From positions 1-64,000 of the IMG/VR virus record IMGVR_UViG_3300031692_000001: a DNA stretch of 64,000 bases. One strand, 5' to 3'. Origin of the DNA: a virus. Below are positions 1-64,000 of this stretch, one piece after another (the first letter of the stretch is position 1; every line of letters starts with the position of its first letter). The notes under the pieces are model-generated. The model was given only the letters and a program-made list of their open reading frames with translations. It made no database searches and was not told where the DNA came from. A program made the position numbers and the translations under genes.

Positions 1-124
1 CACCGAAAAAAGTAATATGCTGACAAAACTCATCATTTCCAGGACATCCCCACCAATACATTAACTTTGATGTAGTCCAAGATTCGGGAATCAAACCTAT
101 AATAAACTCAATTATTGCTTTCAT
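1..124 (-). CDS. Small conserved protein, partial (C-terminus outside window)
   Basis: The frame opens at 124 with MKAIIEFIIGLIPESW and runs off the left edge after 41 residues. It is nearly identical, over its whole visible length, to the 56-residue protein at 29565..29735; the only visible change is K2 to R2. The start follows a GGAGG site at the end of a promoter-plus-hairpin leader, whereas the other copy has a quite different leader, so identity begins at the start codon. The protein has a hydrophobic N-terminal helix and a WWGCPGN stretch; no family is recognised and its function is unknown. Confidence 0.75.
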   Translation of the reverse strand, partial: MKAIIEFIIGLIPESWTTSKLMYWWGCPGNDEFCQHITFFG

Positions 125-129
125 AATCT

Positions 130-212
130 CAATCCTCCATAAAATAGTTTATAAGGTTTTTCTCTTAACCTCTAATACTAATATACTACCTTTTTTAATA
201 AAAGTAAAGTAC
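130..212 (-). promoter_or_regulatory. Phage promoter with palindromic operator and hairpin leader (copy 1)
   Basis: On the minus strand TTTACT (203-208) and TATATT (180-185) are 17 bp apart, a good sigma-70-type promoter. The palindrome AAAGTACTTT overlaps the upstream edge of the -35 box. Just downstream the leader holds an AGGTT/AACCT hairpin and then a GGAGG site for the gene starting at 124. The same arrangement recurs at 30056, 34197 and 53999. Confidence 0.75.
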
Positions 213-263
213 TTTTTTAAAAATAAATAATAAATAATTAAAAAAAGTTTAAAAAACAAGCTT

Positions 264-525
264 CGAGGATCGCCGTAGAGACACGCAAGGTTATAAAAAA
301 GTAAAGTACTTTACTATAATTTTAAAAAGGTCATTTTCGTAACTCCTTATGCTAAAAGGAATTAGAAATAGCCTTATTTTATCCTAAATTAGATTTTTAT
401 ACTTTCTCTTTGCTAACTCCTTATCTTATAAGGAGTTACATCATTTTATATAAAAATAACCCTTTAAAATTTATTGATAGGAATATACTAATATGGCCTA
501 TAAAGTGTCATAGCGGCGATCCTCG
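264..525. repeat. Long-range inverted repeat enclosing hairpins (non-coding)
   Basis: CGAGGATCGCCG (264-275) and CGGCGATCCTCG (514-525) are perfect inverted repeats; after a 4x4 internal loop the pairing resumes with GACAC (280-284) and GTGTC (505-509). Between the arms lie the 16-bp palindrome AGTAAAGTACTTTACT (300-315), a perfect 10-bp hairpin (AACTCCTTAT 415-424 with ATAAGGAGTT 428-437), and an imperfect copy of that hairpin at 341-363. The whole gap 213-565 has no convincing gene. It could be a structured RNA, a replication or partition site, or a recombination site; the sequence does not decide. Confidence 0.6.
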
Positions 526-565
526 TTAAAAGAATTAGGGGTTTAAATGAAGTTTAAGAAAGAGG

Positions 566-598
566 AATAAAAAACCGGAAAGATTTTACTCTTCCCGG
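566..598 (-). terminator. Intrinsic terminator of the late (structural/lysis) operon
   Basis: On the minus strand the stem CCGGGAAGA / TCTTTCCGG (one G-U pair, 6-nt loop) is followed by TTTTTTATT. It lies 40 bp past the stop of the last lysis gene (639), where the long leftward operon should end. Confidence 0.8.
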
Positions 599-638
599 CC
601 AAGAAAGAAAGGAATTATGGACATAAGTCCAGTACCAA

Positions 639-1127
639 TTATAATAATTTAAATAATAAAATCCCAGTCCCTACCCCTATTATAAAACAACCAACCCCAA
701 TCCCGATTTCTTTAAGGATTTGAAATTTCTCCAAGTGTTTTATAATTTTGATAGAGCAGATTAAATCCTCCTCCAAACTTGGTAGCAAAGTTGATGACTC
801 TTTCAATAGCTTTTCTTCCTTCGTTGTTGATGCTTCCAAGGTCTCTGTCTCTTTTTCTATAATATTCAATGATTTTTCTTGATTGTTTAAGTTCTCTTCT
901 GATTGTTTTATAAGAGATTCGATCAAGCCGGGATATTTTAGCAAATTCATTATTGATGATAGTAAGTCGTTGTATTGTAATTGTAGCATCTCGAAGTCTG
1001 TCTGTAGCTTCAGATAATTTTCCTGAAGTATTGAAATATAACCACCATCCGCATGTGCAAAGTAAGCACAACACAACAACAATCCCGCAATAAATAACCA
1101 TATTAAAAGTTTTTCTTTCCATTTCAT
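639..1127 (-). CDS. Spanin-like lysis protein (signal peptide, coiled coil, C-terminal membrane helix)
   Basis: 162 residues. The N-terminus has Lys residues, a hydrophobic core (about 8-22) and an AHA-D signal-peptidase-I type site near residue 26; a double Cys at 19-20 also leaves lipoprotein processing possible. A long Glu/Lys/Leu-rich coiled coil (about 30-135) and a C-terminal hydrophobic helix (about 140-162) follow. The layout would bridge the periplasm, as spanins do. The start ATG overlaps the stop of the holin gene (TAAATG) behind GGGAGGAG. A second long frame is nested inside it. Inference: outer or unimolecular spanin acting after the holin. Confidence 0.6.
   Translation of the reverse strand: MKWKEKLLIWLFIAGLLLCCAYFAHADGGYISILQENYLKLQTDFEMLQLQYNDLLSSIMNLLKYPGLIESLIKQSEENLNNQEKSLNIIEKETETLEASTTKEEKLLKESSTLLPSLEEDLICSIKIIKHLEKFQILKEIGIGVGCFIIGVGTGILLFKLL
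712..1122 (-). CDS. Nested i-spanin-like protein (Rz-type topology)
   Basis: 136 residues, wholly contained in the 639..1127 gene in another frame, starting only 5 nt further in and served by the same GGAGG site. It begins with a short basic N-terminus and one membrane helix (about 8-29), followed by a basic helical ectodomain rich in Arg, Gln and Glu. This is the usual topology of an inner-membrane spanin. Rz/Rz1 of lambda-like phages are a known case of one spanin gene nested in the other, but there the nested gene is much shorter. The frame could be accidental; comparison with relatives would decide. Confidence 0.5.
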   Translation of the reverse strand: MERKTFNMVIYCGIVVVLCLLCTCGWWLYFNTSGKLSEATDRLRDATITIQRLTIINNEFAKISRLDRISYKTIRRELKQSRKIIEYYRKRDRDLGSINNEGRKAIERVINFATKFGGGFNLLYQNYKTLGEISNP

Positions 1128-1376
1128 TTACTCCTCCCTTTTATTATATAATTCTGGTTTAAAATTTTGAGAAATAGTTAATTTATCAAAACTATTCCCC
1201 CCAATTATAATCCCCGAATTAACAATTTGCGCCCAAACAAGTCCGGATATTACTTGAGGGAATATGTCTTTAGCATAAAATAAAACCAATAAAGACATTC
1301 CTACAAATATTATAGTATTGATAATAAATACCATTATTTTCCGGCTTATGTTCTTTTTACTCATTTTTAAATCCAT
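1128..1376 (-). CDS. Putative holin
   Basis: 82 residues with two hydrophobic segments (about 14-34 and 40-60) separated by a short turn, a basic N-terminus and a charged C-terminus: the pattern of a two-helix holin. It lies between an XhlA-like gene (9-bp overlap) and the spanin-like genes. A second in-frame ATG at 1364, just behind the previous stop, is an alternative start; neither has a good ribosome binding site, so translation is probably coupled. Assignment rests on topology and place, not on a recognised signature. Confidence 0.6.
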   Translation of the reverse strand: MDLKMSKKNISRKIMVFIINTIIFVGMSLLVLFYAKDIFPQVISGLVWAQIVNSGIIIGGNSFDKLTISQNFKPELYNKREE

Positions 1377-1699
1377 TTCATTATTTTAGCAATTATCGCA
1401 AATATTATAGTCCCAAATAAGGAAGTAAAAAGCCAAAAATAAAAAGCATTCATCCGGTTAAAAATAATATTTAACGTATTATCTATTTTCTCAAATCTTG
1501 CAATATAATTATTTTTGACCTCTCCAGTATCTTCTTTTCTATCTTTTATTTCTTGCTCTAATTTTTGATTAATATTTGCTTGATTTGCTTCAAGTTTAAT
1601 TATCTGGATATTACCTTCTGAAAGAGTATTAACAACTTTCATTATTTTTTTTAAATCATTTTCAGATACTTCTATTTTACCATTTTTATTCATGCACAT
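1367..1699 (-). CDS. XhlA-like holin partner (coiled coil with C-terminal membrane anchor)
   Basis: 110 residues. Residues 15-80 form an amphipathic coiled coil (LEANQANINQKLEQEIKDRK region) and residues 87-107 a single membrane helix ending in a short basic tail. This matches the haemolysin XhlA family of phage lysis proteins in size and design. GAGGAG precedes the ATG. It opens the lysis cassette directly behind the last tail gene. Confidence 0.65.
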   Translation of the reverse strand: MCMNKNGKIEVSENDLKKIMKVVNTLSEGNIQIIKLEANQANINQKLEQEIKDRKEDTGEVKNNYIARFEKIDNTLNIIFNRMNAFYFWLFTSLFGTIIFAIIAKIMKWI

Positions 1700-1709
1700 A
1701 TTGCTCCTC

Positions 1710-2693
1710 TTATATTTTTATAATATAATTTAATGACAGATTTGCTGGTCTGGTTTCATCATCAGTCTTGACCACGGTGGAGGCGTTGAAAGTAATCTTG
1801 GTTCTTGATTCAGAAGCTACATTATGAGTAACACTAAAAGTGCTAACTGTATCTGCCGACCCGGCAAAAAGACTTGAATCACCTGCAACTATATCGCCAC
1901 CTATAGAAGTTGCTTTAGCGGTAAAATTACCCGTAATATTTTCAATAGCAAAATCCTGATAATCTCCAACACTACCTCCTACACTTCCAAGAGTTCCGTT
2001 TGTCCCGGCCCCCCTTGGGAATATTCCTCTCATATCCGGAAGATTAAAAGTTGTTGACCCATCTCCAACTCCAAATGTCGTACTTATAACTGCGAATAGA
2101 TCGGCGTAGGTTGTTCGGCTTACTTCGGCACCATCACAAAGAAGGTACCCGGAAGGGGCTGAGGATCCTGCGTAGGGGCTTATTACTCCGGGGGGTGATA
2201 CCCCTAATGTAGCTCTTGCTTCCAATGCATTCACGTCATTCAATAGAGTTTTCATAAAAGCACTTATATTGGATAACACCAACCATTCAGAATTCGTATC
2301 ATCCCAAATTAACATCATAGTATCCCCGGCAAGCAAAGTATGAGAAGTCACTCCAGTAGTAACTGCTTCCACATATACCGAATTTCCTACTCCTACAACT
2401 TGAATAAGTACCATAGCTCCGTCCCTGGTTGAACCGTTAAACAACCCAAGGGTAATATCTCCGGCTGTGGGATTTACAAATAATTTATGATCCTGCTCCA
2501 GGTCCGCTGCCGCATAATCTACATCAGCAATAACTGTACTAATTACATCGGCCCAATCAGAATTCCGGCTTACAAACTCTGCTAATAGATTCATGGTGAT
2601 ACTTTTACTCACTGAACCTTGAAAAACGTGTGATATATCCGCATTTGCTACAGATGCGGCAACTGGCAAATCTCCTAATGTTTTTGTTCCCAT
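1710..2693 (-). CDS. Tail collar/fibre protein
   Basis: 327 residues. The first 150 residues are a beta-rich shaft or attachment part. From about residue 165 a phage tail collar domain is clear (PSGYLLCDGAEVSRTTYADLF, then GDGSTTFNLPDMRG and FPRGAG). This domain forms tips or collars of short fibres that contact the host. The collar segment is nearly the same as that of the gene at 5172..5807, down to long matching DNA stretches, so one arose from the other or they convert each other. Being last of the tail genes before lysis fits a receptor-binding fibre. Confidence 0.8.
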   Translation of the reverse strand: MGTKTLGDLPVAASVANADISHVFQGSVSKSITMNLLAEFVSRNSDWADVISTVIADVDYAAADLEQDHKLFVNPTAGDITLGLFNGSTRDGAMVLIQVVGVGNSVYVEAVTTGVTSHTLLAGDTMMLIWDDTNSEWLVLSNISAFMKTLLNDVNALEARATLGVSPPGVISPYAGSSAPSGYLLCDGAEVSRTTYADLFAVISTTFGVGDGSTTFNLPDMRGIFPRGAGTNGTLGSVGGSVGDYQDFAIENITGNFTAKATSIGGDIVAGDSSLFAGSADTVSTFSVTHNVASESRTKITFNASTVVKTDDETRPANLSLNYIIKI

Positions 2694-2706
2694 AATTTCC
2701 TCCTAA

Positions 2707-3339
2707 TTATTCTATAAAAAAGGTACTTACTATGTAAGAACCATCATCTGTTATAATAAAATTTCCTATATCGTCAATAATAAAATCTGAAAATAGTAAT
2801 CCTACCCCGGAAGGAATTAAACCTAAAAGAAAAGATAAAGATGTTAAATTCTCCACTTCCAATATAATAAGATTTCCTAAATCATCTACAATATTATTTC
2901 CCAAATCATCTACCAATTCATAACTATCAGTAATTGGGAAATTTCCTCCAACCCATATCCTTACTTTTGCGGGATACATGGGATGATATTCAATTATATT
3001 TGTATCGAATAAAACCCGGATAGCTGAGATTAAAGCTTCCGGCTCCCCGGAAGAAATATTGATTTGTATTTGAGCTCTAATTATAGTCCTATAAGTTTCA
3101 TCATTTCTCCCGTTCCGAATAACTCCAATATGTTTTCCTACTACATCTAATTGTTCCCCAACAGCATCATCCAACCAAACATATAATAACATGGTAAACA
3201 AAGCATTTTCTAAATCCTCAAATTGTCGATCGGAAGATTCTAAAATTGGTATTATATTTGACTCTTTAAAAAATTCAATCAACCAAGGGTTTTTATTGAA
3301 TTGGAAATAATTAGTTATTTCTTTTCCTTCAATACTCAT
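2707..3339 (-). CDS. Baseplate/tail protein, DUF2612-like
   Basis: 210 residues. Residues 45-130 carry the family pattern (LDDAVGEQLDVVGKHIGV, then a region ending SSGEPEALISAIR) seen in small wedge proteins placed after the J-like protein, comparable in position to P2 gpI. The last 80 residues contain several short repeats of the type DDLGN-I-I (VDDLGNNIV, VDDLGNLII, IDDIGNFII), probably a beta-structured tip that holds a fibre. It sits between baseplate J and the terminal collar protein. Confidence 0.7.
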   Translation of the reverse strand: MSIEGKEITNYFQFNKNPWLIEFFKESNIIPILESSDRQFEDLENALFTMLLYVWLDDAVGEQLDVVGKHIGVIRNGRNDETYRTIIRAQIQINISSGEPEALISAIRVLFDTNIIEYHPMYPAKVRIWVGGNFPITDSYELVDDLGNNIVDDLGNLIILEVENLTSLSFLLGLIPSGVGLLFSDFIIDDIGNFIITDDGSYIVSTFFIE

Positions 3340-3347
3340 ATCTTTCC

Positions 3348-4796
3348 TTATACTAAAGTTAATACAATTCTGTCCACATTAAATATGGCTATTTCATTTG
3401 AAGCTATTACAATATTTGCTTCTGAATACGCTCCTGCCGGACCTATTGCCGCCGCACTAACTGCTAATTCAACATATATTGTACTTATACCGGGAATAGA
3501 ATATATTGGAATAGATAATCTCTGATAAATTACGTCATCCCCGGTTTGTATATAAGTAGTAGCATACTCTACAATTGCGGCTTTGATTAAACTCTCTCCA
3601 TTTGTTGGAAAACTTTCCTCTGAATTCAGACTATAATCAATATCCAACCATATATACACATTTGTCGGTCTGGAAAATTTCACTGTTTGATTATTTCCCG
3701 TAGAGTCTACAACAGTTTCACTTTCACCCCCATAAGATTGAATGCCTGATGGTTGTTTTTCCCATATTTTATCTGCTATACCTTGATTATCTCCTCCTGA
3801 AATAATTGCTTCAAATGAATGAGCAGGTCTACCTTCTCCATCAACTGCATCTATTCTATTAGAAACGACCAAAACAGAAGTAACTCCATCAACTTCTTGA
3901 AGTAAAGCTGCACGAATTGCTTCATCCGTAGCTGCTCCGATAGCTGTAAGAAGTTCCCTTCTTCTAATTCTTAATTCTTCATCAGTTTCAACTTCTCTCC
4001 CGGAGAATCCAGCAGCAATATTATTAACTTCATCTAATCCTGAAATTGGGTTGACTATTATAGTAAGAGTGTTTGCCGGAACTGTTAAAGCTCCGGTATT
4101 CACAGCCAAATATTTTCCAGGAGAAGCAAGGACATCAATCTGTAAATTAACATCTACTGATAAGGAAAAGGCTTCAATTCCATCATCAGCTTGGATGTTT
4201 GCCGTGCCGTCTAAATTATCTGTAAATGTAATTGGCTCTGATCCTAAATCCACAGCAACTTTTAATCCGGCAATGATTTCCTCTTCCGTAGCAGTTCCAT
4301 CGGAAGTAAATGTATAAGCAGTTCCATTTATTGTGATTGTATATAAAGTTGTATCCAAAACTGTAGAAACTGAAATATCAACATCAATCAAGCTATCTAA
4401 AGATAGAGTGACGGCAGTTTCTAATGCAAAATTTTCATTCGTTTCTGTTTGCCTGATTAAATGACCGATAGGAATTACAGTGCCCAAAGTCCCATAAAGT
4501 GCTTCTGTTACATTAGAAGATGTAGCAGACAATCTTTTCACTCCTACCATAGCAGCAGCCCCATCCAGACTTTTCCCCTCTGAATTATCGGGATTGAAAC
4601 TTTCATAAATAGCTTGTAATAATTCCCATTGATTAGAAAACTTTTTAGATAGATTTCCAATCAATTGCCCGGCTACGGAATCTTCCGATACATCCAAGTC
4701 ATTTCCATATGAGTTTTTGAAATCTACTTCTAATTCTGATTTGATTGTTTGTAAATCTTTAATCACAAACCCTTCTAAAGTTATTCCATAAGCCAT
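3348..4796 (-). CDS. Baseplate J-like wedge protein
   Basis: 482 residues. The N-terminus (DLQTIKSELEVDFKNSYGND, then SVAGQLIGNLSKKFSNQWE) and the later EVETDEELRIRRRELL region are typical of baseplate assembly J / gp47-like proteins. Between about residues 135 and 215 lies an inserted beta module (TITINGTAYTFTSDGTATEE) that resembles inserts found in other virion proteins, including the cement protein at 15635. The protein forms the upper baseplate wedge with the gp25-like product next to it. Confidence 0.85.
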   Translation of the reverse strand: MAYGITLEGFVIKDLQTIKSELEVDFKNSYGNDLDVSEDSVAGQLIGNLSKKFSNQWELLQAIYESFNPDNSEGKSLDGAAAMVGVKRLSATSSNVTEALYGTLGTVIPIGHLIRQTETNENFALETAVTLSLDSLIDVDISVSTVLDTTLYTITINGTAYTFTSDGTATEEEIIAGLKVAVDLGSEPITFTDNLDGTANIQADDGIEAFSLSVDVNLQIDVLASPGKYLAVNTGALTVPANTLTIIVNPISGLDEVNNIAAGFSGREVETDEELRIRRRELLTAIGAATDEAIRAALLQEVDGVTSVLVVSNRIDAVDGEGRPAHSFEAIISGGDNQGIADKIWEKQPSGIQSYGGESETVVDSTGNNQTVKFSRPTNVYIWLDIDYSLNSEESFPTNGESLIKAAIVEYATTYIQTGDDVIYQRLSIPIYSIPGISTIYVELAVSAAAIGPAGAYSEANIVIASNEIAIFNVDRIVLTLV

Positions 4797-4805
4797 AATT
4801 TTCCC

Positions 4806-5162
4806 CTATATAGTAATTGCAATTATTTCTCCCTCTAAAGTTTTTACTGAAAATTCAATTAAAAGTTCCCTGGTAGAATTTTCATAAGTTAAATTAAAAC
4901 TTTCCAAAGTGTCTACTCCGGGAGTGGTGATTATTTCAGTTTTTAATAAATCTTCTATATAATTAAGATCTGGGTTTTTTATTAAAATTTCTTCAAAATA
5001 AGGTATTCCTTTTAAAACATTTAAATACCATTCTCCTAAAAAAAAGCTTAATCTTATTTTTAATTTTTGAGCTAAAAAAGAAGAATTATTTTCAGTAAAA
5101 GAAAAATCTCTATTTATTAAAGATAAGTTATTTGTGTTTTCTGTTAATAAAAAATCTTTCAT
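4806..5162 (-). CDS. Baseplate wedge protein, gp25/W-like
   Basis: 118 residues. The layout (FLAQKLKIRLSFFLGEWYLN, then GIPYFEEILIKNPD) is that of the small gp25/GpW-like wedge subunit, with the usual length and the usual position immediately upstream of the J gene in transcription order. It would join sheath and wedge. Confidence 0.75.
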   Translation of the reverse strand: MKDFLLTENTNNLSLINRDFSFTENNSSFLAQKLKIRLSFFLGEWYLNVLKGIPYFEEILIKNPDLNYIEDLLKTEIITTPGVDTLESFNLTYENSTRELLIEFSVKTLEGEIIAITI

Positions 5163-5171
5163 TTTTCCTTC

Positions 5172-5807
5172 TTATATTTTAATAATGAAATTTATACTTA
5201 AATTAGCTGGTCTGGTTTCAGTGTCGGTATTGACAGCTCTGGATGCGTTAAAATTAACTATATCTACGGGTCTTGTAATAGCATTAGATGTAGATGTTGG
5301 ACTATTCCCACCTTGGACAGAAACAAAAACTCCGGTAGCTCCTGGGACTATATTATATGTGGATGGGGTTCTTAACGAGAATTGACCAACTATATTTTCA
5401 ATAGCAAAATCCTGATAATCTCCAACACTACCCCCTACACTCCCGAGAGTTTCGTTTGTTCCGGCTCCCCTAGGAAATATCCCCCGAAAATCCGGAAGGT
5501 TAAAAGTAGTGGAACCGTTACCAGGTCCGAAAGTGGTTCCGATAATAGCAAATAAATTCGCATAGATTGTACGACTAACAGCAGCGCCATCACAAAGAAG
5601 GTACCCGGATGGAGCAGAAGATCCTCCGTGCATAATAACTGAACCAGAGGGTGTCAAAATATCAAAAAAAGGTTTTGCCATTTCCTTATACATTTGCAGT
5701 CTTTGAGCATTTGATATATTTTTTCTCTCCGATTCACTTAAAGAGGCAATATAATCTACCATCTCATTATACCAAGCCAATCCAAGTGCATCACTCGCTG
5801 CTGACAT
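5172..5807 (-). CDS. Second tail collar domain protein
   Basis: 211 residues. A short helical N-terminus (LGLAWYNEMVDYIASLSESE) is followed from about residue 58 by a collar domain (GSSAPSGYLLCDGAAVSRT, then FNLPDFRGIFPRGAG). The collar shares long exact stretches with the protein at 1710..2693, but the N-terminal attachment part is unrelated. It interrupts the usual run of baseplate genes between the spike and the gp25-like gene, so it may be an inserted short fibre. Confidence 0.75.
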   Translation of the reverse strand: MSAASDALGLAWYNEMVDYIASLSESERKNISNAQRLQMYKEMAKPFFDILTPSGSVIMHGGSSAPSGYLLCDGAAVSRTIYANLFAIIGTTFGPGNGSTTFNLPDFRGIFPRGAGTNETLGSVGGSVGDYQDFAIENIVGQFSLRTPSTYNIVPGATGVFVSVQGGNSPTSTSNAITRPVDIVNFNASRAVNTDTETRPANLSINFIIKI

Positions 5808-5808
5808 A

Positions 5809-6384
5809 TTATGCCCCTTTCAATTTAATAATCCCACCCGTAATTCCTCCATGAGGAATTCCAGTCATGGGATCTGTTGTTAATATATTGGGTTGCCACC
5901 CTGAAGCATCCCCGGTTTTTAATGTGATTCCTAATTCTCCAATAGATACTTCATAATTTTTATATTTCACTTGTAAATTAATTCCATCCCCGACTGCTCC
6001 AGGAGAACCAAAAGGAAATAATCCGGGAATACAAATAGCATCTGACAAAGCAAATTTTCTTTTATCCCCTGCTTCAACCTCCTCTCCGGTAGCAGATAGA
6101 TATCTTTCCAAGCAAACTTCAGAAAATAAAATTAAACAACCATCCCCTTTTTTAAGAGGAAAAGTTATAATTGAATCTTTTGTACAAGGAAACATCACTG
6201 GAACATCTGTAATAACCGGATAAGAAATAGATCCTGTATCTAATTCTTTTTTTATTCCCGGTTTCACACTTACTTTCTTTTTTATAGGGTCATAAGTTTC
6301 AATAGTTCCGGGAATACAAGTGTGGACATTGCTTGTAAAAGATTGAAAAGCTATTTTTAATACATCGGGCATTTTTAATCTCAT
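5809..6384 (-). CDS. Baseplate central spike, Gp138/gpV-like
   Basis: 191 residues. The N-terminal OB-fold part (VHTCIPGTIETYDPIKKKVS, then FPLKKGDGCLILFSE) matches spike proteins with a Gp138-type N-terminal domain. The C-terminal half is short and Gly-rich, fit for a beta-helical needle. The gene overlaps the hub gene start by 4 bp, as expected for hub and spike. Confidence 0.75.
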   Translation of the reverse strand: MRLKMPDVLKIAFQSFTSNVHTCIPGTIETYDPIKKKVSVKPGIKKELDTGSISYPVITDVPVMFPCTKDSIITFPLKKGDGCLILFSEVCLERYLSATGEEVEAGDKRKFALSDAICIPGLFPFGSPGAVGDGINLQVKYKNYEVSIGELGITLKTGDASGWQPNILTTDPMTGIPHGGITGGIIKLKGA

Positions 6385-7217
6385 ATTTGCACCACCTCTA
6401 ATTCACAAACAAAATCACCTTCATAATTATCCCCGGAAAAATTAAGAGACTCTATTTTAAAAGTCCCATTTACAATACTGGATTTAATTTGTATTTCAGA
6501 TCCTGGGAAAAGTTGAGGATATAGAAGGCTTTTAATTTTCCATCTTTTTGGAACTTCTTTATTTTCTGTTTGTTTCTCATCTTGATCACTTAGAGCTTCA
6601 GGAGTTCCGATCAATCCGGTTTTAGGAGATATTTTTAAACCGCTTCTTTGAACAACTTCTCCCGGAGATATAATTACTAATTGCTGATTTTGAATAGTCC
6701 AGGATTTATTTAATGGAGATAGAATTTCTGTTAATCCCTCTTTTACTTTTCCAATAAAAGCCCATCCATTAGCAAAAGAACCAGATATTTGAGTTTTAGG
6801 GTTCATTAAAGGAAGTCCAAAAGCATATACCAAATCCTGAAATATTTTTTGTTTAGAAGTTCCCCCCGTATAAGAAATAGAAATGTCTTTATTTTGAATA
6901 TTAGTTTGCCCATCATAGGCTTCTATTTCTAATATTCTATTTACTCCTTCCTTTTTATCCGTGGTTTTTGTTATATCTCCGAAAAATAAATTAACAACCC
7001 CTTCATCTGAATATCCAGCTTTTAAAATAATTTTATTTCTTGCTTTAGCTATTTTTTCAGAAGTATTTAAACTTACATTATAGATTTGAAGAACTAATTT
7101 ATTTGCAGATTCTTTATCTGATTTTTCAACTGAGAAGTTCATATGTAAATCTTTGATCAAAGTTCCGGTTTCCCCTTCGGGGCCAATAGAAACTTCAATT
7201 ATTCTATTCAGTGCCAT
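6381..7217 (-). CDS. Baseplate hub protein (gpD/gp27-like)
   Basis: 278 residues, beta-rich, with the hub pattern: an N-terminal strand region ending NKLVLQIYNVS, a KIILKAGY strand, then LFFGDITKTTDKKEGVNRIL and EAYDGQTNIQNKDIS. Such proteins form the trimeric hub that caps the tube and carries the spike. It is flanked by the spike and a small plug-like protein. Confidence 0.75.
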   Translation of the reverse strand: MALNRIIEVSIGPEGETGTLIKDLHMNFSVEKSDKESANKLVLQIYNVSLNTSEKIAKARNKIILKAGYSDEGVVNLFFGDITKTTDKKEGVNRILEIEAYDGQTNIQNKDISISYTGGTSKQKIFQDLVYAFGLPLMNPKTQISGSFANGWAFIGKVKEGLTEILSPLNKSWTIQNQQLVIISPGEVVQRSGLKISPKTGLIGTPEALSDQDEKQTENKEVPKRWKIKSLLYPQLFPGSEIQIKSSIVNGTFKIESLNFSGDNYEGDFVCELEVVQI

Positions 7218-7547
7218 TTATAATTCCTCATTTGAAAAAAATAATAATTGATATCTTTTACCAAAACTATCAAAATCCAAAGTCCCGGTTTCAGGAGTTT
7301 GTTGTAAATCCCAACAGATAAATTCCCCTTCCGGTAAAGCATAGGATTTATATTGATTTAATAATAAATAATTTGGGACTATTTTAATTCCTAATAAAAT
7401 ATTATTTTGATCTTGGTCCTGGATATCCATGTACCAAGCTTCTTCTCTGGCATTCCAAGAAAAAAGTAAATGCCATATATCCCTCGCCAATTCAATATCA
7501 AATTCATACCTGGAACTTCTGTCTTGGAAAGTTGGAATAGTTATCAT
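7218..7547 (-). CDS. Small baseplate plug-like protein
   Basis: 109 residues, with aromatic-rich stretches (FSWNAREEAWYMDIQDQD, then GIKIVPNYLLLNQYK). Proteins of this size and pattern sit between Dit-like and hub genes in many myoviruses and are described as a baseplate plug in a cyanophage structure. It overlaps the Dit-like gene by 4 bp. Assignment is from pattern and place. Confidence 0.6.
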   Translation of the reverse strand: MITIPTFQDRSSRYEFDIELARDIWHLLFSWNAREEAWYMDIQDQDQNNILLGIKIVPNYLLLNQYKSYALPEGEFICWDLQQTPETGTLDFDSFGKRYQLLFFSNEEL

Positions 7548-8128
7548 TTTTTCACCACCCCAAATATTTCATCTATTTGAGCATCAATTTGGTCTAAAAA
7601 ATTAGAACCTTCTGCTATTTTTTGAGTTTGCCCGTTTGTTACTTTTCCCGCATTTTGTTTTGCTTGGGCTTGCTTATTTGTTACTTCATCGGCATCAGAA
7701 ATTTGAGAATTGGGGATTGTTACCGCTTGAGAAGAGACCACCCTTATTTCATTCATAGTAGCTGAAAAATTTAAAGAAGCTCCGTTTTGAGCTGTCCGGG
7801 GAATTACTAATGAAGTTATAATCATATTAGTATATACTTTCAATCCTGATACTACAGTCAAAACCTCTTTACTCTTCATTATTTTATCTAATTCAAGAAA
7901 GGAGGAAACAATATTTGACCCATCTTTTACCGGGGAAATCATACCTGTTACTGATAGACTTTTTGGTTGCTCTTGAATATGGTCTGAAATATCAGAACCA
8001 TTTTCTACAGGGTATACTGATATAGCATTAGATCGACTATGAGTTTCTGAAATAAAAGCATCTATTACTAAGCTCCCAATCTTTTTTTCTGTGTTAGTTT
8101 TAAATATTAGTCTTGCTTGCTCTGCCAT
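7544..8128 (-). CDS. Dit-like tail/baseplate protein
   Basis: 194 residues. The N-terminal two thirds show the beta pattern of Dit-like N-terminal domains (VIDAFISETHSRSNAISVYP, then VENGSDISDHIQEQPKSLSV), with a later ITSLVIPRTAQNGASLNFSA strand pair. A Gln/Ala-rich linker and a short acidic C-terminus follow. Position directly after the tape measure gene supports a ring between tube and hub. Confidence 0.7.
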   Translation of the reverse strand: MAEQARLIFKTNTEKKIGSLVIDAFISETHSRSNAISVYPVENGSDISDHIQEQPKSLSVTGMISPVKDGSNIVSSFLELDKIMKSKEVLTVVSGLKVYTNMIITSLVIPRTAQNGASLNFSATMNEIRVVSSQAVTIPNSQISDADEVTNKQAQAKQNAGKVTNGQTQKIAEGSNFLDQIDAQIDEIFGVVKK

Positions 8129-8130
8129 AT

Positions 8131-9852
8131 TTATTTTGGACTATTTGCAGTCACTTCTCCCATTACCGTTCCCCATTGATCGGTTATTATTTTTTTCATT
8201 CTGAATTCCATTTCTTTTGCTTGCTCTTCTGTAGTTCCCGGGGGAAGGTTCACATTTATTTTACTCCTTACATCAAAATTATTCATATTAGAAGAAGATG
8301 AACCCGATGTTTTATTTTCCATTGTAGGTTTTGCTTTTCCTCCTCCGAATAAACCTCCAAAAAAATCCCCCACTCCTGCTGCTACGTCTGCTACACCATT
8401 TATGAAAGTCATAAGCCCTTCCCAAAGTCCGGTAATAAATTTCACAGTTCCTTCCCAGACTGATTTTATTCCTGCCACTATTCCATCCCAAATCCCTAAT
8501 ATGTTGGTGGAGATCCCCTCCCAAACCTTTCCTATCCAATCAGCAAAAGCACTCCATAATTTCATCATTACTTCTCCTGCTTTTTTTAAAAAATTGATTG
8601 ACCCCATCCAGAGATCAACAAAAAATCCTGCAAATCCTTCCCATAAACCTTTTAAAAAAGTAATAACAGCATCCCAATTATCTATAAGTAATTTTATTGC
8701 TACAATTAAAGCAAAAATTGCTATTATAATTAAAGTAATAGGATTTAAAGACATGATAAAATGTAAAATTGCTTGAACTACTCCCCAAAGTTGAATTGCG
8801 GCTATTATCCCTATTATTATAGGAAGGAGTACTTCCAGTACTTTTTCCCACCCACCAAAAAAATTAACAACATCATTTACTAAATCAATAACAAATAACA
8901 AAACTTTTCCTGCTATTTTTCCTACAGTAAGTAAAACCCTTCCTATGGTTTTTAAAATATTCATAAACCCAGAGGTTAATTTTTCCAATCCCCCTAAATG
9001 TTCTATAAGCCTTTGAATAAAACGAATTACAAAAACCACAACATAAGCTAAACCTTTAAACAAATCAACCAGTCCAGATTTCATTATTCCCTGAGAAGCC
9101 GCTAAAAAGTCTAAAAAAGCTCTTCCCAATTCTTTTCCGATTGGTAATAATTCTTGACCTACTGCATTCATAAAATTAGTGAAGAAATCCCCTATATTGG
9201 ATAAAATACCTAAAAAACTTTTTGATTGTTTTTCCATGAGTCCCGCAAATCTTCCTGTCCCGGTCCCCATATTGGTTAGTGCTTGATTTACTTCTTTAAA
9301 AGAAACTTTCCCAGCACTAACCATTTTAAAAAGTTCTTGAGTAGTTACCCCATAATTTTTTGCTAACTCATCTAATATAGGCACCCCGGCTTCCAACATC
9401 ATATTAAGCTCTTCCATAGATGCTTTTCCCTTTGCCCGGATTTTTCCCAATGCTGCTACAATAGTTGGCAATTTGTCTTTTCCTACTCCAGCAGCGATAT
9501 TCCCCATAGTGGTCATAGTTGGAATTATTTCCTCAGCAGCAAATCCAAAAGCAAGAAGTTGTTTAGATGATTTTACCAACCCAGTTAATTCAAAAGGAGT
9601 AGTAGCAGCAAATTTTGTAATATCTTCTATGAGGTCATTAGCAGCCTCAGCAGATCCTAACATGGTTTCAAAAGCAATTTGAACTTGTTCCATATCTCCG
9701 GCTGTTTTGAGAGCTATTCCACCCAAAACACTTATACCAAGTACTGCCATTTTTCCAATGTCCATTACTTTTTTTAAAGCATTTCCATATTTATTGAGTC
9801 CTTTATCATCTGACTGAAATCCAAGTAATGTAAGTAAAGACCTTACTACCAT
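8131..9852 (-). CDS. Tail tape measure protein
   Basis: 573 residues. The first 230 match the tape-measure N-terminal domain (MEQVQIAFETMLGSAEAAND, then TPFELTGLVKSSKQLLAFGF and KASMEELNMMLEAGVPIL). Long hydrophobic segments follow (about 255-280, 300-330, 345-395), then Trp-rich amphipathic repeats. At about 1.5 A per residue it would set a tail of roughly 85 nm, a short myovirus tail. It starts 1 bp after the stop of the frameshifted chaperone. Confidence 0.9.
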   Translation of the reverse strand: MVVRSLLTLLGFQSDDKGLNKYGNALKKVMDIGKMAVLGISVLGGIALKTAGDMEQVQIAFETMLGSAEAANDLIEDITKFAATTPFELTGLVKSSKQLLAFGFAAEEIIPTMTTMGNIAAGVGKDKLPTIVAALGKIRAKGKASMEELNMMLEAGVPILDELAKNYGVTTQELFKMVSAGKVSFKEVNQALTNMGTGTGRFAGLMEKQSKSFLGILSNIGDFFTNFMNAVGQELLPIGKELGRAFLDFLAASQGIMKSGLVDLFKGLAYVVVFVIRFIQRLIEHLGGLEKLTSGFMNILKTIGRVLLTVGKIAGKVLLFVIDLVNDVVNFFGGWEKVLEVLLPIIIGIIAAIQLWGVVQAILHFIMSLNPITLIIIAIFALIVAIKLLIDNWDAVITFLKGLWEGFAGFFVDLWMGSINFLKKAGEVMMKLWSAFADWIGKVWEGISTNILGIWDGIVAGIKSVWEGTVKFITGLWEGLMTFINGVADVAAGVGDFFGGLFGGGKAKPTMENKTSGSSSSNMNNFDVRSKINVNLPPGTTEEQAKEMEFRMKKIITDQWGTVMGEVTANSPK

Positions 9853-9853
9853 T

Positions 9854-10126
9854 TTATTTCTTTCCTCTATTTGATTCTATAAAACCATTATAAACATTTT
9901 TATAATCTTCCTCCATATCTAAAAGGGCATTGGCCTTCAAAAGATCGGGATAAGTCCATTCATGTTTTAATTCATGAAGACTTATCCCTTTGGCCAACCA
10001 TATTCTCCAGAGAAGAAACTCATTTTCAATTTCTGAAGAAACCTTTCCAACTTCTCCTATTTTTTCAAAGTCGGCTCTATATTTTCGTTTGTGTACTTGC
10101 CGATAAAAGTTTTTAGTTGGTTGCCA
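9854..10126 (-). CDS. Tail assembly chaperone T domain, made by -1 frameshift (gpGT)
   Basis: A 90-codon frame lies -1 to the end of the upstream gene and has no start of its own. Reading G GGT TTT (10126-10132) and slipping back one base continues as WQPTKNFYRQ and runs, without a stop, to TAA at 9854-9856. The extension contains RADFEKIGEVGKVSSEIENE and LHELKHEWTYPDLLKANAL, the kind of helical Trp-containing tail expected of the T domain. The fused product would be 245 residues. This is the classic G/GT arrangement before a tape measure gene. Confidence 0.8.
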   Translation of the reverse strand, partial: WQPTKNFYRQVHKRKYRADFEKIGEVGKVSSEIENEFLLWRIWLAKGISLHELKHEWTYPDLLKANALLDMEEDYKNVYNGFIESNRGKK

Positions 10127-10587
10127 AAACCCCCGACCATTAAAAAAAAATCCGGGTAGTTTACTTTTAATACTTCAAAAATTAAAGGGTATATAGAAAA
10201 AATCTTGCCTTGAAATATTTTATTTATTCCCTGTTCCGTATTCAATTGGATAGTTCCTTTAGTCGGAATAACAGCAATGGTGTTTTTTAAGAATCTTTTA
10301 ATAAGAGACAAAAATTCCTCTTCCCCCAATTCCAAAAATAAAGACTCTAAAGCTTGAGCAATACTATCCCCATTTATTTTATTATCTAATAAATTTTTTC
10401 CTTTTTCTATATTGTCAATACTTCCAAATAAATGCCCAGCAGCCGGAGCTAATTTTTTAAGCAATGTGGCTTTGAGTTTTAAGGCTTCTATAGCAGAAAA
10501 GGGATGAATTGCAAATTCCATCCCTGCTATTTCTATTTTTTTTGGTATGAACTTATTTTCTCTTTCTGAATCTTGATTTAATATCAT
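10057..10587 (-). CDS. Tail assembly chaperone, G part
   Basis: 176 residues ending with stop TAG in the zero frame. The start region (FIPKKIEIAGMEFAIHPFSA) and helical body fit tail assembly chaperones. Near the 3' end, at residues 154-155, lies the canonical slippery heptamer GGGTTTT, giving access to the T frame. A second run of A residues (TTG AAA AAA TAG) at the stop is a weaker slip site. Confidence 0.8.
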   Translation of the reverse strand: MILNQDSERENKFIPKKIEIAGMEFAIHPFSAIEALKLKATLLKKLAPAAGHLFGSIDNIEKGKNLLDNKINGDSIAQALESLFLELGEEEFLSLIKRFLKNTIAVIPTKGTIQLNTEQGINKIFQGKIFSIYPLIFEVLKVNYPDFFLMVGGFGNQLKTFIGKYTNENIEPTLKK

Positions 10588-11018
10588 TAGAAATTACCTC
10601 CAAAGTTTTCAATATCAATTTGCCCGGTATCTAATACCCAAGCTCTTTCTCCTGTTTCTTTCCCCTCATCTAATACTGGAGGAGTTTTTATCCAAGCTTG
10701 AGACCAGGCAAGTAAAGTAGTTCCTAACATGTCTTTAATCATCAATGGTAATTTCCCATCATTAGATAATTTATCCAAATTTAAAACCCCGGATAAATAA
10801 TCATTGGATATAGAAGTCTGCATCAGAGTCAAAGTTACTTCAGAAGTATTGTCATTGCTTTTACTTCGTGATACTTCCCCGTCTGCGCCAACTCCTTTTC
10901 CATACCTATCCCCGGCTGGAGAAACAGATACAAAAGTACCATCCGCAAATCCGGTAATAGGTACTCCACCATATATTACAATAATACTTTTAGGATCATA
11001 TGTTTTTACTGCTCCCAT
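10587..11018 (-). CDS. Tail tube protein
   Basis: 143 residues with the DUF3277-type tube pattern: VKTYDPKSIIVIYGGVPITG at the N-terminus, GADGEVSRSKSNDNTSEVTL in the middle, and a C-terminal strand ending IDIENFGGNF. It stacks as hexamers inside the sheath. Position between sheath and chaperone is standard. Confidence 0.85.
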   Translation of the reverse strand: MGAVKTYDPKSIIVIYGGVPITGFADGTFVSVSPAGDRYGKGVGADGEVSRSKSNDNTSEVTLTLMQTSISNDYLSGVLNLDKLSNDGKLPLMIKDMLGTTLLAWSQAWIKTPPVLDEGKETGERAWVLDTGQIDIENFGGNF

Positions 11019-11042
11019 TATTTTTTCTCCTTTCCTTTATTT

Positions 11043-12125
11043 TTATAATCCTACAAATCCATTGATTGTAGTTTTGTTTATTGCTCCCTGTAAAGTCGCT
11101 CTGAAAGTTATTCCGGGAAGATTCCTTGCCAATTTATTTGTGGCAGAAACAGCAGATGCTAATGAAGCACTAACTGTATATCCGTTTTCTTCATCTTCTG
11201 CTCCTATAATCAGTCCCACATCGGCTGCTTCTTGAAGGGCTGCTGAAATCTGACTCACTATAGATTGAATACCCGCATCTATAAAAGGAATTTTTTCATT
11301 ATTCAAAAATGAATTAAAAACCTTTTCTTGTATTTTTGCTTCCAACCAATCTATACCTCGGATAATATCAATATATTCTCCACTTCCTACAGTTCCATAT
11401 CTTGTAACACTTACTCCGGCAATTGCTTCAAACAAATTACATTGTTTTCCAAATGCCGTGGTTCTTTGAGCTGAAGTAATTTCATAAGCAACAACTCCTT
11501 TAAGAGTTTTATATGCCCAATTGGAACTTCCCGGAGCTTTAGGGAATTGTAATCCCATCCATGCAGCCCCCATACAAGTATCAGTCGTAGCAAAATCAGC
11601 AACATCAGAATAAATAACAACGGTTCTATCATAATCTTGAGTATTAACATATTCAGCAATATCTCCGGTAGAATCTATAATATTGGCGTCATCATCAGAA
11701 ATCATAAAAAGTTTTTTATTTAACTCTGCCCAGGCTGCTACTGCTTGAAGATCAGCCAAAGTTTTATCCCCAATACAGAAACCATACCATGCGGAACTAT
11801 CTGCGGCAATTAAAGGCATTGCCTCCACCCATGTTTCTGTCCCATCTACTCCTTTAAGTTTCCTTCCAATATATACTTCTCCGGGATTAGGATTTTGACG
11901 GAAAATAGCTTGGGCCATTAAATAAACTGGATCTGCTGTTGTAAATCCGGCTGTAGCCATTTCCGTAAGTGATGTGTATCTCCTTACTCTTTCAGAAAAA
12001 ACAGGAGTAATATCAGCCATAAGAATTTCTTGAGCTAAAAGAATACCGTTAAAACTTGCAACATTCGCTGCTTGTGTCTGTCTTGTTATGGTTATATCAA
12101 CCACTTCATCTAATAATGATGACAT
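11043..12125 (-). CDS. Contractile tail sheath protein
   Basis: 360 residues of DUF3383 type (an N-terminal VVDITITRQTQAANVASFNG strand, then TPVFSERVRRYTSLTEM and, late, GIDWLEAKIQEKVFNSFLNN). This short sheath class occurs in many myoviruses. It assembles around the tube and contracts at infection. The gene is preceded by a good GAGGAGG-type site. Confidence 0.9.
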   Translation of the reverse strand: MSSLLDEVVDITITRQTQAANVASFNGILLAQEILMADITPVFSERVRRYTSLTEMATAGFTTADPVYLMAQAIFRQNPNPGEVYIGRKLKGVDGTETWVEAMPLIAADSSAWYGFCIGDKTLADLQAVAAWAELNKKLFMISDDDANIIDSTGDIAEYVNTQDYDRTVVIYSDVADFATTDTCMGAAWMGLQFPKAPGSSNWAYKTLKGVVAYEITSAQRTTAFGKQCNLFEAIAGVSVTRYGTVGSGEYIDIIRGIDWLEAKIQEKVFNSFLNNEKIPFIDAGIQSIVSQISAALQEAADVGLIIGAEDEENGYTVSASLASAVSATNKLARNLPGITFRATLQGAINKTTINGFVGL

Positions 12126-12139
12126 AAAAACCTCCTCTA

Positions 12140-12625
12140 TTATATTGGTTCATTATATGTTGGGGTATACTCTATAGTTTCAATAATTCCTACTGTCTCA
12201 TTAAAACTATAACCAAACCCCATAGTAATTTCAAATAAAAATCTTTTTTCTATTACTTCATCAATAACTGTAGAAATATCCGTGATCAATGAAGTATCTC
12301 TGATAACTATATTATTTCCTCTCATAGATTCCTGAATACTTTCTTTTTCAAAAGTTATTTTTAAATTTTGTAAATTATCTTGAGTTCCTCTCCCATAAGA
12401 AATTAAAGATACTACAAAATCTTCATGAATAGCTGATTGCCTTATTCCAGTAATTTCATTTGGAATAGTATAATCTTTTTGACCCACTTTATTAAAAGAA
12501 GTTATTTTCAATGTAAGATAATTCCCATCTGGTCTTACACCATTTTCATCTGAAAATATTACTGAAAGAGAAGTATTACCTGATATTAAAGTATACAAAT
12601 ATGCTTCTAATTCAGAATATGTCAT
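12140..12625 (-). CDS. Neck/tail terminator-like protein
   Basis: 161 residues. A helical N-terminus (YSELEAYLYTLISGNT) and a central strand region with GVRPDGNYLTLKITSF are typical of gp12-like neck terminator proteins found just before a DUF3383 sheath. It would cap the tail tube and join the neck. It overlaps the preceding gene by 4 bp. Confidence 0.65.
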   Translation of the reverse strand: MTYSELEAYLYTLISGNTSLSVIFSDENGVRPDGNYLTLKITSFNKVGQKDYTIPNEITGIRQSAIHEDFVVSLISYGRGTQDNLQNLKITFEKESIQESMRGNNIVIRDTSLITDISTVIDEVIEKRFLFEITMGFGYSFNETVGIIETIEYTPTYNEPI

Positions 12626-12978
12626 GAAGTTCCCTCCTTCTCTCTCATAACCATAAATTTATAATGGTTGATAAGATTATTTTGATAAGGAGCTACAAAA
12701 ATTACTCTGTAATTACTTCCATCCGGTCCCACAATAACATCTTCTTTTTCTAAAGTTTCTGGATTTACTGTTTGCACTTTTATTTTTGGATAACCTTTGA
12801 AAATAGAACTTTGTCTCATTCCTTCTTCCAATGCCTGTAAATCTCTTCCATTAGCTGGCTGCCAAGAGGTTTGAATAGTAAAATCCGGAGATGCTGAACC
12901 ATTAACCCACCTTCCATTTACATAACTCCCGGCTGCTTTTCTGAAAACATTTAAGGTAAATGTTTTTAATAAACTCAT
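12622..12978 (-). CDS. Head closure-like protein
   Basis: 118 residues, beta-rich, containing FTIQTSWQPANGRDLQALEE and IFKGYPKIKVQTVNPE. The size, the pattern and the place between the tail completion and terminator genes suggest a head-tail connector or stopper subunit. No exact family name can be given. Confidence 0.55.
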   Translation of the reverse strand: MSLLKTFTLNVFRKAAGSYVNGRWVNGSASPDFTIQTSWQPANGRDLQALEEGMRQSSIFKGYPKIKVQTVNPETLEKEDVIVGPDGSNYRVIFVAPYQNNLINHYKFMVMREKEGTS

Positions 12979-13490
12979 AAAATACCTCCTTGTCTTTCAG
13001 GAGGAGTACCAAAACCTATTTTATAATTTATACTATTCATCATTTGTCCAGTATCAATTAAAGGACTGGAACTTTTTTTCATTCTTATAGTTGAAAAGGC
13101 ATTTGGGGGATTTTGTAAACCTCTAATAGATCTTTTTAATTCCCCAACCGCCCAAACTCCTATTCTTTTAAGAGCAGTTTCTGCATTTATCCTTCCTTGT
13201 TTAATTAGATTAGTCATTTGAATAAATATTTTTTCTATTTTTTTTCTATTAGAATCAAACCAAGATCGCATCCAGGACCGCTCCGGAATTCTTACCCCAC
13301 CTAATTTATTAAAAGTACCAAATTCATTCCAAAACCCTATTAAAGCCACAGTGGTTGTGGAATCAATATGCTCTTCCCCTTCTTGCAATCCTACTAATAT
13401 CCAACCTTTCCCGAATTTAGAAAGTTCTTTGGCTATTTTTTTTAGTTTTGAGTCATCCAATTTGTATTTTACAGTAGGTTTGGCAGCCAT
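12975..13490 (-). CDS. Tail completion / virion morphogenesis protein (HK97 gp10/MuG-like)
   Basis: 171 residues. ALIGFWNEFGT, then IPERSWMRSWFDSNRKKIEK, then LKRIGVWAVGELKRSIRG and a final SSSPLIDTGQMMNSI form the standard sequence of motifs in this family. These proteins finish the tail before it joins the head. Confidence 0.75.
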   Translation of the reverse strand: MAAKPTVKYKLDDSKLKKIAKELSKFGKGWILVGLQEGEEHIDSTTTVALIGFWNEFGTFNKLGGVRIPERSWMRSWFDSNRKKIEKIFIQMTNLIKQGRINAETALKRIGVWAVGELKRSIRGLQNPPNAFSTIRMKKSSSPLIDTGQMMNSINYKIGFGTPPERQGGIL

Positions 13491-13509
13491 ATTTCCTTTC
13501 TTTTAAAAT

Positions 13510-13785
13510 TTAAATATTGATTTTAAGGTTTCCCTTTTCTATATCCTTTTCCATCTTTTTTATTTTCTTTTCCTCATAATTTTCAACTTCAATTTCCCCT
13601 CTTTCTATAAGTTTCTTCAACCAAGGACCGCCTGAAAGTTGATCCCATATATTTTCATCGATAAAGTTTTTTCCTGGGTTAAGAATTATTCCTCCTCTGA
13701 TTCGATAATCCCGGAAGGATAACCATTGAGATTTATCCAATTTGTTATCTACTTTAATCATTTTATCTTTGTTCATTTTGCTCAT
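13510..13785 (-). CDS. Hypothetical protein in neck cluster
   Basis: 91 residues, very basic and acidic at the end. It contains GGIILNPGKNFIDENIWDQL followed by WLKKLIERGEIEVEN, a pattern shared with the first part of the protein at 14185 (ILFPGVNEISDKVWEKI, then LIAHLNAGNLVAIEE). Probably a small virion or assembly domain; function unknown. Confidence 0.6.
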   Translation of the reverse strand: MSKMNKDKMIKVDNKLDKSQWLSFRDYRIRGGIILNPGKNFIDENIWDQLSGGPWLKKLIERGEIEVENYEEKKIKKMEKDIEKGNLKINI

Positions 13786-13797
13786 TTTCTCCCCCTT

Positions 13798-14184
13798 TTA
13801 AATTAAATTATAACCATTGCTGGATACTTCTCTATTACCATACCCTGTAATACTTGATCCTCCAGGACCACTTTTAATAAGATACATCAACTTTTTTCCA
13901 TAATTGGTTTGAGATAAATCTTCATCCCCTTCTACTTTTGAAGTAGCATAAGCAATAGCCAAATCCCCTTCTTTGATAGAAGAGATTTGTCCAGCTTGTC
14001 CTGCATTCCGTTGATCCAAAGTATAATCATGACACGCCCTTAAGGCTATGGCTAATTGATAATTACTGCCAAAAAAACAGGAGTCAGATAATTGAGTGGC
14101 CATTTCGATATACATGGATAAATTAGCATCAGCATATAATCCAGGGCATTTCACTTGTATTATCTGACTCGCTGTTGATCCCAT
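13798..14184 (-). CDS. Head-tail adaptor, DUF4054-like
   Basis: 128 residues. The start (KCPGLYADANLSMYIEMATQ), CFFGSNYQLAIALRACHDYT and SIKEGDLAIAYATS follow the DUF4054 head-tail connector pattern. Place directly after the capsid genes agrees. Confidence 0.7.
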   Translation of the reverse strand: MGSTASQIIQVKCPGLYADANLSMYIEMATQLSDSCFFGSNYQLAIALRACHDYTLDQRNAGQAGQISSIKEGDLAIAYATSKVEGDEDLSQTNYGKKLMYLIKSGPGGSSITGYGNREVSSNGYNLI

Positions 14185-14643
14185 TTATTTTTTTACCTTC
14201 TTTTTACTTTTCTTTTTATTCACATAATCATTTACCTCTGCAATTCGTTCAGCAAGTGCTATACGAATCTCATCCCTGGTTTCTGATTTTTTCCAAATCT
14301 CCAAAGTAGGAAGGTTATTGGTTTGAGCAATCAACCCTAAACATTCCTCCGGATCTAAATCAGTAAACTTTTTTGAAACAGATATTTTTTCTTTTATTTT
14401 TTCTTTCTTCCCGTCTTTATTCGGTTTACCTTCTTCTTCAATTATTTTAACCTCTTCTATTGCTACCAAATTCCCAGCATTCAAATGAGCTATTAAAGAA
14501 GGTTTTATTTTTTCCCAAACCTTATCCGAGATTTCATTCACTCCCGGAAATAGGATAATCGAATCTGCATCATATCCCGGTATAGGTTTTCCTGCCGGGA
14601 TAGGTACTACATTTAAATGTTGTGGTTTCCAATTTAAAATCAT
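14185..14643 (-). CDS. Hypothetical protein next to major capsid gene
   Basis: 152 residues. Residues 20-65 carry a small domain also present at 13510..13785 (PG-N-I...W....L...G). The C-terminal half is highly charged, with a Lys-rich end (KKKSKKKVKK), and includes DPEECLGLIAQTNNLPTLEI, a SAP- or HeH-like helical stretch. Unknown role in the capsid or neck. Confidence 0.6.
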   Translation of the reverse strand: MILNWKPQHLNVVPIPAGKPIPGYDADSIILFPGVNEISDKVWEKIKPSLIAHLNAGNLVAIEEVKIIEEEGKPNKDGKKEKIKEKISVSKKFTDLDPEECLGLIAQTNNLPTLEIWKKSETRDEIRIALAERIAEVNDYVNKKKSKKKVKK

Positions 14644-14666
14644 AATATTCCTTTCCTTTCTATTAT

Positions 14667-15608
14667 TTAAATTCCATCCGCAAAGGCGATGGATAATGGA
14701 TAATAAACTAATACACCAGCTGTCTCAGCGTGACAAGGAATTTCAAACTCCATTCCTTTCTGCTGAGGAGGAAACTGTTCAAATGGTTGAGGGAGTTCCA
14801 TGGTGAGATTGTTTTCATCCTTTGGATACACCATCATCCGGGTTGTTGAACCCGTTCCGGCTGTGCTTAATTCTGCAACCCATTCAATCTGCTTTATAAA
14901 AGGATTATTTTCCATTATATATTGCATGATTGTTTTTGAGTTTCCATCTGTCATTCTTGTATTCGCAATATACAAATATTGAGTAAGAGGAAGAATGAGA
15001 ATGGTCGGGATTTCCTTTCCATTAGTTGGAACAACAACAGCACTTACTAATCCAGTGACATCCCTTACTATTTGATCAGGTGTTTTGGCAGCCCAGGTTT
15101 TGCTTGCCCCAACACCATCCGCAATAAGAGTATACTCAGTCATTCCGGAATAATTAAGAAGTCCGGTGAGTCCAAAATCAGAATTCCCTACTAAACCAAT
15201 AGAATTAATTTCCTGCTCAATTGCTTGTTTGGCTGTCTTTGCCCGTCTTTGATCCAATCGAGTTCCTGCCATTTGGGAGCTACGGATTTCTTTTATAGAA
15301 TATCCAAATGAATCTCCCACCCCTTTAATCTTAATCGTGACTTCCTCTCCATACACATCTACCCTGGGGAAGTCCTGAGCATAATCAGATATAATCTGAG
15401 CAAAACCTACCCCTGTAAATTTCCTGTATGTAATTTGAGTTGCTCCATTCGGAGCTTCCGTGGAAATAGGAATAAGCATATATGCTTTCAGGTCTTTATA
15501 TTTTGTATCATAAGTTTTCGCTTTGATGTATTCCAATTGTCTCGCAAAAATAGCAGACTCATTCGCATCCAAACGGAAACTATCTTTTCTTGTCTGTTTT
15601 CCAGGCAT
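14667..15608 (-). CDS. Major capsid protein (DUF2184-like)
   Basis: 313 residues. Recognisable parts are the RLDANESAIFARQLEYIKAK start, GVGDSFGYSIKEIRSSQMAG, AKTAKQAIEQEINSIGLVGN and the DFGLTGLLNY loop, the pattern of HK97-fold capsid proteins of DUF2184 type. It has the usual neighbours: cement protein and protease/scaffold upstream in transcription, connectors downstream. Confidence 0.85.
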   Translation of the reverse strand: MPGKQTRKDSFRLDANESAIFARQLEYIKAKTYDTKYKDLKAYMLIPISTEAPNGATQITYRKFTGVGFAQIISDYAQDFPRVDVYGEEVTIKIKGVGDSFGYSIKEIRSSQMAGTRLDQRRAKTAKQAIEQEINSIGLVGNSDFGLTGLLNYSGMTEYTLIADGVGASKTWAAKTPDQIVRDVTGLVSAVVVPTNGKEIPTILILPLTQYLYIANTRMTDGNSKTIMQYIMENNPFIKQIEWVAELSTAGTGSTTRMMVYPKDENNLTMELPQPFEQFPPQQKGMEFEIPCHAETAGVLVYYPLSIAFADGI

Positions 15609-15634
15609 ATTATTTCTCCTTTACTTTAAAATAA

Positions 15635-16408
15635 TTACGGAGTAGCATCAAGCTGTTGTCCGTTCACTTCCACCAATACCAATCCGGCTACAGTGGTAGT
15701 TTTCCTAAATCTACAACCAACATCATAATTATTTGTAGATGTTCCAGTAAATGTTTTTTGATTTGCGGAAGTTCCATCCCATATTACGTATGCCGCTGTA
15801 TTCGCATTAACCGCTACTGAAGCATTCACCCATATTTGACCTCTAGTTAATACATTAAGGCTATCGTTTTCTACATAATATCCTACTGAATCCACCCGTA
15901 CTGCTATTTGAGTGAATAAAGCGATTCCTAAGAATACTTGACCATTATCATACGCAATAACTACTCCGGCTTGACCACCTCCGGCAGTTACTGCGGAGGC
16001 AACCAAAGACATATTCACTCCCTTATAAGTCAGTGTGAATACTCTGTTAGTTGATACATCTGTATAAGTAACAGCCAACCCATCAAAGGCTGCTTCAAGT
16101 GCATTCCCATGAGCAGTCATAGTAGTATCATGGTCCGTTATAAAAGTTGTTGCTACAGCTGCTTGAGCAACTCCGTCAATCGTAATTATAGTTGTAATTA
16201 CATTAGCTGTGACTAAATCCGCATCCAATGTAATAGTTGCGATATCCTGTTTTACATTATATGCATTAAGAGGATCCCCGGCATAACCGAATACGGGAGC
16301 ACCAAAAAGAATAGTTTCTGCTGCTTTCCATACTCCCTCCACACGGGACATATCCACGCCGATTTTCAACCCGGCTATGGCTGTATCAAGACTGTTATAT
16401 GCTCCCAT
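15635..16408 (-). CDS. Capsid cement/decoration protein with inserted beta module
   Basis: 257 residues. The two ends (IAGLKIGVDMSRVEGVWKAA and the later IALFTQIAVRVDSVGYYVEN) fit structural cement proteins placed before the major capsid gene. Between about residues 60 and 140 sits an inserted module (IITIDGVAQAAVATTF, then NALEAAFDGLAVTYTD) built like the insert in the J-like baseplate protein. It would stabilise the capsid surface. Confidence 0.7.
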   Translation of the reverse strand: MGAYNSLDTAIAGLKIGVDMSRVEGVWKAAETILFGAPVFGYAGDPLNAYNVKQDIATITLDADLVTANVITTIITIDGVAQAAVATTFITDHDTTMTAHGNALEAAFDGLAVTYTDVSTNRVFTLTYKGVNMSLVASAVTAGGGQAGVVIAYDNGQVFLGIALFTQIAVRVDSVGYYVENDSLNVLTRGQIWVNASVAVNANTAAYVIWDGTSANQKTFTGTSTNNYDVGCRFRKTTTVAGLVLVEVNGQQLDATP

Positions 16409-16411
16409 AGT

Positions 16412-17902
16412 TTACTCCTTCCCTTCATTTTTGGTAAATGAACGGCTATCTTTTTTAATTTTTTTAATATAGTTTTCTCTTGCTTCATCAGCATTAAGAT
16501 TTTCATCATCATTGTCGTCATCCATATTGTCAGAGTCGGGATTTCCAGGAAGAGCACTTCCATTTACGGCAGCTCTATTCCCGGCATTCTTCTTCTCTTG
16601 AAGAAGTTCAACAGCTCCATCAAAACGGGCATCAATGTAGATTTGATCTTTATTATCTAATTGGGCTTGAGGAAAAACTTTTATAATAACCGCTTTTTGG
16701 ATTTCCAATTCAGTGTCTTTTTCATCCACTTTAATCTCAGCGGCATCCGCAGCGGATAAGATTTTTAATCTTTTCTCAACTGCTTCATTGATCCGGGTTT
16801 CATCAAGTTCAGAATCTTTCAATTCTTTCAATTCTTTTTCCAATTGATCAACCCGATCCTTCAAAGTATCTCTCTCGGCTGTGAGTTTGGTAAAATCTGT
16901 ATTGAGAGTATCTACTTTAGATTGAATCTCATTCAATTCTGTACTTTTTTGGTTAAGGGTTTTTATGACTTCGCCTTCTGCTTCATAATCAACCCCATCC
17001 AGCTTAATTTTTTTAAGATTAGGCATGGTATCCTCCTCTATTTTAATTTCATGCTTTTCGTAATAAGCACTATTAGAATCCATTCTTATTCTTGCAGCAT
17101 CCCCGGCTCTTCCAAAAGGAACTATTGCAATATGATTATATTTTATTTCTCTTTGAATAGCATCATATTGAGTTCCCAAATAATTCCCTGATGCTTCTTC
17201 CAAGGCCAAACTATAGCCGGCTGATAATCCTCTTTTTCCGGCTTTGATTTCCTGTATGGTTTCCTGATCTGTTATAGTAAGAGAAACAGATACATGATAA
17301 TTATCTTCTCGGACCACATCCCCAGTAAAACCTACCTGGTGCTTTTTTATATTCTCCGCTGTAATTTCTTCATCTGGATGAAGATTGGAAATAGGTTTCA
17401 TTTTTAGACTTTCTAAAGATTCCGGTTTAAAAACCTCTTCCGGCAATCTTAATTCTCTGTGAATTGAACCATCCGCATTAAGATAAGGAAATACTCCTAT
17501 ATTAGTAACAATTGCTCTTCCAGTCAAATATCCTTCTGTTGTCATATGGAAAGATTCTATCATATAAGAATTTGAATTTTCATCGATAAAATTACCTAAA
17601 TAATCATATCTTTGAATTGTTGTTATAGCTTCATCCTTTTCTTCTTTTTTCTTTTTCTCTGCTCTCAATTTTACATCCGCTGCTTTATGACAGGAAATAC
17701 AAAGCCACTGAACATCCAATTGATGTTCTTCATCATATCCTTTATGGTGATGAGCTTCGAGAGGAGTTTTTGCTCCGCATTTATCGCATTTATCTGGCTT
17801 TTTTATCTTTCCTGATTTTAAAGAATTTACTACTTTATTTTTTGCAGCTTTAACTTCAGGTGAATCATTATCACCATCTGTAATTTCTAATTCATTAGCC
17901 AT
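16412..17902 (-). CDS. Prohead protease/scaffold (DUF2213-like) with N-terminal HNH-type zinc domain
   Basis: 496 residues. Residues 36-76 form an HNH-like zinc module: C39-x2-C42, H51-H52-H53, C68-x2-C71-H72. Residues 95-285 match DUF2213-type prohead proteases, with a candidate His (H175 in ISNLHPDEE) and Ser (S227 in KRGLSAGYS). Residues 300-370 are a coiled coil and the C-terminus is acidic, as in scaffolds. So protease, scaffold and a nuclease-like module are in one chain. The HNH part is unusual; it may be a relic of a homing endonuclease or a DNA-binding addition. Confidence 0.8.
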   Translation of the reverse strand: MANELEITDGDNDSPEVKAAKNKVVNSLKSGKIKKPDKCDKCGAKTPLEAHHHKGYDEEHQLDVQWLCISCHKAADVKLRAEKKKKEEKDEAITTIQRYDYLGNFIDENSNSYMIESFHMTTEGYLTGRAIVTNIGVFPYLNADGSIHRELRLPEEVFKPESLESLKMKPISNLHPDEEITAENIKKHQVGFTGDVVREDNYHVSVSLTITDQETIQEIKAGKRGLSAGYSLALEEASGNYLGTQYDAIQREIKYNHIAIVPFGRAGDAARIRMDSNSAYYEKHEIKIEEDTMPNLKKIKLDGVDYEAEGEVIKTLNQKSTELNEIQSKVDTLNTDFTKLTAERDTLKDRVDQLEKELKELKDSELDETRINEAVEKRLKILSAADAAEIKVDEKDTELEIQKAVIIKVFPQAQLDNKDQIYIDARFDGAVELLQEKKNAGNRAAVNGSALPGNPDSDNMDDDNDDENLNADEARENYIKKIKKDSRSFTKNEGKE

Positions 17903-17919
17903 TTATTCTTTCCTTAATT

Positions 17920-18441
17920 TTAAGATAATTCAATTCCAAAAACTCCAACAAAAAAACTAATAGTTGCATTATCTACTGCATTTTTACATTGCAACCATAT
18001 TTTATACCCATTTTCTAGTTGAGGTAAAATTATATTAAATGGAACAGAAGCAAAATTATCATAAGTTAATATTAAACCTGTGTATTGTTCTGCCGCTATA
18101 GCTTCCTCTATAGTACCCTCCCCATAAACAATTCTAAAAGCATAGGGAGTAGTTTCACTTGAATTTGTAATGGCTATTCTGAATACTTTAAAATGAGTTT
18201 GACTTGTAAATAAAGGAGTATCCCCTGTTCCTATAATTTGAGCTTCATCCCCTTCATCAACCCCAAATATTCCATTTCCAGATATAGCTGTAAAAGGAGT
18301 TAATGAAGATTCCTCTGCCCAATCGGTTTCTGTTTGTACTGCTTTTTTTCCAAACCAAACTTCTCTATTGTTTACATATTCTAATAATAATGAAGAATTT
18401 ATTAAAATCTGTTTATTATTAGCATCTTTCCATACACCCAT
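17920..18441 (-). CDS. Putative virion structural protein
   Basis: 173 residues from ATG 18441, chosen because AGAGGAG lies 6 nt before it; a longer frame overlaps the upstream gene and has no site. Beta-rich, ending VGVFGIELS, with Thr/Gly-rich strands typical of phage surface or fibre-head proteins. No family recognised. It lies between the protease and other capsid-cluster genes. Confidence 0.65.
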   Translation of the reverse strand: MGVWKDANNKQILINSSLLLEYVNNREVWFGKKAVQTETDWAEESSLTPFTAISGNGIFGVDEGDEAQIIGTGDTPLFTSQTHFKVFRIAITNSSETTPYAFRIVYGEGTIEEAIAAEQYTGLILTYDNFASVPFNIILPQLENGYKIWLQCKNAVDNATISFFVGVFGIELS

Positions 18442-18455
18442 TTTTACTCCTCTTT

Positions 18456-18824
18456 TTATCTGTGAACTATTATTGTCATAACTGTAGAACCTGAAACATT
18501 CACCTGTCTTATTGCAGACGGTCCCTTGACTGAATCTTGAGTAATAGCTGCTACAACTCCCGCATCCCAATCTACCCAATTCACGGCATCAGGGTCCGCA
18601 AGAACATCCGCATAAGGGTCATAAGTTGCTTGTATTTTTCCGCTTCCCGCTGTAGGAATTAAAGTTACCTGAACGTCTAATGATCCAGGAGGTATTAAAA
18701 CCGCATCCCCATCTCCGGGTGCTGCTAAAGCATCACTTTTATAATCCCAAGCCCTAACATATGTTAATTGGGTTTCATATTGAGATATAAAAACTGGATT
18801 CATATAAACTACTTCTGTTGCCAT
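18456..18824 (-). CDS. Putative virion structural protein
   Basis: 122 residues, beta-rich, with SLDVQVTLIPTAGSGKIQAT and DPDAVNWVDWDAGVVA. These patterns occur in phage proteins coded next to capsid genes. Its start overlaps the stop of the next gene. Function unknown, probably a minor capsid or decoration protein. Confidence 0.6.
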   Translation of the reverse strand: MATEVVYMNPVFISQYETQLTYVRAWDYKSDALAAPGDGDAVLIPPGSLDVQVTLIPTAGSGKIQATYDPYADVLADPDAVNWVDWDAGVVAAITQDSVKGPSAIRQVNVSGSTVMTIIVHR

Positions 18825-19169
18825 TTACTTTTCCCCTATTTCTACTTTATTTACCAAGGAATCATATAGATAATAATACTCCATCGGAAGTTTCTTTTCG
18901 CTATCTAATTTTTTAAGTAAATCAGATATGAAATCCAATCCCAAAACACTAATAAATATTTCTTTTTCTTTATCTTTTGAAATATCCCATTTTACTCTTG
19001 AAGCATTTAATTCCGGCACAAAAACTTCCGTGATTTTACATTCTTTTATTTCTTCCTCTGTAAAAGTTAAATTCTCCCGGATAGACTTGATTATTTTTAA
19101 GTTGAGGAAACTCCCAGACTTAGGTAAAATATTTTCAATTAAAATTCTATCTTGTATAGTTAAATTCAT
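18825..19169 (-). CDS. Conserved phage protein of unknown function
   Basis: 114 residues. The start DRILIENILPKSGSFLNLKI and NLTFTEEEIKE recall a small family seen in many phages near structural genes, but I cannot name it or give a role. Helical and soluble. Confidence 0.6.
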   Translation of the reverse strand: MNLTIQDRILIENILPKSGSFLNLKIIKSIRENLTFTEEEIKECKITEVFVPELNASRVKWDISKDKEKEIFISVLGLDFISDLLKKLDSEKKLPMEYYYLYDSLVNKVEIGEK

Positions 19170-19199
19170 ATTATCTTTCCTTTCTTCTTTCTTTATATT

Positions 19200-19943
19200 T
19201 TAAGCATTTTCAGAATCCCAATATCTGAGATACCTTGCTACATACCCGGATCCTTCATCAACTAAAATCCGGATACTTCCATTTGACTCGGCTGCTCCGG
19301 TGGAGTTGTTATTGTAGATCATGTTTCCAGTTCCACAACCTCCCTTAAAAGCAAATGCATTTTTTACCGTAAGAATTGCTGTAGCATCCCCGTTGGCAAC
19401 AATTGAATGAATGGCATGAGAAGTGACCGCTGCAATACTCGCTGAAGCTGCAATATATATTTCTGATTGACCCGCAAAATAAGTTCCCCCGGCAGGCAAA
19501 GCATCTGCAATCATGAGTTGACCATCTAAACCTACTCCAAGACCTGTAACACTTCCTAATGCAGATAATTCAAGAGATATCTGAGCACCCCTGGCAGTTC
19601 CTAATGCAGCAGTTCCGTATGTAGAGGCTCTTAAACATTCTCCACCTCCTCCGGCCCCAGATTGTTCAAATCTAAGATAAGCAAGTCTGTTATCCCCACT
19701 TTGAGCGGAATTTTTACATCGAAGTTCAACAAACTTGGAATCTGCTTCATCTGTGGTATTAGGTAAAAGAGCAGTTCCACTCCCCATTATAATCCCACTT
19801 GCAGAATCCCCAATTGTAGTCCCTTTAAATTTTAAAGACCCTGATTCCTCTATATCTAACCAAGTACTATATCCTCCTATAAAAGCTTCATTGCTCTGTA
19901 AAAGCCCATTGTTAAGGCTATTTCTCATCATTTCTCCAGCCAT
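19200..19943 (-). CDS. Putative virion surface/decoration protein
   Basis: 247 residues, very rich in Gly, Ala, Ser and Thr with beta propensity (SGIIMGSGTALLPNTTDEAD, AGQSEIYIAASASIAAVTSH). It is the first gene of the capsid-tail operon behind the promoter at 20035-20062 and the hairpin at 19961-20001. Codon use has more GC than the small genes upstream, like other virion proteins here. Probably a head fibre or decoration protein. Confidence 0.6.
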   Translation of the reverse strand: MAGEMMRNSLNNGLLQSNEAFIGGYSTWLDIEESGSLKFKGTTIGDSASGIIMGSGTALLPNTTDEADSKFVELRCKNSAQSGDNRLAYLRFEQSGAGGGGECLRASTYGTAALGTARGAQISLELSALGSVTGLGVGLDGQLMIADALPAGGTYFAGQSEIYIAASASIAAVTSHAIHSIVANGDATAILTVKNAFAFKGGCGTGNMIYNNNSTGAAESNGSIRILVDEGSGYVARYLRYWDSENA

Positions 19944-19960
19944 ATATCCTCCTTAAAATA

Positions 19961-20001
19961 GAAAAAGCCGGATACCTTATGGAAGGCACCGGCTTCTTTT
20001 T
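19961..20001. terminator. Bidirectional hairpin terminator / possible attenuator
   Basis: AAGCCGG (19965-19971) pairs with CCGGCTT (19989-19995), with an inner CCTT/AAGG stem. On the plus strand CTTTTTT follows; on the minus strand TTTCTATTTT follows. It lies between the minus promoter at 20035 and the ribosome binding site of the gene starting at 19943, so leftward transcripts must read through it. Confidence 0.7.
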
Positions 20002-20034
20002 TGATCACCCAAAATATAAATTATTTAATAAAAT

Positions 20035-20062
20035 ACTATACCTATCGGTATACAAAAGTAAA
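20035..20062 (-). promoter_or_regulatory. Leftward promoter of the capsid-tail operon with operator
   Basis: Minus strand TTTACT (20057-20062) and TATAGT (20035-20040), 16 bp apart. The palindrome TATACC-TATC-GGTATA (20037-20052) covers the -10 box and spacer, as an operator would. It is divergent from the plus promoter 50 bp away. Confidence 0.55.
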
Positions 20063-20105
20063 GACTTTTATCTTTTATTTCTTACTTTTTTTAATTATTT
20101 TTAAA

Positions 20106-20141
20106 AAAGTACTTTACTTTTATTAAAAAAGGTAGTATATT
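20106..20141 (+). promoter_or_regulatory. Rightward phage promoter with AAAGTACTTT operator
   Basis: TTTACT (20113-20118), 17 bp, TATATT (20136-20141), preceded and overlapped by AAAGTACTTT (20106-20115). The core matches the leftward promoter at 180-208 almost base for base, spacer included. The leader here has a different GATGAT/ATCATC hairpin. Confidence 0.75.
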
Positions 20142-20194
20142 ATAAATAAGATGATTAAATAAAGATCATCAATTTTGAGTTAAGGAGAGCGAAT

Positions 20195-20869
20195 ATGAAA
20201 ATTAAAGCTAATGAGATTAAGAGTGAAACCATACAAGAAGCTATCAGAGAGATAGAAGAAAAATATGGTATTACCGGGGACAAAGCCGAGGCAATAGCCT
20301 CCCACATCGTGTATACAGATGAGGACTGGACCGATGAGGAATCGGAAGAAACAGAAAAAGAAATAGTTCCCTTAGAAAAGTTCGTGAAAATTGCAAGTGA
20401 ATTTGACAACGCGAACTATTACACAGACAAGGGCTGGACAATCCCCAATGGAACCGGTCCGAGTGATGAAGCATATGGTAAGGCACTTATGCAAGATTAT
20501 CTTGACAGTGAATATCAAACTTTGCAGGAATGGGAAAACCATCTTGACAATTCTCTCACGGAATCGAATGAATATTATGATATGTGGGAAGAATTATTCA
20601 CTGAAGGTGAAGAAGAGCCGAAAGAAGATATAAAGAAATACAGTTATACAATTGAGAAAGATGAGAACGGTTACTTTGGCAATTGTGATCAGCTTGATGG
20701 GTGTTTCGCACAAGGAAACACAAAAGAAGAATTAAGAAAAAATATGGAAGATGTAATTACTCTGCATCTCGAGGACAGAGGAATTACATCAGAGACTATT
20801 CATTTCGAAGAAATAATGTGCGACGTAGAAAGCGTTATAGTATCAGAAGGTACCATAGAAAAAAATTAA
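20195..20869 (+). CDS. Acidic protein with C-terminal HicB-like domain
   Basis: 224 residues, the only sizeable plus-strand gene. The first 145 residues are very acidic and of no known family (TDEDWTDEESEETEKE). Residues 147-195 have the HicB antitoxin-like partial RNase H pattern (YTIEKDENGYFGNCDQLDG, then GNTKEELRKNMEDVI). No HicA toxin gene is seen nearby, so this is unlikely to be a simple toxin-antitoxin pair. It could act as a repressor-like or decoy protein. AAGGAG precedes the ATG by 8 bases; it is driven by the promoter at 20106. Confidence 0.7.
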   Translation: MKIKANEIKSETIQEAIREIEEKYGITGDKAEAIASHIVYTDEDWTDEESEETEKEIVPLEKFVKIASEFDNANYYTDKGWTIPNGTGPSDEAYGKALMQDYLDSEYQTLQEWENHLDNSLTESNEYYDMWEELFTEGEEEPKEDIKKYSYTIEKDENGYFGNCDQLDGCFAQGNTKEELRKNMEDVITLHLEDRGITSETIHFEEIMCDVESVIVSEGTIEKN

Positions 20870-20879
20870 AATCCACCAT

Positions 20880-20956
20880 CCCCGGAGAGCAATAGCTAAG
20901 CTCTCCTATTTTACCCGGCCTCATTCGTTGAGTGGGGCTGAGCGAAATAAAGGAGA
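20880..20956 (+). promoter_or_regulatory. Type B structured leader (plus-strand copy)
   Basis: Hairpin I GGAGAGC/GCTCTCC (20884-20906) and hairpin II GCCTCATTC/GAGTGGGGC (20918-20938), then AAGGAG for the gene at 20963. Nearly the same element occurs on the minus strand at 29455 and 29742, where a third small hairpin follows; that part is missing here. Confidence 0.7.
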
Positions 20957-20962
20957 ATGAAT

Positions 20963-21133
20963 ATGCAGACAAAAAAGGAAATGAAAGAATACACAAATTT
21001 AGGAGTAGAAACAGGCGTGAAAATATCTAATATAGTGTATTGGTTTTTCAATGCTACCAGAATTATTGCGGCATTTAAAAAAGCCAAATCATCGGAAACC
21101 GACATAGAGCGGGACCGGAGATGTCATAGTTAA
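20963..21133 (+). CDS. Small membrane-associated protein, unknown
   Basis: 56 residues (MQTKKEMKEYTNLG...). A hydrophobic stretch IVYWFFNATRIIAAF lies mid-protein. The C-terminal ETDIERDRR is shared, at DNA level, with the protein at 63813..63947 although the rest is unrelated. Start chosen at 20963 because AAGGAG is 8 nt upstream; in-frame ATGs at 20957 and 20960 region lie too close. Confidence 0.6.
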   Translation: MQTKKEMKEYTNLGVETGVKISNIVYWFFNATRIIAAFKKAKSSETDIERDRRCHS

Positions 21134-21134
21134 T

Positions 21135-21163
21135 AACACCCAGCACCCAGGGAAAGGGTAAAG
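21135..21163 (+). promoter_or_regulatory. Type A leader repeat (plus-strand copy)
   Basis: ACACCCAGCACCCAGGG followed by AAAGGGTAAAGG and the start at 21168. It matches the repeat found ten times on the minus strand before small genes at 28 kb, 29 kb and 62-64 kb. Confidence 0.65.
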
Positions 21164-21167
21164 GAAT

Positions 21168-21347
21168 ATGAGTATGAAAATAATTAAAAAAATTAGGGGG
21201 GTGATTAATTTTATTATAGATAATATAGGACCAGAGGAATATGAAAATAGCATGGAGTGGTGTTCTAAACATGATAAGTGTTATGAAGAAGCACGTAAAG
21301 AACATAACAGAGTCCAAATCTATATAAATAGGTCCAAAAGAATATAA
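21168..21347 (+). CDS. Small basic protein, unknown
   Basis: 59 residues beginning MSMKIIKKIRGVINFIID. Two Cys (WCSKHDKC) and His could bind a metal, and the C-terminus is basic. Placed in the plus-strand cassette behind a type A leader. No family recognised. Confidence 0.55.
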   Translation: MSMKIIKKIRGVINFIIDNIGPEEYENSMEWCSKHDKCYEEARKEHNRVQIYINRSKRI

Positions 21348-21374
21348 AAATAAACCAATAACCGGGAGGATAAT

Positions 21375-21551
21375 ATGATTATTTTAGATAAATGCAAAGT
21401 GAAAACAAAAACAGCCAAATTTTCAGATGGAGATTTAATATATTTCACTTGTTGTTGTCCTAACTGTAATACGCATAATAGACTTAAATATAAAGGGAAA
21501 TTTATTTGTCGCTTTTGTGGAAAATTGATTTCTATACAACGTATAAATTAA
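21375..21551 (+). CDS. Small zinc-ribbon protein
   Basis: 58 residues. Two CxxC knuckles, CPNC (with two further Cys before it) and CRFC, are 17 residues apart: a zinc ribbon. GGGAGGA precedes the ATG. Last gene of the plus-strand cassette, ending 6 bp before the terminator stem. Confidence 0.65.
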   Translation: MIILDKCKVKTKTAKFSDGDLIYFTCCCPNCNTHNRLKYKGKFICRFCGKLISIQRIN

Positions 21552-21557
21552 ACCAAT

Positions 21558-21587
21558 AGCCGGGAATAACCCCCGGCTTTTTTTAAT
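21558..21587 (+). terminator. Intrinsic terminator of the plus-strand cassette
   Basis: AGCCGGG (21558-21564) pairs with CCCGGCT (21572-21578) and is followed by a run of T. It closes the rightward transcript started at 20106. Confidence 0.85.
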
Positions 21588-21619
21588 CTTTCTCTGGTTT
21601 GTGATAATTACATATAAAG

Positions 21620-21730
21620 TCAAAGATTATCCACATAAGGTGTAAATTGATTCTTTTCTGAACACCTGTGGATTTCTGACAGATCTTTAAAATGATGTTT
21701 ACAATTCCTGCAAGATTTAATTTCCTTCAT
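21620..21730 (-). CDS. Tiny Cys/His protein, probable zinc finger
   Basis: 36 residues, starting MKEIKSCRNCKHHFK and with a later HRCSEKN. The CxxCxHH...C pattern recalls many tiny phage zinc proteins. The ATG overlaps the stop region of the upstream gene (AAAGGATGAAGG), which gives coupling. Last leftward gene before the plus-strand island. Confidence 0.55.
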   Translation of the reverse strand: MKEIKSCRNCKHHFKDLSEIHRCSEKNQFTPYVDNL

Positions 21731-21914
21731 CCTTTCTTATCACTCTCTTGTATGCTTTCACAACAGGTTTCTCTTTCTCAAATCTTTTTCTATTCTCCAC
21801 AATCACATCAATTTTATCCGATGTTCCTACCAGTTCAATTGTTATTTTCCCATAAGGCACATTCTGGATTTCCTCTTTGATATAATTTAATAAATTCTCT
21901 GATACTTCTCTCAT
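21717..21914 (-). CDS. Small YezD-like (DUF2292-type) protein
   Basis: 65 residues: LLNYIKEEIQNVPYGKITIE, then a strand region and KRFEKEKPV. The YG-ITIE...I-V-E-R pattern resembles the short YezD/DUF2292 family of unknown function. Overlaps the MuF-like gene by 4 bp. Confidence 0.5.
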   Translation of the reverse strand: MREVSENLLNYIKEEIQNVPYGKITIELVGTSDKIDVIVENRKRFEKEKPVVKAYKRVIRKDEGN

Positions 21915-22945
21915 ATATTTCCTCCCTTTTCTTGATCAATTTCTTTATCCATCTCATCAATCAATTCTGAATAATAAGGGGTTGCTCCACACCGGCATTG
22001 AATTTCTTCTCCGGGAATAGCTTTGGGCATTTTTCCTGTCCTGGGTTTCCAACTTATCTTTCCTTTTTCAATTTCTGATATTTCCGCATAGACATAATTA
22101 TTATCCCATTTACATAATTTATTTTCCATTAACCAGTGAGAAGGATTTGCCTTGGGATATCTTCCCCCCGGTCTTCCCCTTACTCTCTCATCAAGAGCTG
22201 TCATCCATATGTATAGATTTAATCCGGCTTCAGTCATTCTTTTTTTAGTTATTTGACCGTTCAATTTCCCCACCTGGTCCCTGGCTATGAGTTTGGCTCT
22301 TTTCTTAGAAAATACTTTATGATCAATCCCTCTTATATCTTTCATTATCTCTTTATAAGACATTCCATTTCTAATTCCCCGATATACTGTTTCATTTATA
22401 CTATTGATATAATCAGATGTTAAATCCTTGAAAAAATTAAAATTCTCCTCTGACCAGGCTTTGAAAACATCATCCCACCAACCATCATCAGTAAAATATT
22501 CAAATCCTAATATAGCAGAAGTGACTTTACCCCATTGCTTCTTATTAAAAGTGTAAACCGCTCCGGCTATAAGCAAAATGGTTTCCCAAACAATAGTACT
22601 TTCCGGAGTATCCCCATCAGCTCCAAGAAACTCTGTGGCTTTTTTCCTTAATGTGTTTAGTAATTCCCGTATTTCATCAATCCAAGAATCCTTTCTTATT
22701 TCATCATTCCTTTTTTTCTCTTCTATCCATTCAGAGAGATTCATTTGTAAATTAGCATTAACTATATCCACCAGAGGTTTCCTGATTAGTTTCATCATCT
22801 CTAAAAAATACCTGTTTTCTTGAGCTGTGGGATATAGCCAATTAGGGGATTTTAAATTTTTAGTTTTCTTCCGGTTTCCTGCTCCCATAGAACGTCTCTT
22901 AACTTTTAATGTTTCTTTAAAATTGATTGCATATTCATTAGACAT
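21911..22945 (-). CDS. MuF-like minor head protein
   Basis: 344 residues. Residues 210-330 hold the phage Mu gpF / SPP1 gp7 pattern: KKRAKLIARDQVGKLNGQIT, TEAGLNLYIWMTALDERVRG and a terminal IQCRCGATPYYSE. Such proteins enter the prohead with the portal and may be ejected with DNA. The N-terminal half is helical. It lies directly after the portal in transcription order. Confidence 0.8.
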   Translation of the reverse strand: MSNEYAINFKETLKVKRRSMGAGNRKKTKNLKSPNWLYPTAQENRYFLEMMKLIRKPLVDIVNANLQMNLSEWIEEKKRNDEIRKDSWIDEIRELLNTLRKKATEFLGADGDTPESTIVWETILLIAGAVYTFNKKQWGKVTSAILGFEYFTDDGWWDDVFKAWSEENFNFFKDLTSDYINSINETVYRGIRNGMSYKEIMKDIRGIDHKVFSKKRAKLIARDQVGKLNGQITKKRMTEAGLNLYIWMTALDERVRGRPGGRYPKANPSHWLMENKLCKWDNNYVYAEISEIEKGKISWKPRTGKMPKAIPGEEIQCRCGATPYYSELIDEMDKEIDQEKGGNI

Positions 22946-22948
22946 AAT

Positions 22949-23245
22949 TTAATTCCTTTTCTCTTTGGGTAATAAAACCACTTGCCATTTAAGAAATACA
23001 AATTCTCTCCACCCGTCAACTTTTAAAGTTTTGGGGACTCTCCGGCATATTTCCAACCATTTATCTTCTAATAGATATAGTATTTCTATTACCTGTTCTT
23101 TTGTGACTACTTGAGATTTGATTAAAGTATCCCCCTCCTCTTTGAGACAGGATAAAAGCCAAGTGGCCATTTTGTCTCTTCCCTCCTGGGAATTATCTTT
23201 CATTTTAAAACCTTTTAATTTTCTCACGTATTTATTTAATTGCAT
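22949..23245 (-). CDS. Hypothetical protein between portal and MuF genes
   Basis: 98 residues, helical, basic, with MATWLLSCLKEEGDTLIKSQ and REFVFLKWQVVLLPKEK. No family recognised. Good AGGAGAG site. Conserved placement suggests a role in head assembly. Confidence 0.6.
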   Translation of the reverse strand: MQLNKYVRKLKGFKMKDNSQEGRDKMATWLLSCLKEEGDTLIKSQVVTKEQVIEILYLLEDKWLEICRRVPKTLKVDGWREFVFLKWQVVLLPKEKRN

Positions 23246-23297
23246 TTTCTTTCTCTCCTGGTTTTTTTATTTCTTCCTTTTCCGGCTCTTCCTTTTC

Positions 23298-24581
23298 CTA
23301 CGGCATTTCTGGCCTACTTTCATATGATTCCGTTACTTCCGGAAATTGGGTTTCCTGAATAAATTGGGCGTCATATATTCCCAAATTTATATTAATGTTA
23401 TAAGTCTCGGCTTTAAGTTTCCCTATCTCCGCCAATTCTTTTTCAGTCATTTGTACTAAAGGATTAAATTTAATCAAATGATCACCCGGAACTTTCTCCA
23501 CCATAGCAATTAAATTAACTAATCTTTGAAGTAGGTGTTTCAATTCGTTCCTTTGCTTGGCTATAATCTTGTCATAATAATTATTCATGTCACTTTCTCC
23601 AGTGGCATTTAATCCAGCTGGAGCACGGCCAAATAATTTTGTCAATGGAATCCCTGTTACTCCGGATAAGAAAAGACATAGCATTTCCATCAATTTATCC
23701 AACCCTGCAACATTAGCGGAATCCCTGACATAGTTCTCCCCTTCATCCAGCAATACAGCATTGATAACCGATTTATACATATTGATTATTTCCATTCTCT
23801 GTATTACTTTGGATTCTTGACCAGTTGCTAATTTTTGGGCCAACCCCTTCAAGGTATATTTTCCAATTATGAATTCATATAATATATTCATAACGGCCTG
23901 AGAAGATCCGCCCAAATTCCTTAATTGATCCCAACAAGATTGAAGAACAGATGAGCCCCAATATTGTGTTTCTTGATCCACAGCCACAGTATTAGAGGAG
24001 GGAACCAACTCCCCAAAAAACTCCACTACTCTACTGCGATGAACTTTAAATTCCTTTTGAGATAATCCTAATCTAACAGTGTACACTTTAGGTTTTCCAA
24101 ATTCTGAATTCATAGGATCTTCTTCAAACTCCGATGTAAATAAATCTATTTCAGTTCTATCCACAGGCTTCAACCATTCAATAGCAGATATCCTTTTTTC
24201 ATTCAAGGGTTGATCCAATCCATTTCCATCTGCAGCTCCTATGATTATAATAGATCCTCCGTATAATCGTTGCCATTTGAGTGCTGCTGTATAGATAGAT
24301 TCCGCTTTAATTGATTCTAATCTGGTTTGAATCTTATTATCGTTATCATTAGATATTTCAATCCATTTCCCAGTCATGTCCTCTGCAACTACATCAATCA
24401 CGGTCCTGGGAAAACCCCCTCCCATATAAGCATTTCCCAATTCCTGATCAGTGAGAAAAATAGAAAAGTTAGCGTTTGTATACCGAGATTTGTCTTGAGC
24501 TTTTCCTAATCCCACTAATAAATTTTCCCAACCATCCTTTCTTTGAATAGAATTTCTCTTTCTTCTTCTTCTATTATTCAT
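23298..24581 (-). CDS. Portal protein (DUF1073-like)
   Basis: 427 residues from ATG 24581, chosen because AAAGGAGG lies 9 nt upstream; the longer frame starts inside the terminase gene. Typical parts are FLTDQELGNAYMGGGFPRTV, VDVVAEDMTGKWIEI, then LQSCWDQLRNLGGSSQAVMN and TGIPLTKLFGRAPAGLNATG near the C-terminal third, followed by MNNYYDKIIAKQRNEL. It forms the dodecameric ring through which DNA is packaged. Confidence 0.9.
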   Translation of the reverse strand: MNNRRRRKRNSIQRKDGWENLLVGLGKAQDKSRYTNANFSIFLTDQELGNAYMGGGFPRTVIDVVAEDMTGKWIEISNDNDNKIQTRLESIKAESIYTAALKWQRLYGGSIIIIGAADGNGLDQPLNEKRISAIEWLKPVDRTEIDLFTSEFEEDPMNSEFGKPKVYTVRLGLSQKEFKVHRSRVVEFFGELVPSSNTVAVDQETQYWGSSVLQSCWDQLRNLGGSSQAVMNILYEFIIGKYTLKGLAQKLATGQESKVIQRMEIINMYKSVINAVLLDEGENYVRDSANVAGLDKLMEMLCLFLSGVTGIPLTKLFGRAPAGLNATGESDMNNYYDKIIAKQRNELKHLLQRLVNLIAMVEKVPGDHLIKFNPLVQMTEKELAEIGKLKAETYNININLGIYDAQFIQETQFPEVTESYESRPEMP

Positions 24582-24597
24582 ATTATATTTCCTCCTT

Positions 24598-25887
24598 TTA
24601 ATTTTCCCATAATGCTTCTTCATATGCATTAGTGGTACTGAAACAATGCTGAACTAAACTTCCTGCGGAATCCGGACAATCATCTGGCTCCGTTCCTAAC
24701 TCATAATCTATTATTTGCTCCATGTATTCATCATCTGTATCATTATCCCATTCAATGTCTTTATATCTATCATATAGATGAGTAGTAATTTTTACATGTT
24801 TATTCATTGGTTCCCAATAATCCTGAACATTCATTCCCCTATCAGATAATAAACTTGCAGTATATCCTTTATCTGTATTAGTTTCTACCCATATTTCATC
24901 ACACCTTCTCTTCCTGTACTCGGCTTCAATTACATCCAACCAATCCTTTACATTTCCTGGAAAACATTTTCCATGAGCTTGAATCTTTCCCGGCTTGGAT
25001 GGTATCTCTGCCATGAAAGTTAATCCACAAGTATCAATCCCATCAAATGCCGCATCTATATGGGCTTTAACTTTACGGATACTATATATCCATTTTCCAT
25101 AAATAGGATCTGAAAAAAGTTTCCCATCTGCTGTGGTATGTTTCAATAAATAATTAGCTGCAAATAAACTTGGTGTGGTTTTTAATCTTTTTTCTTCAAT
25201 CTGTTCTTCAGTAAGGATCTTACAATCATAGATATCAAATGTCATAGGAGGAGGAAGGATCGACCATGCATCATCTTTATGCCAAGGTGTTCCAATAAAT
25301 CCAACTGATTTTCCAGTCTCAATAATATTGGTTCTTATTTCCCGGATTGTTTCTTTTGTTTTTTCTCTCTCAGATTTACTTATCCTATCTTTAAGAGTAA
25401 CAAAGTCATCACATAAGATTTTATCATAATGTTTTCCAGTTATTCCGGTATCAATTCCCAGAGCATTGATACTTCCTTCTGGGGTAGAGGTTGTTTTGAA
25501 AGTGAATTCAAGTTTTCCTTCTCTTTGAATTTTAAAATTAGGATAAGTACCATGAGCAAATTTAAAAAGCTCCCTAATCTCTAGGAGTTTCATCAATTGC
25601 TTAATCATGTGTACTACTTCCGCAGCATCACTATATTTTTTTCTTATTAAAGCTATACGATCATCAGGATGAAATAATAACCACCACATAGCTCCTATGG
25701 CCATAATAGCTGTTGTCTTGTAAGAATCCCGGTGAGCTTGTAGGCATCTATCTACATCAGAATCCCAAATATAAAGCATCCATTCAGAATGTATTTGAGA
25801 TAATCTTGTTTTACCAGCTATATGCCCAAGAAGGTGAGGTTGTTCCCGGAGGGACACTAAATGTTGATCTGTATAAATACCGCTCAA
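24598..25887 (-). CDS. terL: Terminase large subunit
   Basis: 429 residues. ATPase: a Walker A variant (HRDSYKTTAIMA, about 52-63) and Walker B YDKILCDDFV. Nuclease: HIDAAFDGID and a late DDCPDSAGSL supply acidic residues. Length is on the short side for TerL. It packages DNA with the small subunit, which here lies 5 kb away at 31134..31805, separated by accessory genes. Confidence 0.9.
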   Translation of the reverse strand: MSGIYTDQHLVSLREQPHLLGHIAGKTRLSQIHSEWMLYIWDSDVDRCLQAHRDSYKTTAIMAIGAMWWLLFHPDDRIALIRKKYSDAAEVVHMIKQLMKLLEIRELFKFAHGTYPNFKIQREGKLEFTFKTTSTPEGSINALGIDTGITGKHYDKILCDDFVTLKDRISKSEREKTKETIREIRTNIIETGKSVGFIGTPWHKDDAWSILPPPMTFDIYDCKILTEEQIEEKRLKTTPSLFAANYLLKHTTADGKLFSDPIYGKWIYSIRKVKAHIDAAFDGIDTCGLTFMAEIPSKPGKIQAHGKCFPGNVKDWLDVIEAEYRKRRCDEIWVETNTDKGYTASLLSDRGMNVQDYWEPMNKHVKITTHLYDRYKDIEWDNDTDDEYMEQIIDYELGTEPDDCPDSAGSLVQHCFSTTNAYEEALWEN

Positions 25888-25910
25888 CTATTGTTTTTTT
25901 AATTACTCCT

Positions 25911-26198
25911 TTATTCTATTTCAATTTCTTCTATTTCTTTTTTATTAACAGAAGACTTCAAATTATTATAAGCTGCTTTATAATAAAATATAGATCCTTC
26001 GTAATCCCTTTCAGATGCTTTTTGTTCTGCTATTCTAAAATGATCCCCGGCTATTTCTAAGGTTGAAGCGAGAGTATAAATTTTATACTTATCTCCCATA
26101 TTTTTTAAAGTTTCTGCGCATATACATAAATCTAGACAACCATTCCCGCATTCCAAACAAAGATTTGTTATAAAATTATCAATCGTTATTGGTTTCAT
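25911..26198 (-). CDS. Small Cys-containing protein, unknown
   Basis: 95 residues. N-terminal Cys cluster (NLCLECGNGCLDLCICAE) followed by helices that look like a short TPR-like or MIT-like bundle (DHFRIAEQKASERDYEGSIF). Possibly metal bound. Function unknown. Confidence 0.6.
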   Translation of the reverse strand: MKPITIDNFITNLCLECGNGCLDLCICAETLKNMGDKYKIYTLASTLEIAGDHFRIAEQKASERDYEGSIFYYKAAYNNLKSSVNKKEIEEIEIE

Positions 26199-26248
26199 TC
26201 TTTATCTCCTTTTTTAAATAATATATTATATATTCTTAAAAGTAAAGC

Positions 26249-26605
26249 TTATTTTAAATCATCTGGATTTGGTGTTCCGTTATGTTCATAAAATATAGGA
26301 ATATTCTTTTTTTTAGTTAAATAAATTTCTTGCCCCGCTCCTGGAGAATCCAACCAGCCTTCTATAGCAAATAAAGCATCACATCTGCTTAATATTTCTA
26401 AATCACACTGCATAAATAATTTATAATCCAAACTCTCATAAACAGCCCCATATATTTCATAATGGGAGTAATTCTTATGGGGGGTTATTACGCACCACCC
26501 AGCTGCTAATAACTTAATGGACACCTCTTCAGCCTTTCTTATATTATCATCAATCTCTGAATAAGTTTTGCCATTGTATTTACCAGCTACATAAATAATT
26601 TTCAT
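26249..26605 (-). CDS. DUF4406 / nucleoside deoxyribosyltransferase-like protein
   Basis: 118 residues. MKIIYVAGKYNGKTYSEIDD at the N-terminus, then RKAEEVSIKLLAAGWCVITP, a CDALFAIEGWLDSPGAGQEI segment: the Rossmann-like pattern of DUF4406 proteins, distant kin of nucleoside 2-deoxyribosyltransferases. It may act on nucleotides or nucleotide signals. Acts in an accessory island with a DUF1643 gene. Confidence 0.75.
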   Translation of the reverse strand: MKIIYVAGKYNGKTYSEIDDNIRKAEEVSIKLLAAGWCVITPHKNYSHYEIYGAVYESLDYKLFMQCDLEILSRCDALFAIEGWLDSPGAGQEIYLTKKKNIPIFYEHNGTPNPDDLK

Positions 26606-26658
26606 ATTATCCTCCTGACTTTACTTTTCCATAATTCTTCCTTCAAATTAGTTTCCAT
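26602..26658 (-). CDS. Possible tiny leader peptide gene
   Basis: 18 codons (METNLKEELWKSKVRRII) behind a strong GAGGAGGGG site, with its stop overlapping the start of the DUF4406 gene. May only couple translation. Confidence 0.3.
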   Translation of the reverse strand: METNLKEELWKSKVRRII

Positions 26659-26687
26659 TCAATCCCCTCCTCTTTCATTCCAAATTT

Positions 26688-27212
26688 TCATTCCTTTTTC
26701 CCCTTATAAATTATAGGTTCCAAATCGTTTTTCAGATACAAAGGATGAATAGGACTTCTATCTTTATTCAACCCCAAACAATAACAGGGTTTCACCATAT
26801 CAGATACCTCTTTCAATCGTCTCAACTCTGCTCTTCCCCCGCAAGCTATAATGGTTTTGTTACAAAATCTATTATGATCTTGAATAACCTGGTTATTGAT
26901 AGGACCAATATAATTAATACTCTTATCCCTCAATAATTTCCTTGAATCCGTTTCTATCCAGGAATATAAATTACAGACATATAATCCATCATACCCCCAT
27001 CTTTTAGAAAATCCAATAATTCTTCTAATAGTAGGATCGTCTTTTATATCATCGGCCGTGGAGGGATTAAGCATGATCCATAAAACTAAATTGGATCTAT
27101 TACCAGGAGAAGTTTCTTTCCAGATCCTGGACAACCAATAACGGTAATTGTCTACTATCAAAGCTTTTCTTTCCATGTCCTGAATTAGATCGTCATTATT
27201 AACTTTGCTCAT
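26688..27212 (-). CDS. DUF1643 family protein
   Basis: 174 residues. RYWLSRIW, LVLWIMLNPSTADDIKDDPT, then FSKRWGYDGLYVCNLYSW and a late KPCYCLGLNKDRSPIHPLYL are the family hallmarks. Biochemical role is not known; members are common in phages and mobile elements. Confidence 0.85.
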   Translation of the reverse strand: MSKVNNDDLIQDMERKALIVDNYRYWLSRIWKETSPGNRSNLVLWIMLNPSTADDIKDDPTIRRIIGFSKRWGYDGLYVCNLYSWIETDSRKLLRDKSINYIGPINNQVIQDHNRFCNKTIIACGGRAELRRLKEVSDMVKPCYCLGLNKDRSPIHPLYLKNDLEPIIYKGKKE

Positions 27213-27414
27213 AAAGATCCTCCTTCATAGCTATAACTGTATTTTTCAATAGTCTTATTCCATCTAATCGGGATAGATTAGTGACCCACTGGAAATTGTT
27301 CAACATAGAATGAGGATCAACAAAAACAATTCCCATTCCAATCCTTTTTTTAGTCTCATAAAACTCCTGGATTTGATTTTCTATATTTTCTATTAACTTT
27401 GTTAAATCTTTCAT
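27199..27414 (-). CDS. Hypothetical protein
   Basis: 71 residues, helical, with IGMGIVFVDPHSMLNNFQWV. Overlaps the DUF1643 gene by 14 bp. A GGAGG site lies 9 bases before the ATG. Not recognised. Confidence 0.55.
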   Translation of the reverse strand: MKDLTKLIENIENQIQEFYETKKRIGMGIVFVDPHSMLNNFQWVTNLSRLDGIRLLKNTVIAMKEDLYEQS

Positions 27415-27453
27415 TTATATATTACCTCCGATTTATTAAATTAACTTTTGCTA

Positions 27454-27570
27454 TCATTTTTTACTCCTATGCCTTTTATTCTCAGGTTTCCGTCCACTCA
27501 TCGAGGAAACCAATAAACCCCCCCAAATAATCAATTCGATAACCACTATAAAAATTAAAGTTCCCTGCAT
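27454..27570 (-). CDS. Tiny single-helix membrane protein
   Basis: 38 residues: MQGTLIFIVVIELIIWGGLL is a membrane helix, followed by a basic tail ending RHRSKK. Perfect GGAGG 6 nt before the ATG. An 11-codon ATGA-coupled frame follows before the next gene. Could be a small inhibitor or anchor. Confidence 0.5.
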   Translation of the reverse strand: MQGTLIFIVVIELIIWGGLLVSSMSGRKPENKRHRSKK

Positions 27571-27621
27571 ATTCGCCTCCTATATCGAATGGCCTATATA
27601 GTTCCCCTCCCAGGGTTTTAT

Positions 27622-27870
27622 TTACGCCTTTTCCCTTGCTACCATTTCCTTCATTCTGCTTACAATTGGAGCTATATCGGCAGAAAGTTTCTCATTTATT
27701 TTTTTATGGGTTGATGCTATGTCCCCTATTCGTTTGAATATTTTCCCCATATACTTATCAATTTCTTTTCTTTTTATTGTCTCTTTCAGAATATCAGGTA
27801 GTGTACCTATTTCTTCAATTACTTCCTGCTGTATGTAATCATCTTGCTCATTCTTCACAATAGCTATCAT
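27622..27870 (-). CDS. Hypothetical helical protein
   Basis: 82 residues, all helical, charged. Overlaps the DpnD-like gene by 4 bp. No family recognised. Confidence 0.6.
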   Translation of the reverse strand: MIAIVKNEQDDYIQQEVIEEIGTLPDILKETIKRKEIDKYMGKIFKRIGDIASTHKKINEKLSADIAPIVSRMKEMVAREKA

Positions 27871-28088
27871 AATGTTTCTCCTTCTTCCCTTACCGGGCTT
27901 GTCTGATTTGAACGTTTCAGATTATCAATTTCCTCATCGATATCTGTTACACTCATAACGTCCTCTGGCTCGCAACCCCTATAGATTGCTCCACACCTTG
28001 CACTTTCTTTCGCTGATTCCAAGTTGTCCGCACCAACTATAAATGTTTCATACTTTTTTATTTCAAGTGTTACTTCGTAATGGTTCAT
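27867..28088 (-). CDS. DpnD/PcfM-like small protein
   Basis: 73 residues. YEVTLEIKKYETFIVGADNL and ESAKESARCGA give the short alpha-beta pattern of DpnD/PcfM-like proteins, with an unrelated acidic end. Function unknown. Stands behind a type A leader (28094-28160). Confidence 0.6.
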   Translation of the reverse strand: MNHYEVTLEIKKYETFIVGADNLESAKESARCGAIYRGCEPEDVMSVTDIDEEIDNLKRSNQTSPVREEGETL

Positions 28089-28093
28089 GATTT

Positions 28094-28160
28094 ACTCCTT
28101 ACCCTTAACCCTGGGCGCCGGGTAGTAAGCCGGGGAATTAAACCCCGGTAAACCGCTCTG
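28094..28160 (-). promoter_or_regulatory. Type A leader repeat, long form
   Basis: In RNA sense: AGAGCGGTTTACC, a perfect CCGGGG/CCCCGG hairpin with loop TTTAATT, then CTTACTACCCGGCG, CCCAGGGTTAAGGG and TAAGGAG before ATG 28088. CTTAC can pair with GTAAG of the ribosome binding site. About 62 bases are identical to the copy at 29098. Confidence 0.75.
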
Positions 28161-28170
28161 ACTATTCTTG

Positions 28171-28515
28171 CTATTTTATGTCAAGTTCAATTTTCTGGTT
28201 GTTGTCTTTGAGGTCGTTTTCAGTTCTTATCAATTTGTCAATAGTACCCCCTGCCCAGAATACCTCATCTGCGGTGTATTCGGTACCATATTGATTATTG
28301 ATAATTTTTGCCTTTGTTTCAGCGCCTTTATAACCTGGAATTATAATCGCAAAAACTATAAACCAGATTATGGCAATAACAAGGAATAAACATCCGATCC
28401 ATGTCAAAAAACTGTCCTCATCGCCATTCAATTTAAAGGACAAAATTATACAGGCAATTCCTGCGCCGATTAAAAAGATAATTCCTGCAACTCCTAAAAC
28501 TATTAATGTTAACAT
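28171..28515 (-). CDS. Small membrane protein, two helices
   Basis: 114 residues from ATG 28515 (AAGGAG 7 nt upstream; a longer frame lacks a site). Helices at about 3-27 (LIVLGVAGIIFLIGAGIACI) and 40-62 (WIGCLFLVIAIIWFIVFAII), then a soluble tail with TEYTADEVFWAGG. Unknown role at the inner membrane. Confidence 0.6.
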   Translation of the reverse strand: MLTLIVLGVAGIIFLIGAGIACIILSFKLNGDEDSFLTWIGCLFLVIAIIWFIVFAIIIPGYKGAETKAKIINNQYGTEYTADEVFWAGGTIDKLIRTENDLKDNNQKIELDIK

Positions 28516-28532
28516 ATTCATTCTCCTTATTC

Positions 28533-28871
28533 TTACCGAAAACATGAATCCGGTAGTTTTTTGAGGAAATAGAAATCATACCCTATTTCCTCAATTTCTT
28601 TGATTGATAATATCTTTCCTTCTTCTGGTCGTTTTCTTAATTGAAAGACAACTCCTATATCATCCGTTCCCTGAACATAATTGACTCTATTACATTCAAC
28701 CTCTACGCCGAGAAGTTTTGACATAATCTCAGCAGTGCTCTGATGCCCTACTGCAGAAAAAATCGAATCTACAAAACCGAGCTTAGCTTTAATCTCGCTG
28801 ATGGAGGTTTTTCTTTTCGAGAAAAACCCTTCGGAAGTAATGATACTACAATTCATCCATACTATTTTCAT
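28533..28871 (-). CDS. AcrIII-1-type ring nuclease (DUF1874), anti-CRISPR
   Basis: 112 residues from ATG 28871 (AAAGGGGAG upstream). The whole DUF1874 pattern is present: an N-terminal NCSIITSEGFF strand-loop, FSAVGHQSTAEIMSKLLGVE, NRVNYVQGTDDIGVVFQLRK, RPEEGKILSIKEIEEIGYDF. The His in GHQST (H43) and Arg/Glu in KRPEEGK (R81, E84) keep the same spacing as the active-site His, Arg and Glu described for the viral enzyme. AcrIII-1 destroys cyclic tetra-adenylate and so silences type III CRISPR signalling. Coupled to the upstream zinc-ribbon gene by a TAATG overlap. Confidence 0.88.
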   Translation of the reverse strand: MKIVWMNCSIITSEGFFSKRKTSISEIKAKLGFVDSIFSAVGHQSTAEIMSKLLGVEVECNRVNYVQGTDDIGVVFQLRKRPEEGKILSIKEIEEIGYDFYFLKKLPDSCFR

Positions 28872-29089
28872 TATTTTTCTCCCCTTTCGCATTTCTGACA
28901 TAATCCGTTAAGGCCATATGATTTTTCTATACTTCCGCACTTTTCGCATTTTCTTGTTAAATAGTTTCCTGGGATAGAAACTATTTCCCCGGATTCAAGT
29001 TCAAGTTGAATCCAACCATCATACCGGTAGTTATCCCAGGCTATAAAAGTTTCCTCAAAAAATTGTACTTGTCTTGCTTTTCTTATCAT
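28871..29089 (-). CDS. Small zinc-ribbon protein coupled to ring nuclease
   Basis: 72 residues from ATG 29089 (AAGGAG 7 nt upstream; a GTG two codons earlier is too close). A basic beta N-terminus (WIQLELESGEIVSIPGNYL) is followed by CEKCGSIEKSYGLNGLCQKC, a treble-clef-like zinc site. Its stop shares one base with the start of the ring nuclease gene, so the two are co-translated. Confidence 0.65.
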   Translation of the reverse strand: MIRKARQVQFFEETFIAWDNYRYDGWIQLELESGEIVSIPGNYLTRKCEKCGSIEKSYGLNGLCQKCERGEK

Positions 29090-29097
29090 ACTCACTC

Positions 29098-29163
29098 TCC
29101 TTACCCTTAACCCTGGGCGCCGGGTAGTAAGCCGGGGAATTAAACCCCGGTAAACCGCTCTAA
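29098..29163 (-). promoter_or_regulatory. Type A leader repeat, long form
   Basis: Almost identical to the element at 28094: CCGGGG/CCCCGG hairpin, then CCCAGGGTTAAGGGTAAGGAG leading to ATG 29089. Confidence 0.75.
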
Positions 29164-29448
29164 CTATATTACAGACTCATACATTTTACTGAAATCTTTC
29201 CTGGTTTTTTCTATCGATTGATTCCAATGTAACGCACAACTAATAAGTGTTTTTTCTTCTGAAATAACCTCATTAAATTTAATTCCTGCATTAATGTTAT
29301 CATCTTCTGTCCATACCGCAGATGAATTAACTCTCCACATTCTTGCATCTATTATTTGTTGTTTTTCTTTTGCAGTAAAAGACAAGCCTGTAAAAGTAAT
29401 ATCCTTTTCTACATCTTTTCTTGCTTCGTTTTCTGATAAATATCTCAT
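29164..29448 (-). CDS. Hypothetical protein
   Basis: 94 residues (MRYLSENEARKDVEK...), helical with two Trp regions (ARMWRVNSSAVWTEDD, CALHWNQS). Preceded by a type B leader and followed at once by a type A leader. Not recognised. Confidence 0.55.
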   Translation of the reverse strand: MRYLSENEARKDVEKDITFTGLSFTAKEKQQIIDARMWRVNSSAVWTEDDNINAGIKFNEVISEEKTLISCALHWNQSIEKTRKDFSKMYESVI

Positions 29449-29454
29449 AATTTC

Positions 29455-29557
29455 TCTCCTTATCTCGCTTAAAGCCCGTCGGCTATATTTCGCTCAGCCT
29501 CACACGCTGTATGAGGCCGGGTAAAATAGGAGAGCTTACGTATTGCTCTCCGGGATG
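29455..29557 (-). promoter_or_regulatory. Type B structured leader
   Basis: In RNA sense: hairpin I (29529-29551, GGAGAGC/GCTCTCC), hairpin II (29497-29517, GCCTCATAC/GTGTGAGGC with loop of three), hairpin III (AGCC-GAC-GGGCT), then AAGGAG before ATG 29448. Compared with the other copies, one base pair of hairpin II is exchanged T-A for A-T, a compensatory change. Confidence 0.8.
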
Positions 29558-29564
29558 ATGGGTA

Positions 29565-29735
29565 TTATATTGATTTAATTTTTCGTATAAATGTAATAGT
29601 GAGTCTATCAACACCGAAAAAAGTAATATGCTGACAAAACTCATCATTTCCAGGACATCCCCACCAATACATTAACTTTGATGTAGTCCAAGATTCGGGA
29701 ATCAAACCTATAATAAACTCAATTATTGCTCTCAT
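29565..29735 (-). CDS. Small conserved protein, full-length copy
   Basis: 56 residues: MRAIIEFIIGLIPESW, then WWGCPGNDEFCQHITFFG and a basic tail. Same gene as the partial one at 1..124, about 120 bp matching base for base except one. The DNA similarity stops at the start codon; this copy has a type B leader, the other a promoter leader. Function unknown; the duplication suggests a mobile or useful cassette. Confidence 0.7.
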   Translation of the reverse strand: MRAIIEFIIGLIPESWTTSKLMYWWGCPGNDEFCQHITFFGVDRLTITFIRKIKSI

Positions 29736-29741
29736 GCTTCT

Positions 29742-29836
29742 CTCCTTCTCGCTTAAAGCCCGTCGGCTATATTTCGCTCAGCCCCACTCAACGAATGAGG
29801 CCGGGTAAAATAGGAGAGCTTACGTATTGCTCTCCT
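29742..29836 (-). promoter_or_regulatory. Type B structured leader
   Basis: Hairpin I at 29813-29835, hairpin II at 29781-29801 (GCCTCATTC/GAGTGGGGC), hairpin III AGCC/GGGCT, then AAGGAGAG before ATG 29735. Hairpin II here equals the plus-strand copy at 20918. Confidence 0.8.
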
Positions 29837-29842
29837 GGGTGC

Positions 29843-30040
29843 TTAGAGCTTAACGCCCATTTTTTGACACCATGCAACCATTAGATCATCGTCGCCTGAA
29901 TCAACTACTTGTTGTGCGCTTTCTCTAATTCTTTGCATGTTTTCAACCCGGTCGCCCTGGGCTATTTTTATATCACAAAGGGCAATAATTTTCCTGATTT
30001 GCCCCTCAACTATTGCACTAATTATTGTATTGTCTATCAT
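29843..30040 (-). CDS. Hypothetical helical protein behind phage promoter
   Basis: 65 residues, helical (AIVEGQIRKIIALCDIKIAQ), start behind ACGGAGG at the end of the promoter-hairpin leader at 30056. Likely expressed early and strongly. No family recognised. Confidence 0.6.
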   Translation of the reverse strand: MIDNTIISAIVEGQIRKIIALCDIKIAQGDRVENMQRIRESAQQVVDSGDDDLMVAWCQKMGVKL

Positions 30041-30055
30041 CTTTGCTCTCCTCCG

Positions 30056-30130
30056 TAAAATTAGTATATAAGGTTTTTCTCTTAACCTCTAATACTAATA
30101 TAAACCTTTTTTATAAAAAAGTAAAGTACT
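30056..30130 (-). promoter_or_regulatory. Phage promoter with operator and hairpin leader (copy 2)
   Basis: Minus strand TTTACT (30120-30125) and TATATT (30097-30102) with 17 bp between; AAAGTACTTT overlaps the -35. The leader folds as TTAGTAT/ATACTAA outside AGGTT/AACCT, then ACGGAGG. Confidence 0.8.
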
Positions 30131-30143
30131 TTTTTAAAAATAA

Positions 30144-30365
30144 TTAATTATTTTTTTGTTCCTCTTCTATTTCCTCTATAAATTCCGGGTCCACTGATAT
30201 TAAAATAGTTCCATCAACTAATTGAATATCATATCTCTCAGACAATAAATGAGTTGGGGCATGAATAAAAATAATAGTTCCTTTTTCCAAATGAAAGTAT
30301 TTTAAATCAGAAGAGTGTATTTTAACTTTAACTTTCATTCCAATTGATATATTTTCCGGCAACAT
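30144..30365 (-). CDS. Small beta-barrel-like protein
   Basis: 73 residues. SIGMKVKVKIHSSDL, LEKGTIIFIHAPTHLLSERY, DIQLVDGTILISVDPEFIEE look like an SH3-like barrel. Function unknown. Confidence 0.55.
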   Translation of the reverse strand: MLPENISIGMKVKVKIHSSDLKYFHLEKGTIIFIHAPTHLLSERYDIQLVDGTILISVDPEFIEEIEEEQKNN

Positions 30366-30379
30366 AAAACCTCCTATAT

Positions 30380-30568
30380 TTACTCATCATTACCTTTAAA
30401 GGTCGTGACTATCCCCTCTGTCATTAAAATTTCGTGAGTCCCGGAGGAGGTTGTAATATTTCCGTAAATGCAAGGCGCTTCATCCGCTGCTAATTTAATA
30501 TTATAATCCAAGGCATTCTCTTCCTTCATTATCAATTTACCTGTTTTTGACCAAACATATACTTTCAT
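30380..30568 (-). CDS. Hypothetical small protein
   Basis: 62 residues, beta-rich (MKVYVWSKTGKLIMKEEN, then ILMTEGIVTTFKGND). The start overlaps the stop of the gene at 30568. Not recognised. Confidence 0.5.
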   Translation of the reverse strand: MKVYVWSKTGKLIMKEENALDYNIKLAADEAPCIYGNITTSSGTHEILMTEGIVTTFKGNDE

Positions 30569-30933
30569 TATTTTCCCTTCCTTTCTTTTTCAATAAACTT
30601 GTTCCAACCATTCAATTCTATTTTCTCTTTCACCCAAAATATTACTTGATTAGCAAATAAGGGGTTTTCAATCCTATCTATCAACTCCATAACATTCCAA
30701 GAGTACATTAAAGAAACACACAAACCCCCAATTACAATCCCCAAAACAAAAAAAGACCCTGTAAAAAAAGAGAATACCGGGGAAGATATTTCAACACATA
30801 CGATATTATCAACCAATACTCCTATCTGCTTAAATATAATTGTTTGGGATAATGCATATATTCCTATACTCAATAAAATTAAAAACACCAATATAAATCT
30901 ATTTCTTGTTTTGGGAATTATACTTTTATTCAT
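30568..30933 (-). CDS. Small membrane protein
   Basis: 121 residues from ATG 30933 behind CGGAGG. Two membrane helices (about 13-35 and 53-80), then a helical cytoplasmic tail with NPLFANQVIFWVKEKIEL. Unknown. Confidence 0.55.
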   Translation of the reverse strand: MNKSIIPKTRNRFILVFLILLSIGIYALSQTIIFKQIGVLVDNIVCVEISSPVFSFFTGSFFVLGIVIGGLCVSLMYSWNVMELIDRIENPLFANQVIFWVKEKIELNGWNKFIEKERKGK

Positions 30934-31096
30934 CGTTTTCCTCCGGTTCAATTTCTACCAAACCATTAAGTAAAACAAACCTGTCGTAATTTTTTCTATG
31001 CTCACAATTTTCTATTCCTTTTTCTCCCATAGACATACATCCATCCCCCCACCTGATAGAGTAGGCACAACAAAACTTATTTTTACATTTAATCAT
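30926..31096 (-). CDS. Small Cys-rich protein
   Basis: 56 residues: MIKCKNKFCCAYSIRWGDGC, then ENCEH. Five Cys and a His suggest a metal site. AAAGGGAAAG precedes the ATG and the gene overlaps the next by 8 bp. Seen in many phages as short Cys-rich proteins of unknown role. Confidence 0.55.
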   Translation of the reverse strand: MIKCKNKFCCAYSIRWGDGCMSMGEKGIENCEHRKNYDRFVLLNGLVEIEPEENDE

Positions 31097-31133
31097 CTTT
31101 CCCTTTCTCCTTTTTCTGCAGTATTTTTATTCA

Positions 31134-31805
31134 TCACTTTCCTCCCTTATTATGAAATGGTATCATCTTCCTTCCCTCCTGGGTTAGGCCATTCTTCCTA
31201 TTGAATATGTCTTCAATCCTTTTCCGGGACTCTTCTGGTAAGCTACTCCCCCCTTCTTTTCGATAGACATTAAACACATATTCCCACAAGGTCCGCAAGG
31301 ATTCCGATCTTACTCCTAATTTATATTCAACTACTTTTACCCCTTCTTTCCACTTCTCCTCTATCCCATCAATAACAACAATCAAATCTTTATCTATCTC
31401 ATCCAGTTCCTTTCTCTTCCCATCTTCGTGATAAAAATCACTTACCTTATAGAATGCTCTTTTATAATATGTGTCCAAAAGAAGTACTTCTAAACGCTCC
31501 CTATAGGGCTTGATAATAACTTCCATAAACCTCTTAATAGCTTCCTGTATTCTATCCCTGGACATAATCTCTGATGCTCTGCTATCAGCTATAGCATTAG
31601 TTTTTCCTTTATACCCGGCTTCATAATACGCCTTTCTTTGGTTAAATCCATTGGTACAATAGCCCGCTACATATCTAAACTCGCGTCCGTTAAGTTGTAG
31701 GTCTGATATATCTAATGGTATTAATTTTTTTGCTTCCGGTAAGGATAATATGTCTTTTTTCTTCTTTTTCTTAGGTTTTTTCTTTTCTATAGGGAGGTTT
31801 TCCAA
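31134..31805 (-). CDS. terS: Terminase small subunit
   Basis: 223 residues. A Lys-rich N-terminus, then REFRYVAGYCTNGFNQRKAY and YKGKTNAIADSRASEIMSRD: the DNA-binding helix-turn-helix of Terminase_2-type small subunits. The remaining half is helical for oligomerisation. It recognises the packaging site and hands DNA to TerL, 5 kb downstream. Confidence 0.8.
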   Translation of the reverse strand: MENLPIEKKKPKKKKKKDILSLPEAKKLIPLDISDLQLNGREFRYVAGYCTNGFNQRKAYYEAGYKGKTNAIADSRASEIMSRDRIQEAIKRFMEVIIKPYRERLEVLLLDTYYKRAFYKVSDFYHEDGKRKELDEIDKDLIVVIDGIEEKWKEGVKVVEYKLGVRSESLRTLWEYVFNVYRKEGGSSLPEESRKRIEDIFNRKNGLTQEGRKMIPFHNKGGK

Positions 31806-31851
31806 TGTTTTTACTCCTTTTCTCTCTATTTCTTTTAAATATACTATATTT

Positions 31852-31914
31852 TTATTCTAAAAGATAGTTTTTTCTATATAGGTAAATTAGGTTTTTGCTC
31901 CCTTTACATTTCAT
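31852..31914 (-). CDS. Possible tiny peptide gene
   Basis: 20 codons (MKCKGSKNLIYLYRKNYLLE) with GAGGAG 6 nt before the ATG, the site lying in the end of the preceding gene. Too short to judge. Confidence 0.3.
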   Translation of the reverse strand: MKCKGSKNLIYLYRKNYLLE

Positions 31915-31917
31915 ATT

Positions 31918-32082
31918 TTACTCCTCTTCCTCTTCTTTTACTTCAATCAAATCTTTCCAGTCTCTCCCGTAAGAATCAATCTCTTCTTCTTCTACGTATG
32001 AAATAAATTTTTCCCTTGCTTTTTCCCAGGACTCAGCCTCAACGGAATAATAACCACCCCACGTTACTGTAAATATTGCCAT
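31918..32082 (-). CDS. Small acidic protein
   Basis: 54 residues: AIFTVTWGGYYSVEAESWEK, AREKFISYVEEEEID and an all-Glu end. The alpha-beta start recalls DpnD/PcfM-like proteins such as that at 27867. Acceptable start site with GTAAAACG before it. Unknown. Confidence 0.5.
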   Translation of the reverse strand: MAIFTVTWGGYYSVEAESWEKAREKFISYVEEEEIDSYGRDWKDLIEVKEEEEE

Positions 32083-32086
32083 CGTT

Positions 32087-32302
32087 TTACTCCTTTACCT
32101 TTCCACTCAAATCATAATTAGTCAAATTCCTATCTATTTTTTCATAAAAATATAAAGCAATCGCTATTGTTTCCTTACTATTTATTTTTGTTTCTATCTT
32201 TTTACACATATCATTTAATTCTTTTAATATTTGTTTTTCCTGCCAATATAAACTTCTTCCTTTTATTTTAACAGCTATTTCTTCAATTTCTTCAATTTCC
32301 AT
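32087..32302 (-). CDS. Hypothetical helical protein
   Basis: 71 residues from ATG 32302 (GTGGAGG upstream). Contains GRSLYWQEKQILKEL, similar to QPFCWQEKKILRLL at the start of the initiator at 59088, hinting at a shared helical motif. Role unknown. Confidence 0.55.
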   Translation of the reverse strand: MEIEEIEEIAVKIKGRSLYWQEKQILKELNDMCKKIETKINSKETIAIALYFYEKIDRNLTNYDLSGKVKE

Positions 32303-32379
32303 TTGTATTCCTCCACTTAACCTTTTGCTTAACAATCGGATATTGATTTTTTCCCACTCATATATCCCTTCTCCTTTCA

Positions 32380-32419
32380 TAAAAAGGGAAAGGGCTGAAA
32401 ACTATACAGCCCTTTCCCT
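32380..32419 (-). terminator. Strong intrinsic terminator
   Basis: A perfect 13-bp stem (AGGGAAAGGGCTG 32385-32397 with CAGCCCTTTCCCT 32407-32419) followed on the minus strand by TTTTTATG. It lies after the secreted-protein gene ending at 32461 and before the genes leading to terS. Confidence 0.85.
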
Positions 32420-32460
32420 ATATAATATATATTTTTAGATTATAGTAAAATAAAAACAAT

Positions 32461-32802
32461 CTAACACCTCATTTTATAAGTCGGAGCTTTTACATACATT
32501 ATATTATTCATGTCAGCAGGTCCATTATCACTAACTACCAGATTATTATATTTATTTAAATTTGTATTTCTGTCCAAAGAGTTATTATATTGGACATAAG
32601 AATTTCGATTCACTATATTACTCAAATTGTAATCAAATGAATCTTCCATAATTATATTAGTAGAGACGCCCTCCATATTATTGAAGAGCTTAACCACACC
32701 CATACAATCAATTCCCTCTTCACTATTGACCGTATCTGCTAATAGATTAGCGCTTAATAGCACAAACCCAATCAACAGAATCAGAAAAAGTATTTTTTTC
32801 AT
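32461..32802 (-). CDS. Secreted Asn-rich protein with signal peptide
   Basis: 113 residues. A clear signal peptide (MKKILFLILLIGFVLLSANL) with likely cleavage after NLLA, then a polar, Asn-rich domain with repeated NN and NLNKYNN stretches and Cys at 33 and 113. It resembles a periplasmic or surface protein, such as a superinfection or host-surface factor. It stands last in its operon before the strong terminator, like a moron gene. Confidence 0.55.
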   Translation of the reverse strand: MKKILFLILLIGFVLLSANLLADTVNSEEGIDCMGVVKLFNNMEGVSTNIIMEDSFDYNLSNIVNRNSYVQYNNSLDRNTNLNKYNNLVVSDNGPADMNNIMYVKAPTYKMRC

Positions 32803-32852
32803 ACTCTTTTCCTCCTCTTATTTATATTTCATAACCCATACAGGAAATGTTT

Positions 32853-33053
32853 TTATTCAATTTTCTCAAAAATCCTATTTAACCATTTGGATTCTCTGAT
32901 GGAAATCGTTTCATTTAATCTCCTCTTTTTTTTTGTAATGCTTTTTAAAAATTTTGGTTCTTCTAGGTATAAAAAAACAAGACCCTTTTTCTTCGCTTCC
33001 CATATAGTTTTAATTTTATCGTTCCATTTATCTTTTGTTTCTTGACTTATCAT
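32853..33053 (-). CDS. Hypothetical basic protein
   Basis: 66 residues, basic (KFLKSITKKKRRLNETISIR). No family recognised; possible nucleic acid binder. Confidence 0.5.
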   Translation of the reverse strand: MISQETKDKWNDKIKTIWEAKKKGLVFLYLEEPKFLKSITKKKRRLNETISIRESKWLNRIFEKIE

Positions 33054-33054
33054 T

Positions 33055-33390
33055 TTATAATAATCCCACTAATTTTCTTGCACACTTATAAGAACAAGTT
33101 GGAAATCTTCCTTGCATAACAGCTTCCTCTTCCTTTATTACTTTTTCACATTGTTCACATTCAACAGTCCCATCAAACTCAGTATAAAATTCTTTAATTC
33201 CATTTGAAGGAAATTGTAATTTTGATGGATCATATATATTCCCTTCCTTATCTACACACCACCAATGTTGTTCTTTTCTATCCCAAAGGGGTTCATAATA
33301 ATATCCCCGGACTAAAGTATAATTTTCTTTATCAGCTAATTGTTGAGCCAATTCTTTACAATTACCCCGAAATTCTAAATAATTACTCAT
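33055..33390 (-). CDS. Phage protein with C-terminal zinc site
   Basis: 111 residues. ELAQQLADKENYTLVRGYYY, QHWWCVDKEGNIYDPSKLQF and a C-terminal CEQCEKVIKEEEAV...CSYKC treble clef. The W-W-V-D...IYDPT-QFP pattern recurs in many phage proteins of unknown function. Confidence 0.65.
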   Translation of the reverse strand: MSNYLEFRGNCKELAQQLADKENYTLVRGYYYEPLWDRKEQHWWCVDKEGNIYDPSKLQFPSNGIKEFYTEFDGTVECEQCEKVIKEEEAVMQGRFPTCSYKCARKLVGLL

Positions 33391-33409
33391 TCTCTTTCCT
33401 TTTCAATAG

Positions 33410-33449
33410 ATAGCCAAGGAGGAGGAGTACTACTACCCCCCCCGGCTAT
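33410..33449. other. Hairpin with GGAGG/CCTCC repeats in leader
   Basis: ATAGCC (33410-33415) pairs with GGCTAT (33444-33449); the loop holds GGAGGAGGAG, then TACTACTA and eight C. On the plus strand CTTTTTT follows, so it could stop antisense transcripts. On the minus strand CTCCTCCTCC lies about 25 nt upstream of ATG 33390 and could pair with ribosome binding sites. Confidence 0.45.
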
Positions 33450-33497
33450 ATCTTTTTTAGATTCTTAGAATTAAAGTTTTATAATGGAATCCTCCTA

Positions 33498-33536
33498 TAT
33501 AATTTATTTTCTTACTAAACTGTCAACGACAGTTTA
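33498..33536 (-). promoter_or_regulatory. Consensus promoter inside a 9-bp palindromic operator
   Basis: Minus strand TTGACA (33521-33526), 17 bp, ATTATA (33498-33503). The -35 box lies within the perfect palindrome TAAACTGTC / GACAGTTTA (33516-33536, 3-bp centre). Different from the TTTACT class, so probably read by host RNA polymerase and repressed by a dimeric protein. Drives genes from 33390 leftwards. Confidence 0.55.
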
Positions 33537-33592
33537 AATGATTTTATAAATATTTAAAAGCATAATTAATACTATCTATATGCTCAAATATT

Positions 33593-33655
33593 TTAAAAAG
33601 ATCCTTTTATCTTTTCCCGTTCTTCCTCTGTAATAGAAGGTTTTAATTTCTCCAT
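33593..33655 (-). CDS. Possible tiny peptide gene
   Basis: 20 codons (MEKLKPSITEEEREKIKGSF) starting 7 bp past the previous stop behind AAAGGGG. Weak evidence. Confidence 0.3.
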   Translation of the reverse strand: MEKLKPSITEEEREKIKGSF

Positions 33656-33661
33656 GATTAT

Positions 33662-33850
33662 CTACCCCTTTACTATTTTTTGTAAATCTATTAAGCTAAA
33701 ATTCTCTTGTGTCAATTGGGTACTTAAACAAGAAGGAATTTCAAACCCTACTCTTAACAAAGACTTTGCCATTTTTTGAAGATATAAATATTTCTCTCTC
33801 GGTGTATCCCCCGGTAAAAGTCTAATAATCACCTTTTCATATGATTCCAT
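33662..33850 (-). CDS. Hypothetical protein
   Basis: 62 residues: VIIRLLPGDTPREKYLYLQK, then helices. No family recognised. Confidence 0.5.
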   Translation of the reverse strand: MESYEKVIIRLLPGDTPREKYLYLQKMAKSLLRVGFEIPSCLSTQLTQENFSLIDLQKIVKG

Positions 33851-33873
33851 AGTTCTTTACTCCTTATTTTTCC

Positions 33874-34185
33874 TTAATCATAATATTTTCTTACACACTG
33901 TCTTATAATAGTGTATGCAAAATCAAAAATACCATCTGTTGAATTATTGATAATCATTTCATAAGTAATGCTATCAATAATATTATCTATAATATTTTTG
34001 ATTCCTGTGATTTCTTCTTCATTTCTGTTATTTTCATAACTTTTATCATCTTCAATTGCATATTTGAACATATCAACAATATCTTCATTTGATACTGTTG
34101 TTTTCTCACCATCAAAATAACAAGTATTATTACTATATATTTTCCCGTTGAACTTTGTTATTGCCTTATATTCTTCTCTCTTCAT
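33874..34185 (-). CDS. Hypothetical acidic protein behind phage promoter
   Basis: 103 residues, acidic, helical (NIIDNIIDSITYEMIINNST). Preceded by the promoter-hairpin leader at 34197, hence likely a strongly expressed early product. Unknown. Confidence 0.55.
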   Translation of the reverse strand: MKREEYKAITKFNGKIYSNNTCYFDGEKTTVSNEDIVDMFKYAIEDDKSYENNRNEEEITGIKNIIDNIIDSITYEMIINNSTDGIFDFAYTIIRQCVRKYYD

Positions 34186-34196
34186 AATCTCAATCC

Positions 34197-34285
34197 TCCG
34201 TAAAATTAGTATAAAAGGTTTTCTCTTAACCTCTAATACTAATATACTACCTTTCTTAATAAAAATAAAGTACTTTTTTAAAATA
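34197..34285 (-). promoter_or_regulatory. Phage promoter with operator and hairpin leader (copy 3)
   Basis: TATATT (34241-34246) with a -35 changed to TTTATT (34264-34269) at 17 bp. AAAGTACTTT is shifted by the same change to TAAAGTACTTT. The AGGTTAAGAG...AACCT hairpin and CGGAGG before ATG 34185 are kept. Confidence 0.7.
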
Positions 34286-34297
34286 AATCAATTATTT

Positions 34298-34669
34298 TTA
34301 TATATCATCTTCTTCTAAAGCTCTGGATATTTGGGGAAAAATAAATTGAATAGCTTCTAAAACATGCAAAGCACTCGGCGCTCTTTTCTTTTTATCCAAT
34401 AAATCTAAAAATAGAATACTATATAGTTTCATTTTAGAAGATGTCATTTGATTTTTAAATTTTTTCATATTAAAAAAATATTCTTCTCCTCTCTCTCCCA
34501 TTTTACCAATTCTATAAGTAACAGAAGATTTGCAAAGCTCAGATATTTCCTTAATATCAATTTCATACTTTTCTAATCCCTGATTTAAAGTCAATATGGG
34601 ATTATTTTTTAATTCTTTTATTATTTTATCTATCAATTCTATAGATAATTCACACCATAATCTTTTCAT
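34298..34669 (-). CDS. Hypothetical helical protein
   Basis: 123 residues from ATG 34669 behind AAAGGATAA; a longer frame lies inside the upstream gene. Helical, with KNNPILTLNQGLEKYEIDIK, a possible helix-turn-helix, and APSALHVLEAIQFIFPQI. First gene after the leftward promoter of copy 3 in reverse sense: it ends just upstream of that promoter. Unknown. Confidence 0.55.
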   Translation of the reverse strand: MKRLWCELSIELIDKIIKELKNNPILTLNQGLEKYEIDIKEISELCKSSVTYRIGKMGERGEEYFFNMKKFKNQMTSSKMKLYSILFLDLLDKKKRAPSALHVLEAIQFIFPQISRALEEDDI

Positions 34670-34673
34670 TTTA

Positions 34674-34859
34674 TTATCCTTTATAATGTTTACACCAAAA
34701 TTTTCTGTCTGATAATTGCCCTCCATAAGAACAATATCCATTCTCCTCTTCAAAACAACTCCCGCAATTAAAACCCATTATTGAAGGAATTTTATAATAA
34801 GACCTAAAAAAATTATAAATCTTATTTTTCAATCTCACCCATATTGGTTTTTTCTTCAT
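34674..34859 (-). CDS. Tiny Cys/His zinc protein
   Basis: 61 residues. FNCGSCFEEENGYCSYGGQL then FWCKHYKG: four Cys and His as in short phage proteins that bind zinc or iron-sulphur. The start overlaps the nuclease gene by 4 bp. Confidence 0.6.
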   Translation of the reverse strand: MKKKPIWVRLKNKIYNFFRSYYKIPSIMGFNCGSCFEEENGYCSYGGQLSDRKFWCKHYKG

Positions 34860-35365
34860 TCCCCTTTCTCCTCTCTTTTATTAAATAATTTTTGAAATGT
34901 TTCCCAATACATCATCACTAAAGGTTGTTTAAACGCCTTTTTATTATGAACTATTATCCAATCTGTTTGTGAAATTAAATTATTTTCCACCTGAGCAATA
35001 GTCGAACCTATGGAAAAACCTTCTGTATTTTTGCATTCTATTGTAAAAGGAAATCTCTTCAAAGCCTTTCCCCTCAAAATAACATCAACCCCAGCTTGTC
35101 CCATTTCCCTGGAATGAATAAGACATTGATCATCCTGTTGATCATAGGGAAAGTTTATCATTTCAGATATCTTTTTACATACCCATTTTTGCAATTCCCT
35201 TCCTTTAGCTTTTGCTGATGATGTTTTTATAGGTTTTAAAGCCCTTTTTAATTTTCTCATTATTTTTTTTCTTAATTCACAATTAGGTTTTATAAAAGGA
35301 GGACCAAGAAAAATATTTTGTATATACTCAATCTCCTTTTTTTCTAATATAATGGACTTGGACAT
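34856..35365 (-). CDS. PD-(D/E)XK nuclease, resolvase-like
   Basis: 169 residues. SSAKAKGRELQKWVCKKISE, then HSREMGQAGVDVILRGKALK and FPFTIECKNTEGFSIGSTIA: the acidic residue in VDV and the ECK triad of PD-(D/E)XK nucleases, here of the kind taken for Holliday junction resolvases or VRR-type nucleases in phages. It lies just after the RecA-like gene, which fits branch resolution before packaging. Confidence 0.7.
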   Translation of the reverse strand: MSKSIILEKKEIEYIQNIFLGPPFIKPNCELRKKIMRKLKRALKPIKTSSAKAKGRELQKWVCKKISEMINFPYDQQDDQCLIHSREMGQAGVDVILRGKALKRFPFTIECKNTEGFSIGSTIAQVENNLISQTDWIIVHNKKAFKQPLVMMYWETFQKLFNKREEKGE

Positions 35366-35634
35366 AAAACCTCCTTATCAAATCTCTCCGATATCTCCGT
35401 AACTCCTACAAAAAAGAAAAAATAAATAACCCCTATTTTAATTAAACCTCTATCCACCATAATAGAGAGTTTACTCATAATTAAAATATGATTATTCCCT
35501 TCCGCTCTTAATGACAAATATATTTTCCATACTTCATAAATCTCTTCTTTTGTCACCAATAATGATTCCATTAAAGATGGATTTAATATTTCTTTTTTCG
35601 ATTCGTTTTTATTTCCTGCTCTATCATTTCCCAT
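35344..35634 (-). CDS. Hypothetical small protein with hydrophobic stretch
   Basis: 96 residues, start behind TGAGGGAAAA, overlapping both neighbours (52 and 22 bp). Holds IGVIYFFFFVGVTEISERF, a short hydrophobic segment. Unknown. Confidence 0.5.
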   Translation of the reverse strand: MGNDRAGNKNESKKEILNPSLMESLLVTKEEIYEVWKIYLSLRAEGNNHILIMSKLSIMVDRGLIKIGVIYFFFFVGVTEISERFDKEVLCPSPLY

Positions 35635-36779
35635 TTTTCCCTCACTCTAAGCGTTAATTCTTTTTGGAGTCCTTCTGACTCTATATATTCAATAAGTTCA
35701 TCCCTTGTCCGGGATATCCCAAACTTTTTTACAAATTGATCTTTATAATTTTTTTCAAACCACTCGGCCTGAACTTGTTTTTTATCATCCCCTTTCAGGG
35801 TACTCCTGGAAAACTTATTTTTAAATTCCTCAATTACTCCTATTTCCTCTGCAAACAACCTTAAACTTTTTATGGAGATATTTTCACTCCCTCCTTCCCA
35901 AACTATACTTTGAGATTTTTTCAATAAGTTTAAATCTTCTCCTCTCAAATCAAATAAAAAATCAAGATTAGATCCTATATTGTCCAAACCATAATCAAAC
36001 AAAAGAGAAAAGGAACATTCCCGGAATGGCCTGGGGGTTTTACTTTTTTTTGCATGAGCCTTAACTATTACTCCAACAGCCCTTCCTTTTTTCTTAATTT
36101 TATAATATGAATTCAACCATAAAACTGTATGACAATAAAAATCCATAGCTCTTCCTCCAGCTCTGGATTGAGCTTTAAACATAGAATCTATTTTATCACG
36201 GATTTGAGAAATAATAATTAAAAAACCATTAGACTCTTCAATTAAATCAGCTATGGGAGGAAAAAATTCTTGGCTTAAAAACTTTGCTTTTCCCATCTGA
36301 TAACTACCGTCTTTGAAATCTTTCCCTTTTTTAAAAGAATTATGACGATCATCCCCTCTCTTTTGTAATTCTTTAGAAGTTAATCCATCTAAAGAATCAA
36401 CCACATAAATTCCGAATTCCCCTGGTTTAAGAGATTCAAAAAACATCCGGCAATTACTATAAAGATCCTCTACTGTTTTACTCCGAGTTTGTTTTTTTCT
36501 ATCCAAAGGAAGTATTTCAAAACCATATAAAGATTGAGTATCAAAAGTAAATCCACTTTCACAATTATCAAATTTCCATTTTAATTCCTCTTTTAATTTA
36601 TAACGAGCTGCTGCGAGTATTTCGCAAGCCAAAAAGGTTTTTCCGGAACTTTTATCCCCTACAATATTTATAATTTTTTGAATTGGATACCCATATCCCT
36701 CTCCCCCACCTACAACCAAATCCAATAAATCAGATCCTGAAGATAATCTCATTATTTCATTTTCCTTTTTTTCTTTCAT
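35583..36779 (-). CDS. RecA/UvsX-like recombinase
   Basis: 398 residues from ATG 36779 (GGGAGTAATA upstream), which leaves a normal RecA-type N-terminus. Walker A GDKSSGKT near residue 42, Walker B GIYVVDSLDGLT, then LIIISQIRDKI and QSRAGGRAMDFYCHTVLWLN (L2-like region). The C-terminal 130 residues are charged and helical. It pairs DNA strands in recombination-dependent replication, with the SSB and DNA-binding proteins coded next to it. Confidence 0.85.
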   Translation of the reverse strand: MKEKKENEIMRLSSGSDLLDLVVGGGEGYGYPIQKIINIVGDKSSGKTFLACEILAAARYKLKEELKWKFDNCESGFTFDTQSLYGFEILPLDRKKQTRSKTVEDLYSNCRMFFESLKPGEFGIYVVDSLDGLTSKELQKRGDDRHNSFKKGKDFKDGSYQMGKAKFLSQEFFPPIADLIEESNGFLIIISQIRDKIDSMFKAQSRAGGRAMDFYCHTVLWLNSYYKIKKKGRAVGVIVKAHAKKSKTPRPFRECSFSLLFDYGLDNIGSNLDFLFDLRGEDLNLLKKSQSIVWEGGSENISIKSLRLFAEEIGVIEEFKNKFSRSTLKGDDKKQVQAEWFEKNYKDQFVKKFGISRTRDELIEYIESEGLQKELTLRVREKWEMIEQEIKTNRKKKY

Positions 36780-37137
36780 TATTACTCCCTGTATACTTTT
36801 CATAATATTCATCAAACTCTTCTCTCTTAAAGACCACCGCATTTTTGAATTTTCTCCTTTCAATATTGGAAGAATTTAGAATTCTATAGATTTTAGCTAC
36901 ATGGACATTATATCGGACAGCTGTCTGTTGAACAGTTTCCCATTCTTCCCCTATATTAGCGCTATTCAACCATTTCAAAAGAAAAGGTTTAAAATACCTC
37001 CAATGAACCCCATCCATATCCTTTTCAGCGAATTTGTGAGTCAATCCCGCATATAAAATACCCGGCCGGGAAATATCCCGGCCATTTTCTTTACAAAGTT
37101 CAATTGCTTCTTTTGTTTTAATCCATTCCATTTCCAT
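36757..37137 (-). CDS. Small protein with two helix-turn-helix units
   Basis: 126 residues. Residues 5-40 (WIKTKEAIELCKENG) and 68-115 (WETVQQTAVRYNVHVAKIYR, then FKREEFDEYYEKY) look like two MerR/excisionase-type DNA-binding units. May regulate or load recombination proteins. Overlaps the RecA-like gene by 23 bp. Confidence 0.6.
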   Translation of the reverse strand: MEMEWIKTKEAIELCKENGRDISRPGILYAGLTHKFAEKDMDGVHWRYFKPFLLKWLNSANIGEEWETVQQTAVRYNVHVAKIYRILNSSNIERRKFKNAVVFKREEFDEYYEKYTGSNNERKKGK

Positions 37138-37140
37138 AAT

Positions 37141-38145
37141 TTAATTTTCCTCTGATGCATCTGAACATTCATCCCAAATCTTACAAGTATCACATTCATC
37201 GTGTTTATCGCAATCTTTCCCAAATTTAAAACCTTTTGGGCATTCCTGAGATTTCCCTTTTTTCTTCTCCTCCGGTTCTTCCTTTTTACTAGATTTCTTT
37301 TTTACAAGTTCCTCTTCTTCCGGTTCATCATCATCGTCATCATCCTGTTTTTTCTTCTTCCCCACTTTTTCTTTTTTTACCGTTTTCTCTTCATCATCGT
37401 CATCATCCGGTTCTCCCAAATAAATTGCTTCAATTTCCGTATAGGTAAGAACTTCCATAATTTCATCAAAACTGATAGTATCTTCTACAATATCAACATC
37501 AAACTCCACTTCCCGGTCCTCAAACCTAAAAGATTTAAATTCCAGAAATTCCGACTTTCCCCTATTCCCCAGTATAGGTATAGAAGTCATACTTGCCCGG
37601 AAAGATATCACCTTTCCCTCTTCTATATCCGCAAAATCCAAAGTTTGCTTATCCCCGGATTCACTCCGGGCTTCTTCAATCAATTCTTTTTCAAATAGAT
37701 AATGGGAAGTTGAAAAAACCATTAAACCAGCATCAATATTTCTTTCATTAACAACATTATAAAATACTCTCCGGGATGCCTTAAGAGCTTTGGCTTCCTT
37801 CTCTTTTCCCTTATCAGCAAACTCACTGGAAGCATCACACAAAGGGCATTTTTTACCGTAATTCTTTTTCAGACAAACAACATCCTTGTCCCCAGCTCCA
37901 ACACTTCTATGAACCCAAATATCCATAACATAATCCCAATCACCAATTTCCATATCCCCTAATTTTACCAGAGGATGATTCTTAGATTTCACCACATAAG
38001 GAATAATATTGATTTTATTTTTTCCTTCTTTGGCCTTAAAAAACTTCACATCTGATTTAAAATTAAATACTCCTCCGGTATTACTCCCGGCAGTTTTCTC
38101 ACTATGAGCATATCTTTTACCTAATCCTTTTCTTTTCTTTGCCAT
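37141..38145 (-). CDS. Single-stranded DNA-binding protein (T4 gp32-like)
   Basis: 334 residues. The N-terminal part contains the OB-fold zinc pattern CLKKNYGKKCPLCDASSEF. After residue 245 come long Asp/Glu and Lys runs, then a Cys-rich end (CPKGFKFGKDCDKHDECDTC) and an acidic tip. Acidic tails bring SSB into contact with replication partners. The Cys-rich end is seen in other myovirus gp32-like proteins. Lies before the recombination genes. Confidence 0.8.
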   Translation of the reverse strand: MAKKRKGLGKRYAHSEKTAGSNTGGVFNFKSDVKFFKAKEGKNKINIIPYVVKSKNHPLVKLGDMEIGDWDYVMDIWVHRSVGAGDKDVVCLKKNYGKKCPLCDASSEFADKGKEKEAKALKASRRVFYNVVNERNIDAGLMVFSTSHYLFEKELIEEARSESGDKQTLDFADIEEGKVISFRASMTSIPILGNRGKSEFLEFKSFRFEDREVEFDVDIVEDTISFDEIMEVLTYTEIEAIYLGEPDDDDDEEKTVKKEKVGKKKKQDDDDDDEPEEEELVKKKSSKKEEPEEKKKGKSQECPKGFKFGKDCDKHDECDTCKIWDECSDASEEN

Positions 38146-38149
38146 ACTC

Positions 38150-38755
38150 TTATTTCCCCTCTTTCTTATTTAATTTTTTCCGAGCATCCATAGATGCCTC
38201 TGTATTCCCGTCTTTCCTCACTCCTACAGGTAATGAAAAATAATTATTCCCGTAAAGCTTCACCAAATTATCCAGATCTGCCCGTCTTTGTTGAAATGAT
38301 TCCACCGCTGCTTCCAAATGATAAATAACTTTTTCCACCTGAACCAATTCATCATTTATCTTTACAATAGTTTCATGGGTTGTTAATAAAGCAGTCATGG
38401 AACTGATTGTAATTTTTACTCCTTCCGGAGTAATTCCTTTTTCATTGGTTGTAGATAAAATATCCAATTCTATTTTGGATGAAAAGAATTTTAGTCTATT
38501 TTTTAAAATCCCTTTTTCCGTTTTCATGTCAGCTAACTGAGTTGAATAATAATTATATAAATTGGGTTGATTTTCACATTCATCATCCAACTTATATTTA
38601 TTTATTTTCAACTCGGCTTCTATATCTCTATTTGTCTTTTTTACTTTCTTCTTTTCCTCCTTATTTTCATCTGTCAATTTAAATTTAGATTCAATTGAAT
38701 TATCTTCCAATTCTTCTTTCCCTTCTTTACTTAATCCTTGATCTTTTGTTTCCAT
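38150..38755 (-). CDS. Conserved helical protein linked to SSB
   Basis: 201 residues, helical, with a charged N-terminus and YNYYSTQLADMKTEKGILKN, then VIYHLEAAVESFQQRRADLD. Such proteins are common beside phage SSB genes; possibly a recombination mediator. Function unproven. Confidence 0.6.
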   Translation of the reverse strand: METKDQGLSKEGKEELEDNSIESKFKLTDENKEEKKKVKKTNRDIEAELKINKYKLDDECENQPNLYNYYSTQLADMKTEKGILKNRLKFFSSKIELDILSTTNEKGITPEGVKITISSMTALLTTHETIVKINDELVQVEKVIYHLEAAVESFQQRRADLDNLVKLYGNNYFSLPVGVRKDGNTEASMDARKKLNKKEGK

Positions 38756-38810
38756 AATTTAATTTATTCTCCTATAAAAAAAGTCTTATCCTCACAACGT
38801 AAGGAAAGGA

Positions 38811-39008
38811 TTATAACCATCCTGTTAACATATCTCTTACTTGTTTGGTAATTGCAGTTTTACCCTGCTTGTCCAGATCTTTAAGGCATATTTCAACACC
38901 TTTTTTAATATCCCTATCACTTTCAGCCCCGTCAATAAGAACACACCCCTCATGATCATAACCTAAAGCATCAACCAATAATAATAATGCATCTGTTATT
39001 TTGTCCAT
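38811..39008 (-). CDS. Hypothetical small protein
   Basis: 65 residues, helical, acidic. No family recognised. Confidence 0.5.
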   Translation of the reverse strand: MDKITDALLLLVDALGYDHEGCVLIDGAESDRDIKKGVEICLKDLDKQGKTAITKQVRDMLTGWL

Positions 39009-39051
39009 AATTTCCTCCTATACTATTATAGATTTATATTATCAGAATTTA

Positions 39052-39969
39052 CTATTCTGAGAAAAAAACTTGATAACAAGCCAATGTAATTCCCGGTTTT
39101 CCCATCTGATAAAAAGGCTCTGAAAAAAACTCCAAAGTCAAAGCAGCCCTTCTGTTTTCCTTCCCGGATAATAATGTAGCATTAGCATACCCCATAACTG
39201 CTCTTCTCACCTGTTCTGGATCTTCTGTAATACTTTTAATAATATTACAAGTATCCCCCCAGGAGGATTTATTGTTGACTAAACATCGACATAAATCCTT
39301 TACCTCTGCACTATTCTCTTCCAAATCAGAGGAAACTAATTTCATTGCTTTTTCTGGTCCCATTTCCAATACTTTTTCTAACCATACTAAAGCCTTTCTT
39401 GGTGAACCATCACTATTATCGGCTATCTCTTCCAATACCTCTTTATCCAACCCCCCTTCCTCTGCTTTATTGACTTTGTATAATAATTTATACAATTGAA
39501 TAGGTTTTAAAGAGGAGAAAGTAAAAGAAGAACATCTATTTTTAAAAGCTTTTAATAATTTTTGAGGATCCGTGGTACATAGAAAAAAGTAAACATGTTC
39601 CGGGGTGTCCTCTAAAAGTTTTAACATAGCATTCTGCCAATCCTTAGTTGTCTGATGGCATTCATCAATTATAAACACCCAATATTCCCCGTCATTCGGG
39701 TAAGTTCTACATTGTTCAATAATCTGTCTTGCCGTATCTATTCCCCGATTATTGGAAGAATTTACTTCTACTGTAGAAAGTTCCCCAGCTCCTATCTTTT
39801 TTGCGCATATCCTGGCCACTGTGGTTTTTCCACATCCTGATTCCCCGGTAAAAAGATATACATGTGGACGGTCTTTTTTATCAAAGGTGTTTTGAAGACT
39901 TTCAAGCTCTTCTTTATTCCCTATCATTTGATCAAATTCTGTTGGTCTATACTTCCGATATAAATTCAT
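39052..39969 (-). CDS. Sliding clamp loader ATPase (DnaX/RFC-like)
   Basis: 305 residues. RKYRPTEFDQMIGNKEELES at the start, Walker A GESGCGKTT, Walker B VFIIDECHQ, FKNRCSSFTFSS with the arginine finger, and SDGSPRKALVWLEK (sensor 2). It opens and loads the clamp made from 43344..44414. One gene suffices, so the loader is probably homo-oligomeric or uses host parts. Confidence 0.85.
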   Translation of the reverse strand: MNLYRKYRPTEFDQMIGNKEELESLQNTFDKKDRPHVYLFTGESGCGKTTVARICAKKIGAGELSTVEVNSSNNRGIDTARQIIEQCRTYPNDGEYWVFIIDECHQTTKDWQNAMLKLLEDTPEHVYFFLCTTDPQKLLKAFKNRCSSFTFSSLKPIQLYKLLYKVNKAEEGGLDKEVLEEIADNSDGSPRKALVWLEKVLEMGPEKAMKLVSSDLEENSAEVKDLCRCLVNNKSSWGDTCNIIKSITEDPEQVRRAVMGYANATLLSGKENRRAALTLEFFSEPFYQMGKPGITLACYQVFFSE

Positions 39970-40026
39970 TTTCTCTCCTTTCTTATTTTAAAAATCATTC
40001 CTTTGTCCATTCATTATTCTCCCTAT

Positions 40027-40224
40027 TTACTCCTCTTTATTTTTAAAATAATTCCTAATTACTTGATGAATTCTTCTTCTTAATTCCAGATCATCAAAAT
40101 TATCTTTATCCCCATAAATATCACAAATGGTTTGTCTATTCTTTTTATCCTCAAAAAAAACTTTTGATCCACCATTAGGATGTATATTAAAGTTTAGATT
40201 TTCAAATTTATATAAGTCTTTCAT
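40027..40224 (-). CDS. Hypothetical small protein
   Basis: 65 residues from ATG 40224 (GAAAGG upstream). KDNFDDLELRRRIHQVIRNY at the end is helical. Not recognised. Confidence 0.5.
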   Translation of the reverse strand: MKDLYKFENLNFNIHPNGGSKVFFEDKKNRQTICDIYGDKDNFDDLELRRRIHQVIRNYFKNKEE

Positions 40225-40250
40225 TATCACATACCTTTCGTTTTATATAA

Positions 40251-40511
40251 TTATTGCCACGCTATATTTATAGAGCATTTCATTTGATCAGCTAATGGCT
40301 TAAGATATCCCGTTATAGTTGCCGCAAATTGTTTGTTTCCGCAAAACAAAGTAAAAGGAATATCAAAACAATGCCAACAACCCTCTTTTATTTTAATACT
40401 TACATTCTCTTGCCTTGTATCATTCATAATCCTTTTAAGCTCTTCCGGAAACTTAATATTTAATCTATTTTCTATTTTATCAATAGATAAATTCCCCATC
40501 ATAATTGACAT
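40251..40511 (-). CDS. Hypothetical small protein
   Basis: 86 residues. SIDKIENRLNIKFPEELKRI recalls SMI1/KNR4-like N-termini, but the rest (CWHCFDIPFTLFCGNKQFAA) does not allow a firm call. Good GGAGAGG site. Confidence 0.5.
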   Translation of the reverse strand: MSIMMGNLSIDKIENRLNIKFPEELKRIMNDTRQENVSIKIKEGCWHCFDIPFTLFCGNKQFAATITGYLKPLADQMKCSINIAWQ

Positions 40512-40531
40512 ATTTCCTCTCCTTTCTTATT

Positions 40532-43036
40532 TTATTTATTCATCAAACCGCAATCTTCCATTTCACTCCAATCCCCATCTATAGCGGATCTTTTTTTTTC
40601 CAATTTTAAAGGTACAATAATCCATTTCCAGTGATCCCTTACTTTTCCAAGTCCCCATTCTGTCATCAATTCATCAAATAATTCCTCTTCCTCTTCATGA
40701 GCATTTCCTATTGCAGAATCATGGATTTGCCCTATAAAAAAACTTCTTTTAATCTTTCTTCTTTTCAATTCTTTATGAACATAAATCAAAGTCCATAATA
40801 AAACATGAAAAGCCGGGCCTTGGATTTGATAATTAATTATATCGTTTCTTCCCATCGGACCATAACAACGAAATCCAGTCATCAAATCTACGTATCCTTT
40901 TCTTTCGTAATTTTTAAAAGTTTTATTTTTCCATTCAGCAAATACAGGGAATTTTTCCCTCCATAATATATTTTCTACTTTTTCTACATGATGAGTAAAA
41001 TCTCTTTCTGTTTTAATTCCTTTTTTCAATAAATGAGATTTTGTATAATCTGGTAAAACACCCCACATTTCCGGTCCTGCTTGTTCCCAATATCCTCCAT
41101 AAAACTCCCGGAAAACAAATTGATTTTTAGCAATATATCTTTCTATTTTATCAATATCTTTTCCAGGTTTCAAAAATAATTCTTCCCCCATATCACGATG
41201 CATATCCTTAGTAGGATCGCAAACATAATCAATCAAATTAGGATCTTCCGTTCTACAAGCTGCCACTATTACTTCATGTTGACCATAATCCCATTCTATC
41301 AATCTACATCCTGGTCTTGGCTCTAAAAGAGACCTAATAATTTTTGTTGTTTGTTTTTCCCGGTGAGGAATATTTTGAGGGTTAGGATCACTTGCTGAAG
41401 ATCGGAATGTAACAACCCCGTTCAAATTATAAAAAGGATATATTAAATTCCCTACTTTCTCTCTTTCAAATTGAGCCATATAAGTACCAACTATTTTTTC
41501 CCATTTTCTGTATTCCATAATTCTATCTACAAATGGATGATCTATATCAGATAAAGTTTCTTTATCTATTGATGGTTTTCCTCCTGAAGTTTTCTTTTTA
41601 GATTTTAAACCCATAATATCAAATAATAAATGAGGCAAATCTTTATTGGAAGTAAAAGAAAATGGTTTTTTTCCATCCCATTTCTCTACTTCCGGACTAT
41701 CATAAATCCTTTTTGAAATTAAATTGGTTTTTCTTACTATTTTATTTTGCCAATATTCCATCTTTTCAGAATTGATTTGAATCCCTTTCAAATGAACCTC
41801 TGCCAAAACCTGGTCCCCTTCAGATAAAAAAAGAAATCCTTCCAAAAACTCTTTTTTTAATTTCACAGCTTGAATTTTATATAGCCAAAAAGTAAACAAT
41901 GAGTCCAATCCATTATAATATAAAATATCCTCCTCTGGAGCTTCATCAATCCTATTAAAAGAATTCTTTGATTTAGGGTCTTCCCCCAACCTGACTTTTG
42001 TTATGTATTTATCTATTGAATTATCATATCCCAATATCCCAAAAACAGTATAAGTCAAAAATTTTAAAGATGTCTTTTTTTTATTATCCAAACAATGGGC
42101 TCCTATACTGGTACACCAAAAGGGTTTCCTTACATAATACCCATTTATAAATTTTGTCCAAATAGTTTCAAATCTTTTTGAATGAGCAGTTTTTATTATA
42201 TTAGGGGACTTCAAAAACTTCTTCCAACTATTTCTAAAATCAACCCCTTCAAAAAAAGGAAATGCCCAAGCTCTTTCCCCATCGGATACAGAAGCATAAT
42301 AAATTTTATGTCCTTCTCTCTGAGGTTTTATCCCGTCTGTTTCATAATCAAAAGCCAATGCCTTTCTATTTTTTCTCAAATCATCAATTATATTAGTAGC
42401 TTCTTCCTCTTCCTTAACTATTATAACTTTTTTAGAATAGTCTATAATTTCTATATCCTTTTTCATTTTTTCCACAAAAGACAATAAATGGTTTTTAAAT
42501 ATCTTTTTTAAAACTTTATCCCATTTAAATTTCTGTATATGATAAAATTCATATGTCACCCCTACCCAACTTTTAAATTCCTGGTCCGGGATACACTCTC
42601 CGATAAAATCATTAAATTTTACCTTTGATAATCTTCCAGACATCCGGTATCCTAAAAAACTATCATAAGCCGAGTGTCCCAAAAGAATAACTCCCTTGGG
42701 ACTTAACTCATTAAAAGTACTCATGACATTTTTTCTACAAGCATTTATCTGAACAGGGGTAAAGGAATAGCCTTTTAAAAGTTTACACTTTATTGGGGGT
42801 ATTTTCCAAAAATCCTTATCCAAATTAAAACCTAATTCTTCCAATAATAAACTTAATTCATTTTCAGAATTATTTAAAAAATCTGAAATTATAAGAATTT
42901 CCTTTTTTCCCTCTCCTCTATACATATTTCTATATGAATGATCTGAAGTTTTTAAACCACAATCCAAACAAGTATATTCTTTTCCTTTTTTATCATTGGT
43001 TTCAATTATCCCTAATTCTTCAAAAAAACCTTCCAT
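40532..43036 (-). CDS. DNA polymerase A with N-terminal Fe-S uracil-DNA-glycosylase-like domain
   Basis: 834 residues. Residues 1-190 look like a family 4 type UDG: C23-x2-C26, C84 and C100 sit as the four iron-sulphur Cys do, with ILIISD and VILLGHSAYDSFLG around the core. Then 3'-5' exonuclease motifs: AFDYETDG (230), an HSKRFE region and YNGLDSLFTF. Then polymerase A motifs: A EWDYGQHEVIVAA, B QFVFREFYGGY, C GQIHDSAIGN. Motif C has HDS in place of the usual HDE. It should be the replicative enzyme, with clamp and loader beside it. Confidence 0.88.
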   Translation of the reverse strand: MEGFFEELGIIETNDKKGKEYTCLDCGLKTSDHSYRNMYRGEGKKEILIISDFLNNSENELSLLLEELGFNLDKDFWKIPPIKCKLLKGYSFTPVQINACRKNVMSTFNELSPKGVILLGHSAYDSFLGYRMSGRLSKVKFNDFIGECIPDQEFKSWVGVTYEFYHIQKFKWDKVLKKIFKNHLLSFVEKMKKDIEIIDYSKKVIIVKEEEEATNIIDDLRKNRKALAFDYETDGIKPQREGHKIYYASVSDGERAWAFPFFEGVDFRNSWKKFLKSPNIIKTAHSKRFETIWTKFINGYYVRKPFWCTSIGAHCLDNKKKTSLKFLTYTVFGILGYDNSIDKYITKVRLGEDPKSKNSFNRIDEAPEEDILYYNGLDSLFTFWLYKIQAVKLKKEFLEGFLFLSEGDQVLAEVHLKGIQINSEKMEYWQNKIVRKTNLISKRIYDSPEVEKWDGKKPFSFTSNKDLPHLLFDIMGLKSKKKTSGGKPSIDKETLSDIDHPFVDRIMEYRKWEKIVGTYMAQFEREKVGNLIYPFYNLNGVVTFRSSASDPNPQNIPHREKQTTKIIRSLLEPRPGCRLIEWDYGQHEVIVAACRTEDPNLIDYVCDPTKDMHRDMGEELFLKPGKDIDKIERYIAKNQFVFREFYGGYWEQAGPEMWGVLPDYTKSHLLKKGIKTERDFTHHVEKVENILWREKFPVFAEWKNKTFKNYERKGYVDLMTGFRCYGPMGRNDIINYQIQGPAFHVLLWTLIYVHKELKRRKIKRSFFIGQIHDSAIGNAHEEEEELFDELMTEWGLGKVRDHWKWIIVPLKLEKKRSAIDGDWSEMEDCGLMNK

Positions 43037-43344
43037 TATTTCTCCCTTTCTTTATCACCTAAATAAATTCTACGTGTGCTTTTATAATAAGAAAATTCAG
43101 ATAACCCCTTCACATTTATAAAATAACCTTTCCCACTTTTATAAACACTTTTAAAAGATAAAACTTGTTCCCTTTCATTCCATACAACAACTTGAGCATC
43201 CGTTTTATTATTAATAGTTGTTATAAACTCATTCCCTTTCACTGCAATAATTACAAAATTAAAATTATTATCAAAAGGATCTTTATAATCAGTTCCTTTT
43301 TTTAAACACTCCGTAAAATAATCAAATTTAATTAATTTTCCCAT
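43036..43344 (-). CDS. Hypothetical protein between polymerase and clamp
   Basis: 102 residues, beta-rich (FVIIAVKGNEFITTINNK, AQVVVWNEREQVLSFKSVY). Touches both neighbours by one base, so it is co-translated with polymerase and clamp; a replisome accessory role is likely but unproven. Confidence 0.55.
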   Translation of the reverse strand: MGKLIKFDYFTECLKKGTDYKDPFDNNFNFVIIAVKGNEFITTINNKTDAQVVVWNEREQVLSFKSVYKSGKGYFINVKGLSEFSYYKSTRRIYLGDKEREK

Positions 43345-44414
43345 TATTTTTCCTTTGTGAACAAAGATGCAATATGAATAAACTTATCTCCGTGAAAGAT
43401 AATCCGGGTTTTCCCTGAAGCAGTTTTCTTTATAAAAAACTTTGGTGATCGGCTTAAACCATAACTCAAAATAGATAAATCCAAATAAATAGAGAATGGT
43501 TCAAACTCCTCCTTTGGTCCTTTTTCCTCTCCCCAATCCACTCTTTCCGTAAATTTCCCTGTGGATCTTTCTGAATGGATCATTATATTTTCTTTAGAGA
43601 AAAGAATTTCCACTGACTCATTTCCATTTACATTCATGGATAATGAAAAAGCTCTATCCACGGCTTCTTTAATACTCATAGGCAATTCCCCGGATAAATC
43701 CCCTTTTTCCTGCTGATATTCGTTTATAAGAGACAATACTTTGTCATATGGATAATTATCCTCATTCAATTTCCGACAGGAAAAATAAACCTCTTCTGAG
43801 GATTCAAAAGATATCCAATTGGGGCTTACTCTATATTTTTTCAATCCCTGGATTTTTGATATTTCTATTACCGATAAATCAGAAACCCAAAAACAATCCA
43901 TTTCACTATTGAGAGTAAAAAGATTCATTTTTCTTCCGTCAGTAGAAATCACTTTGTCCTCTTTGATGAAAACTCCAGAAAAAGCAATACCATTACAAGG
44001 AATTCTTACGCAATTCAAAGATGGTATGAAATCCTCCGGAAGTTCCTTCCATTCCCCTTTCTGGTTGTTTAAATCTAAAATAAAGGATGTAACAGAATCC
44101 TCTTTCATAGATAATTCAATTTTTGCTTTTCCGCATTTAATAACCCATAACTTTTCTTTCATGGATAACATGATTTTTTCTTCCGGGAGTTTGGAAATAA
44201 TTTTATACAATTCATCCGCTTTTATCACTCCCTTTAATCCATTCATACTTTCTACTAATTTTACCGATACTGATATTGTACCATTATAAGTATGAACATA
44301 TTCTCCATCAAATAGAAAAGTGTCGGCTCCTTCCAATAATAAATTGTCTTTAGTTTCTACTCCAGACAAACACTTTTTCAGAATTGAAATCATTTTAGAT
44401 TTTTCAATTATCAT
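43344..44414 (-). CDS. Sliding clamp (DnaN-like)
   Basis: 356 residues, three repeats of a clamp-type alpha-beta fold. Recognisable are LFDGEYVHTYNGTISVSVKL, VISTDGRKMNLFTLN (the D-G-R in domain 2), LSMNVNGNESVEILFSKENI and a beta C-terminus. Sequence drift from host DnaN is strong. It forms the ring for the polymerase at 40532 and is loaded by 39052. Confidence 0.75.
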   Translation of the reverse strand: MIIEKSKMISILKKCLSGVETKDNLLLEGADTFLFDGEYVHTYNGTISVSVKLVESMNGLKGVIKADELYKIISKLPEEKIMLSMKEKLWVIKCGKAKIELSMKEDSVTSFILDLNNQKGEWKELPEDFIPSLNCVRIPCNGIAFSGVFIKEDKVISTDGRKMNLFTLNSEMDCFWVSDLSVIEISKIQGLKKYRVSPNWISFESSEEVYFSCRKLNEDNYPYDKVLSLINEYQQEKGDLSGELPMSIKEAVDRAFSLSMNVNGNESVEILFSKENIMIHSERSTGKFTERVDWGEEKGPKEEFEPFSIYLDLSILSYGLSRSPKFFIKKTASGKTRIIFHGDKFIHIASLFTKEK

Positions 44415-45196
44415 ATCTTTCCTCCATATATTTTATTTATTTCAATTGGGTTTAATTTTTCTTTGTATTTATACAAAGAAGATATTCCCAAAGATCCTCC
44501 GTCATTAACTAATTTCCCCGGCCTAATTGAGTTAATATACCGATAGAAAAGAACTCTACAAGTATCACTCAAACCTCTTCCTTCTGAATTATTAACTATA
44601 CAATATCTAAAATTAACATATTTCCAATTTTCATCCCAACAAATAATTCCTTTTACTTCTTCTTGATTATTTTCAACCAATAATCTATTTTTTCCAAAAC
44701 AAACATATTTTAAAAGTACTTCTGGGTCATATAATTCTTTTCCTTCAATACTATCTACCCACTTATCCAAAAAACAACCCCCTTTTAATCGGTCCTGGTC
44801 CCGATCTCCATAAGTAACATAAACATATAATTTCCCAAAATCCTCTCTACACCATTTTAGATTCTTCCTTGCCTTTTTCCATTTATTCCCAGATAAAGAT
44901 ATAAACTGAGAAGGATCATAAATAAATTCATAATCTAAAAAATTCAATTTAATATTTTCTTTAAAACAAATAGAATTTAAATTACTAAAACCCACATAAA
45001 AAGAAGAAGATAAAAAACGAATAGAATCTAAATCTATAACAGGTAACATTATATGGGATTTTGAAGAATCAAATATAATTATCACATTTTCTTCATCCCA
45101 ATCTTCTATCCATCCAGCTTTTTCAAAATACTCCTCTGAACAATAAAAATTAGGAGGTATATTTCTTTTCTTCAACTCTCCTAAATATCTACTCAT
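44411..45196 (-). CDS. GNAT-like transferase (DUF2156-like)
   Basis: 261 residues. ISLSGNKWKKARKNLKWCRE in the middle and VNFRYCIVNNSEGRGLSDTC, then NDGGSLGISSLYKYKEKLNP at the end, are typical of the C-terminal GNAT fold of DUF2156/FemX-like proteins. It may attach an acyl or aminoacyl group to a substrate not known here. Overlaps the clamp gene by 4 bp and the next by 8. Confidence 0.65.
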   Translation of the reverse strand: MSRYLGELKKRNIPPNFYCSEEYFEKAGWIEDWDEENVIIIFDSSKSHIMLPVIDLDSIRFLSSSFYVGFSNLNSICFKENIKLNFLDYEFIYDPSQFISLSGNKWKKARKNLKWCREDFGKLYVYVTYGDRDQDRLKGGCFLDKWVDSIEGKELYDPEVLLKYVCFGKNRLLVENNQEEVKGIICWDENWKYVNFRYCIVNNSEGRGLSDTCRVLFYRYINSIRPGKLVNDGGSLGISSLYKYKEKLNPIEINKIYGGKI

Positions 45197-45809
45197 CTTT
45201 TTTCTCCTGTTTTACATTCAACTTAAAATTTTCATCCGGAGATGATGATGAATGTTCTTCATCCTGAAGAGACATAATAGCAATCTGTATAGAAACGTCT
45301 TTATTATGAAATGACCAAGCATGTGCCTTATCAATTCTAATAGTATATTCATCTTTAGGAATCTTTTTAAAACTTTCTTCTGGAATCACTGTAAACTTAG
45401 TACATGCCTGGTCAATAGCTCTACATATAATCTTAGCGTAACTATTTACATCCGAATGAATTGTAATAACATCCATAGAATATTGCGGATTTATTATTGT
45501 TTTCCAACTTTTAGGAAATTCAATTGCTTTTTCATTATAAAAAAGAAAGTAATCTTTGCCCGACATAATTAATTCATATGAACCAGTTTGAAAAGTATCA
45601 ACACAACGATTTGTTAATGGGAATTGATAAGGGTCTTTTAATTGAAACTGGATTATACATTTCCCATCACTTGCCACAGCATATACTTTTTTATTATCAG
45701 AATCATCGAAAACATAAACATGTCTAAGTGCATCACGTCCTATATATTGATATGTAAAGTTTTTTAAAATTGTAAACTCTTTCTTTGTTAATTCAATCTT
45801 TGTTTTCAT
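45189..45809 (-). CDS. Protein with weak similarity to a clamp domain
   Basis: 206 residues. VYVFDDSDNKKVYAVASDGK then CIIQFQL look like one domain of a DnaN clamp (compare ISTDGRKMNLF in the gene at 43344). A Ser-rich, acidic end follows. It may be a degenerate clamp or a partner; family not certain. Confidence 0.5.
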   Translation of the reverse strand: MKTKIELTKKEFTILKNFTYQYIGRDALRHVYVFDDSDNKKVYAVASDGKCIIQFQLKDPYQFPLTNRCVDTFQTGSYELIMSGKDYFLFYNEKAIEFPKSWKTIINPQYSMDVITIHSDVNSYAKIICRAIDQACTKFTVIPEESFKKIPKDEYTIRIDKAHAWSFHNKDVSIQIAIMSLQDEEHSSSSPDENFKLNVKQEKKDE

Positions 45810-45895
45810 AATTTTAATCCTCTCTTAATATATTATAGATTCCAAATTCGTTCTTTTACGTCTTTTAAAGAAAAAATTATTTATTTTTCCCCCAT

Positions 45896-46105
45896 CTATC
45901 TTTTTTCTCCCAATAATCCCAAATAATGACCATCATCTGTTTCATAAATAGGTAATAAAAATGTAATAGTAATAAGTTGAGAATTAAATTCTGTTCTTTT
46001 AAGATTCAATCTTCTTGCCAATTCTTTTTTAGAAATCATATTTTTTCCATTTTCTCTCTTATAATCTCTCATTACTTTTTTCCATTCCTCTACCCAATTA
46101 TTCAC
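45896..46105 (-). CDS. Small helix-turn-helix protein
   Basis: 69 residues. ISKKELARRLNLKRTEFNSQ is a helix-turn-helix, followed by a short wing. Overlaps the helicase gene by 4 bp; perhaps a regulator or helicase partner. Confidence 0.55.
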   Translation of the reverse strand: MNNWVEEWKKVMRDYKRENGKNMISKKELARRLNLKRTEFNSQLITITFLLPIYETDDGHYLGLLGEKR

Positions 46106-47499
46106 CTTTCCACCTCATCATTATACCGGGAATCCAAATATGGACGGCCTATGCTTAGACATTGAAGAACCAAAGCCTGTCTATAATTCCTCCTGCCATC
46201 TCTCTCTGCTAATTGAGCAATCCTACAAGCACTCAATTTTTGATCTTCCAAATCTGAATTTATACTTACCATTTTAGAAGTATGAGCAATTTTTCGGATA
46301 TCTTCCACAATAGTTTCCTCTGTGGCATCCTTCTTTGAGGCTCTTCTCCCAGCTTGAGATGCTGTTACCATAAGTATGTTTCTTTCTTGAGCAATTCTCC
46401 TAAGCTTTTTCCAAATATCATCTATTTGATGCCTGTATTCATTCCAGGATTTTGACGGGGCAATTATATCAGCATAATCAATAATTACCACATCCGGGAT
46501 ATATTCTTCATAATAATACATATTATCCAAATGGGCTTCAATATCCTCTACTGTAGCAGAATATGCCAATAATGGAATAATCTTAATTCCCCCGGACCTG
46601 AATTGTTTTCTAAAATGTTGCTGTAATTTTTTTATGTTTGGTAAATCAACCCCTTCCTTTTTTTCCTTTTTAAAAAGAACTTCCCATTTTGATTTTTCAT
46701 CTTCCTCGTCTATTTTTGAAAAATATGGGATATTCAATTCCATAGATTTTCTAGATTGAGCTGTTAATGAAATCCATCCCCTTCTTATTATCTGATTTTC
46801 AGTCATTTCGAGAGTAAAAAAAACTACCTTAAAACCAAAATACATAGCTAATTGACCTACATACCATTGCCACCAGGTTTTCCCTCTCTTAGCAAATGCC
46901 AAAAATGCCGCCAAATCCCCTCTCATAAATGGGCCAATTATTTCTCCCAATACTCCAGGGAACGAAAACATATATTCTTCTTCCGATAGAAAAGCAGCGC
47001 ATATTTTTCTATCATCCTTTAGTATAGATATTCCCTCTGTGGCACTGGATTCTACACGGGAAAAATTAGCAATCTCTGATTCGGCTCCTAAAGGATCGGA
47101 ATCCAGCAAAGCGCTTTCCAATTTATTTTTTAATAAAAATATAGATCGTATTTTCAAGAAATGAATTGAATTTTTTATCACAAAATCTATATTCTGGATT
47201 TTCTTTTGTTTTTCCCAATCCTTTGATAATTGAAGTAAAAACTCTTTTACAATTTCCACTTCCTCTTCTTCTCTTATAAATTTACTTTTTCTGTTATAAA
47301 TATCCTGGATATGTTTTTCAGGAGCTTCTTTAAATTCATTAAAATATTCTATTACCCATTCACTCACTAATCTTCCATAAATGGATTCAAAATATTTAGG
47401 CTTTACTACTGGAACAATCCTTCTTAAGAAATCGGAGTTTATAATCATATAGGTAATGATTTGACGTTCCTGAAATAAATCTATTCTTTTTCTTTTCAT
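46102..47499 (-). CDS. Replicative helicase, DnaB-like
   Basis: 465 residues from ATG 47499, which overlaps the methyltransferase stop (ATGA). N-terminal helical domain (IDLFQERQIITYMI), Walker A variant FAKRGKTWWQ, then VVFFTLEMTENQIIRRGW, Walker B PDVVIIDYADII and NILMVTASQAGRRASKKDA. It unwinds DNA at the fork with the primase at 50569. Confidence 0.85.
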   Translation of the reverse strand: MKRKRIDLFQERQIITYMIINSDFLRRIVPVVKPKYFESIYGRLVSEWVIEYFNEFKEAPEKHIQDIYNRKSKFIREEEEVEIVKEFLLQLSKDWEKQKKIQNIDFVIKNSIHFLKIRSIFLLKNKLESALLDSDPLGAESEIANFSRVESSATEGISILKDDRKICAAFLSEEEYMFSFPGVLGEIIGPFMRGDLAAFLAFAKRGKTWWQWYVGQLAMYFGFKVVFFTLEMTENQIIRRGWISLTAQSRKSMELNIPYFSKIDEEDEKSKWEVLFKKEKKEGVDLPNIKKLQQHFRKQFRSGGIKIIPLLAYSATVEDIEAHLDNMYYYEEYIPDVVIIDYADIIAPSKSWNEYRHQIDDIWKKLRRIAQERNILMVTASQAGRRASKKDATEETIVEDIRKIAHTSKMVSINSDLEDQKLSACRIAQLAERDGRRNYRQALVLQCLSIGRPYLDSRYNDEVER

Positions 47500-48203
47500 G
47501 ATTCCAGTTCCCATATTTCATTATAAGATACTCTTTTTTTTCCTTGTTTCAATAAATGTCTTTTAAATCTATCCTCTTGGGCTTGCCAGTAGTCCGGGTC
47601 ATTTTCACAACCGATGAAATCAAACCCCATATCATAACAGGCTATCCTCGATGATCCAGATCCAACGTGAGAATCAAATATTTTCCATCCGGGTTGAGCG
47701 TAGTTTTGCAATAGCCATTTGTAGAGGGCTATGGGTTTTTGCGTGGGGTGAATTCGTTTTTCTTTATTTTTCATGTTTTCTTGTAACAAACCATGCCATC
47801 TATATTTTAATTTTCTCGTAGCTGTTTCAAAAGAAGTCCATGCAAGTTCACAATCTGCCTGATCGCTATTTCCGTTGTCTTTGTCCCATACTATGAAACA
47901 AGATGTGTTCTTTAAATATTCAAGAAAATAATTTCCACCCCATATTATTTGATTTTTTGAAATTCTAAAGAGTTCGTCAAAGTACTTTTTATCTGGTATT
48001 TTTGAGTCATCAAAATTAGACATATAATATTGTTTTTCTATTATTGTTTTTTTGCTACCACTAAAATTGGTTTTTAATTCTCCCGTTATACCACCTCCCA
48101 TTCCAATACCATACGGAGGATCAACCGGTGCCAAATCAAAAAACTTATCCGGTAGCGTCGACATATACTCCATATTGTCAACATAGTATACTTCACTCAC
48201 CAT
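47496..48203 (-). CDS. Beta-class DNA methyltransferase (N6A/N4C)
   Basis: 235 residues. DPPYGIGMGG near residue 28 is the catalytic motif IV, followed much later by RIHPTQKPIALYKWLL and FDSHVGSGSSRIACYDMG (motif I), the beta-class order. It probably marks phage DNA against restriction; target not known. Its paralogue lies directly upstream at 48222. Ends in RVSYNEIWELES like that copy. Confidence 0.85.
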   Translation of the reverse strand: MVSEVYYVDNMEYMSTLPDKFFDLAPVDPPYGIGMGGGITGELKTNFSGSKKTIIEKQYYMSNFDDSKIPDKKYFDELFRISKNQIIWGGNYFLEYLKNTSCFIVWDKDNGNSDQADCELAWTSFETATRKLKYRWHGLLQENMKNKEKRIHPTQKPIALYKWLLQNYAQPGWKIFDSHVGSGSSRIACYDMGFDFIGCENDPDYWQAQEDRFKRHLLKQGKKRVSYNEIWELES

Positions 48204-48221
48204 CTTTTCATCTTCCCCTTT

Positions 48222-48893
48222 TCATGATTCCAGTTCCCATATTTCATTATAAGATACTCTTTCCCTACCCTGTTTTATCAAATGTCTTTGAAATCTATCC
48301 TCTTGAAAATCAAAAGGAATTTTTTCTATTTCACAACCTACAAAATCAAACCCCAAATCCCAACAAGCTATTCTCAAAGACCCAGATCCTACTCCAGGAT
48401 CAAAAATAATTTGTCCCGGTTTTGCATCTAATTTTAAAAGCCAATAATATAATGCTACTGGTTTTTGACAACTATGTAATATCTTTTCCCCACGTTCAGA
48501 ATCCTTAAAAGCTCCACACCATTGATGAGAAAAAATTCTCATAGCTCCTTTTTTAAAAGAAGTCCAAGCCATTTCCCCATCAGCAAAATAATTTCTTCCG
48601 GTTTTTTTATGCCAAATTCGGGGAGCAACGCATTTTCCCAAATAATCCAGAAAATAATTACCTCCCCAAATAATTACCTCTTTACATACTCTTTGAACCT
48701 CTTTAAAATAATACGGTCCAGGAGGATTATCATTTTCTGGAATCCAACTATTAAATCTTTTTTTTGCAAAACCAGTTAACTGTTGATTCATTCTTAACCC
48801 ATACCATGGGTCACAAATTCCTAACCCATATGTGTTATCTCTACAACCCTTCATATGAATCATGCAATCAATAAAATAAGTTTCACTTATCAT
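48222..48893 (-). CDS. Divergent methyltransferase paralogue (DPWY motif)
   Basis: 223 residues, clearly a duplicate of 47496..48203: CQKPVALYYWLLKLDAKPGQ, FDPGVGSGSLRIACWDLGFD and the same last 12 residues. The catalytic motif reads CDPWYGL instead of DPPY. The SAM-binding motif is intact. It may be inactive, have another target, or form a pair with the other enzyme, as in heterodimeric methyltransferases. Confidence 0.8.
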   Translation of the reverse strand: MISETYFIDCMIHMKGCRDNTYGLGICDPWYGLRMNQQLTGFAKKRFNSWIPENDNPPGPYYFKEVQRVCKEVIIWGGNYFLDYLGKCVAPRIWHKKTGRNYFADGEMAWTSFKKGAMRIFSHQWCGAFKDSERGEKILHSCQKPVALYYWLLKLDAKPGQIIFDPGVGSGSLRIACWDLGFDFVGCEIEKIPFDFQEDRFQRHLIKQGRERVSYNEIWELES

Positions 48894-48901
48894 TCTTTAC
48901 C

Positions 48902-50572
48902 TTATACTTTTATCAGTTTTTTTAATATGGAAGAATCAAAAAAATCCTTTTCTTCCCCGTCTAAAAAACTACTTAAAACATTATTCTTTTCTTGAATCAT
49001 TTCTGCTATAGAAACATCAATCGTTCCATTTCCAACAAGATAATAAGCAAAAACCGCATCCGCTTCTTGTCCTATCCTATGTACCCTGTCCTCTGCTTGA
49101 TCATGAGTTCCAGGATTCCAATCAAATTCTATAGTAACTGTTGCTGAAGCTACAGTCAAAGTTAATCCCTCCCCGGCTGCCCTTATCTGTCCGATAAATA
49201 ATGGCACTTTCCCATTCTGAAATTTATCCACAGCTTTATCTCTATTTATCATTGAGACACTTCCATCTACAACTACACTATCCGAGAAAGAACTTTTTAA
49301 ATCCTCTATTACCTTTCTATGATATGCAAACACAACCAATTTATTTTCAATAGATAGATATTCTTTTATCCAATCAATCACTGAATCTCTCTTGGCAATA
49401 TATGCTAATTGTTTCAAATAACTTATTTTATTTTTTACATCTAATTTTTTTCTTTTTTCTTTACTCCACTCCAAAAACTCTTCTGAAGCTTTATTATAAA
49501 CTTTCATCCCGGAAGAAGAACATTCCAAGGAAACTATTATTTTTGTCTTTTTAGGAAGGTCCAGAAGAACGTCTTTTTTAAACCTTCTTATCATCACGCT
49601 TTGAACTTTCTCCCTTAACTCCTCTATGTTTGTTGCCCCATTAAATTCCCAACCAAATCCATTACGTTTAGGGTCACAATATCTCATTTTATATTTCCAT
49701 TCATTAGAAAATAATGTTTTGTTCAGAAGTTTTAAAGCAGTAAAAAACTCTTTTGGCCTATTTTTAATAGGAGTTCCTGACAAAAATATTTTATTTTTTA
49801 TAGAAACAGCTAACTTTTTAAAAGCTTTGGTTTTAAAAGCTGTTGAATTAGAAATATGATGAATCTCATCTGCTATAACTATTTTTGATTTAATTTTCCG
49901 TAAAGTGTTCCACCAACCCTCTTCCAATAAAATCCTCTTGGTTTTTATTACCCCTTTTTTATTTTTTACTTTTTTTATTTCCCCTTTCCCTAAAATATCA
50001 TAATTAATAATATAAATAGAAAAGGAAGAATGATTAAAACAATCCGTTTTTCTTCCAAACAAAACCTCTGAATCTTCTCCTAACCATTTTTTAATTTCCT
50101 TTTGCCAATTCAATTTTAATGAAGCCGGACAAACAATTATCACAGGCCTCAATTCAGGATGGATTTTCAAATATCCCAAAGCCTGTATTGTTTTTCCCAA
50201 TCCCATTTCATCACCAATTAAAGCACTCCCATTTTTAATTTCTATAAATCTCACCCCCTCTTTCTGAAAAGGATAAAATCCTGACAAGGATTCTTCATCT
50301 ATAATAATTTTCTGCTCTGGATTATCTCCTTTTTTCAATTTTTCATAAAGAAAAGTAACATCTTCATCAAAAACAAAACCCTTCTGAAATAAATAATCCA
50401 AATTTGATTTTAAAGGTAATACTTCCCAATATTTTTTTATTGGGTTAAATTCCCTATCCGGAAGAGGAAGATCTTGGACCTCTTTGAGAATCTCTCTCCA
50501 CTTTTCTTGACTTTTAGAAAAAAACCGTACTACCAATACATCATTTTCCAAATAAACCTTTTTGGTTGTCAT
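48902..50572 (-). CDS. SNF2-family helicase
   Basis: 556 residues. Walker A DEMGLGKTIQA, VIADEIHHISN (motif II), LSGTPIKNRPKEFF (III), GQIRAAGEGLTLT (V) and DRVHRIGQEADAVF (VI): a complete SNF2 ATPase. The N-terminal 90 residues (WREILKEVQDLPLPDREFNP) resemble a HARP-like region. Such phage enzymes work in fork remodelling and recombination. Confidence 0.85.
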   Translation of the reverse strand: MTTKKVYLENDVLVVRFFSKSQEKWREILKEVQDLPLPDREFNPIKKYWEVLPLKSNLDYLFQKGFVFDEDVTFLYEKLKKGDNPEQKIIIDEESLSGFYPFQKEGVRFIEIKNGSALIGDEMGLGKTIQALGYLKIHPELRPVIIVCPASLKLNWQKEIKKWLGEDSEVLFGRKTDCFNHSSFSIYIINYDILGKGEIKKVKNKKGVIKTKRILLEEGWWNTLRKIKSKIVIADEIHHISNSTAFKTKAFKKLAVSIKNKIFLSGTPIKNRPKEFFTALKLLNKTLFSNEWKYKMRYCDPKRNGFGWEFNGATNIEELREKVQSVMIRRFKKDVLLDLPKKTKIIVSLECSSSGMKVYNKASEEFLEWSKEKRKKLDVKNKISYLKQLAYIAKRDSVIDWIKEYLSIENKLVVFAYHRKVIEDLKSSFSDSVVVDGSVSMINRDKAVDKFQNGKVPLFIGQIRAAGEGLTLTVASATVTIEFDWNPGTHDQAEDRVHRIGQEADAVFAYYLVGNGTIDVSIAEMIQEKNNVLSSFLDGEEKDFFDSSILKKLIKV

Positions 50573-51456
50573 AATTTTAATTCCTTTCTTATATATTTCA
50601 CCTCTTCCTCCGATCTTTCTCCTGGATCTTTTTCCCCTCCCAAATCAATTATCTCCGTAAAAATCCCAAAGGCACTCACAGATCGGGCATAATTCTCCGC
50701 TCTTTCCTGGGCTTCTTTTCCGGGATCAAATATAAAAAACACAGTGTTATATTTGGATAAAATTTTAATTTGATAATCTGTCATACCCGTTCCTAAAGTC
50801 GCAATAAAATTATCCCCAAACCTCCATACATCAGGAGCACCCTCCATTACAGCTATTCTTCCCCCCCGGCAATTATCCAAATTATAAAATATCTGTTTGG
50901 GGGAAATGATACTCAAATCATCTTTTAAAGTTTTATATCTCAACTTTGCTTTATTCGTATAATCCCTGCCTTGAAAAGAAACTAACCTATTGTTGAAATA
51001 GATAGGAATAATAATTCTATACTTCCATTCCCCTACAAAATTAGTTCCTAAAAGATTATACTTTTTCATTAAAAAATCAGAATCATAATTTTTATTTTTT
51101 AAATACTTTCTATGAGGATTTTTTAATTTCTCCCCTGGAAGATCTACTTTTAAAACTTCTTTCTTTTCTTTTTTGTTTAAAATATTCAAAACACGATTTC
51201 TTCCTGAATACTCTTTTACTATTTCTGATGCTTTATAATAATTTACCCCTAAAAGATTTTTTATGATTATTTCTAATCTTTTGGGTCCACATTTCCAACA
51301 ATTATAATAAGCTTTGGAAATATTAAAACCTCCGTGATTAGAAGAATCTGAGCAAAAAGGACAACGAATGTTAACCCATCCGGGTTGCGTATTCGGACCT
51401 TCTACCCAATATATAATTTTATAATCTTTCACAAATGACAGAGCATCAAAACTCAT
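50569..51456 (-). CDS. DNA primase (DnaG-like)
   Basis: 295 residues. Zinc site IRCPFCSDSSNHGG...YYNCWKC near the N-terminus, then LVSFQGRDYTNKAKLRYKTL and TOPRIM motifs RIAVMEGAPDVW and VFFIFDPGKEAQE. Shorter than host DnaG because the helicase-binding part is missing. Primes strands for the DnaB-like helicase complex. Confidence 0.85.
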   Translation of the reverse strand: MSFDALSFVKDYKIIYWVEGPNTQPGWVNIRCPFCSDSSNHGGFNISKAYYNCWKCGPKRLEIIIKNLLGVNYYKASEIVKEYSGRNRVLNILNKKEKKEVLKVDLPGEKLKNPHRKYLKNKNYDSDFLMKKYNLLGTNFVGEWKYRIIIPIYFNNRLVSFQGRDYTNKAKLRYKTLKDDLSIISPKQIFYNLDNCRGGRIAVMEGAPDVWRFGDNFIATLGTGMTDYQIKILSKYNTVFFIFDPGKEAQERAENYARSVSAFGIFTEIIDLGGEKDPGERSEEEVKYIRKELKL

Positions 51457-51934
51457 AAGACAACCACCAAATCTCTACTTCCTTCCAGAATTTATTTACT
51501 TTCCCAATACTCCAATTATAGAGACCGTGAAAATATCTATAAGCCCCATGTACAGTGGGTTTTTTCTTCCCCCCATAACTCAAAATAAATCCAAGAATAT
51601 TTTGAGCTTCCTCCGATAACTCTGTTGTAGCAGAATCGTAAAATTCTAAAGTTTTAATAAATCTATCTGTTATATCGGAAGGTAAATTATCAAATTGCCT
51701 ATCGTCCCAATTATCTAAAAGATTATTTTTTAAACAATATTTATGTAAATCCTTTAAAGTCAAAAATAGATAAGTTGAAAAACTGGATTTTTCTTTTTCC
51801 CATTTATTCACGGCCTTTACAAATAGATAAAATGCTTGGGCTTCAGCTTCCTCATACTCTATCCTGTATTTTTGGGAGGCTATATGGGATGCTTTGTACA
51901 CCATGTTTTTGTATTTTTCATAAAGGTTCTTCAT
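51446..51934 (-). CDS. RNA polymerase sigma-like factor
   Basis: 162 residues. LYEKYKNMVYKASHIASQKY, EEAEAQAFYLFVKAVNKWEK, FSTYLFLTLKDLHKYCLKNN follow sigma region 2; the C-terminal part (ELSEEAQNILGFILSYGGKK) fits region 4. It is likely to direct host RNA polymerase to phage (late) promoters. Overlaps the primase gene by 11 bp. Confidence 0.7.
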   Translation of the reverse strand: MKNLYEKYKNMVYKASHIASQKYRIEYEEAEAQAFYLFVKAVNKWEKEKSSFSTYLFLTLKDLHKYCLKNNLLDNWDDRQFDNLPSDITDRFIKTLEFYDSATTELSEEAQNILGFILSYGGKKKPTVHGAYRYFHGLYNWSIGKVNKFWKEVEIWWLSYEF

Positions 51935-52084
51935 TTACTCCTCCTCATCATATCCTAAATCCCAATCATCCTCCTCCCCTAACTCATCCACTTCAATAAC
52001 AATCCCGCAAAAAGTACATTTTAATGTTTGGTCATCCCCGAACATTTCCAAATTATCTGTACCGCAACCAGGACACTTTTTCAT
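51935..52084 (-). CDS. Small acidic zinc-ribbon protein
   Basis: 49 residues: MKKCPGCGTDNLEMFG, LKCTFCGIVIEVDELG and a very acidic end. Two CxxC knuckles make a zinc ribbon, as in small transcription-factor-like proteins. Its stop touches the start of the sigma-like gene, so the two may work together. Confidence 0.65.
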   Translation of the reverse strand: MKKCPGCGTDNLEMFGDDQTLKCTFCGIVIEVDELGEEDDWDLGYDEEE

Positions 52085-52098
52085 AATTTATTCTCCTC

Positions 52099-52680
52099 TT
52101 ATTTATTTACTTTTAATTCCTCAAACACTTTCCAATTTATTCTAAAATATTTATACCGAGTAACATCTTGAAAAATACGACCTGAAACTTTTTCAAATGA
52201 TTCCAAGTTCCAATATCTGGTTGTTGTTTTGGATTTGGGATTAAACCGGAAATCTCCACCTGAACCTTCCGTAGTTATAATATTATTTTCCTTTTTTGAA
52301 TAAATATCTTTCCCCACAAATGTCATAACATGATTCCATACTCCATAAACTGGATACCCATCTAAATCATACATCACATCCCCATTAACATCTTTTGCGG
52401 GAATGTCAACGAAAATTAGATCACCCATTTGAAGCGACGATTCGCTCATTGATAAAAGCCAGGGAGCTGCCATCATCCCTGGTACATTACGAGGAATAAG
52501 ATTTATTCCTGTAACTTGCTTTAGGGCATACATAATACCACCGCAACAATCAAAACCCACCCAATTTCCATTCTTATCCAGGTTGTTTAATCCCTGATAA
52601 GTTTTCATTTGACCTCCCCCCAAGGCATAACGTCTGCCAATTTGTTTTTTCAATTCCTTTACAAATAATTTATTATTCAT
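52099..52680 (-). CDS. Endolysin, NlpC/P60-like
   Basis: 193 residues. RYALGGGQMK, GFDCCGGIMYALKQ (Cys45 as nucleophile; the following residue is Cys, not the usual Ser) and VYGVWNHVMTFVGK with His117 give the NlpC/P60 triad. No signal peptide, so a holin is needed for release. It lies far from holin and spanins, in the replication region. Confidence 0.75.
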   Translation of the reverse strand: MNNKLFVKELKKQIGRRYALGGGQMKTYQGLNNLDKNGNWVGFDCCGGIMYALKQVTGINLIPRNVPGMMAAPWLLSMSESSLQMGDLIFVDIPAKDVNGDVMYDLDGYPVYGVWNHVMTFVGKDIYSKKENNIITTEGSGGDFRFNPKSKTTTRYWNLESFEKVSGRIFQDVTRYKYFRINWKVFEELKVNK

Positions 52681-52705
52681 ACTTTACTCTCCTTTTAATA
52701 ATTTA

Positions 52706-52963
52706 TTATTTCAATTTTAATAAAGGACACCACTTTGGGCGGTCCCTGTGTGGTTGGGATATTGGTTGTTTGTTCTTTCCTTTACAACGATAAGAAATAT
52801 ATTTTTTATCTAATTTTTCCAACCAATAACAAATTTTTGCTTCCTGTAATTCTTTACAAGAAATATATATACACCCCTCAATATTTTCCTGAGTGATTAT
52901 AGTATCGATTCTATAGCTTTTCTTTTTAAGTTTTAAATGTTTATGTTTTTCTATTTGTTTCAT
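52706..52963 (-). CDS. Small Cys protein, unknown
   Basis: 85 residues, basic, with CIYISCKELQEAKICYWLEK and a late RCKGKN...WCPLLKLK. Possibly a zinc protein. Overlaps the next gene by 4 bp. Confidence 0.5.
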   Translation of the reverse strand: MKQIEKHKHLKLKKKSYRIDTIITQENIEGCIYISCKELQEAKICYWLEKLDKKYISYRCKGKNKQPISQPHRDRPKWCPLLKLK

Positions 52964-53355
52964 TTAATACCCACCTCCAGTATATCTTGTTTTACACTTT
53001 CAATAGCATCCTTCATGTATAATTCATCAAAACATAACCGGGATTCTGGACCATCATTGCGCAGCATAACAGTATTCACTTCTATCCATCCTTTAGTAAT
53101 ATACAATTTTTTATTGCCGTAAATCCTTAATCCTGTTGGTTTTCTTTTACTTTTCAATTGAAAACAAATATTGATACATTCCGAATATTGGGCATAAGAT
53201 CCTATACTCAATTTCAAAAACCTTATATGTCTATGATAAGGAAACCCCCATTCTGTGAATCCAAATATAGTGTATTTCTCATTTGGAATTAAATAATTAC
53301 ATTCCTCTCCTTCTTTTAATTCCTCTTTAATATTTCCTTTAATCAGTCTAAACAT
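52960..53355 (-). CDS. Hypothetical protein
   Basis: 131 residues, alpha-beta (YTIFGFTEWGFPYHRHIRFL, LRIYGNKKLYITKGWIEV). Overlaps the upstream gene by 8 bp. No family recognised. Confidence 0.55.
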   Translation of the reverse strand: MFRLIKGNIKEELKEGEECNYLIPNEKYTIFGFTEWGFPYHRHIRFLKLSIGSYAQYSECINICFQLKSKRKPTGLRIYGNKKLYITKGWIEVNTVMLRNDGPESRLCFDELYMKDAIESVKQDILEVGIK

Positions 53356-53671
53356 AATTTTTACTTCCTTCCTCTTCTATAATTCTTTTAATATCACTCT
53401 GAAATATCCAATTTTTTTCACTATTTTTAAATGATCTATTTTGTTTTGTTAACTTTAAACCCCAATATTTACATTCCGGGTATGGTAATGCAAGAATACA
53501 ATAATTCATTTCTATTTTTTCAATTAAAATTCTTTGATAATGGTCCTCTATGATCTGTCCTACTTTATAAGGATTATTAGCAAAAGCATAATGCTTCCTT
53601 ACCTGATTTCTCATATTATTCATAACATTATCAATCTTCTTCATTTCTTCGTTATATTCTTCTTTTGTCAT
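53348..53671 (-). CDS. Hypothetical protein
   Basis: 107 residues: helical start, then NPYKVGQIIEDHYQRILIEK and YCILALPYPECKYWGLKLTK, a fold seen in some small phage proteins of unknown role. Confidence 0.55.
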   Translation of the reverse strand: MTKEEYNEEMKKIDNVMNNMRNQVRKHYAFANNPYKVGQIIEDHYQRILIEKIEMNYCILALPYPECKYWGLKLTKQNRSFKNSEKNWIFQSDIKRIIEEEGSKNYV

Positions 53672-53691
53672 AATTAATCCTCCCGGCTATT

Positions 53692-53727
53692 AATTTATAA
53701 AATTCCCCTACCCGCTATGGGAAGGGG
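53692..53727 (-). terminator. Probable intrinsic terminator
   Basis: Stem CCCCTTCCC/GGGTAGGGG (53705-53727, one mismatch) followed on the minus strand by AATTTTAT. Lies 14 bp past the stop of 53741 and before the start of the next gene, ending a one-gene unit. Confidence 0.6.
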
Positions 53728-53740
53728 TGCCTGTTTATGG

Positions 53741-53989
53741 TTAGTCATTCTCAAGTCTAAAATACCATGAATCTAAATTACCGCTATATTTAACATCTAT
53801 TTTATTAATGTTTTTTACTGAATTAAATCTTTTATATAAACGTAAACAGGCAATTTCACTCCCATAAGCATAAATTATAGACGTGTCATGATTAGGAAGA
53901 TCAATTGTAATGGCTGTTTTTGAATATTCCTGCCAAGTACTTCTAATTTTCTTTTTTTGTTCTGACTCACTCATTTTAATATTGCTCAT
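53741..53989 (-). CDS. Hypothetical protein behind phage promoter
   Basis: 82 residues (MSNIKMSESEQKKKIRSTWQ...), alpha-beta, unknown. It has its own promoter-leader (53999) and terminator (53692), an independent cassette inside the replication region. Confidence 0.6.
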   Translation of the reverse strand: MSNIKMSESEQKKKIRSTWQEYSKTAITIDLPNHDTSIIYAYGSEIACLRLYKRFNSVKNINKIDVKYSGNLDSWYFRLEND

Positions 53990-53998
53990 AATTTTAAT

Positions 53999-54077
53999 CC
54001 TCCGTAAAAAGTTTATAAGGTTTTTCTCTTAACCTCTAATACTAAGTTACTACTTTTTTATATAAAAGTAAAGTACT
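53999..54077 (-). promoter_or_regulatory. Phage promoter with operator and hairpin leader (copy 4)
   Basis: TTTACT (54067-54072) is kept, but the -10 position holds TAACTT (54044-54049). AAAGTACTTT, the AGGTTAAGAG...AACCT hairpin and TACGGAGG before ATG 53989 are intact. Confidence 0.65.
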
Positions 54078-54080
54078 TTT

Positions 54081-54692
54081 TTATTTATTTTCCATTTCTT
54101 TTACCATTGAAACCAGCCCTTCTTTCTTTACGATAAAAACCTTATCTGAAACATCTTCCATTTCCTGATTATGAGTCACCATAATTATTTGAAGCTCCAA
54201 TTTCTCACTTAATTTCTTCAAAATTTCCCCGGCTGAATGATGTAAATTCCGAGATAGAAACCGGAATGGCTCATCCAATATTATAACTCTATCAGTTTTC
54301 CCCAAACTCCAAACCGCAATCCGTAAAGCAAAAGCAGCCAAGTCCACAACTCCTCCCCCAGATGCATCAACAGGATCCACAGGAATTCCATTTTTCATAA
54401 AAACTAAAGACGCTTCTGTTTGTCCTCTTTTAATTTCAAAATTAACCTGAAAAACATATTCTCCAGGAAAACAAGAGTCTATTGCCAATTGAACAATATC
54501 CTCTATATGAAATTTTAAATTCTGCTGAGTATCCTTTGCTACTCTTTGAATAAATACTTGAGCTATTTCATAATCAACCTTAAATTGTTCCAATTTATTT
54601 TTTAATGCTTTTTTAAAATCTAATTGGGACAAAATAGATTTTCTAATTCCTATAGATTGCTCCAATTTTTTAGAATATTCTTTAATTTCCAT
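54081..54692 (-). CDS. SbcC/Rad50-like ATPase, C-terminal half
   Basis: 203 residues. PVDASGGGVVDLAAFALRIA is the ABC signature region, VIILDEPFRFLS Walker B with D-loop, and IIMVTHNQEM the H-loop. Walker A is missing because it lies in the separate gene at 56030. A helical N-terminus (EYSKKLEQSIGIRKS) can join the coiled coil. With the N-half and the Mre11-like nuclease it should make a complete end-processing complex from three or four genes. Confidence 0.8.
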   Translation of the reverse strand: MEIKEYSKKLEQSIGIRKSILSQLDFKKALKNKLEQFKVDYEIAQVFIQRVAKDTQQNLKFHIEDIVQLAIDSCFPGEYVFQVNFEIKRGQTEASLVFMKNGIPVDPVDASGGGVVDLAAFALRIAVWSLGKTDRVIILDEPFRFLSRNLHHSAGEILKKLSEKLELQIIMVTHNQEMEDVSDKVFIVKKEGLVSMVKEMENK

Positions 54693-54946
54693 TACACTTC
54701 ATCCCAATCAGTTAACCCTTCAATTTTCTCTGACAAGGAAATCAGACGTGTTTCACATTGATCTATTTCTTTTTTTATCTCTTCTTTTTTCTTCTCCGCT
54801 TCTTCTACAGATGTGAATCCAAAATCCTTTTTCCATCTATCCTGGATAGATTCTATGGTTGTTTCTGCTTTGGTTTTTTTGATTTTCAAAGCTTCCACTT
54901 TTTCTTTGATTTCTTCATATCTCTCTAATGTCATTGTTTTACTCAT
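54692..54946 (-). CDS. Coiled-coil protein of split SbcC cluster
   Basis: 84 residues, continuous coiled coil (LKIKKTKAETTIESIQDRWK, KKEEIKKEIDQCETRLISLS). Touches both neighbours by one base. It may supply part of the SbcC arm missing from the two halves. Confidence 0.65.
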   Translation of the reverse strand: MSKTMTLERYEEIKEKVEALKIKKTKAETTIESIQDRWKKDFGFTSVEEAEKKKEEIKKEIDQCETRLISLSEKIEGLTDWDEV

Positions 54947-55827
54947 TATTTTATCTCCTCTAATAATGTTTCAATTGTTGAATAAGAGGGACCAAGCTCC
55001 TCTTTATTTAGTTTCATTTCTCTTTCCAAATTCTCAATAAAATTCAAACTGATTTTTTCTCCGCTTTTCACAGATTCCACAAAAGCATCTATCCTATCAT
55101 TTCTCTCATTTTCAACAGTAATATATTCATCAGTTACCATTTCCATTTTATCCGGGACATCTATGGTTTCAAATTCCCCGGTTTCTGTATCTACAATATA
55201 AACCACAGGTTGATAATTAATTTTATCAGAAGTTTGCCGAATTAAACAACCCGGATTCAATATCAAAGTCCCATCTATTTCCTTTGTCCAACTTGAATGA
55301 TTATCCCCAGTAAAAATATATTTTGCTTTAGGAAATCTGTCCTTTAAATCCTGGGCTGTGACCGCTCCTCTTATATATGAGGGAATGGTTTTTTTATATG
55401 CTAAAATATGAATACCAACTATTTCCTCATTAGATCCTTCAGGTTCTTTATTCCAATGCCCAGCCATTCCAATTTCTGAAAAACTACGAATAAATTTGGA
55501 ACCGTTTTTAGTCAATGCCCAAAGAGTTCCGAAAGAAGACCTATCTTTATTTTCAAAATTATGATAAGGAAAATCATGATTTCCCCCTAAAATATAGGTA
55601 CTCATCCGTCCAGAATTAGAAATAAATAAAAAATAATTTATTAACACTGGTGAGATAATTGATTTATCTGCCCAATCCCCTACAACAACCACATGAGCTT
55701 TTTCTTTTTCTGCCAAAGCGTATAACCAAAATATAATTTCCTTTTGGGTTTCTATCCAATTTTCATCCAGGCGGCACCTGGGTTTTTCTTCCGTCAAATG
55801 CCAATCGGCAGAAATTAATAATTTCAT
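54946..55827 (-). CDS. SbcD/Mre11-like nuclease
   Basis: 293 residues. ADWHLTEEKPRCR (motif I), VVVVGDWADKS (II), GGNHDFPYHN (III), YIFTGDNHSSW and LILNPGCLIRQ give all metallophosphoesterase motifs. It trims DNA ends in partnership with the split SbcC. Lies between the two SbcC halves in one operon with 1-bp overlaps. Confidence 0.85.
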   Translation of the reverse strand: MKLLISADWHLTEEKPRCRLDENWIETQKEIIFWLYALAEKEKAHVVVVGDWADKSIISPVLINYFLFISNSGRMSTYILGGNHDFPYHNFENKDRSSFGTLWALTKNGSKFIRSFSEIGMAGHWNKEPEGSNEEIVGIHILAYKKTIPSYIRGAVTAQDLKDRFPKAKYIFTGDNHSSWTKEIDGTLILNPGCLIRQTSDKINYQPVVYIVDTETGEFETIDVPDKMEMVTDEYITVENERNDRIDAFVESVKSGEKISLNFIENLEREMKLNKEELGPSYSTIETLLEEIK

Positions 55828-56030
55828 TATTTTACCTCCTTTGAAGCAACTTCATTTAATTTGTTTTTTAATTCCTCTTGATCTATATTATCAAAAGCTT
55901 CTTTAAGTCTACTTACTAAAGGATAATAATTTTTCTCGCAAAAATCAATAAACTCATCAGACCAACAAAAAAGAATCTTCTTTTTTTTAGTTAAATTATT
56001 ATAAGCTATTATTTTAATATAATCTTTCAT
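55827..56030 (-). CDS. Small protein in split SbcC cluster
   Basis: 67 residues from ATG 56030, which overlaps the stop of the SbcC N-half (AATAATG). Helical C-terminus (PLVSRLKEAFDNIDQEELKN). Unknown, co-translated with SbcC and SbcD. Confidence 0.55.
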   Translation of the reverse strand: MKDYIKIIAYNNLTKKKKILFCWSDEFIDFCEKNYYPLVSRLKEAFDNIDQEELKNKLNEVASKEVK

Positions 56031-57244
56031 TATTTTCCCCTCTTTCTTTCCCCGCATAACGGGCATACATCCGGAAATTGAGACTCCAATTCTTTTATCT
56101 CTTCCCCTATCTTTTCTATTTTTTCTTTATAATCAATATAATATTCAATATCCTCTAACACATCTTCATAAATATCCTCTTTTTCCTGTTTCTCTTTTAG
56201 AAGTATTTTAAACCCGGATAAAGTTTCTTGAATTACTGTTAAATCCTCTTTTTTTATAATATCTGAAGAAATAGAATGTTTTTCAATACTCTCCTCTAAA
56301 AAAGATAAATCCGCTCCCAAATTAGAATACTTCTGATTTAATTTTTCATATTCCTTCAAATATTCAAACCCTTTTTCCAAACCCACTTTTTTAATAATAT
56401 CAACGCAATCAAAATACTTTTCCATTTCCTCTTTAATATTTTCATAAACTGGAGAAAGGGAAGATAGTTTAATATTTACTTTTTCCCATTTACCCATTAC
56501 ATTTTGAACTTTTTCCAAATCAATAAAATTTAATATCTCTTCCTGGTCTTTGTATATTTCTATATTTCCCGATAGATATAAACAATTTTCTTCCTGCTCC
56601 CCTTTCATTTTTTCTATTCTCTCGGCTTTGGTAATATATTTTGAAGCTTCTTCTATCCAATCCAATTTTAATAAACTTTCATCCAATTCTTCTATCAATT
56701 TTTCCGTAGCAATCAAATCAACTTTGGACTTCCTTTTTTTACTTTCAACTAAAGAAAGAATCTTATCTATAACATCCAACCGAATAGTTTTATTCAAAAA
56801 CCTTGCTACCTCCCCGGAGGAGGAAGACAACAGAAAAGGAGAATCCATTTGTTTTTGAATATTCACCTCTGTAATGTTTAAAGCATTAACAACCTCTTCC
56901 GGCACATCTGTTCCAATTGCGGATAATTCTTTTCCATTTATAGAATATCCATTTATTCCAGGTTCTTTTTTCTCTCCCTTTTTCCTCCTTCTTTCCACTA
57001 TACATTTATCTGTTTCAATTAACACAGAAGTAAAATCAATTGGTTCTCCGGTTTTCTCCTCTGCATTCCAATGAGATACAAATGAAATCCCCATTGGCCT
57101 GTTCGTAATTCCCCACAATAATGCCCGGAGTATCGCTGTTTTTCCATTATCTGAACTACCTATCAATGTGTTAATCCCCGGATGTAATATCAATTCAGAA
57201 TATTTATGTGATTGATAATTGTTTATTTCAATTCTTTTGATCAA
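56030..57244 (-). CDS. SbcC/Rad50-like ATPase, N-terminal half with zinc hook
   Basis: 404 residues. IEINNYQSHKYSELILHPGI and Walker A GSSDNGKTAILRALLWG at the start, QMDSPFLLSSSSGEVARFLN (Q-loop region), then a 240-residue coiled coil, ending in CPLCGERKRGK. This CxxC is a zinc hook placed at the very C-terminus, so the chain stops at the tip of the arm. The signature and Walker B lie in 54081..54692. Confidence 0.85.
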   Translation of the reverse strand: MIKRIEINNYQSHKYSELILHPGINTLIGSSDNGKTAILRALLWGITNRPMGISFVSHWNAEEKTGEPIDFTSVLIETDKCIVERRRKKGEKKEPGINGYSINGKELSAIGTDVPEEVVNALNITEVNIQKQMDSPFLLSSSSGEVARFLNKTIRLDVIDKILSLVESKKRKSKVDLIATEKLIEELDESLLKLDWIEEASKYITKAERIEKMKGEQEENCLYLSGNIEIYKDQEEILNFIDLEKVQNVMGKWEKVNIKLSSLSPVYENIKEEMEKYFDCVDIIKKVGLEKGFEYLKEYEKLNQKYSNLGADLSFLEESIEKHSISSDIIKKEDLTVIQETLSGFKILLKEKQEKEDIYEDVLEDIEYYIDYKEKIEKIGEEIKELESQFPDVCPLCGERKRGK

Positions 57245-57735
57245 AATGGTATACCTCCTTCAAATGTACCGCAATAAAAATATCTATATGCTTTTTTTAA
57301 AGACTCAAATACAATTACTCTACTCTCTTTTGATTCGATCATTTTTTTAAATTTTCCGTTTCTTTTTAATAAATCTAAAAAAATATTTGTGGCAAATCTC
57401 CAACATAAAAATTCCTGATTATCGGTCACAATCAAATTAAAATCCTTATCTTCATATAACAAATGAATGGAATTAAATAGCCAATTAGAATTATTAAATT
57501 CCTCTCCATAACCTCTATCAAAATATATTTTTGAATAATGCCCTTCTTTTATTTTATCCCAATAAGTATAAGTTATTACTAAATCATAATCAGTAGTGTT
57601 AATAGTAGGAAGACCAAATGCCCTACTACCTGTAAATAAAGTTTTGTCATCATCCCCAGAAATAAAATCATCCAAATAATATCCCAAAGGGCTTTTCTTA
57701 TCTATTTTCAATTTGCTTTCAGAATCACATGTCAT
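57241..57735 (-). CDS. Nucleotidyltransferase-fold protein
   Basis: 164 residues from ATG 57735 (GGGAGGAG upstream). TLFTGSRAFGLPTINTTDYD, then LVIT holds the GS...D-x-D motif of MNT-type nucleotidyltransferases; the rest has helices with ATNIFLDLLKRNG. It may modify a protein, tRNA or nucleotide. Touches the SbcC N-half by 4 bp. Confidence 0.65.
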   Translation of the reverse strand: MTCDSESKLKIDKKSPLGYYLDDFISGDDDKTLFTGSRAFGLPTINTTDYDLVITYTYWDKIKEGHYSKIYFDRGYGEEFNNSNWLFNSIHLLYEDKDFNLIVTDNQEFLCWRFATNIFLDLLKRNGKFKKMIESKESRVIVFESLKKAYRYFYCGTFEGGIPF

Positions 57736-57791
57736 TATTTCTTTTCTCCTCCCAATTGTTTTCAATCATATAATTCCTCCCCTTCAAATGG

Positions 57792-58124
57792 TTAATTAAT
57801 TCTATTTTTTAATTCTTTATTTTCTATAGTCAATTCATCAATTTTATTTTTTAATTCCCATATCTTATCATTATGATCTGTATGCAATTCATTAATCTCT
57901 TCCTCATAATCTTTTCTCAATTCAGATATGTTTTTTTCAAATATAGCTTCCTGTTTATTTACAATTTTTTCAATTATTTCTTTTTCTATAAAATTATAAA
58001 GTTCTTCCCCGATATCTAAATTCCAACCCCATCTATTTCTTTTTTTTAAGATTTCCCGAACCTTATCCTTCAAAGCTTCTTTTATCTCTCTTTTCTCAAA
58101 ATAATCTAAACTATAGTCACACAT
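57792..58124 (-). CDS. Coiled-coil protein
   Basis: 110 residues; the last 60 are a strong coiled coil (YEEEINELHTDHNDKIWELK). Overlaps the membrane protein gene by 8 bp and may associate with it. Confidence 0.55.
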   Translation of the reverse strand: MCDYSLDYFEKREIKEALKDKVREILKKRNRWGWNLDIGEELYNFIEKEIIEKIVNKQEAIFEKNISELRKDYEEEINELHTDHNDKIWELKNKIDELTIENKELKNRIN

Positions 58125-59091
58125 TCTTTTTTCCTTCCTTTTTCAAAAACATACTCACTGCTAAACCCAAAGAAGCAATGATATCTATAAAAATAGCTGG
58201 GAAAGTCGACAACCAAAACTGAATAAAAACAGGTTCTATTTTCAATATAGTAGAAACCCAAACATAAAAAGAAGCGCTTTGGATTTCTGTTTCCTCCGAC
58301 ATTCCCACTTCCGTTACTTCCTGAGAATTAAATTTTTTTATTTCCTTTCTTTTTTCATCTAATAATTTATACAAAGAATTTAATTCTTTTTCCTCTATTT
58401 TCATCTTCTTATAAGCATCATTATACTCTTTTATAAATTCCTCTTTTTTTTCCATATCAAAAGAATTTAAAATATCATTAGCTGCTTCCAAAGTCTCTTC
58501 CTTCCTAATTATTCTTTTTTCCAAACCCCTCTCTTCTTTATTATAGATTTCAGATTCACTTTTTTTCTTAATTACTTCAAAATTATTACTTTTATTTTCA
58601 TTCTCATTTTTTATCCTCTGATTATATTGACCAGCCACAGTAGAAGTCATAGAAAAAACTATCACCACCAACCATAAAATAATAAAGGTACTTAAGGAAA
58701 AAGCTAAAATTACCGGAAGAGTTTCATTCAACCAAATCCCGGTATAATATATACTCAAAACAGATGCTCCTATTCCTATAATTCCCATACAAATTCTGAT
58801 TAAAAAAATTATAAAAGGAGATATAAAAGAAATCTCTTTTTCCTCTTTCTTCTCCTCCTCCGGAATAACCGGAATTTCCAACTTCTTTTCCTCTACCTGG
58901 TAATTAGCATAATTCCGTTTTAAAAATCCCCGCTCCTGAAGGGTCCGGTAATACAAAAAAGCTTTATCCTTCCCATACTTAAATTTATCAGTTACCAAAG
59001 ACATAGAAGGGACTTTATGAAACTTTTTAAAATAAGATATGATAAAAAGTTTTAATTCCTCTATTTCTTTTTCGTAGTTATCTTCTTTCAT
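58117..59091 (-). CDS. Membrane protein with N-terminal winged helix and coiled coil
   Basis: 324 residues. Residues 10-65 (YFKKFHKVPSMSLVTDKFKY, then LYYRTLQERGFLKRNYANYQ) are a LexA-like winged helix. Membrane helices at about 90-115 and 124-149; a 130-residue charged coiled coil; a further hydrophobic helix at about 285-315. It overlaps the replication initiator gene by 4 bp. Inference: it may tie the initiator or the origin DNA to the membrane. Confidence 0.6.
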   Translation of the reverse strand: MKEDNYEKEIEELKLFIISYFKKFHKVPSMSLVTDKFKYGKDKAFLYYRTLQERGFLKRNYANYQVEEKKLEIPVIPEEEKKEEKEISFISPFIIFLIRICMGIIGIGASVLSIYYTGIWLNETLPVILAFSLSTFIILWLVVIVFSMTSTVAGQYNQRIKNENENKSNNFEVIKKKSESEIYNKEERGLEKRIIRKEETLEAANDILNSFDMEKKEEFIKEYNDAYKKMKIEEKELNSLYKLLDEKRKEIKKFNSQEVTEVGMSEETEIQSASFYVWVSTILKIEPVFIQFWLSTFPAIFIDIIASLGLAVSMFLKKEGKKNV

Positions 59092-60398
59092 TTTCCAGAC
59101 TCCCTTTTATGATATTCTAAAGCTTTTTGTAAACTTCTATCACTAATATCTAAAATAATATTATACTTTTCTCTCATATAAATTATAAATTTCTTCCAAG
59201 TAGCGTTATTCAATCCGAAATTCCCAATATTCCAAGTTTCCCAGGTATCAATAAACTCTTTATATTTATCCAAAAACTTTTTAATATTCCCACAAACTCC
59301 ATTCCAATCCCCAGATTCATAAATATGATATATATTATAACCTTCTTTTATTTTCTCATACCAATTTTCAATTTCAATAGCTTTTTTCCAAAATAAATTT
59401 AAATTAGTCCATTCTTTTTTTAACATTTTTCGAGAAATAAAAAGATCCATAGTCTCTTCTGAAAAATCTATTTCTTCCACATCTTTATCTTCTTCTTTCT
59501 TAAAACGATAATTTATACTTTTAGGGTGATTAAATAAACAGTATAGAAACCATGATTTTTTTGTCCTTGGATTATACAACCAATCCTCTATACTCTTTGT
59601 CATTTTAGATTTATCATATGGCCAATTCCCCTCTTTCCTCATCTTCCCAAACCGGGTGGCTGCTTTGACTAAACAGGATTCTAATTTTCCCGTAAGAATA
59701 TCCCCATTTAACTCAGTTAAGTTTATTTTGTTCTTAGATAACCATTCATGGTCCAATACATATTCCCTCTCTATAAACCCGGATTGTAAACACTCTATGA
59801 ACTGAACGGATTTGAGGACCGTGGCTGATGGTAGTTTGGTCCCGATCGGGAGGAGGGTTGAAAAGTTTCCCTTTTCCTTTACTATACTTAATATTTTTTT
59901 TATAGAGATACTTATATTTTTAATAGATGAGGAATTTTCCTTTTCTTTTGAAAAGGCTTCTTCTTTATCTTCTTTATAATTACTATTTTCTAATAAAAGA
60001 ATATCTTCTAATGGTTTAGTTTTTTCGATAACGGTTTTACCGTTAAAGGTTTTACCGGGAACGGTTTTTACAGACATTTCTATAACATTATCAGGAGTAA
60101 AAACAAGTTTTTTACCTTTAAATTTTCCTTTTTCCTTTTCCTCTATTATTTCAATCATCTGTAATTTTTCTAATATTTTTAATCCTGATGGAATCCATTC
60201 TTTAGATAATCCGGAATATGTGGAAATGGAATTTGTATAATATTTAATGTCTTTTCCATTAAAATCACTATCCATTTCTGATATAGTGAGATATAAATTC
60301 CTTAATTTGGATAATTCTAATTTTTTGAAGTTTCTTCTTAATAGTCTTAAAATTTTTTTTTCTTGCCAACAAAAAGGTTGTTTTCTAATACTTCTCAT
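59088..60398 (-). CDS. Replication initiator-like protein
   Basis: 436 residues. N-terminal winged helix (YTNSISTYSGLSKEWIPSGL, then KILEKLQMIEII) like phage O/DnaD-type initiators. A pentapeptide repeat (KTVPG KTFNG KTVIE) near residue 117 is coded by 15-bp DNA repeats that look like iterons. C-terminal half is helical with many Trp and could bind helicase. First major gene of the replication operon, behind a GIY-YIG gene. Confidence 0.65.
   Translation of the reverse strand: MRSIRKQPFCWQEKKILRLLRRNFKKLELSKLRNLYLTISEMDSDFNGKDIKYYTNSISTYSGLSKEWIPSGLKILEKLQMIEIIEEKEKGKFKGKKLVFTPDNVIEMSVKTVPGKTFNGKTVIEKTKPLEDILLLENSNYKEDKEEAFSKEKENSSSIKNISISIKKILSIVKEKGNFSTLLPIGTKLPSATVLKSVQFIECLQSGFIEREYVLDHEWLSKNKINLTELNGDILTGKLESCLVKAATRFGKMRKEGNWPYDKSKMTKSIEDWLYNPRTKKSWFLYCLFNHPKSINYRFKKEEDKDVEEIDFSEETMDLFISRKMLKKEWTNLNLFWKKAIEIENWYEKIKEGYNIYHIYESGDWNGVCGNIKKFLDKYKEFIDTWETWNIGNFGLNNATWKKFIIYMREKYNIILDISDRSLQKALEYHKRESGK
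60029..60073. repeat. 15-bp tandem iterons within initiator gene (possible origin)
   Basis: Three copies of CGGTTTTACCG or close forms start at 60032, 60047 and 60062, exactly 15 bp apart. The first is part of a 17-bp palindrome (TAACGGT-TTT-ACCGTTA, 60029-60045). An AT-rich stretch lies at 59880-60020. Iterons and AT-rich DNA within an initiator gene is the design of lambda-type origins. Confidence 0.5.
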
Positions 60399-60776
60399 TT
60401 ATATTATTCCTTTCTTTACATATAATTTATTTCCAATAATAACAGCATTTATTTTAATTTTCTTATTTTGAGTTTTATTTTTTATCTTGGTTATATATTT
60501 ATAATTAGAGTCGTCTATTGTTTGGTTATACTTTGGGGTATATTTAAATATATATTTAGCTTCTTCTTCATTTAATAAGTTTTGATCTTCTATTGATAAA
60601 AAAGTATAAGAATCAAATATTTTTTTACCCTCTGAAACATGAAAATTTATCCTGGACATCATATTTACACTTTTACCTACATAAACAACTACATCTTTAT
60701 ATAATAAAAAATAAATTCCAGAAACCATTTTTTTACTAATTTTTTTTGACTGTTCTCTTATTTTTTCTATTTCCAT
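60399..60776 (-). CDS. GIY-YIG endonuclease-like protein
   Basis: 125 residues. VSGIYFLLYKDVVVYVGKSV holds GIY and YVG, followed by RINFH and LLNEEEAKYIFKYTPKYNQ with the catalytic Arg and Glu. It ends with a basic extension. It could be a homing-type or repair nuclease. Its start lies just after a hairpin-T run leader. Confidence 0.75.
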   Translation of the reverse strand: MEIEKIREQSKKISKKMVSGIYFLLYKDVVVYVGKSVNMMSRINFHVSEGKKIFDSYTFLSIEDQNLLNEEEAKYIFKYTPKYNQTIDDSNYKYITKIKNKTQNKKIKINAVIIGNKLYVKKGII

Positions 60777-60784
60777 AAAAACCC

Positions 60785-60905
60785 CAATAAAAAAGGATAT
60801 TTACTGGCACACCCGGAAAGGTTCAAGATTAGGCAAGGTTAATCTTTTGCACCAGTAAATATCCTAAGATATCCTTGCCAAGGATTGTAGTGATTGTTTC
60901 CGCAA
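60785..60905 (-). ncRNA. Structured leader RNA with terminator and possible pseudoknot
   Basis: In RNA sense: GATTG/CAATC hairpin, palindrome ATCCTTG-G-CAAGGAT (60871-60885), then a 14-bp stem AGGATATTTACTGG/CCAGTAAATATCCT (60852-60865 with 60794-60807) enclosing a 7-bp hairpin AAGATTA/TAATCTT. The big stem is followed by six T. The inner loop CCTTGCC is complementary to GGCAAGG of the upstream palindrome, and AGGATAT occurs twice, so other pairings compete with the terminator. Lies between promoter 60918 and the gene at 60776. Confidence 0.65.
60787..60865 (-). terminator. Hairpin with T run before replication operon
   Basis: The 14-bp stem described for the leader ends in TTTTTTATTGGGG on the minus strand, 15-20 bases before ATG 60776. 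It works as terminator of upstream genes or as attenuator of the replication operon. Confidence 0.7.
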
Positions 60906-60917
60906 TCAGACAATTAA

Positions 60918-60946
60918 ACTATATACTACTCTCCTTTAAAAGTAAA
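60918..60946 (-). promoter_or_regulatory. Promoter of the replication operon
   Basis: Minus strand TTTACT (60941-60946), 17 bp, TATAGT (60918-60923), same class as the repeated phage promoter but without AAAGTACTTT. A TCCTTT/AAAGGA hairpin overlaps it. It feeds the leader RNA at 60785-60905. Confidence 0.65.
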
Positions 60947-61040
60947 GGAAAAAATAAAAAAATAAAAGCCAGGAGCTGAGAATAACTCTCGGCAAAATAA
61001 GGATTGAAATTCCAGTTTTAGAAAAGATCTGGAAACTCTT

Positions 61041-61415
61041 TTATATTTCTTCTTTTTCTACCCAATCCGGGTGATAAGACTCTGTATTATTTGAAATATA
61101 TTTTCCACATCCTTTCCACATAAAAATCAGAAAAGGAGGAAAAATTTCATGATAATAATTTCCTTCAGAATCTGAATCATACCCAGACTTTTTTAAAATT
61201 TTTTTTATGTCTTTTTCAGATTTTAACTTCCATCTGTACTCAGGGGGTTTTATATTTCCTTGCCCAATTTGCGAATATAAAAAGTCTTTTAACATATCGC
61301 ATATTTCTCCTTCTTTTTTATATTCGCAATAAAAACCATCTGGGCCTATATAAGGACTTTTTTCACACCCCTCACAAAAATAAAATACTGCTTGTTGTTT
61401 GGTTATTGGTTCCAT
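61041..61415 (-). CDS. Hypothetical Cys-rich protein
   Basis: 124 residues. FYFCEGCEKSPYIGPDGFYC, then CEYKKEGEICDML near the N-terminus may bind a metal; a Trp/Tyr-rich C-terminal part follows. Not recognised. Confidence 0.6.
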   Translation of the reverse strand: MEPITKQQAVFYFCEGCEKSPYIGPDGFYCEYKKEGEICDMLKDFLYSQIGQGNIKPPEYRWKLKSEKDIKKILKKSGYDSDSEGNYYHEIFPPFLIFMWKGCGKYISNNTESYHPDWVEKEEI

Positions 61416-61443
61416 AATATTTTCCTTTCTCCTTTAAAATAAT

Positions 61444-62085
61444 TTATTTAATATCTTTAAAAATACTTTTTGCAGCCCATATGCCATTAGATGTATTTTT
61501 TCTTTGCCAAGTTCCTAAACTTGGAGTCCACCAGAAGGCATGTTGTTTCAATTTATTCCTCATATCCTCATCTGGTTTTTCATCAAAAAATATTTGGACT
61601 CTTTCCAGGGCTGTATTATTAACAATTTTTATTCCTGGTTTTTGATCAATGATATGAATAGAAAAATCACCGCTTTCAACCCGGTCCTGAATAATTTCTT
61701 TTTTCTTTATCCTATTTATTCTCTTCCTTATTTCTCCGATAATAGAATAATTACAGAGAAGTTCAAGGGCTTTATGCTCTGAATCTAATTTTTTTTGATT
61801 GCTTCTTACTGGAAAATTAGCAGATCCGGTAATCATAGTAGACATACACCTTGACTTTTTATTTAACCATTCAATATATATCTTATGATAATAGTCGAAG
61901 CATCCCTGGATTATTTCTTTATTTTCTTCATTGTATAATCCCGCATCTTTCACTGCCTGGATACTGTTATTACAATCTAATTGATAAGATTCGATAATTG
62001 AACCAGCTCTTTTTTCAGGATCAAAACTTGTCCCTATATGTGCCTGTCTTGCGGTTTCATACAGTATTTCTTTTATGTTTATCAT
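61444..62085 (-). CDS. Conserved phage/plasmid protein of unknown function
   Basis: 213 residues from ATG 62085 (CGGAGGAG upstream); an ATG at 62109 sits behind a type A repeat whose ribosome site is spoiled. STMITGSANFPVRSNQKKLD and a C-terminal FWWTPSLGTWQRKNTSNGIW recur in proteins of mobile elements and phages. I cannot assign a role. Confidence 0.6.
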   Translation of the reverse strand: MINIKEILYETARQAHIGTSFDPEKRAGSIIESYQLDCNNSIQAVKDAGLYNEENKEIIQGCFDYYHKIYIEWLNKKSRCMSTMITGSANFPVRSNQKKLDSEHKALELLCNYSIIGEIRKRINRIKKKEIIQDRVESGDFSIHIIDQKPGIKIVNNTALERVQIFFDEKPDEDMRNKLKQHAFWWTPSLGTWQRKNTSNGIWAAKSIFKDIK

Positions 62086-62107
62086 ATTCTTTTTCTCTCC
62101 TCCGGTC

Positions 62108-62182
62108 ATTCTATTTTCCCTTAACCCTGGGCGCTAGGTAGTAATACAACCAGCCGGGGAATTAAACCCCAGTGGACCGTGC
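62108..62182 (-). promoter_or_regulatory. Type A leader repeat, long form with decayed ribosome site
   Basis: GGGG TTTAATT CCCC hairpin, then GCGCCCAGGGTTAAGGG, but AAAATAG instead of TAAGGAG. The stop TAA of the gene at 62162 lies in the hairpin loop. Confidence 0.65.
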
Positions 62183-62320
62183 TGACTCTTCTGATTCTTC
62201 GTCTTCGTCGAGATGCACAGTATCATACTGCTCTTCATAGCAATAGTTGCATAGAATTCCATAGTCATCACCACGGAATTTTGCATCGCCTTTTTCTCCC
62301 CCACATGTTTCACATATCAT
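62162..62320 (-). CDS. Small zinc-ribbon protein
   Basis: 52 residues: MICETCGGEKGDAKF, GILCNYCYEEQYD, then an acidic tail ending in RSTGV coded by the repeat. AAGGAG from a type A leader precedes the ATG. Confidence 0.65.
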   Translation of the reverse strand: MICETCGGEKGDAKFRGDDYGILCNYCYEEQYDTVHLDEDEESEESARSTGV

Positions 62321-62328
62321 TACTTATT

Positions 62329-62360
62329 CTCCTTACCCTTAACCCTGGGCGCTGGGTATT
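62329..62360 (-). promoter_or_regulatory. Type A leader repeat, short form
   Basis: ATACCCAGCGCCCAGGG, TTAAGGGTAAGGAG before ATG 62320. Confidence 0.65.
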
Positions 62361-62365
62361 ATGTT

Positions 62366-62650
62366 TTAATGGCCATAGCCTTTTTCTCCAAATTCAGGTC
62401 TTAAATTAATTATAGCATTTTTACATCTGAATAATTTCTTATCGTCGTGGAAATAGTGCAATTTTCCACTTCTTATGTTAACACAATTATAAACTTGACT
62501 TTTCTTTTTCCCCAAGGGAATTTCTACGGTTTCAATTTTCATGAAAGTTTCCACGGATGTCTTGAAATCTTCAATTTCAAATATTTCGCAAATATTTAAT
62601 TCCCCAAAATAATCACAAACTGTATACCAGAATTCATTTATAATTTTCAT
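62366..62650 (-). CDS. Hypothetical protein
   Basis: 94 residues, alpha-beta (EFWYTVCDYFGELNICEIFE, GKLHYFHDDKKLFRCKNAII). GAGGAG of a type A leader lies 8 bases before the ATG. Unknown. Confidence 0.55.
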   Translation of the reverse strand: MKIINEFWYTVCDYFGELNICEIFEIEDFKTSVETFMKIETVEIPLGKKKSQVYNCVNIRSGKLHYFHDDKKLFRCKNAIINLRPEFGEKGYGH

Positions 62651-62659
62651 GCTTTATCT

Positions 62660-62694
62660 CTCCTCTACCCTTAACCCTGGGTGCCGGGTGTTAT
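62660..62694 (-). promoter_or_regulatory. Type A leader repeat
   Basis: ACACCCGGCACCCAGGG, TTAAGGGTAGAGGAG. The TAA in the repeat is the stop of the gene at 62671, and the GAGGAG serves ATG 62650. Confidence 0.65.
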
Positions 62695-62850
62695 TTTATT
62701 TGCACATTTAGGGCATAAATCTTTATTTTTTTTTCTTATCCAGCCTTTTTTCTTTGCGTTTTTTATTGTTTCAATCATATTATGTCCTGTCATGTCTTCT
62801 GTCCATTCTGAACAATTATCGCACCATATTGTATATGTTTTATTTATCAT
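62671..62850 (-). CDS. Small zinc protein with repeat-coded tail
   Basis: 59 residues: INKTYTIWCDNCSEWTEDM, then helices and LCPKCANK; ends TPGTQG coded by the type A repeat. Two CxxC pairs suggest a zinc ribbon. Confidence 0.6.
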   Translation of the reverse strand: MINKTYTIWCDNCSEWTEDMTGHNMIETIKNAKKKGWIRKKNKDLCPKCANKITPGTQG

Positions 62851-62863
62851 TTCAGCCTTTACT

Positions 62864-62896
62864 CTCCTTGCCCTTAACCCTGGGTGGTGGGTGTTT
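62864..62896 (-). promoter_or_regulatory. Type A leader repeat
   Basis: ACACCCACCACCCAGGG, TTAAGGGCAAGGAG; stop of the gene at 62874 is the TAA of the repeat. Confidence 0.65.
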
Positions 62897-63110
62897 CTTC
62901 ATCACGAAAAGCATATAATACACCCTGTAAAAATCCAAGAATAAATAAAAAATCATCACTTTGCATGATATGTGTTTGCCCGCAAAAAATATCATAATTA
63001 GGTCCGGAATTTACTTTTTCAACATAAAAGTATTTTCCGGTTTCTCTCCCTATCGTAATACAAATATTTTCTGCTCGAACTAAAAATTGCTCTTTTGTTA
63101 GTTCTCTCAT
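62874..63110 (-). CDS. Hypothetical protein with repeat-coded tail
   Basis: 78 residues from ATG 63110 (AAGGAG, 7 bases). ELTKEQFLVRAENICITIGR, GQTHIMQSDDFLFILGFLQG and the tail DEETPTTQG, the last part from the type A repeat; the gene at 63371 has the same EETPTTQG. Unknown. Confidence 0.6.
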   Translation of the reverse strand: MRELTKEQFLVRAENICITIGRETGKYFYVEKVNSGPNYDIFCGQTHIMQSDDFLFILGFLQGVLYAFRDEETPTTQG

Positions 63111-63116
63111 ACTCAC

Positions 63117-63190
63117 TCTCCTTACCCTTAACCCTGGGCGCTGGGTAATACAGCCAGCCGGGGAATTAAACCCCGGCGAACCGCTCTGAC
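63117..63190 (-). promoter_or_regulatory. Type A leader repeat, long form
   Basis: AGAGCGGTTCGCC, CCGGGG/CCCCGG hairpin, CCCAGCGCCCAGGG, TTAAGGGTAAGGAG before ATG 63110. Confidence 0.7.
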
Positions 63191-63387
63191 TATTCTGATT
63201 CTCCCTCTCCTTCTGATTCTCGTATTTCCTGCATTTTTTCGTATTCAAATAATACAATATTTTTCCTACACATATCTAAAGCTTCTTTTTTATCTTTCCC
63301 ATCTCCGGTAATTCCTGATGAAATATGAGTACATTGAATGAAATTGGGGTATGGGAAATTATTGATCGATTTATATTTGTATTTCAT
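63190..63387 (-). CDS. Hypothetical protein
   Basis: 65 residues: YKYKSINNFPYPNFIQ, ISSGITGDGKDKKEALDMCR, then an acidic tail. The start follows GAGGAGAGG from a type A leader and overlaps the upstream gene. Unknown. Confidence 0.55.
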   Translation of the reverse strand: MKYKYKSINNFPYPNFIQCTHISSGITGDGKDKKEALDMCRKNIVLFEYEKMQEIRESEGEGESE

Positions 63388-63586
63388 GCTTTATCTCTCC
63401 TCTCCTCTGCCCTTGACCCTGGGTGGTGGGTGTTTCTTCCCTATCTATATTGAGATAGATCTCAAATTTTGAATCGTTTCCGCAATCATCACAACCTATA
63501 ATTGCAATATCAGATAATCTTACGGACCCAGTTTTAAGTAATCGTTTAATTTCTTTTTCTGTTATATCTAAGTTATAAGCTTCCAT
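63371..63586 (-). CDS. Hypothetical protein extended through a repeat
   Basis: 71 residues. EITEKE-like helical start (LDITEKEIKRLLKTGSVRLS), then IIGCDDCGNDSKFEIYLNID. The type A repeat is in frame and its TAA has become CAA, so the chain runs on after EETPTTQG for 14 residues into the next gene start. Confidence 0.55.
   Translation of the reverse strand: MEAYNLDITEKEIKRLLKTGSVRLSDIAIIGCDDCGNDSKFEIYLNIDREETPTTQGQGQRRGEIKHEIQI
63402..63434 (-). promoter_or_regulatory. Type A leader repeat inside a coding region
   Basis: ACACCCACCACCCAGGG, TCAAGGGCAGAGGAG. Here the stop triplet is altered, and the repeat is both coding (63371 gene) and leader (for 63387). Confidence 0.65.
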
Positions 63587-63593
63587 GCTTCAC

Positions 63594-63626
63594 TCTCCTC
63601 TACCCTACCCTGGGCGCTGGGTAATA
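63594..63626 (-). promoter_or_regulatory. Type A leader repeat, short form
   Basis: TACCCAGCGCCCAGGG, TAGGGTAGAGGAG before ATG 63586; TTAAGGG is shortened. Confidence 0.6.
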
Positions 63627-63636
63627 TCTTATTATA

Positions 63637-63792
63637 TTAAAAACTATTAGGACCGTATTCCAATATATAATTAACTCCCTTTTCCTTGAACAGTTCTATT
63701 TCTTCGTACATTTCTTCACATGGTTCACATATTTTTTTATCATTTCCCATAGGAGCTACTTCTCCACATTCTTCACATTTAGCATATTTCAT
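63637..63792 (-). CDS. Small zinc-ribbon protein
   Basis: 51 residues: MKYAKCEECGEVAPMG, KKICEPCEEMYEEIE, with two CxxC pairs 17 residues apart, then helices. AAGGAG 6 bases before the ATG, without a type A repeat. Confidence 0.65.
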   Translation of the reverse strand: MKYAKCEECGEVAPMGNDKKICEPCEEMYEEIELFKEKGVNYILEYGPNSF

Positions 63793-63812
63793 GATTCTCT
63801 CCTTACAAATTA

Positions 63813-63947
63813 TTATGAAAATCTCCGGTCCCGCTCTATGTCGGTTTCCGGCGACTGTTTTTCTTGTTTTGGAATATATACGAAAAATAGAAAATACAAT
63901 CTATTATCACTTTCTATTTTTTCAAGTTCGGTCATTCTTGTCTTCAT
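63813..63947 (-). CDS. Small protein with shared C-terminal tail
   Basis: 44 residues: KTRMTELEKIESDNRLYFLF, then a tail PETDIERDRR also found at the end of the plus-strand protein at 20963. The shared DNA spans about 28 bp. Unknown. Confidence 0.55.
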   Translation of the reverse strand: MKTRMTELEKIESDNRLYFLFFVYIPKQEKQSPETDIERDRRFS

Positions 63948-63954
63948 AGCTCTC

Positions 63955-63987
63955 TCCTTACCCTTAAACCTGGGTGGTGGGTTTCAT
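63955..63987 (-). promoter_or_regulatory. Type A leader repeat
   Basis: AACCCACCACCCAGG, TTTAAGGGTAAGGAG before ATG 63947. The gene that should end just to its right is cut by the window edge. Confidence 0.6.
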
Positions 63988-64000
63988 TTTTGTTCCATAG

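Follow-up and report, generated by a model that had tools for sequence, protein, structure and literature searches.

The window analysed here is a 64,000-nucleotide stretch of DNA that makes up nearly the whole of a 64,357-base virus record (IMGVR_UViG_3300031692_000001; G000). It encodes portal, tape-measure and baseplate proteins, a DNA polymerase and a DnaB-type helicase, and its kinship to cultured phages is only distant, with a portal protein 30 to 34% identical to those of known phages. An earlier note, made from the letters alone, had listed 11 copies of a repeated linker, called type A, ahead of small genes. All 11 are present (Table 1), with covariance-model scores of 34 to 53 bits against noise at about 15 bits, and the central idea, that small genes are preceded by a recurring leader module containing a stop and a ribosome site, is supported. 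The exact 14-mer occurs seven times in the window and twice more at one mismatch, every time on the minus strand. A relaxed search of the window returned 11 matches against a shuffled mean of 2.9 and a tighter one returned 12 against 0.55, counts that were reached by 0 shuffles in either case. Two divergent copies, at 63593 (CCCAGGGTAGGG; 34.6 bits) and at 21135 on the plus strand (CCCAGGGAAAGGG; 34.3 bits), are supported by the covariance model, and a further degenerate copy, the 12th, is found at 64212, a little past the window end. The SD that had been placed behind the core is borne out as a repeated arrangement but not at 62108, whose SD (GGAGGAG) comes about 15 nt later.

Table 1. Type A copies and mini tRNA-like modules in the 64,000-nt window, with scores under covariance model R1.
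Feature	Position	Strand	Description	R1 (bits)
Type A copy	63951..63985	-	pseudoknot and SD, then 44-aa ORF (ATG 63947)	42.6
Type A copy	63593..63625	-	loop 3 is a single A; precedes ORF 63371-63586	34.6
Type A copy	63400..63434	-	GGGUCAA, loop 3 without stop; precedes ORF 63190-63387	40.7
Long-form mini tRNA-like module	63152..63191	-	AGUCAG / CUGGCU and T-arm CGGGG-UUUAAUU-CCCCG	
Type A copy	63115..63149	-	precedes 78-aa ORF, ATG 63110	51.8
Type A copy	62861..62895	-	overlaps upstream ORF end (...TPTTQG*, loop 3 UAA)	48.0
Type A copy	62658..62692	-	precedes ORF 62366-62650; upstream ORF stops in loop 3	47.5
Type A copy	62326..62360	-	precedes 52-aa zinc-ribbon-like ORF (ATG 62320)	52.6
Mini tRNA-like module	62148..62187	-	AGUCAG / CUGGUU and UGGGG-UUUAAUU-CCCCG	
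Type A copy	62108..62142	-	no adjacent SD; precedes ORF 61444-62109	43.8
Mini tRNA-like module	29126..29165	-	AGUUAG / CUUACU, one mismatch	
Type A copy	29094..29128	-	precedes ORF with ATG 29089	51.2
Mini tRNA-like module	28124..28163	-	AGUCAG / CUUACU, one mismatch	
Type A copy	28092..28126	-	precedes ORF 27867-28088	48.4
Divergent type A copy	21135..21168	+	GGGAAAGGG; precedes 59-aa ORF	34.3

By comparison of its copies, the core is a 23-nt H-type pseudoknot rather than a hairpin, with the consensus ACCY/UGCU - NNC - NCCC - A - GGGU/GGCA - NAA - GGGN'. Strand 1 pairs with strand 3 to form stem 1 (ACCC/GGGU) and strand 2 with strand 4 to form stem 2 (NCCC/GGGN'); both stems have 4 bp, and loops 1 (NNC), 2 (A) and 3 (NAA) measure 3, 1 and 3 nt. 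In alignment A1, whose 42 aligned copies were used to build covariance model R1, 97.0% of the stem cells are paired, compared with 87.5% in shuffled sequences and at most 60% in slid registers, and compensatory changes are found on both sides of both helices. The closing pair of stem 2 is CG in 16 copies, GU in nine, AU in five, GC in five and UA in one, and is unpaired in the other six (two A-C, two G-A, A-G and C-A). This variation was not selected by the search, because none of the search patterns constrained the closing pair. Stem 1 takes the form UGCU/GGCA, a double change to UA and GC, in two lineages, G003 and contig L140, the latter recovered by a search with stem 1 left free; ten copies carry C to U at the inner stem-1 pair, maintaining a wobble with G, and the copy at 63951..63985 (minus strand) has stem 1 in the register AACC/GGUU. 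Three of the four stem-2 pairs are without variation, and therefore the sequence itself also appears to be constrained; one stem-1 pair is likewise without variation, and the alignment has thirteen invariant columns in all. When stem 2 was freed and stem 1 fixed, no alternative stem 2 was prominent among the SD-linked matches, and stem-2 CCC/GGG therefore looks invariant; with stem 1 freed and stem 2 fixed, UGCU/GGCA was the sole new form.

We rejected a nested hairpin in which ACCC pairs with the last GGGN' (S1a-S2b), as it accounts for 83% of cells versus 97% for the pseudoknot; its outer pair is broken in 23 of the 42 sequences. Energy rules favour the knot over nested folds in nine of 42 copies at a penalty of 9.6 kcal/mol and in 39 of 42 at 7, and energies by themselves do not settle the choice between them. 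A universal hairpin 5' of the knot was also considered and set aside after a mixed result (mean z -1.0). Other pseudoknots of the same geometry show a small excess ahead of SD sites (6 versus 1.5 at a score of at least 21). A different candidate pseudoknot, CGGA-C-CCGG-UCCG-AAGU-CCGG, for which a plain hairpin is also possible, stands before an SD at 20856 and 23493 of G005 and at 20003 of G007.

Searching IMG/VR with the exact 14-mer and with degenerate forms recovered the arrangement of core, SD and ATG in many further viral contigs. The covariance-model search that had been proposed as a check showed the element to be present in other phages, where compensatory changes occur: R1 gave 56 matches at 28 to 53 bits, a number that includes a few duplicates as well as L080, which is probably a chance match, followed by a degenerate copy at 20.7 bits and then noise at 15 bits or less. 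L187, L188 and L253 were discarded along with L080, all four resembling chance or coding matches. Counting near-identical contigs once, the element is present in about 31 distinct viral contigs ranging from 31 to 60% G+C, a sample in which many contigs are fragments and copies inside one genome are not independent. A genome may hold up to 12 copies: G000 has 11 in the window and the degenerate one beyond it, G003 has six, and G004, G006 and G007 have three each. Among 50,697 records of cultured phages we found no convincing copy, and bacterial genomes, scanned with the UUAA form only, gave one exact match, on a MAG contig with phage-like genes; a phylum search around that MAG, covering six genomes, added nothing. 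Rfam at gathering score had no match to the element in the window, and at eight further loci its matches fell only away from the element.

Fifty-four copies were examined for what follows them, and in all 53 that were usable an ATG lies 7 to 22 nt past stem 2 (median 14). The downstream ORFs have a median length of 73 aa, as called by a start picker biased toward ATG and long ORFs, and are mostly non-homologous; the downstream proteins tested matched no Pfam family, and nothing in them pointed to the common regulon of host-takeover genes that the note had raised as a possibility. Some upstream ORFs enter the element and stop at the loop 3 UAA (...TQG*, ...PQG*), while others stop just before it. 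ORFs at 63820-63850 (minus strand) and 21093-21122 (plus strand) have different N-terminal parts and a common C-terminal tail, ETDIERDRR, that forms a module-like junction; the 21093 copy and G004 are identical over 30 bases.

What the comparison brings out is a conserved fold, a fixed place before the SD and ATG, spread over unrelated phages and a coincidence with cassette boundaries; the direction of any effect, any factor involved and the mechanism of recombination are inferred. We put at about even the chance that the element is an H-type mRNA pseudoknot that small accessory genes of phages carry as a portable 5' leader. The knot usually ends a few nucleotides 5' of the SD and should therefore occupy the mRNA-exit side of the initiating 30S subunit, where, most likely, it would determine in cis how translation of each cistron begins. 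The invariant CCCAGG...AAGGG face may be recognised by a host or phage factor. Were a protein or small ligand to bind the knot and thereby repress or activate a regulon of small genes, the element would be a translational operator or tiny riboswitch, and recognition of a specific sequence, as happens at the T4 gene 32 operator (PMC3014915), is suggested by the thirteen columns that stay invariant across very different phages. However, a search for a shared trans-acting phage gene found no protein family common to more than six of the 28 compared contigs, and the nested alternative conformation is not conserved, so that we regard an operator as improbable.

The knot also has a second context. 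In twelve contigs (L014, L015, L021, L022, L031, L033, L035, L039, L044, L047, L049 and L053) it lies in a 3' UTR before an intrinsic terminator, with no SD or start behind it, and the gene upstream is the one following a capsid-type gene; the capsid gene of L022 is distantly related to major capsid proteins. The knot is the best-conserved block of this 3' UTR, and in its loop 1 (NNC) the two free positions are exactly those that vary. L250 and L252 have a hairpin, the knot and a terminator-like stem, preceded in L252 (3298-3567, minus strand) by a type II hammerhead ribozyme (40.9 bits in Rfam) and a mini tRNA-like structure. As it also stands ahead of terminators, the knot is not exclusively a ribosome-site switch. 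This context is unexpected under a pure ribosome-site model, and for that reason we hold our confidence in the leader explanation at about even.

The note had also described a long form with a CCGGGG/CCCCGG hairpin, which we find in four of the 11 copies. In the alignment of these modules (A2), the hairpin is a T-arm whose loop is a T-loop of the form UUYRANN; it stacks on an acceptor-like stem of 6 bp, and 8 to 10 nt take the place of the D and anticodon arms. ARAGORN found no intact tRNA in the window. Like the module, mascRNA-type structures (RF01684) and DUF3800-VI RNA (RF02915) have an acceptor-like stem stacked on a T-arm, but Rfam scores for the module at 63152..63191 (minus strand) are low, at 20.0 bits for mascRNA and 21.0 for DUF3800-VI, below the respective gathering cut-offs of 42.5 and 35, and it has no room for an anticodon arm. 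Covariation among the closest seven modules is modest, with one double change. The modules stand directly 5' of the knot in G000, G001, G003 and G005 and are absent from several copies; related modules with other stems precede small genes, with or without the pseudoknot, in G001, G003, G005, G006, G007 and G008. The long form is best regarded as a module in its own right that can be combined with others. The CTTAC that was to pair with the ribosome site GTAAG and switch translation is carried by the long forms at 28094 and 29098, the other two reading CTGGCTGTATTAC and CTGGTTGTATTAC; found in two of the 11 copies, a nearly identical pair, this switch is not conserved. Minimal tRNA-like structures of an acceptor-like stem and T-arm, too compact for full D and anticodon arms, were also seen in L222, L231, L237, L241 and L245. 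L254, which has two type A elements, also carries a DUF3800-I RNA (RF02969; 2491-2597, minus strand; 96 bits).

These modules bear on another explanation, that the element controls mRNA ends or decay at cistron boundaries. The knot would then stall exonucleases or mark processed ends, protecting the preceding or the following cistron, and the tRNA-like modules would be RNase P/Z-type cleavage sites. The knots before terminators downstream of capsid genes are in keeping with such a role, as are the modules directly 5' of the knot in the four genomes named above and the hammerhead, tRNA-like module and knot that follow one another in L252. Against it, members of the small-gene class keep a tight spacing to the downstream start and a variable one to the upstream stop, and the module is missing from several copies. 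We consider control of decay possible, though on the unlikely side.

Small genes behind the leader are shared singly between phages. G000 has almost no backbone in common with G004, G005 or G007, and yet single small genes are 89 to 98% identical. Blocks shared by the window between 61.9 and 63.7 kb and these three contigs end 0 to 28 nt from an element, and the gene order of the cassettes differs between contigs. Sibling G002, about 93 to 97% identical to the window, carries a single element at the place occupied in the window by an element, the zinc-ribbon-like gene, a tRNA-like module and a second element; the copies at 62326..62360 and 62108..62142 (both minus strand) form the 5' and 3' sides of the missing cassette, and by sequence the junction copy in G002 combines the 5' half of one with the 3' half of the other. 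Leaders are exchanged too: the gene at 63110 has a type A leader in the window and a AAATAAAACCCTGGGAGGGG... leader in G004; for the gene at 27558 the arrangement is reversed. This third leader family (AAATAAAACCCTGGGAGGGGAACTATATAGGCC...), which trades places with type A, was seen at 27558-27640 (minus strand) of the window and at 12080-12165 of G004. A second leader family is a 95-nt repeat that contains two hairpins and precedes an SD and small genes; it occurs in the window at 29463-29557 and 29747-29841 (minus strand) and at 20880-20970 (plus strand); in L082 its 5' part is fused directly to a type A pseudoknot.

Because it is nearly identical from gene to gene, the leader could also act as a seam along which recombination joins, removes and exchanges gene cassettes. 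Taken further, the repeat might be kept mainly as DNA for cassette recombination, the ribosome site being merely carried along. The coincidence of cassette ends with the element and the G002 junction, consistent with a chimera of the flanking window copies, fit this account. Homologous recombination alone, however, does not need covarying pairs and G-U wobble, the identical sequence is found in phages without a common cassette and of 31 to 60% G+C, and many contigs, though often fragments, hold a single copy. We therefore think a mainly DNA role quite improbable. The permuted cassettes could also recall attC sites of the integron kind, mobilised by a site-specific recombinase, but the element departs from the GTTRRRY core, having GTTAAGG, GTAAAGG or GTGAAGG instead, and on inspection the short copies have no upstream RYYYAAC partner, which makes attC sites very unlikely indeed.

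Returning to the portable leader, we advance more tentatively the broader idea that the element is an undescribed autonomous phage RNA device: a 23-nt knot, interchangeable at the starts and ends of mRNAs and assembled with mini tRNA-like processing modules to give swappable leaders, by which unrelated phages might exchange single ready-to-express small genes. Phages have many small accessory genes of obscure function and fast turnover. A structured leader travelling with such genes would explain how new genes arrive already expressible, and a shared leader offers a handle for finding them. As the pseudoknot is repeated across many phages and has a second use at terminators, its function is directly testable with a reporter.

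We compared the element with known systems drawn from the open-licence literature. SAS/ESAS is the nearest in layout, the T4 gene 32 operator in fold and PeSL in shuffling role. PeSL consists of an early promoter and a stem-loop terminator. The PeSL cassettes of T4-like phages were reportedly described by Arbiol in 2010 and Comeau in 2014. Unlike PeSL, the type A element sits at the ribosome site; a promoter consensus scan, the consensus covering certain promoter types, found promoter-like sites in the region and none across the knot on the coding strand. PeSL cassettes of T4-like phages are described as repeated intergenic regulatory elements mediating gene shuffling (PMC4503421).

The gene 32 operator of T4, T2 and RB69 is a pseudoknot in a phage mRNA leader that is bound by gp32, the single-strand binding protein of the phage, and it forms one site, 67 nt 5' of the start codon; a 2010 review called it possibly the sole viral example of a pseudoknot in translational autoregulation (PMC3014915). 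Type A differs in having up to 12 copies that adjoin the SD, a different sequence and many unrelated small genes behind it, and we found no type A copy before the SSB-like gene of the window (37141-38145). In Cluster K mycobacteriophages and Cluster EF Microbacterium phages, SAS/ESAS is a short conserved repeat over the SD of about 10 to 19 genes per genome, which are non-structural and mostly in one orientation; about half of the Cluster K repeats have an extra upstream inverted repeat (PMC3203893, PMC7302621). SAS itself is 13 bp (GGGATAGGAGCCC) with the SD inside, and RNA hairpins from the ESAS inverted repeats are, according to the authors, little supported (PMC3203893, PMC7302621). The type A element likewise lies a few nucleotides from the starts of small genes, at the ATG distances and ORF lengths given above. 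Unlike SAS (GGG-N7-CCC), it is 23 nt long, upstream of the SD and has no CCC after the SD, and three features set it apart from both SAS and ESAS: a predicted fold as a covarying pseudoknot, a range over unrelated phages and a further occurrence before terminators.
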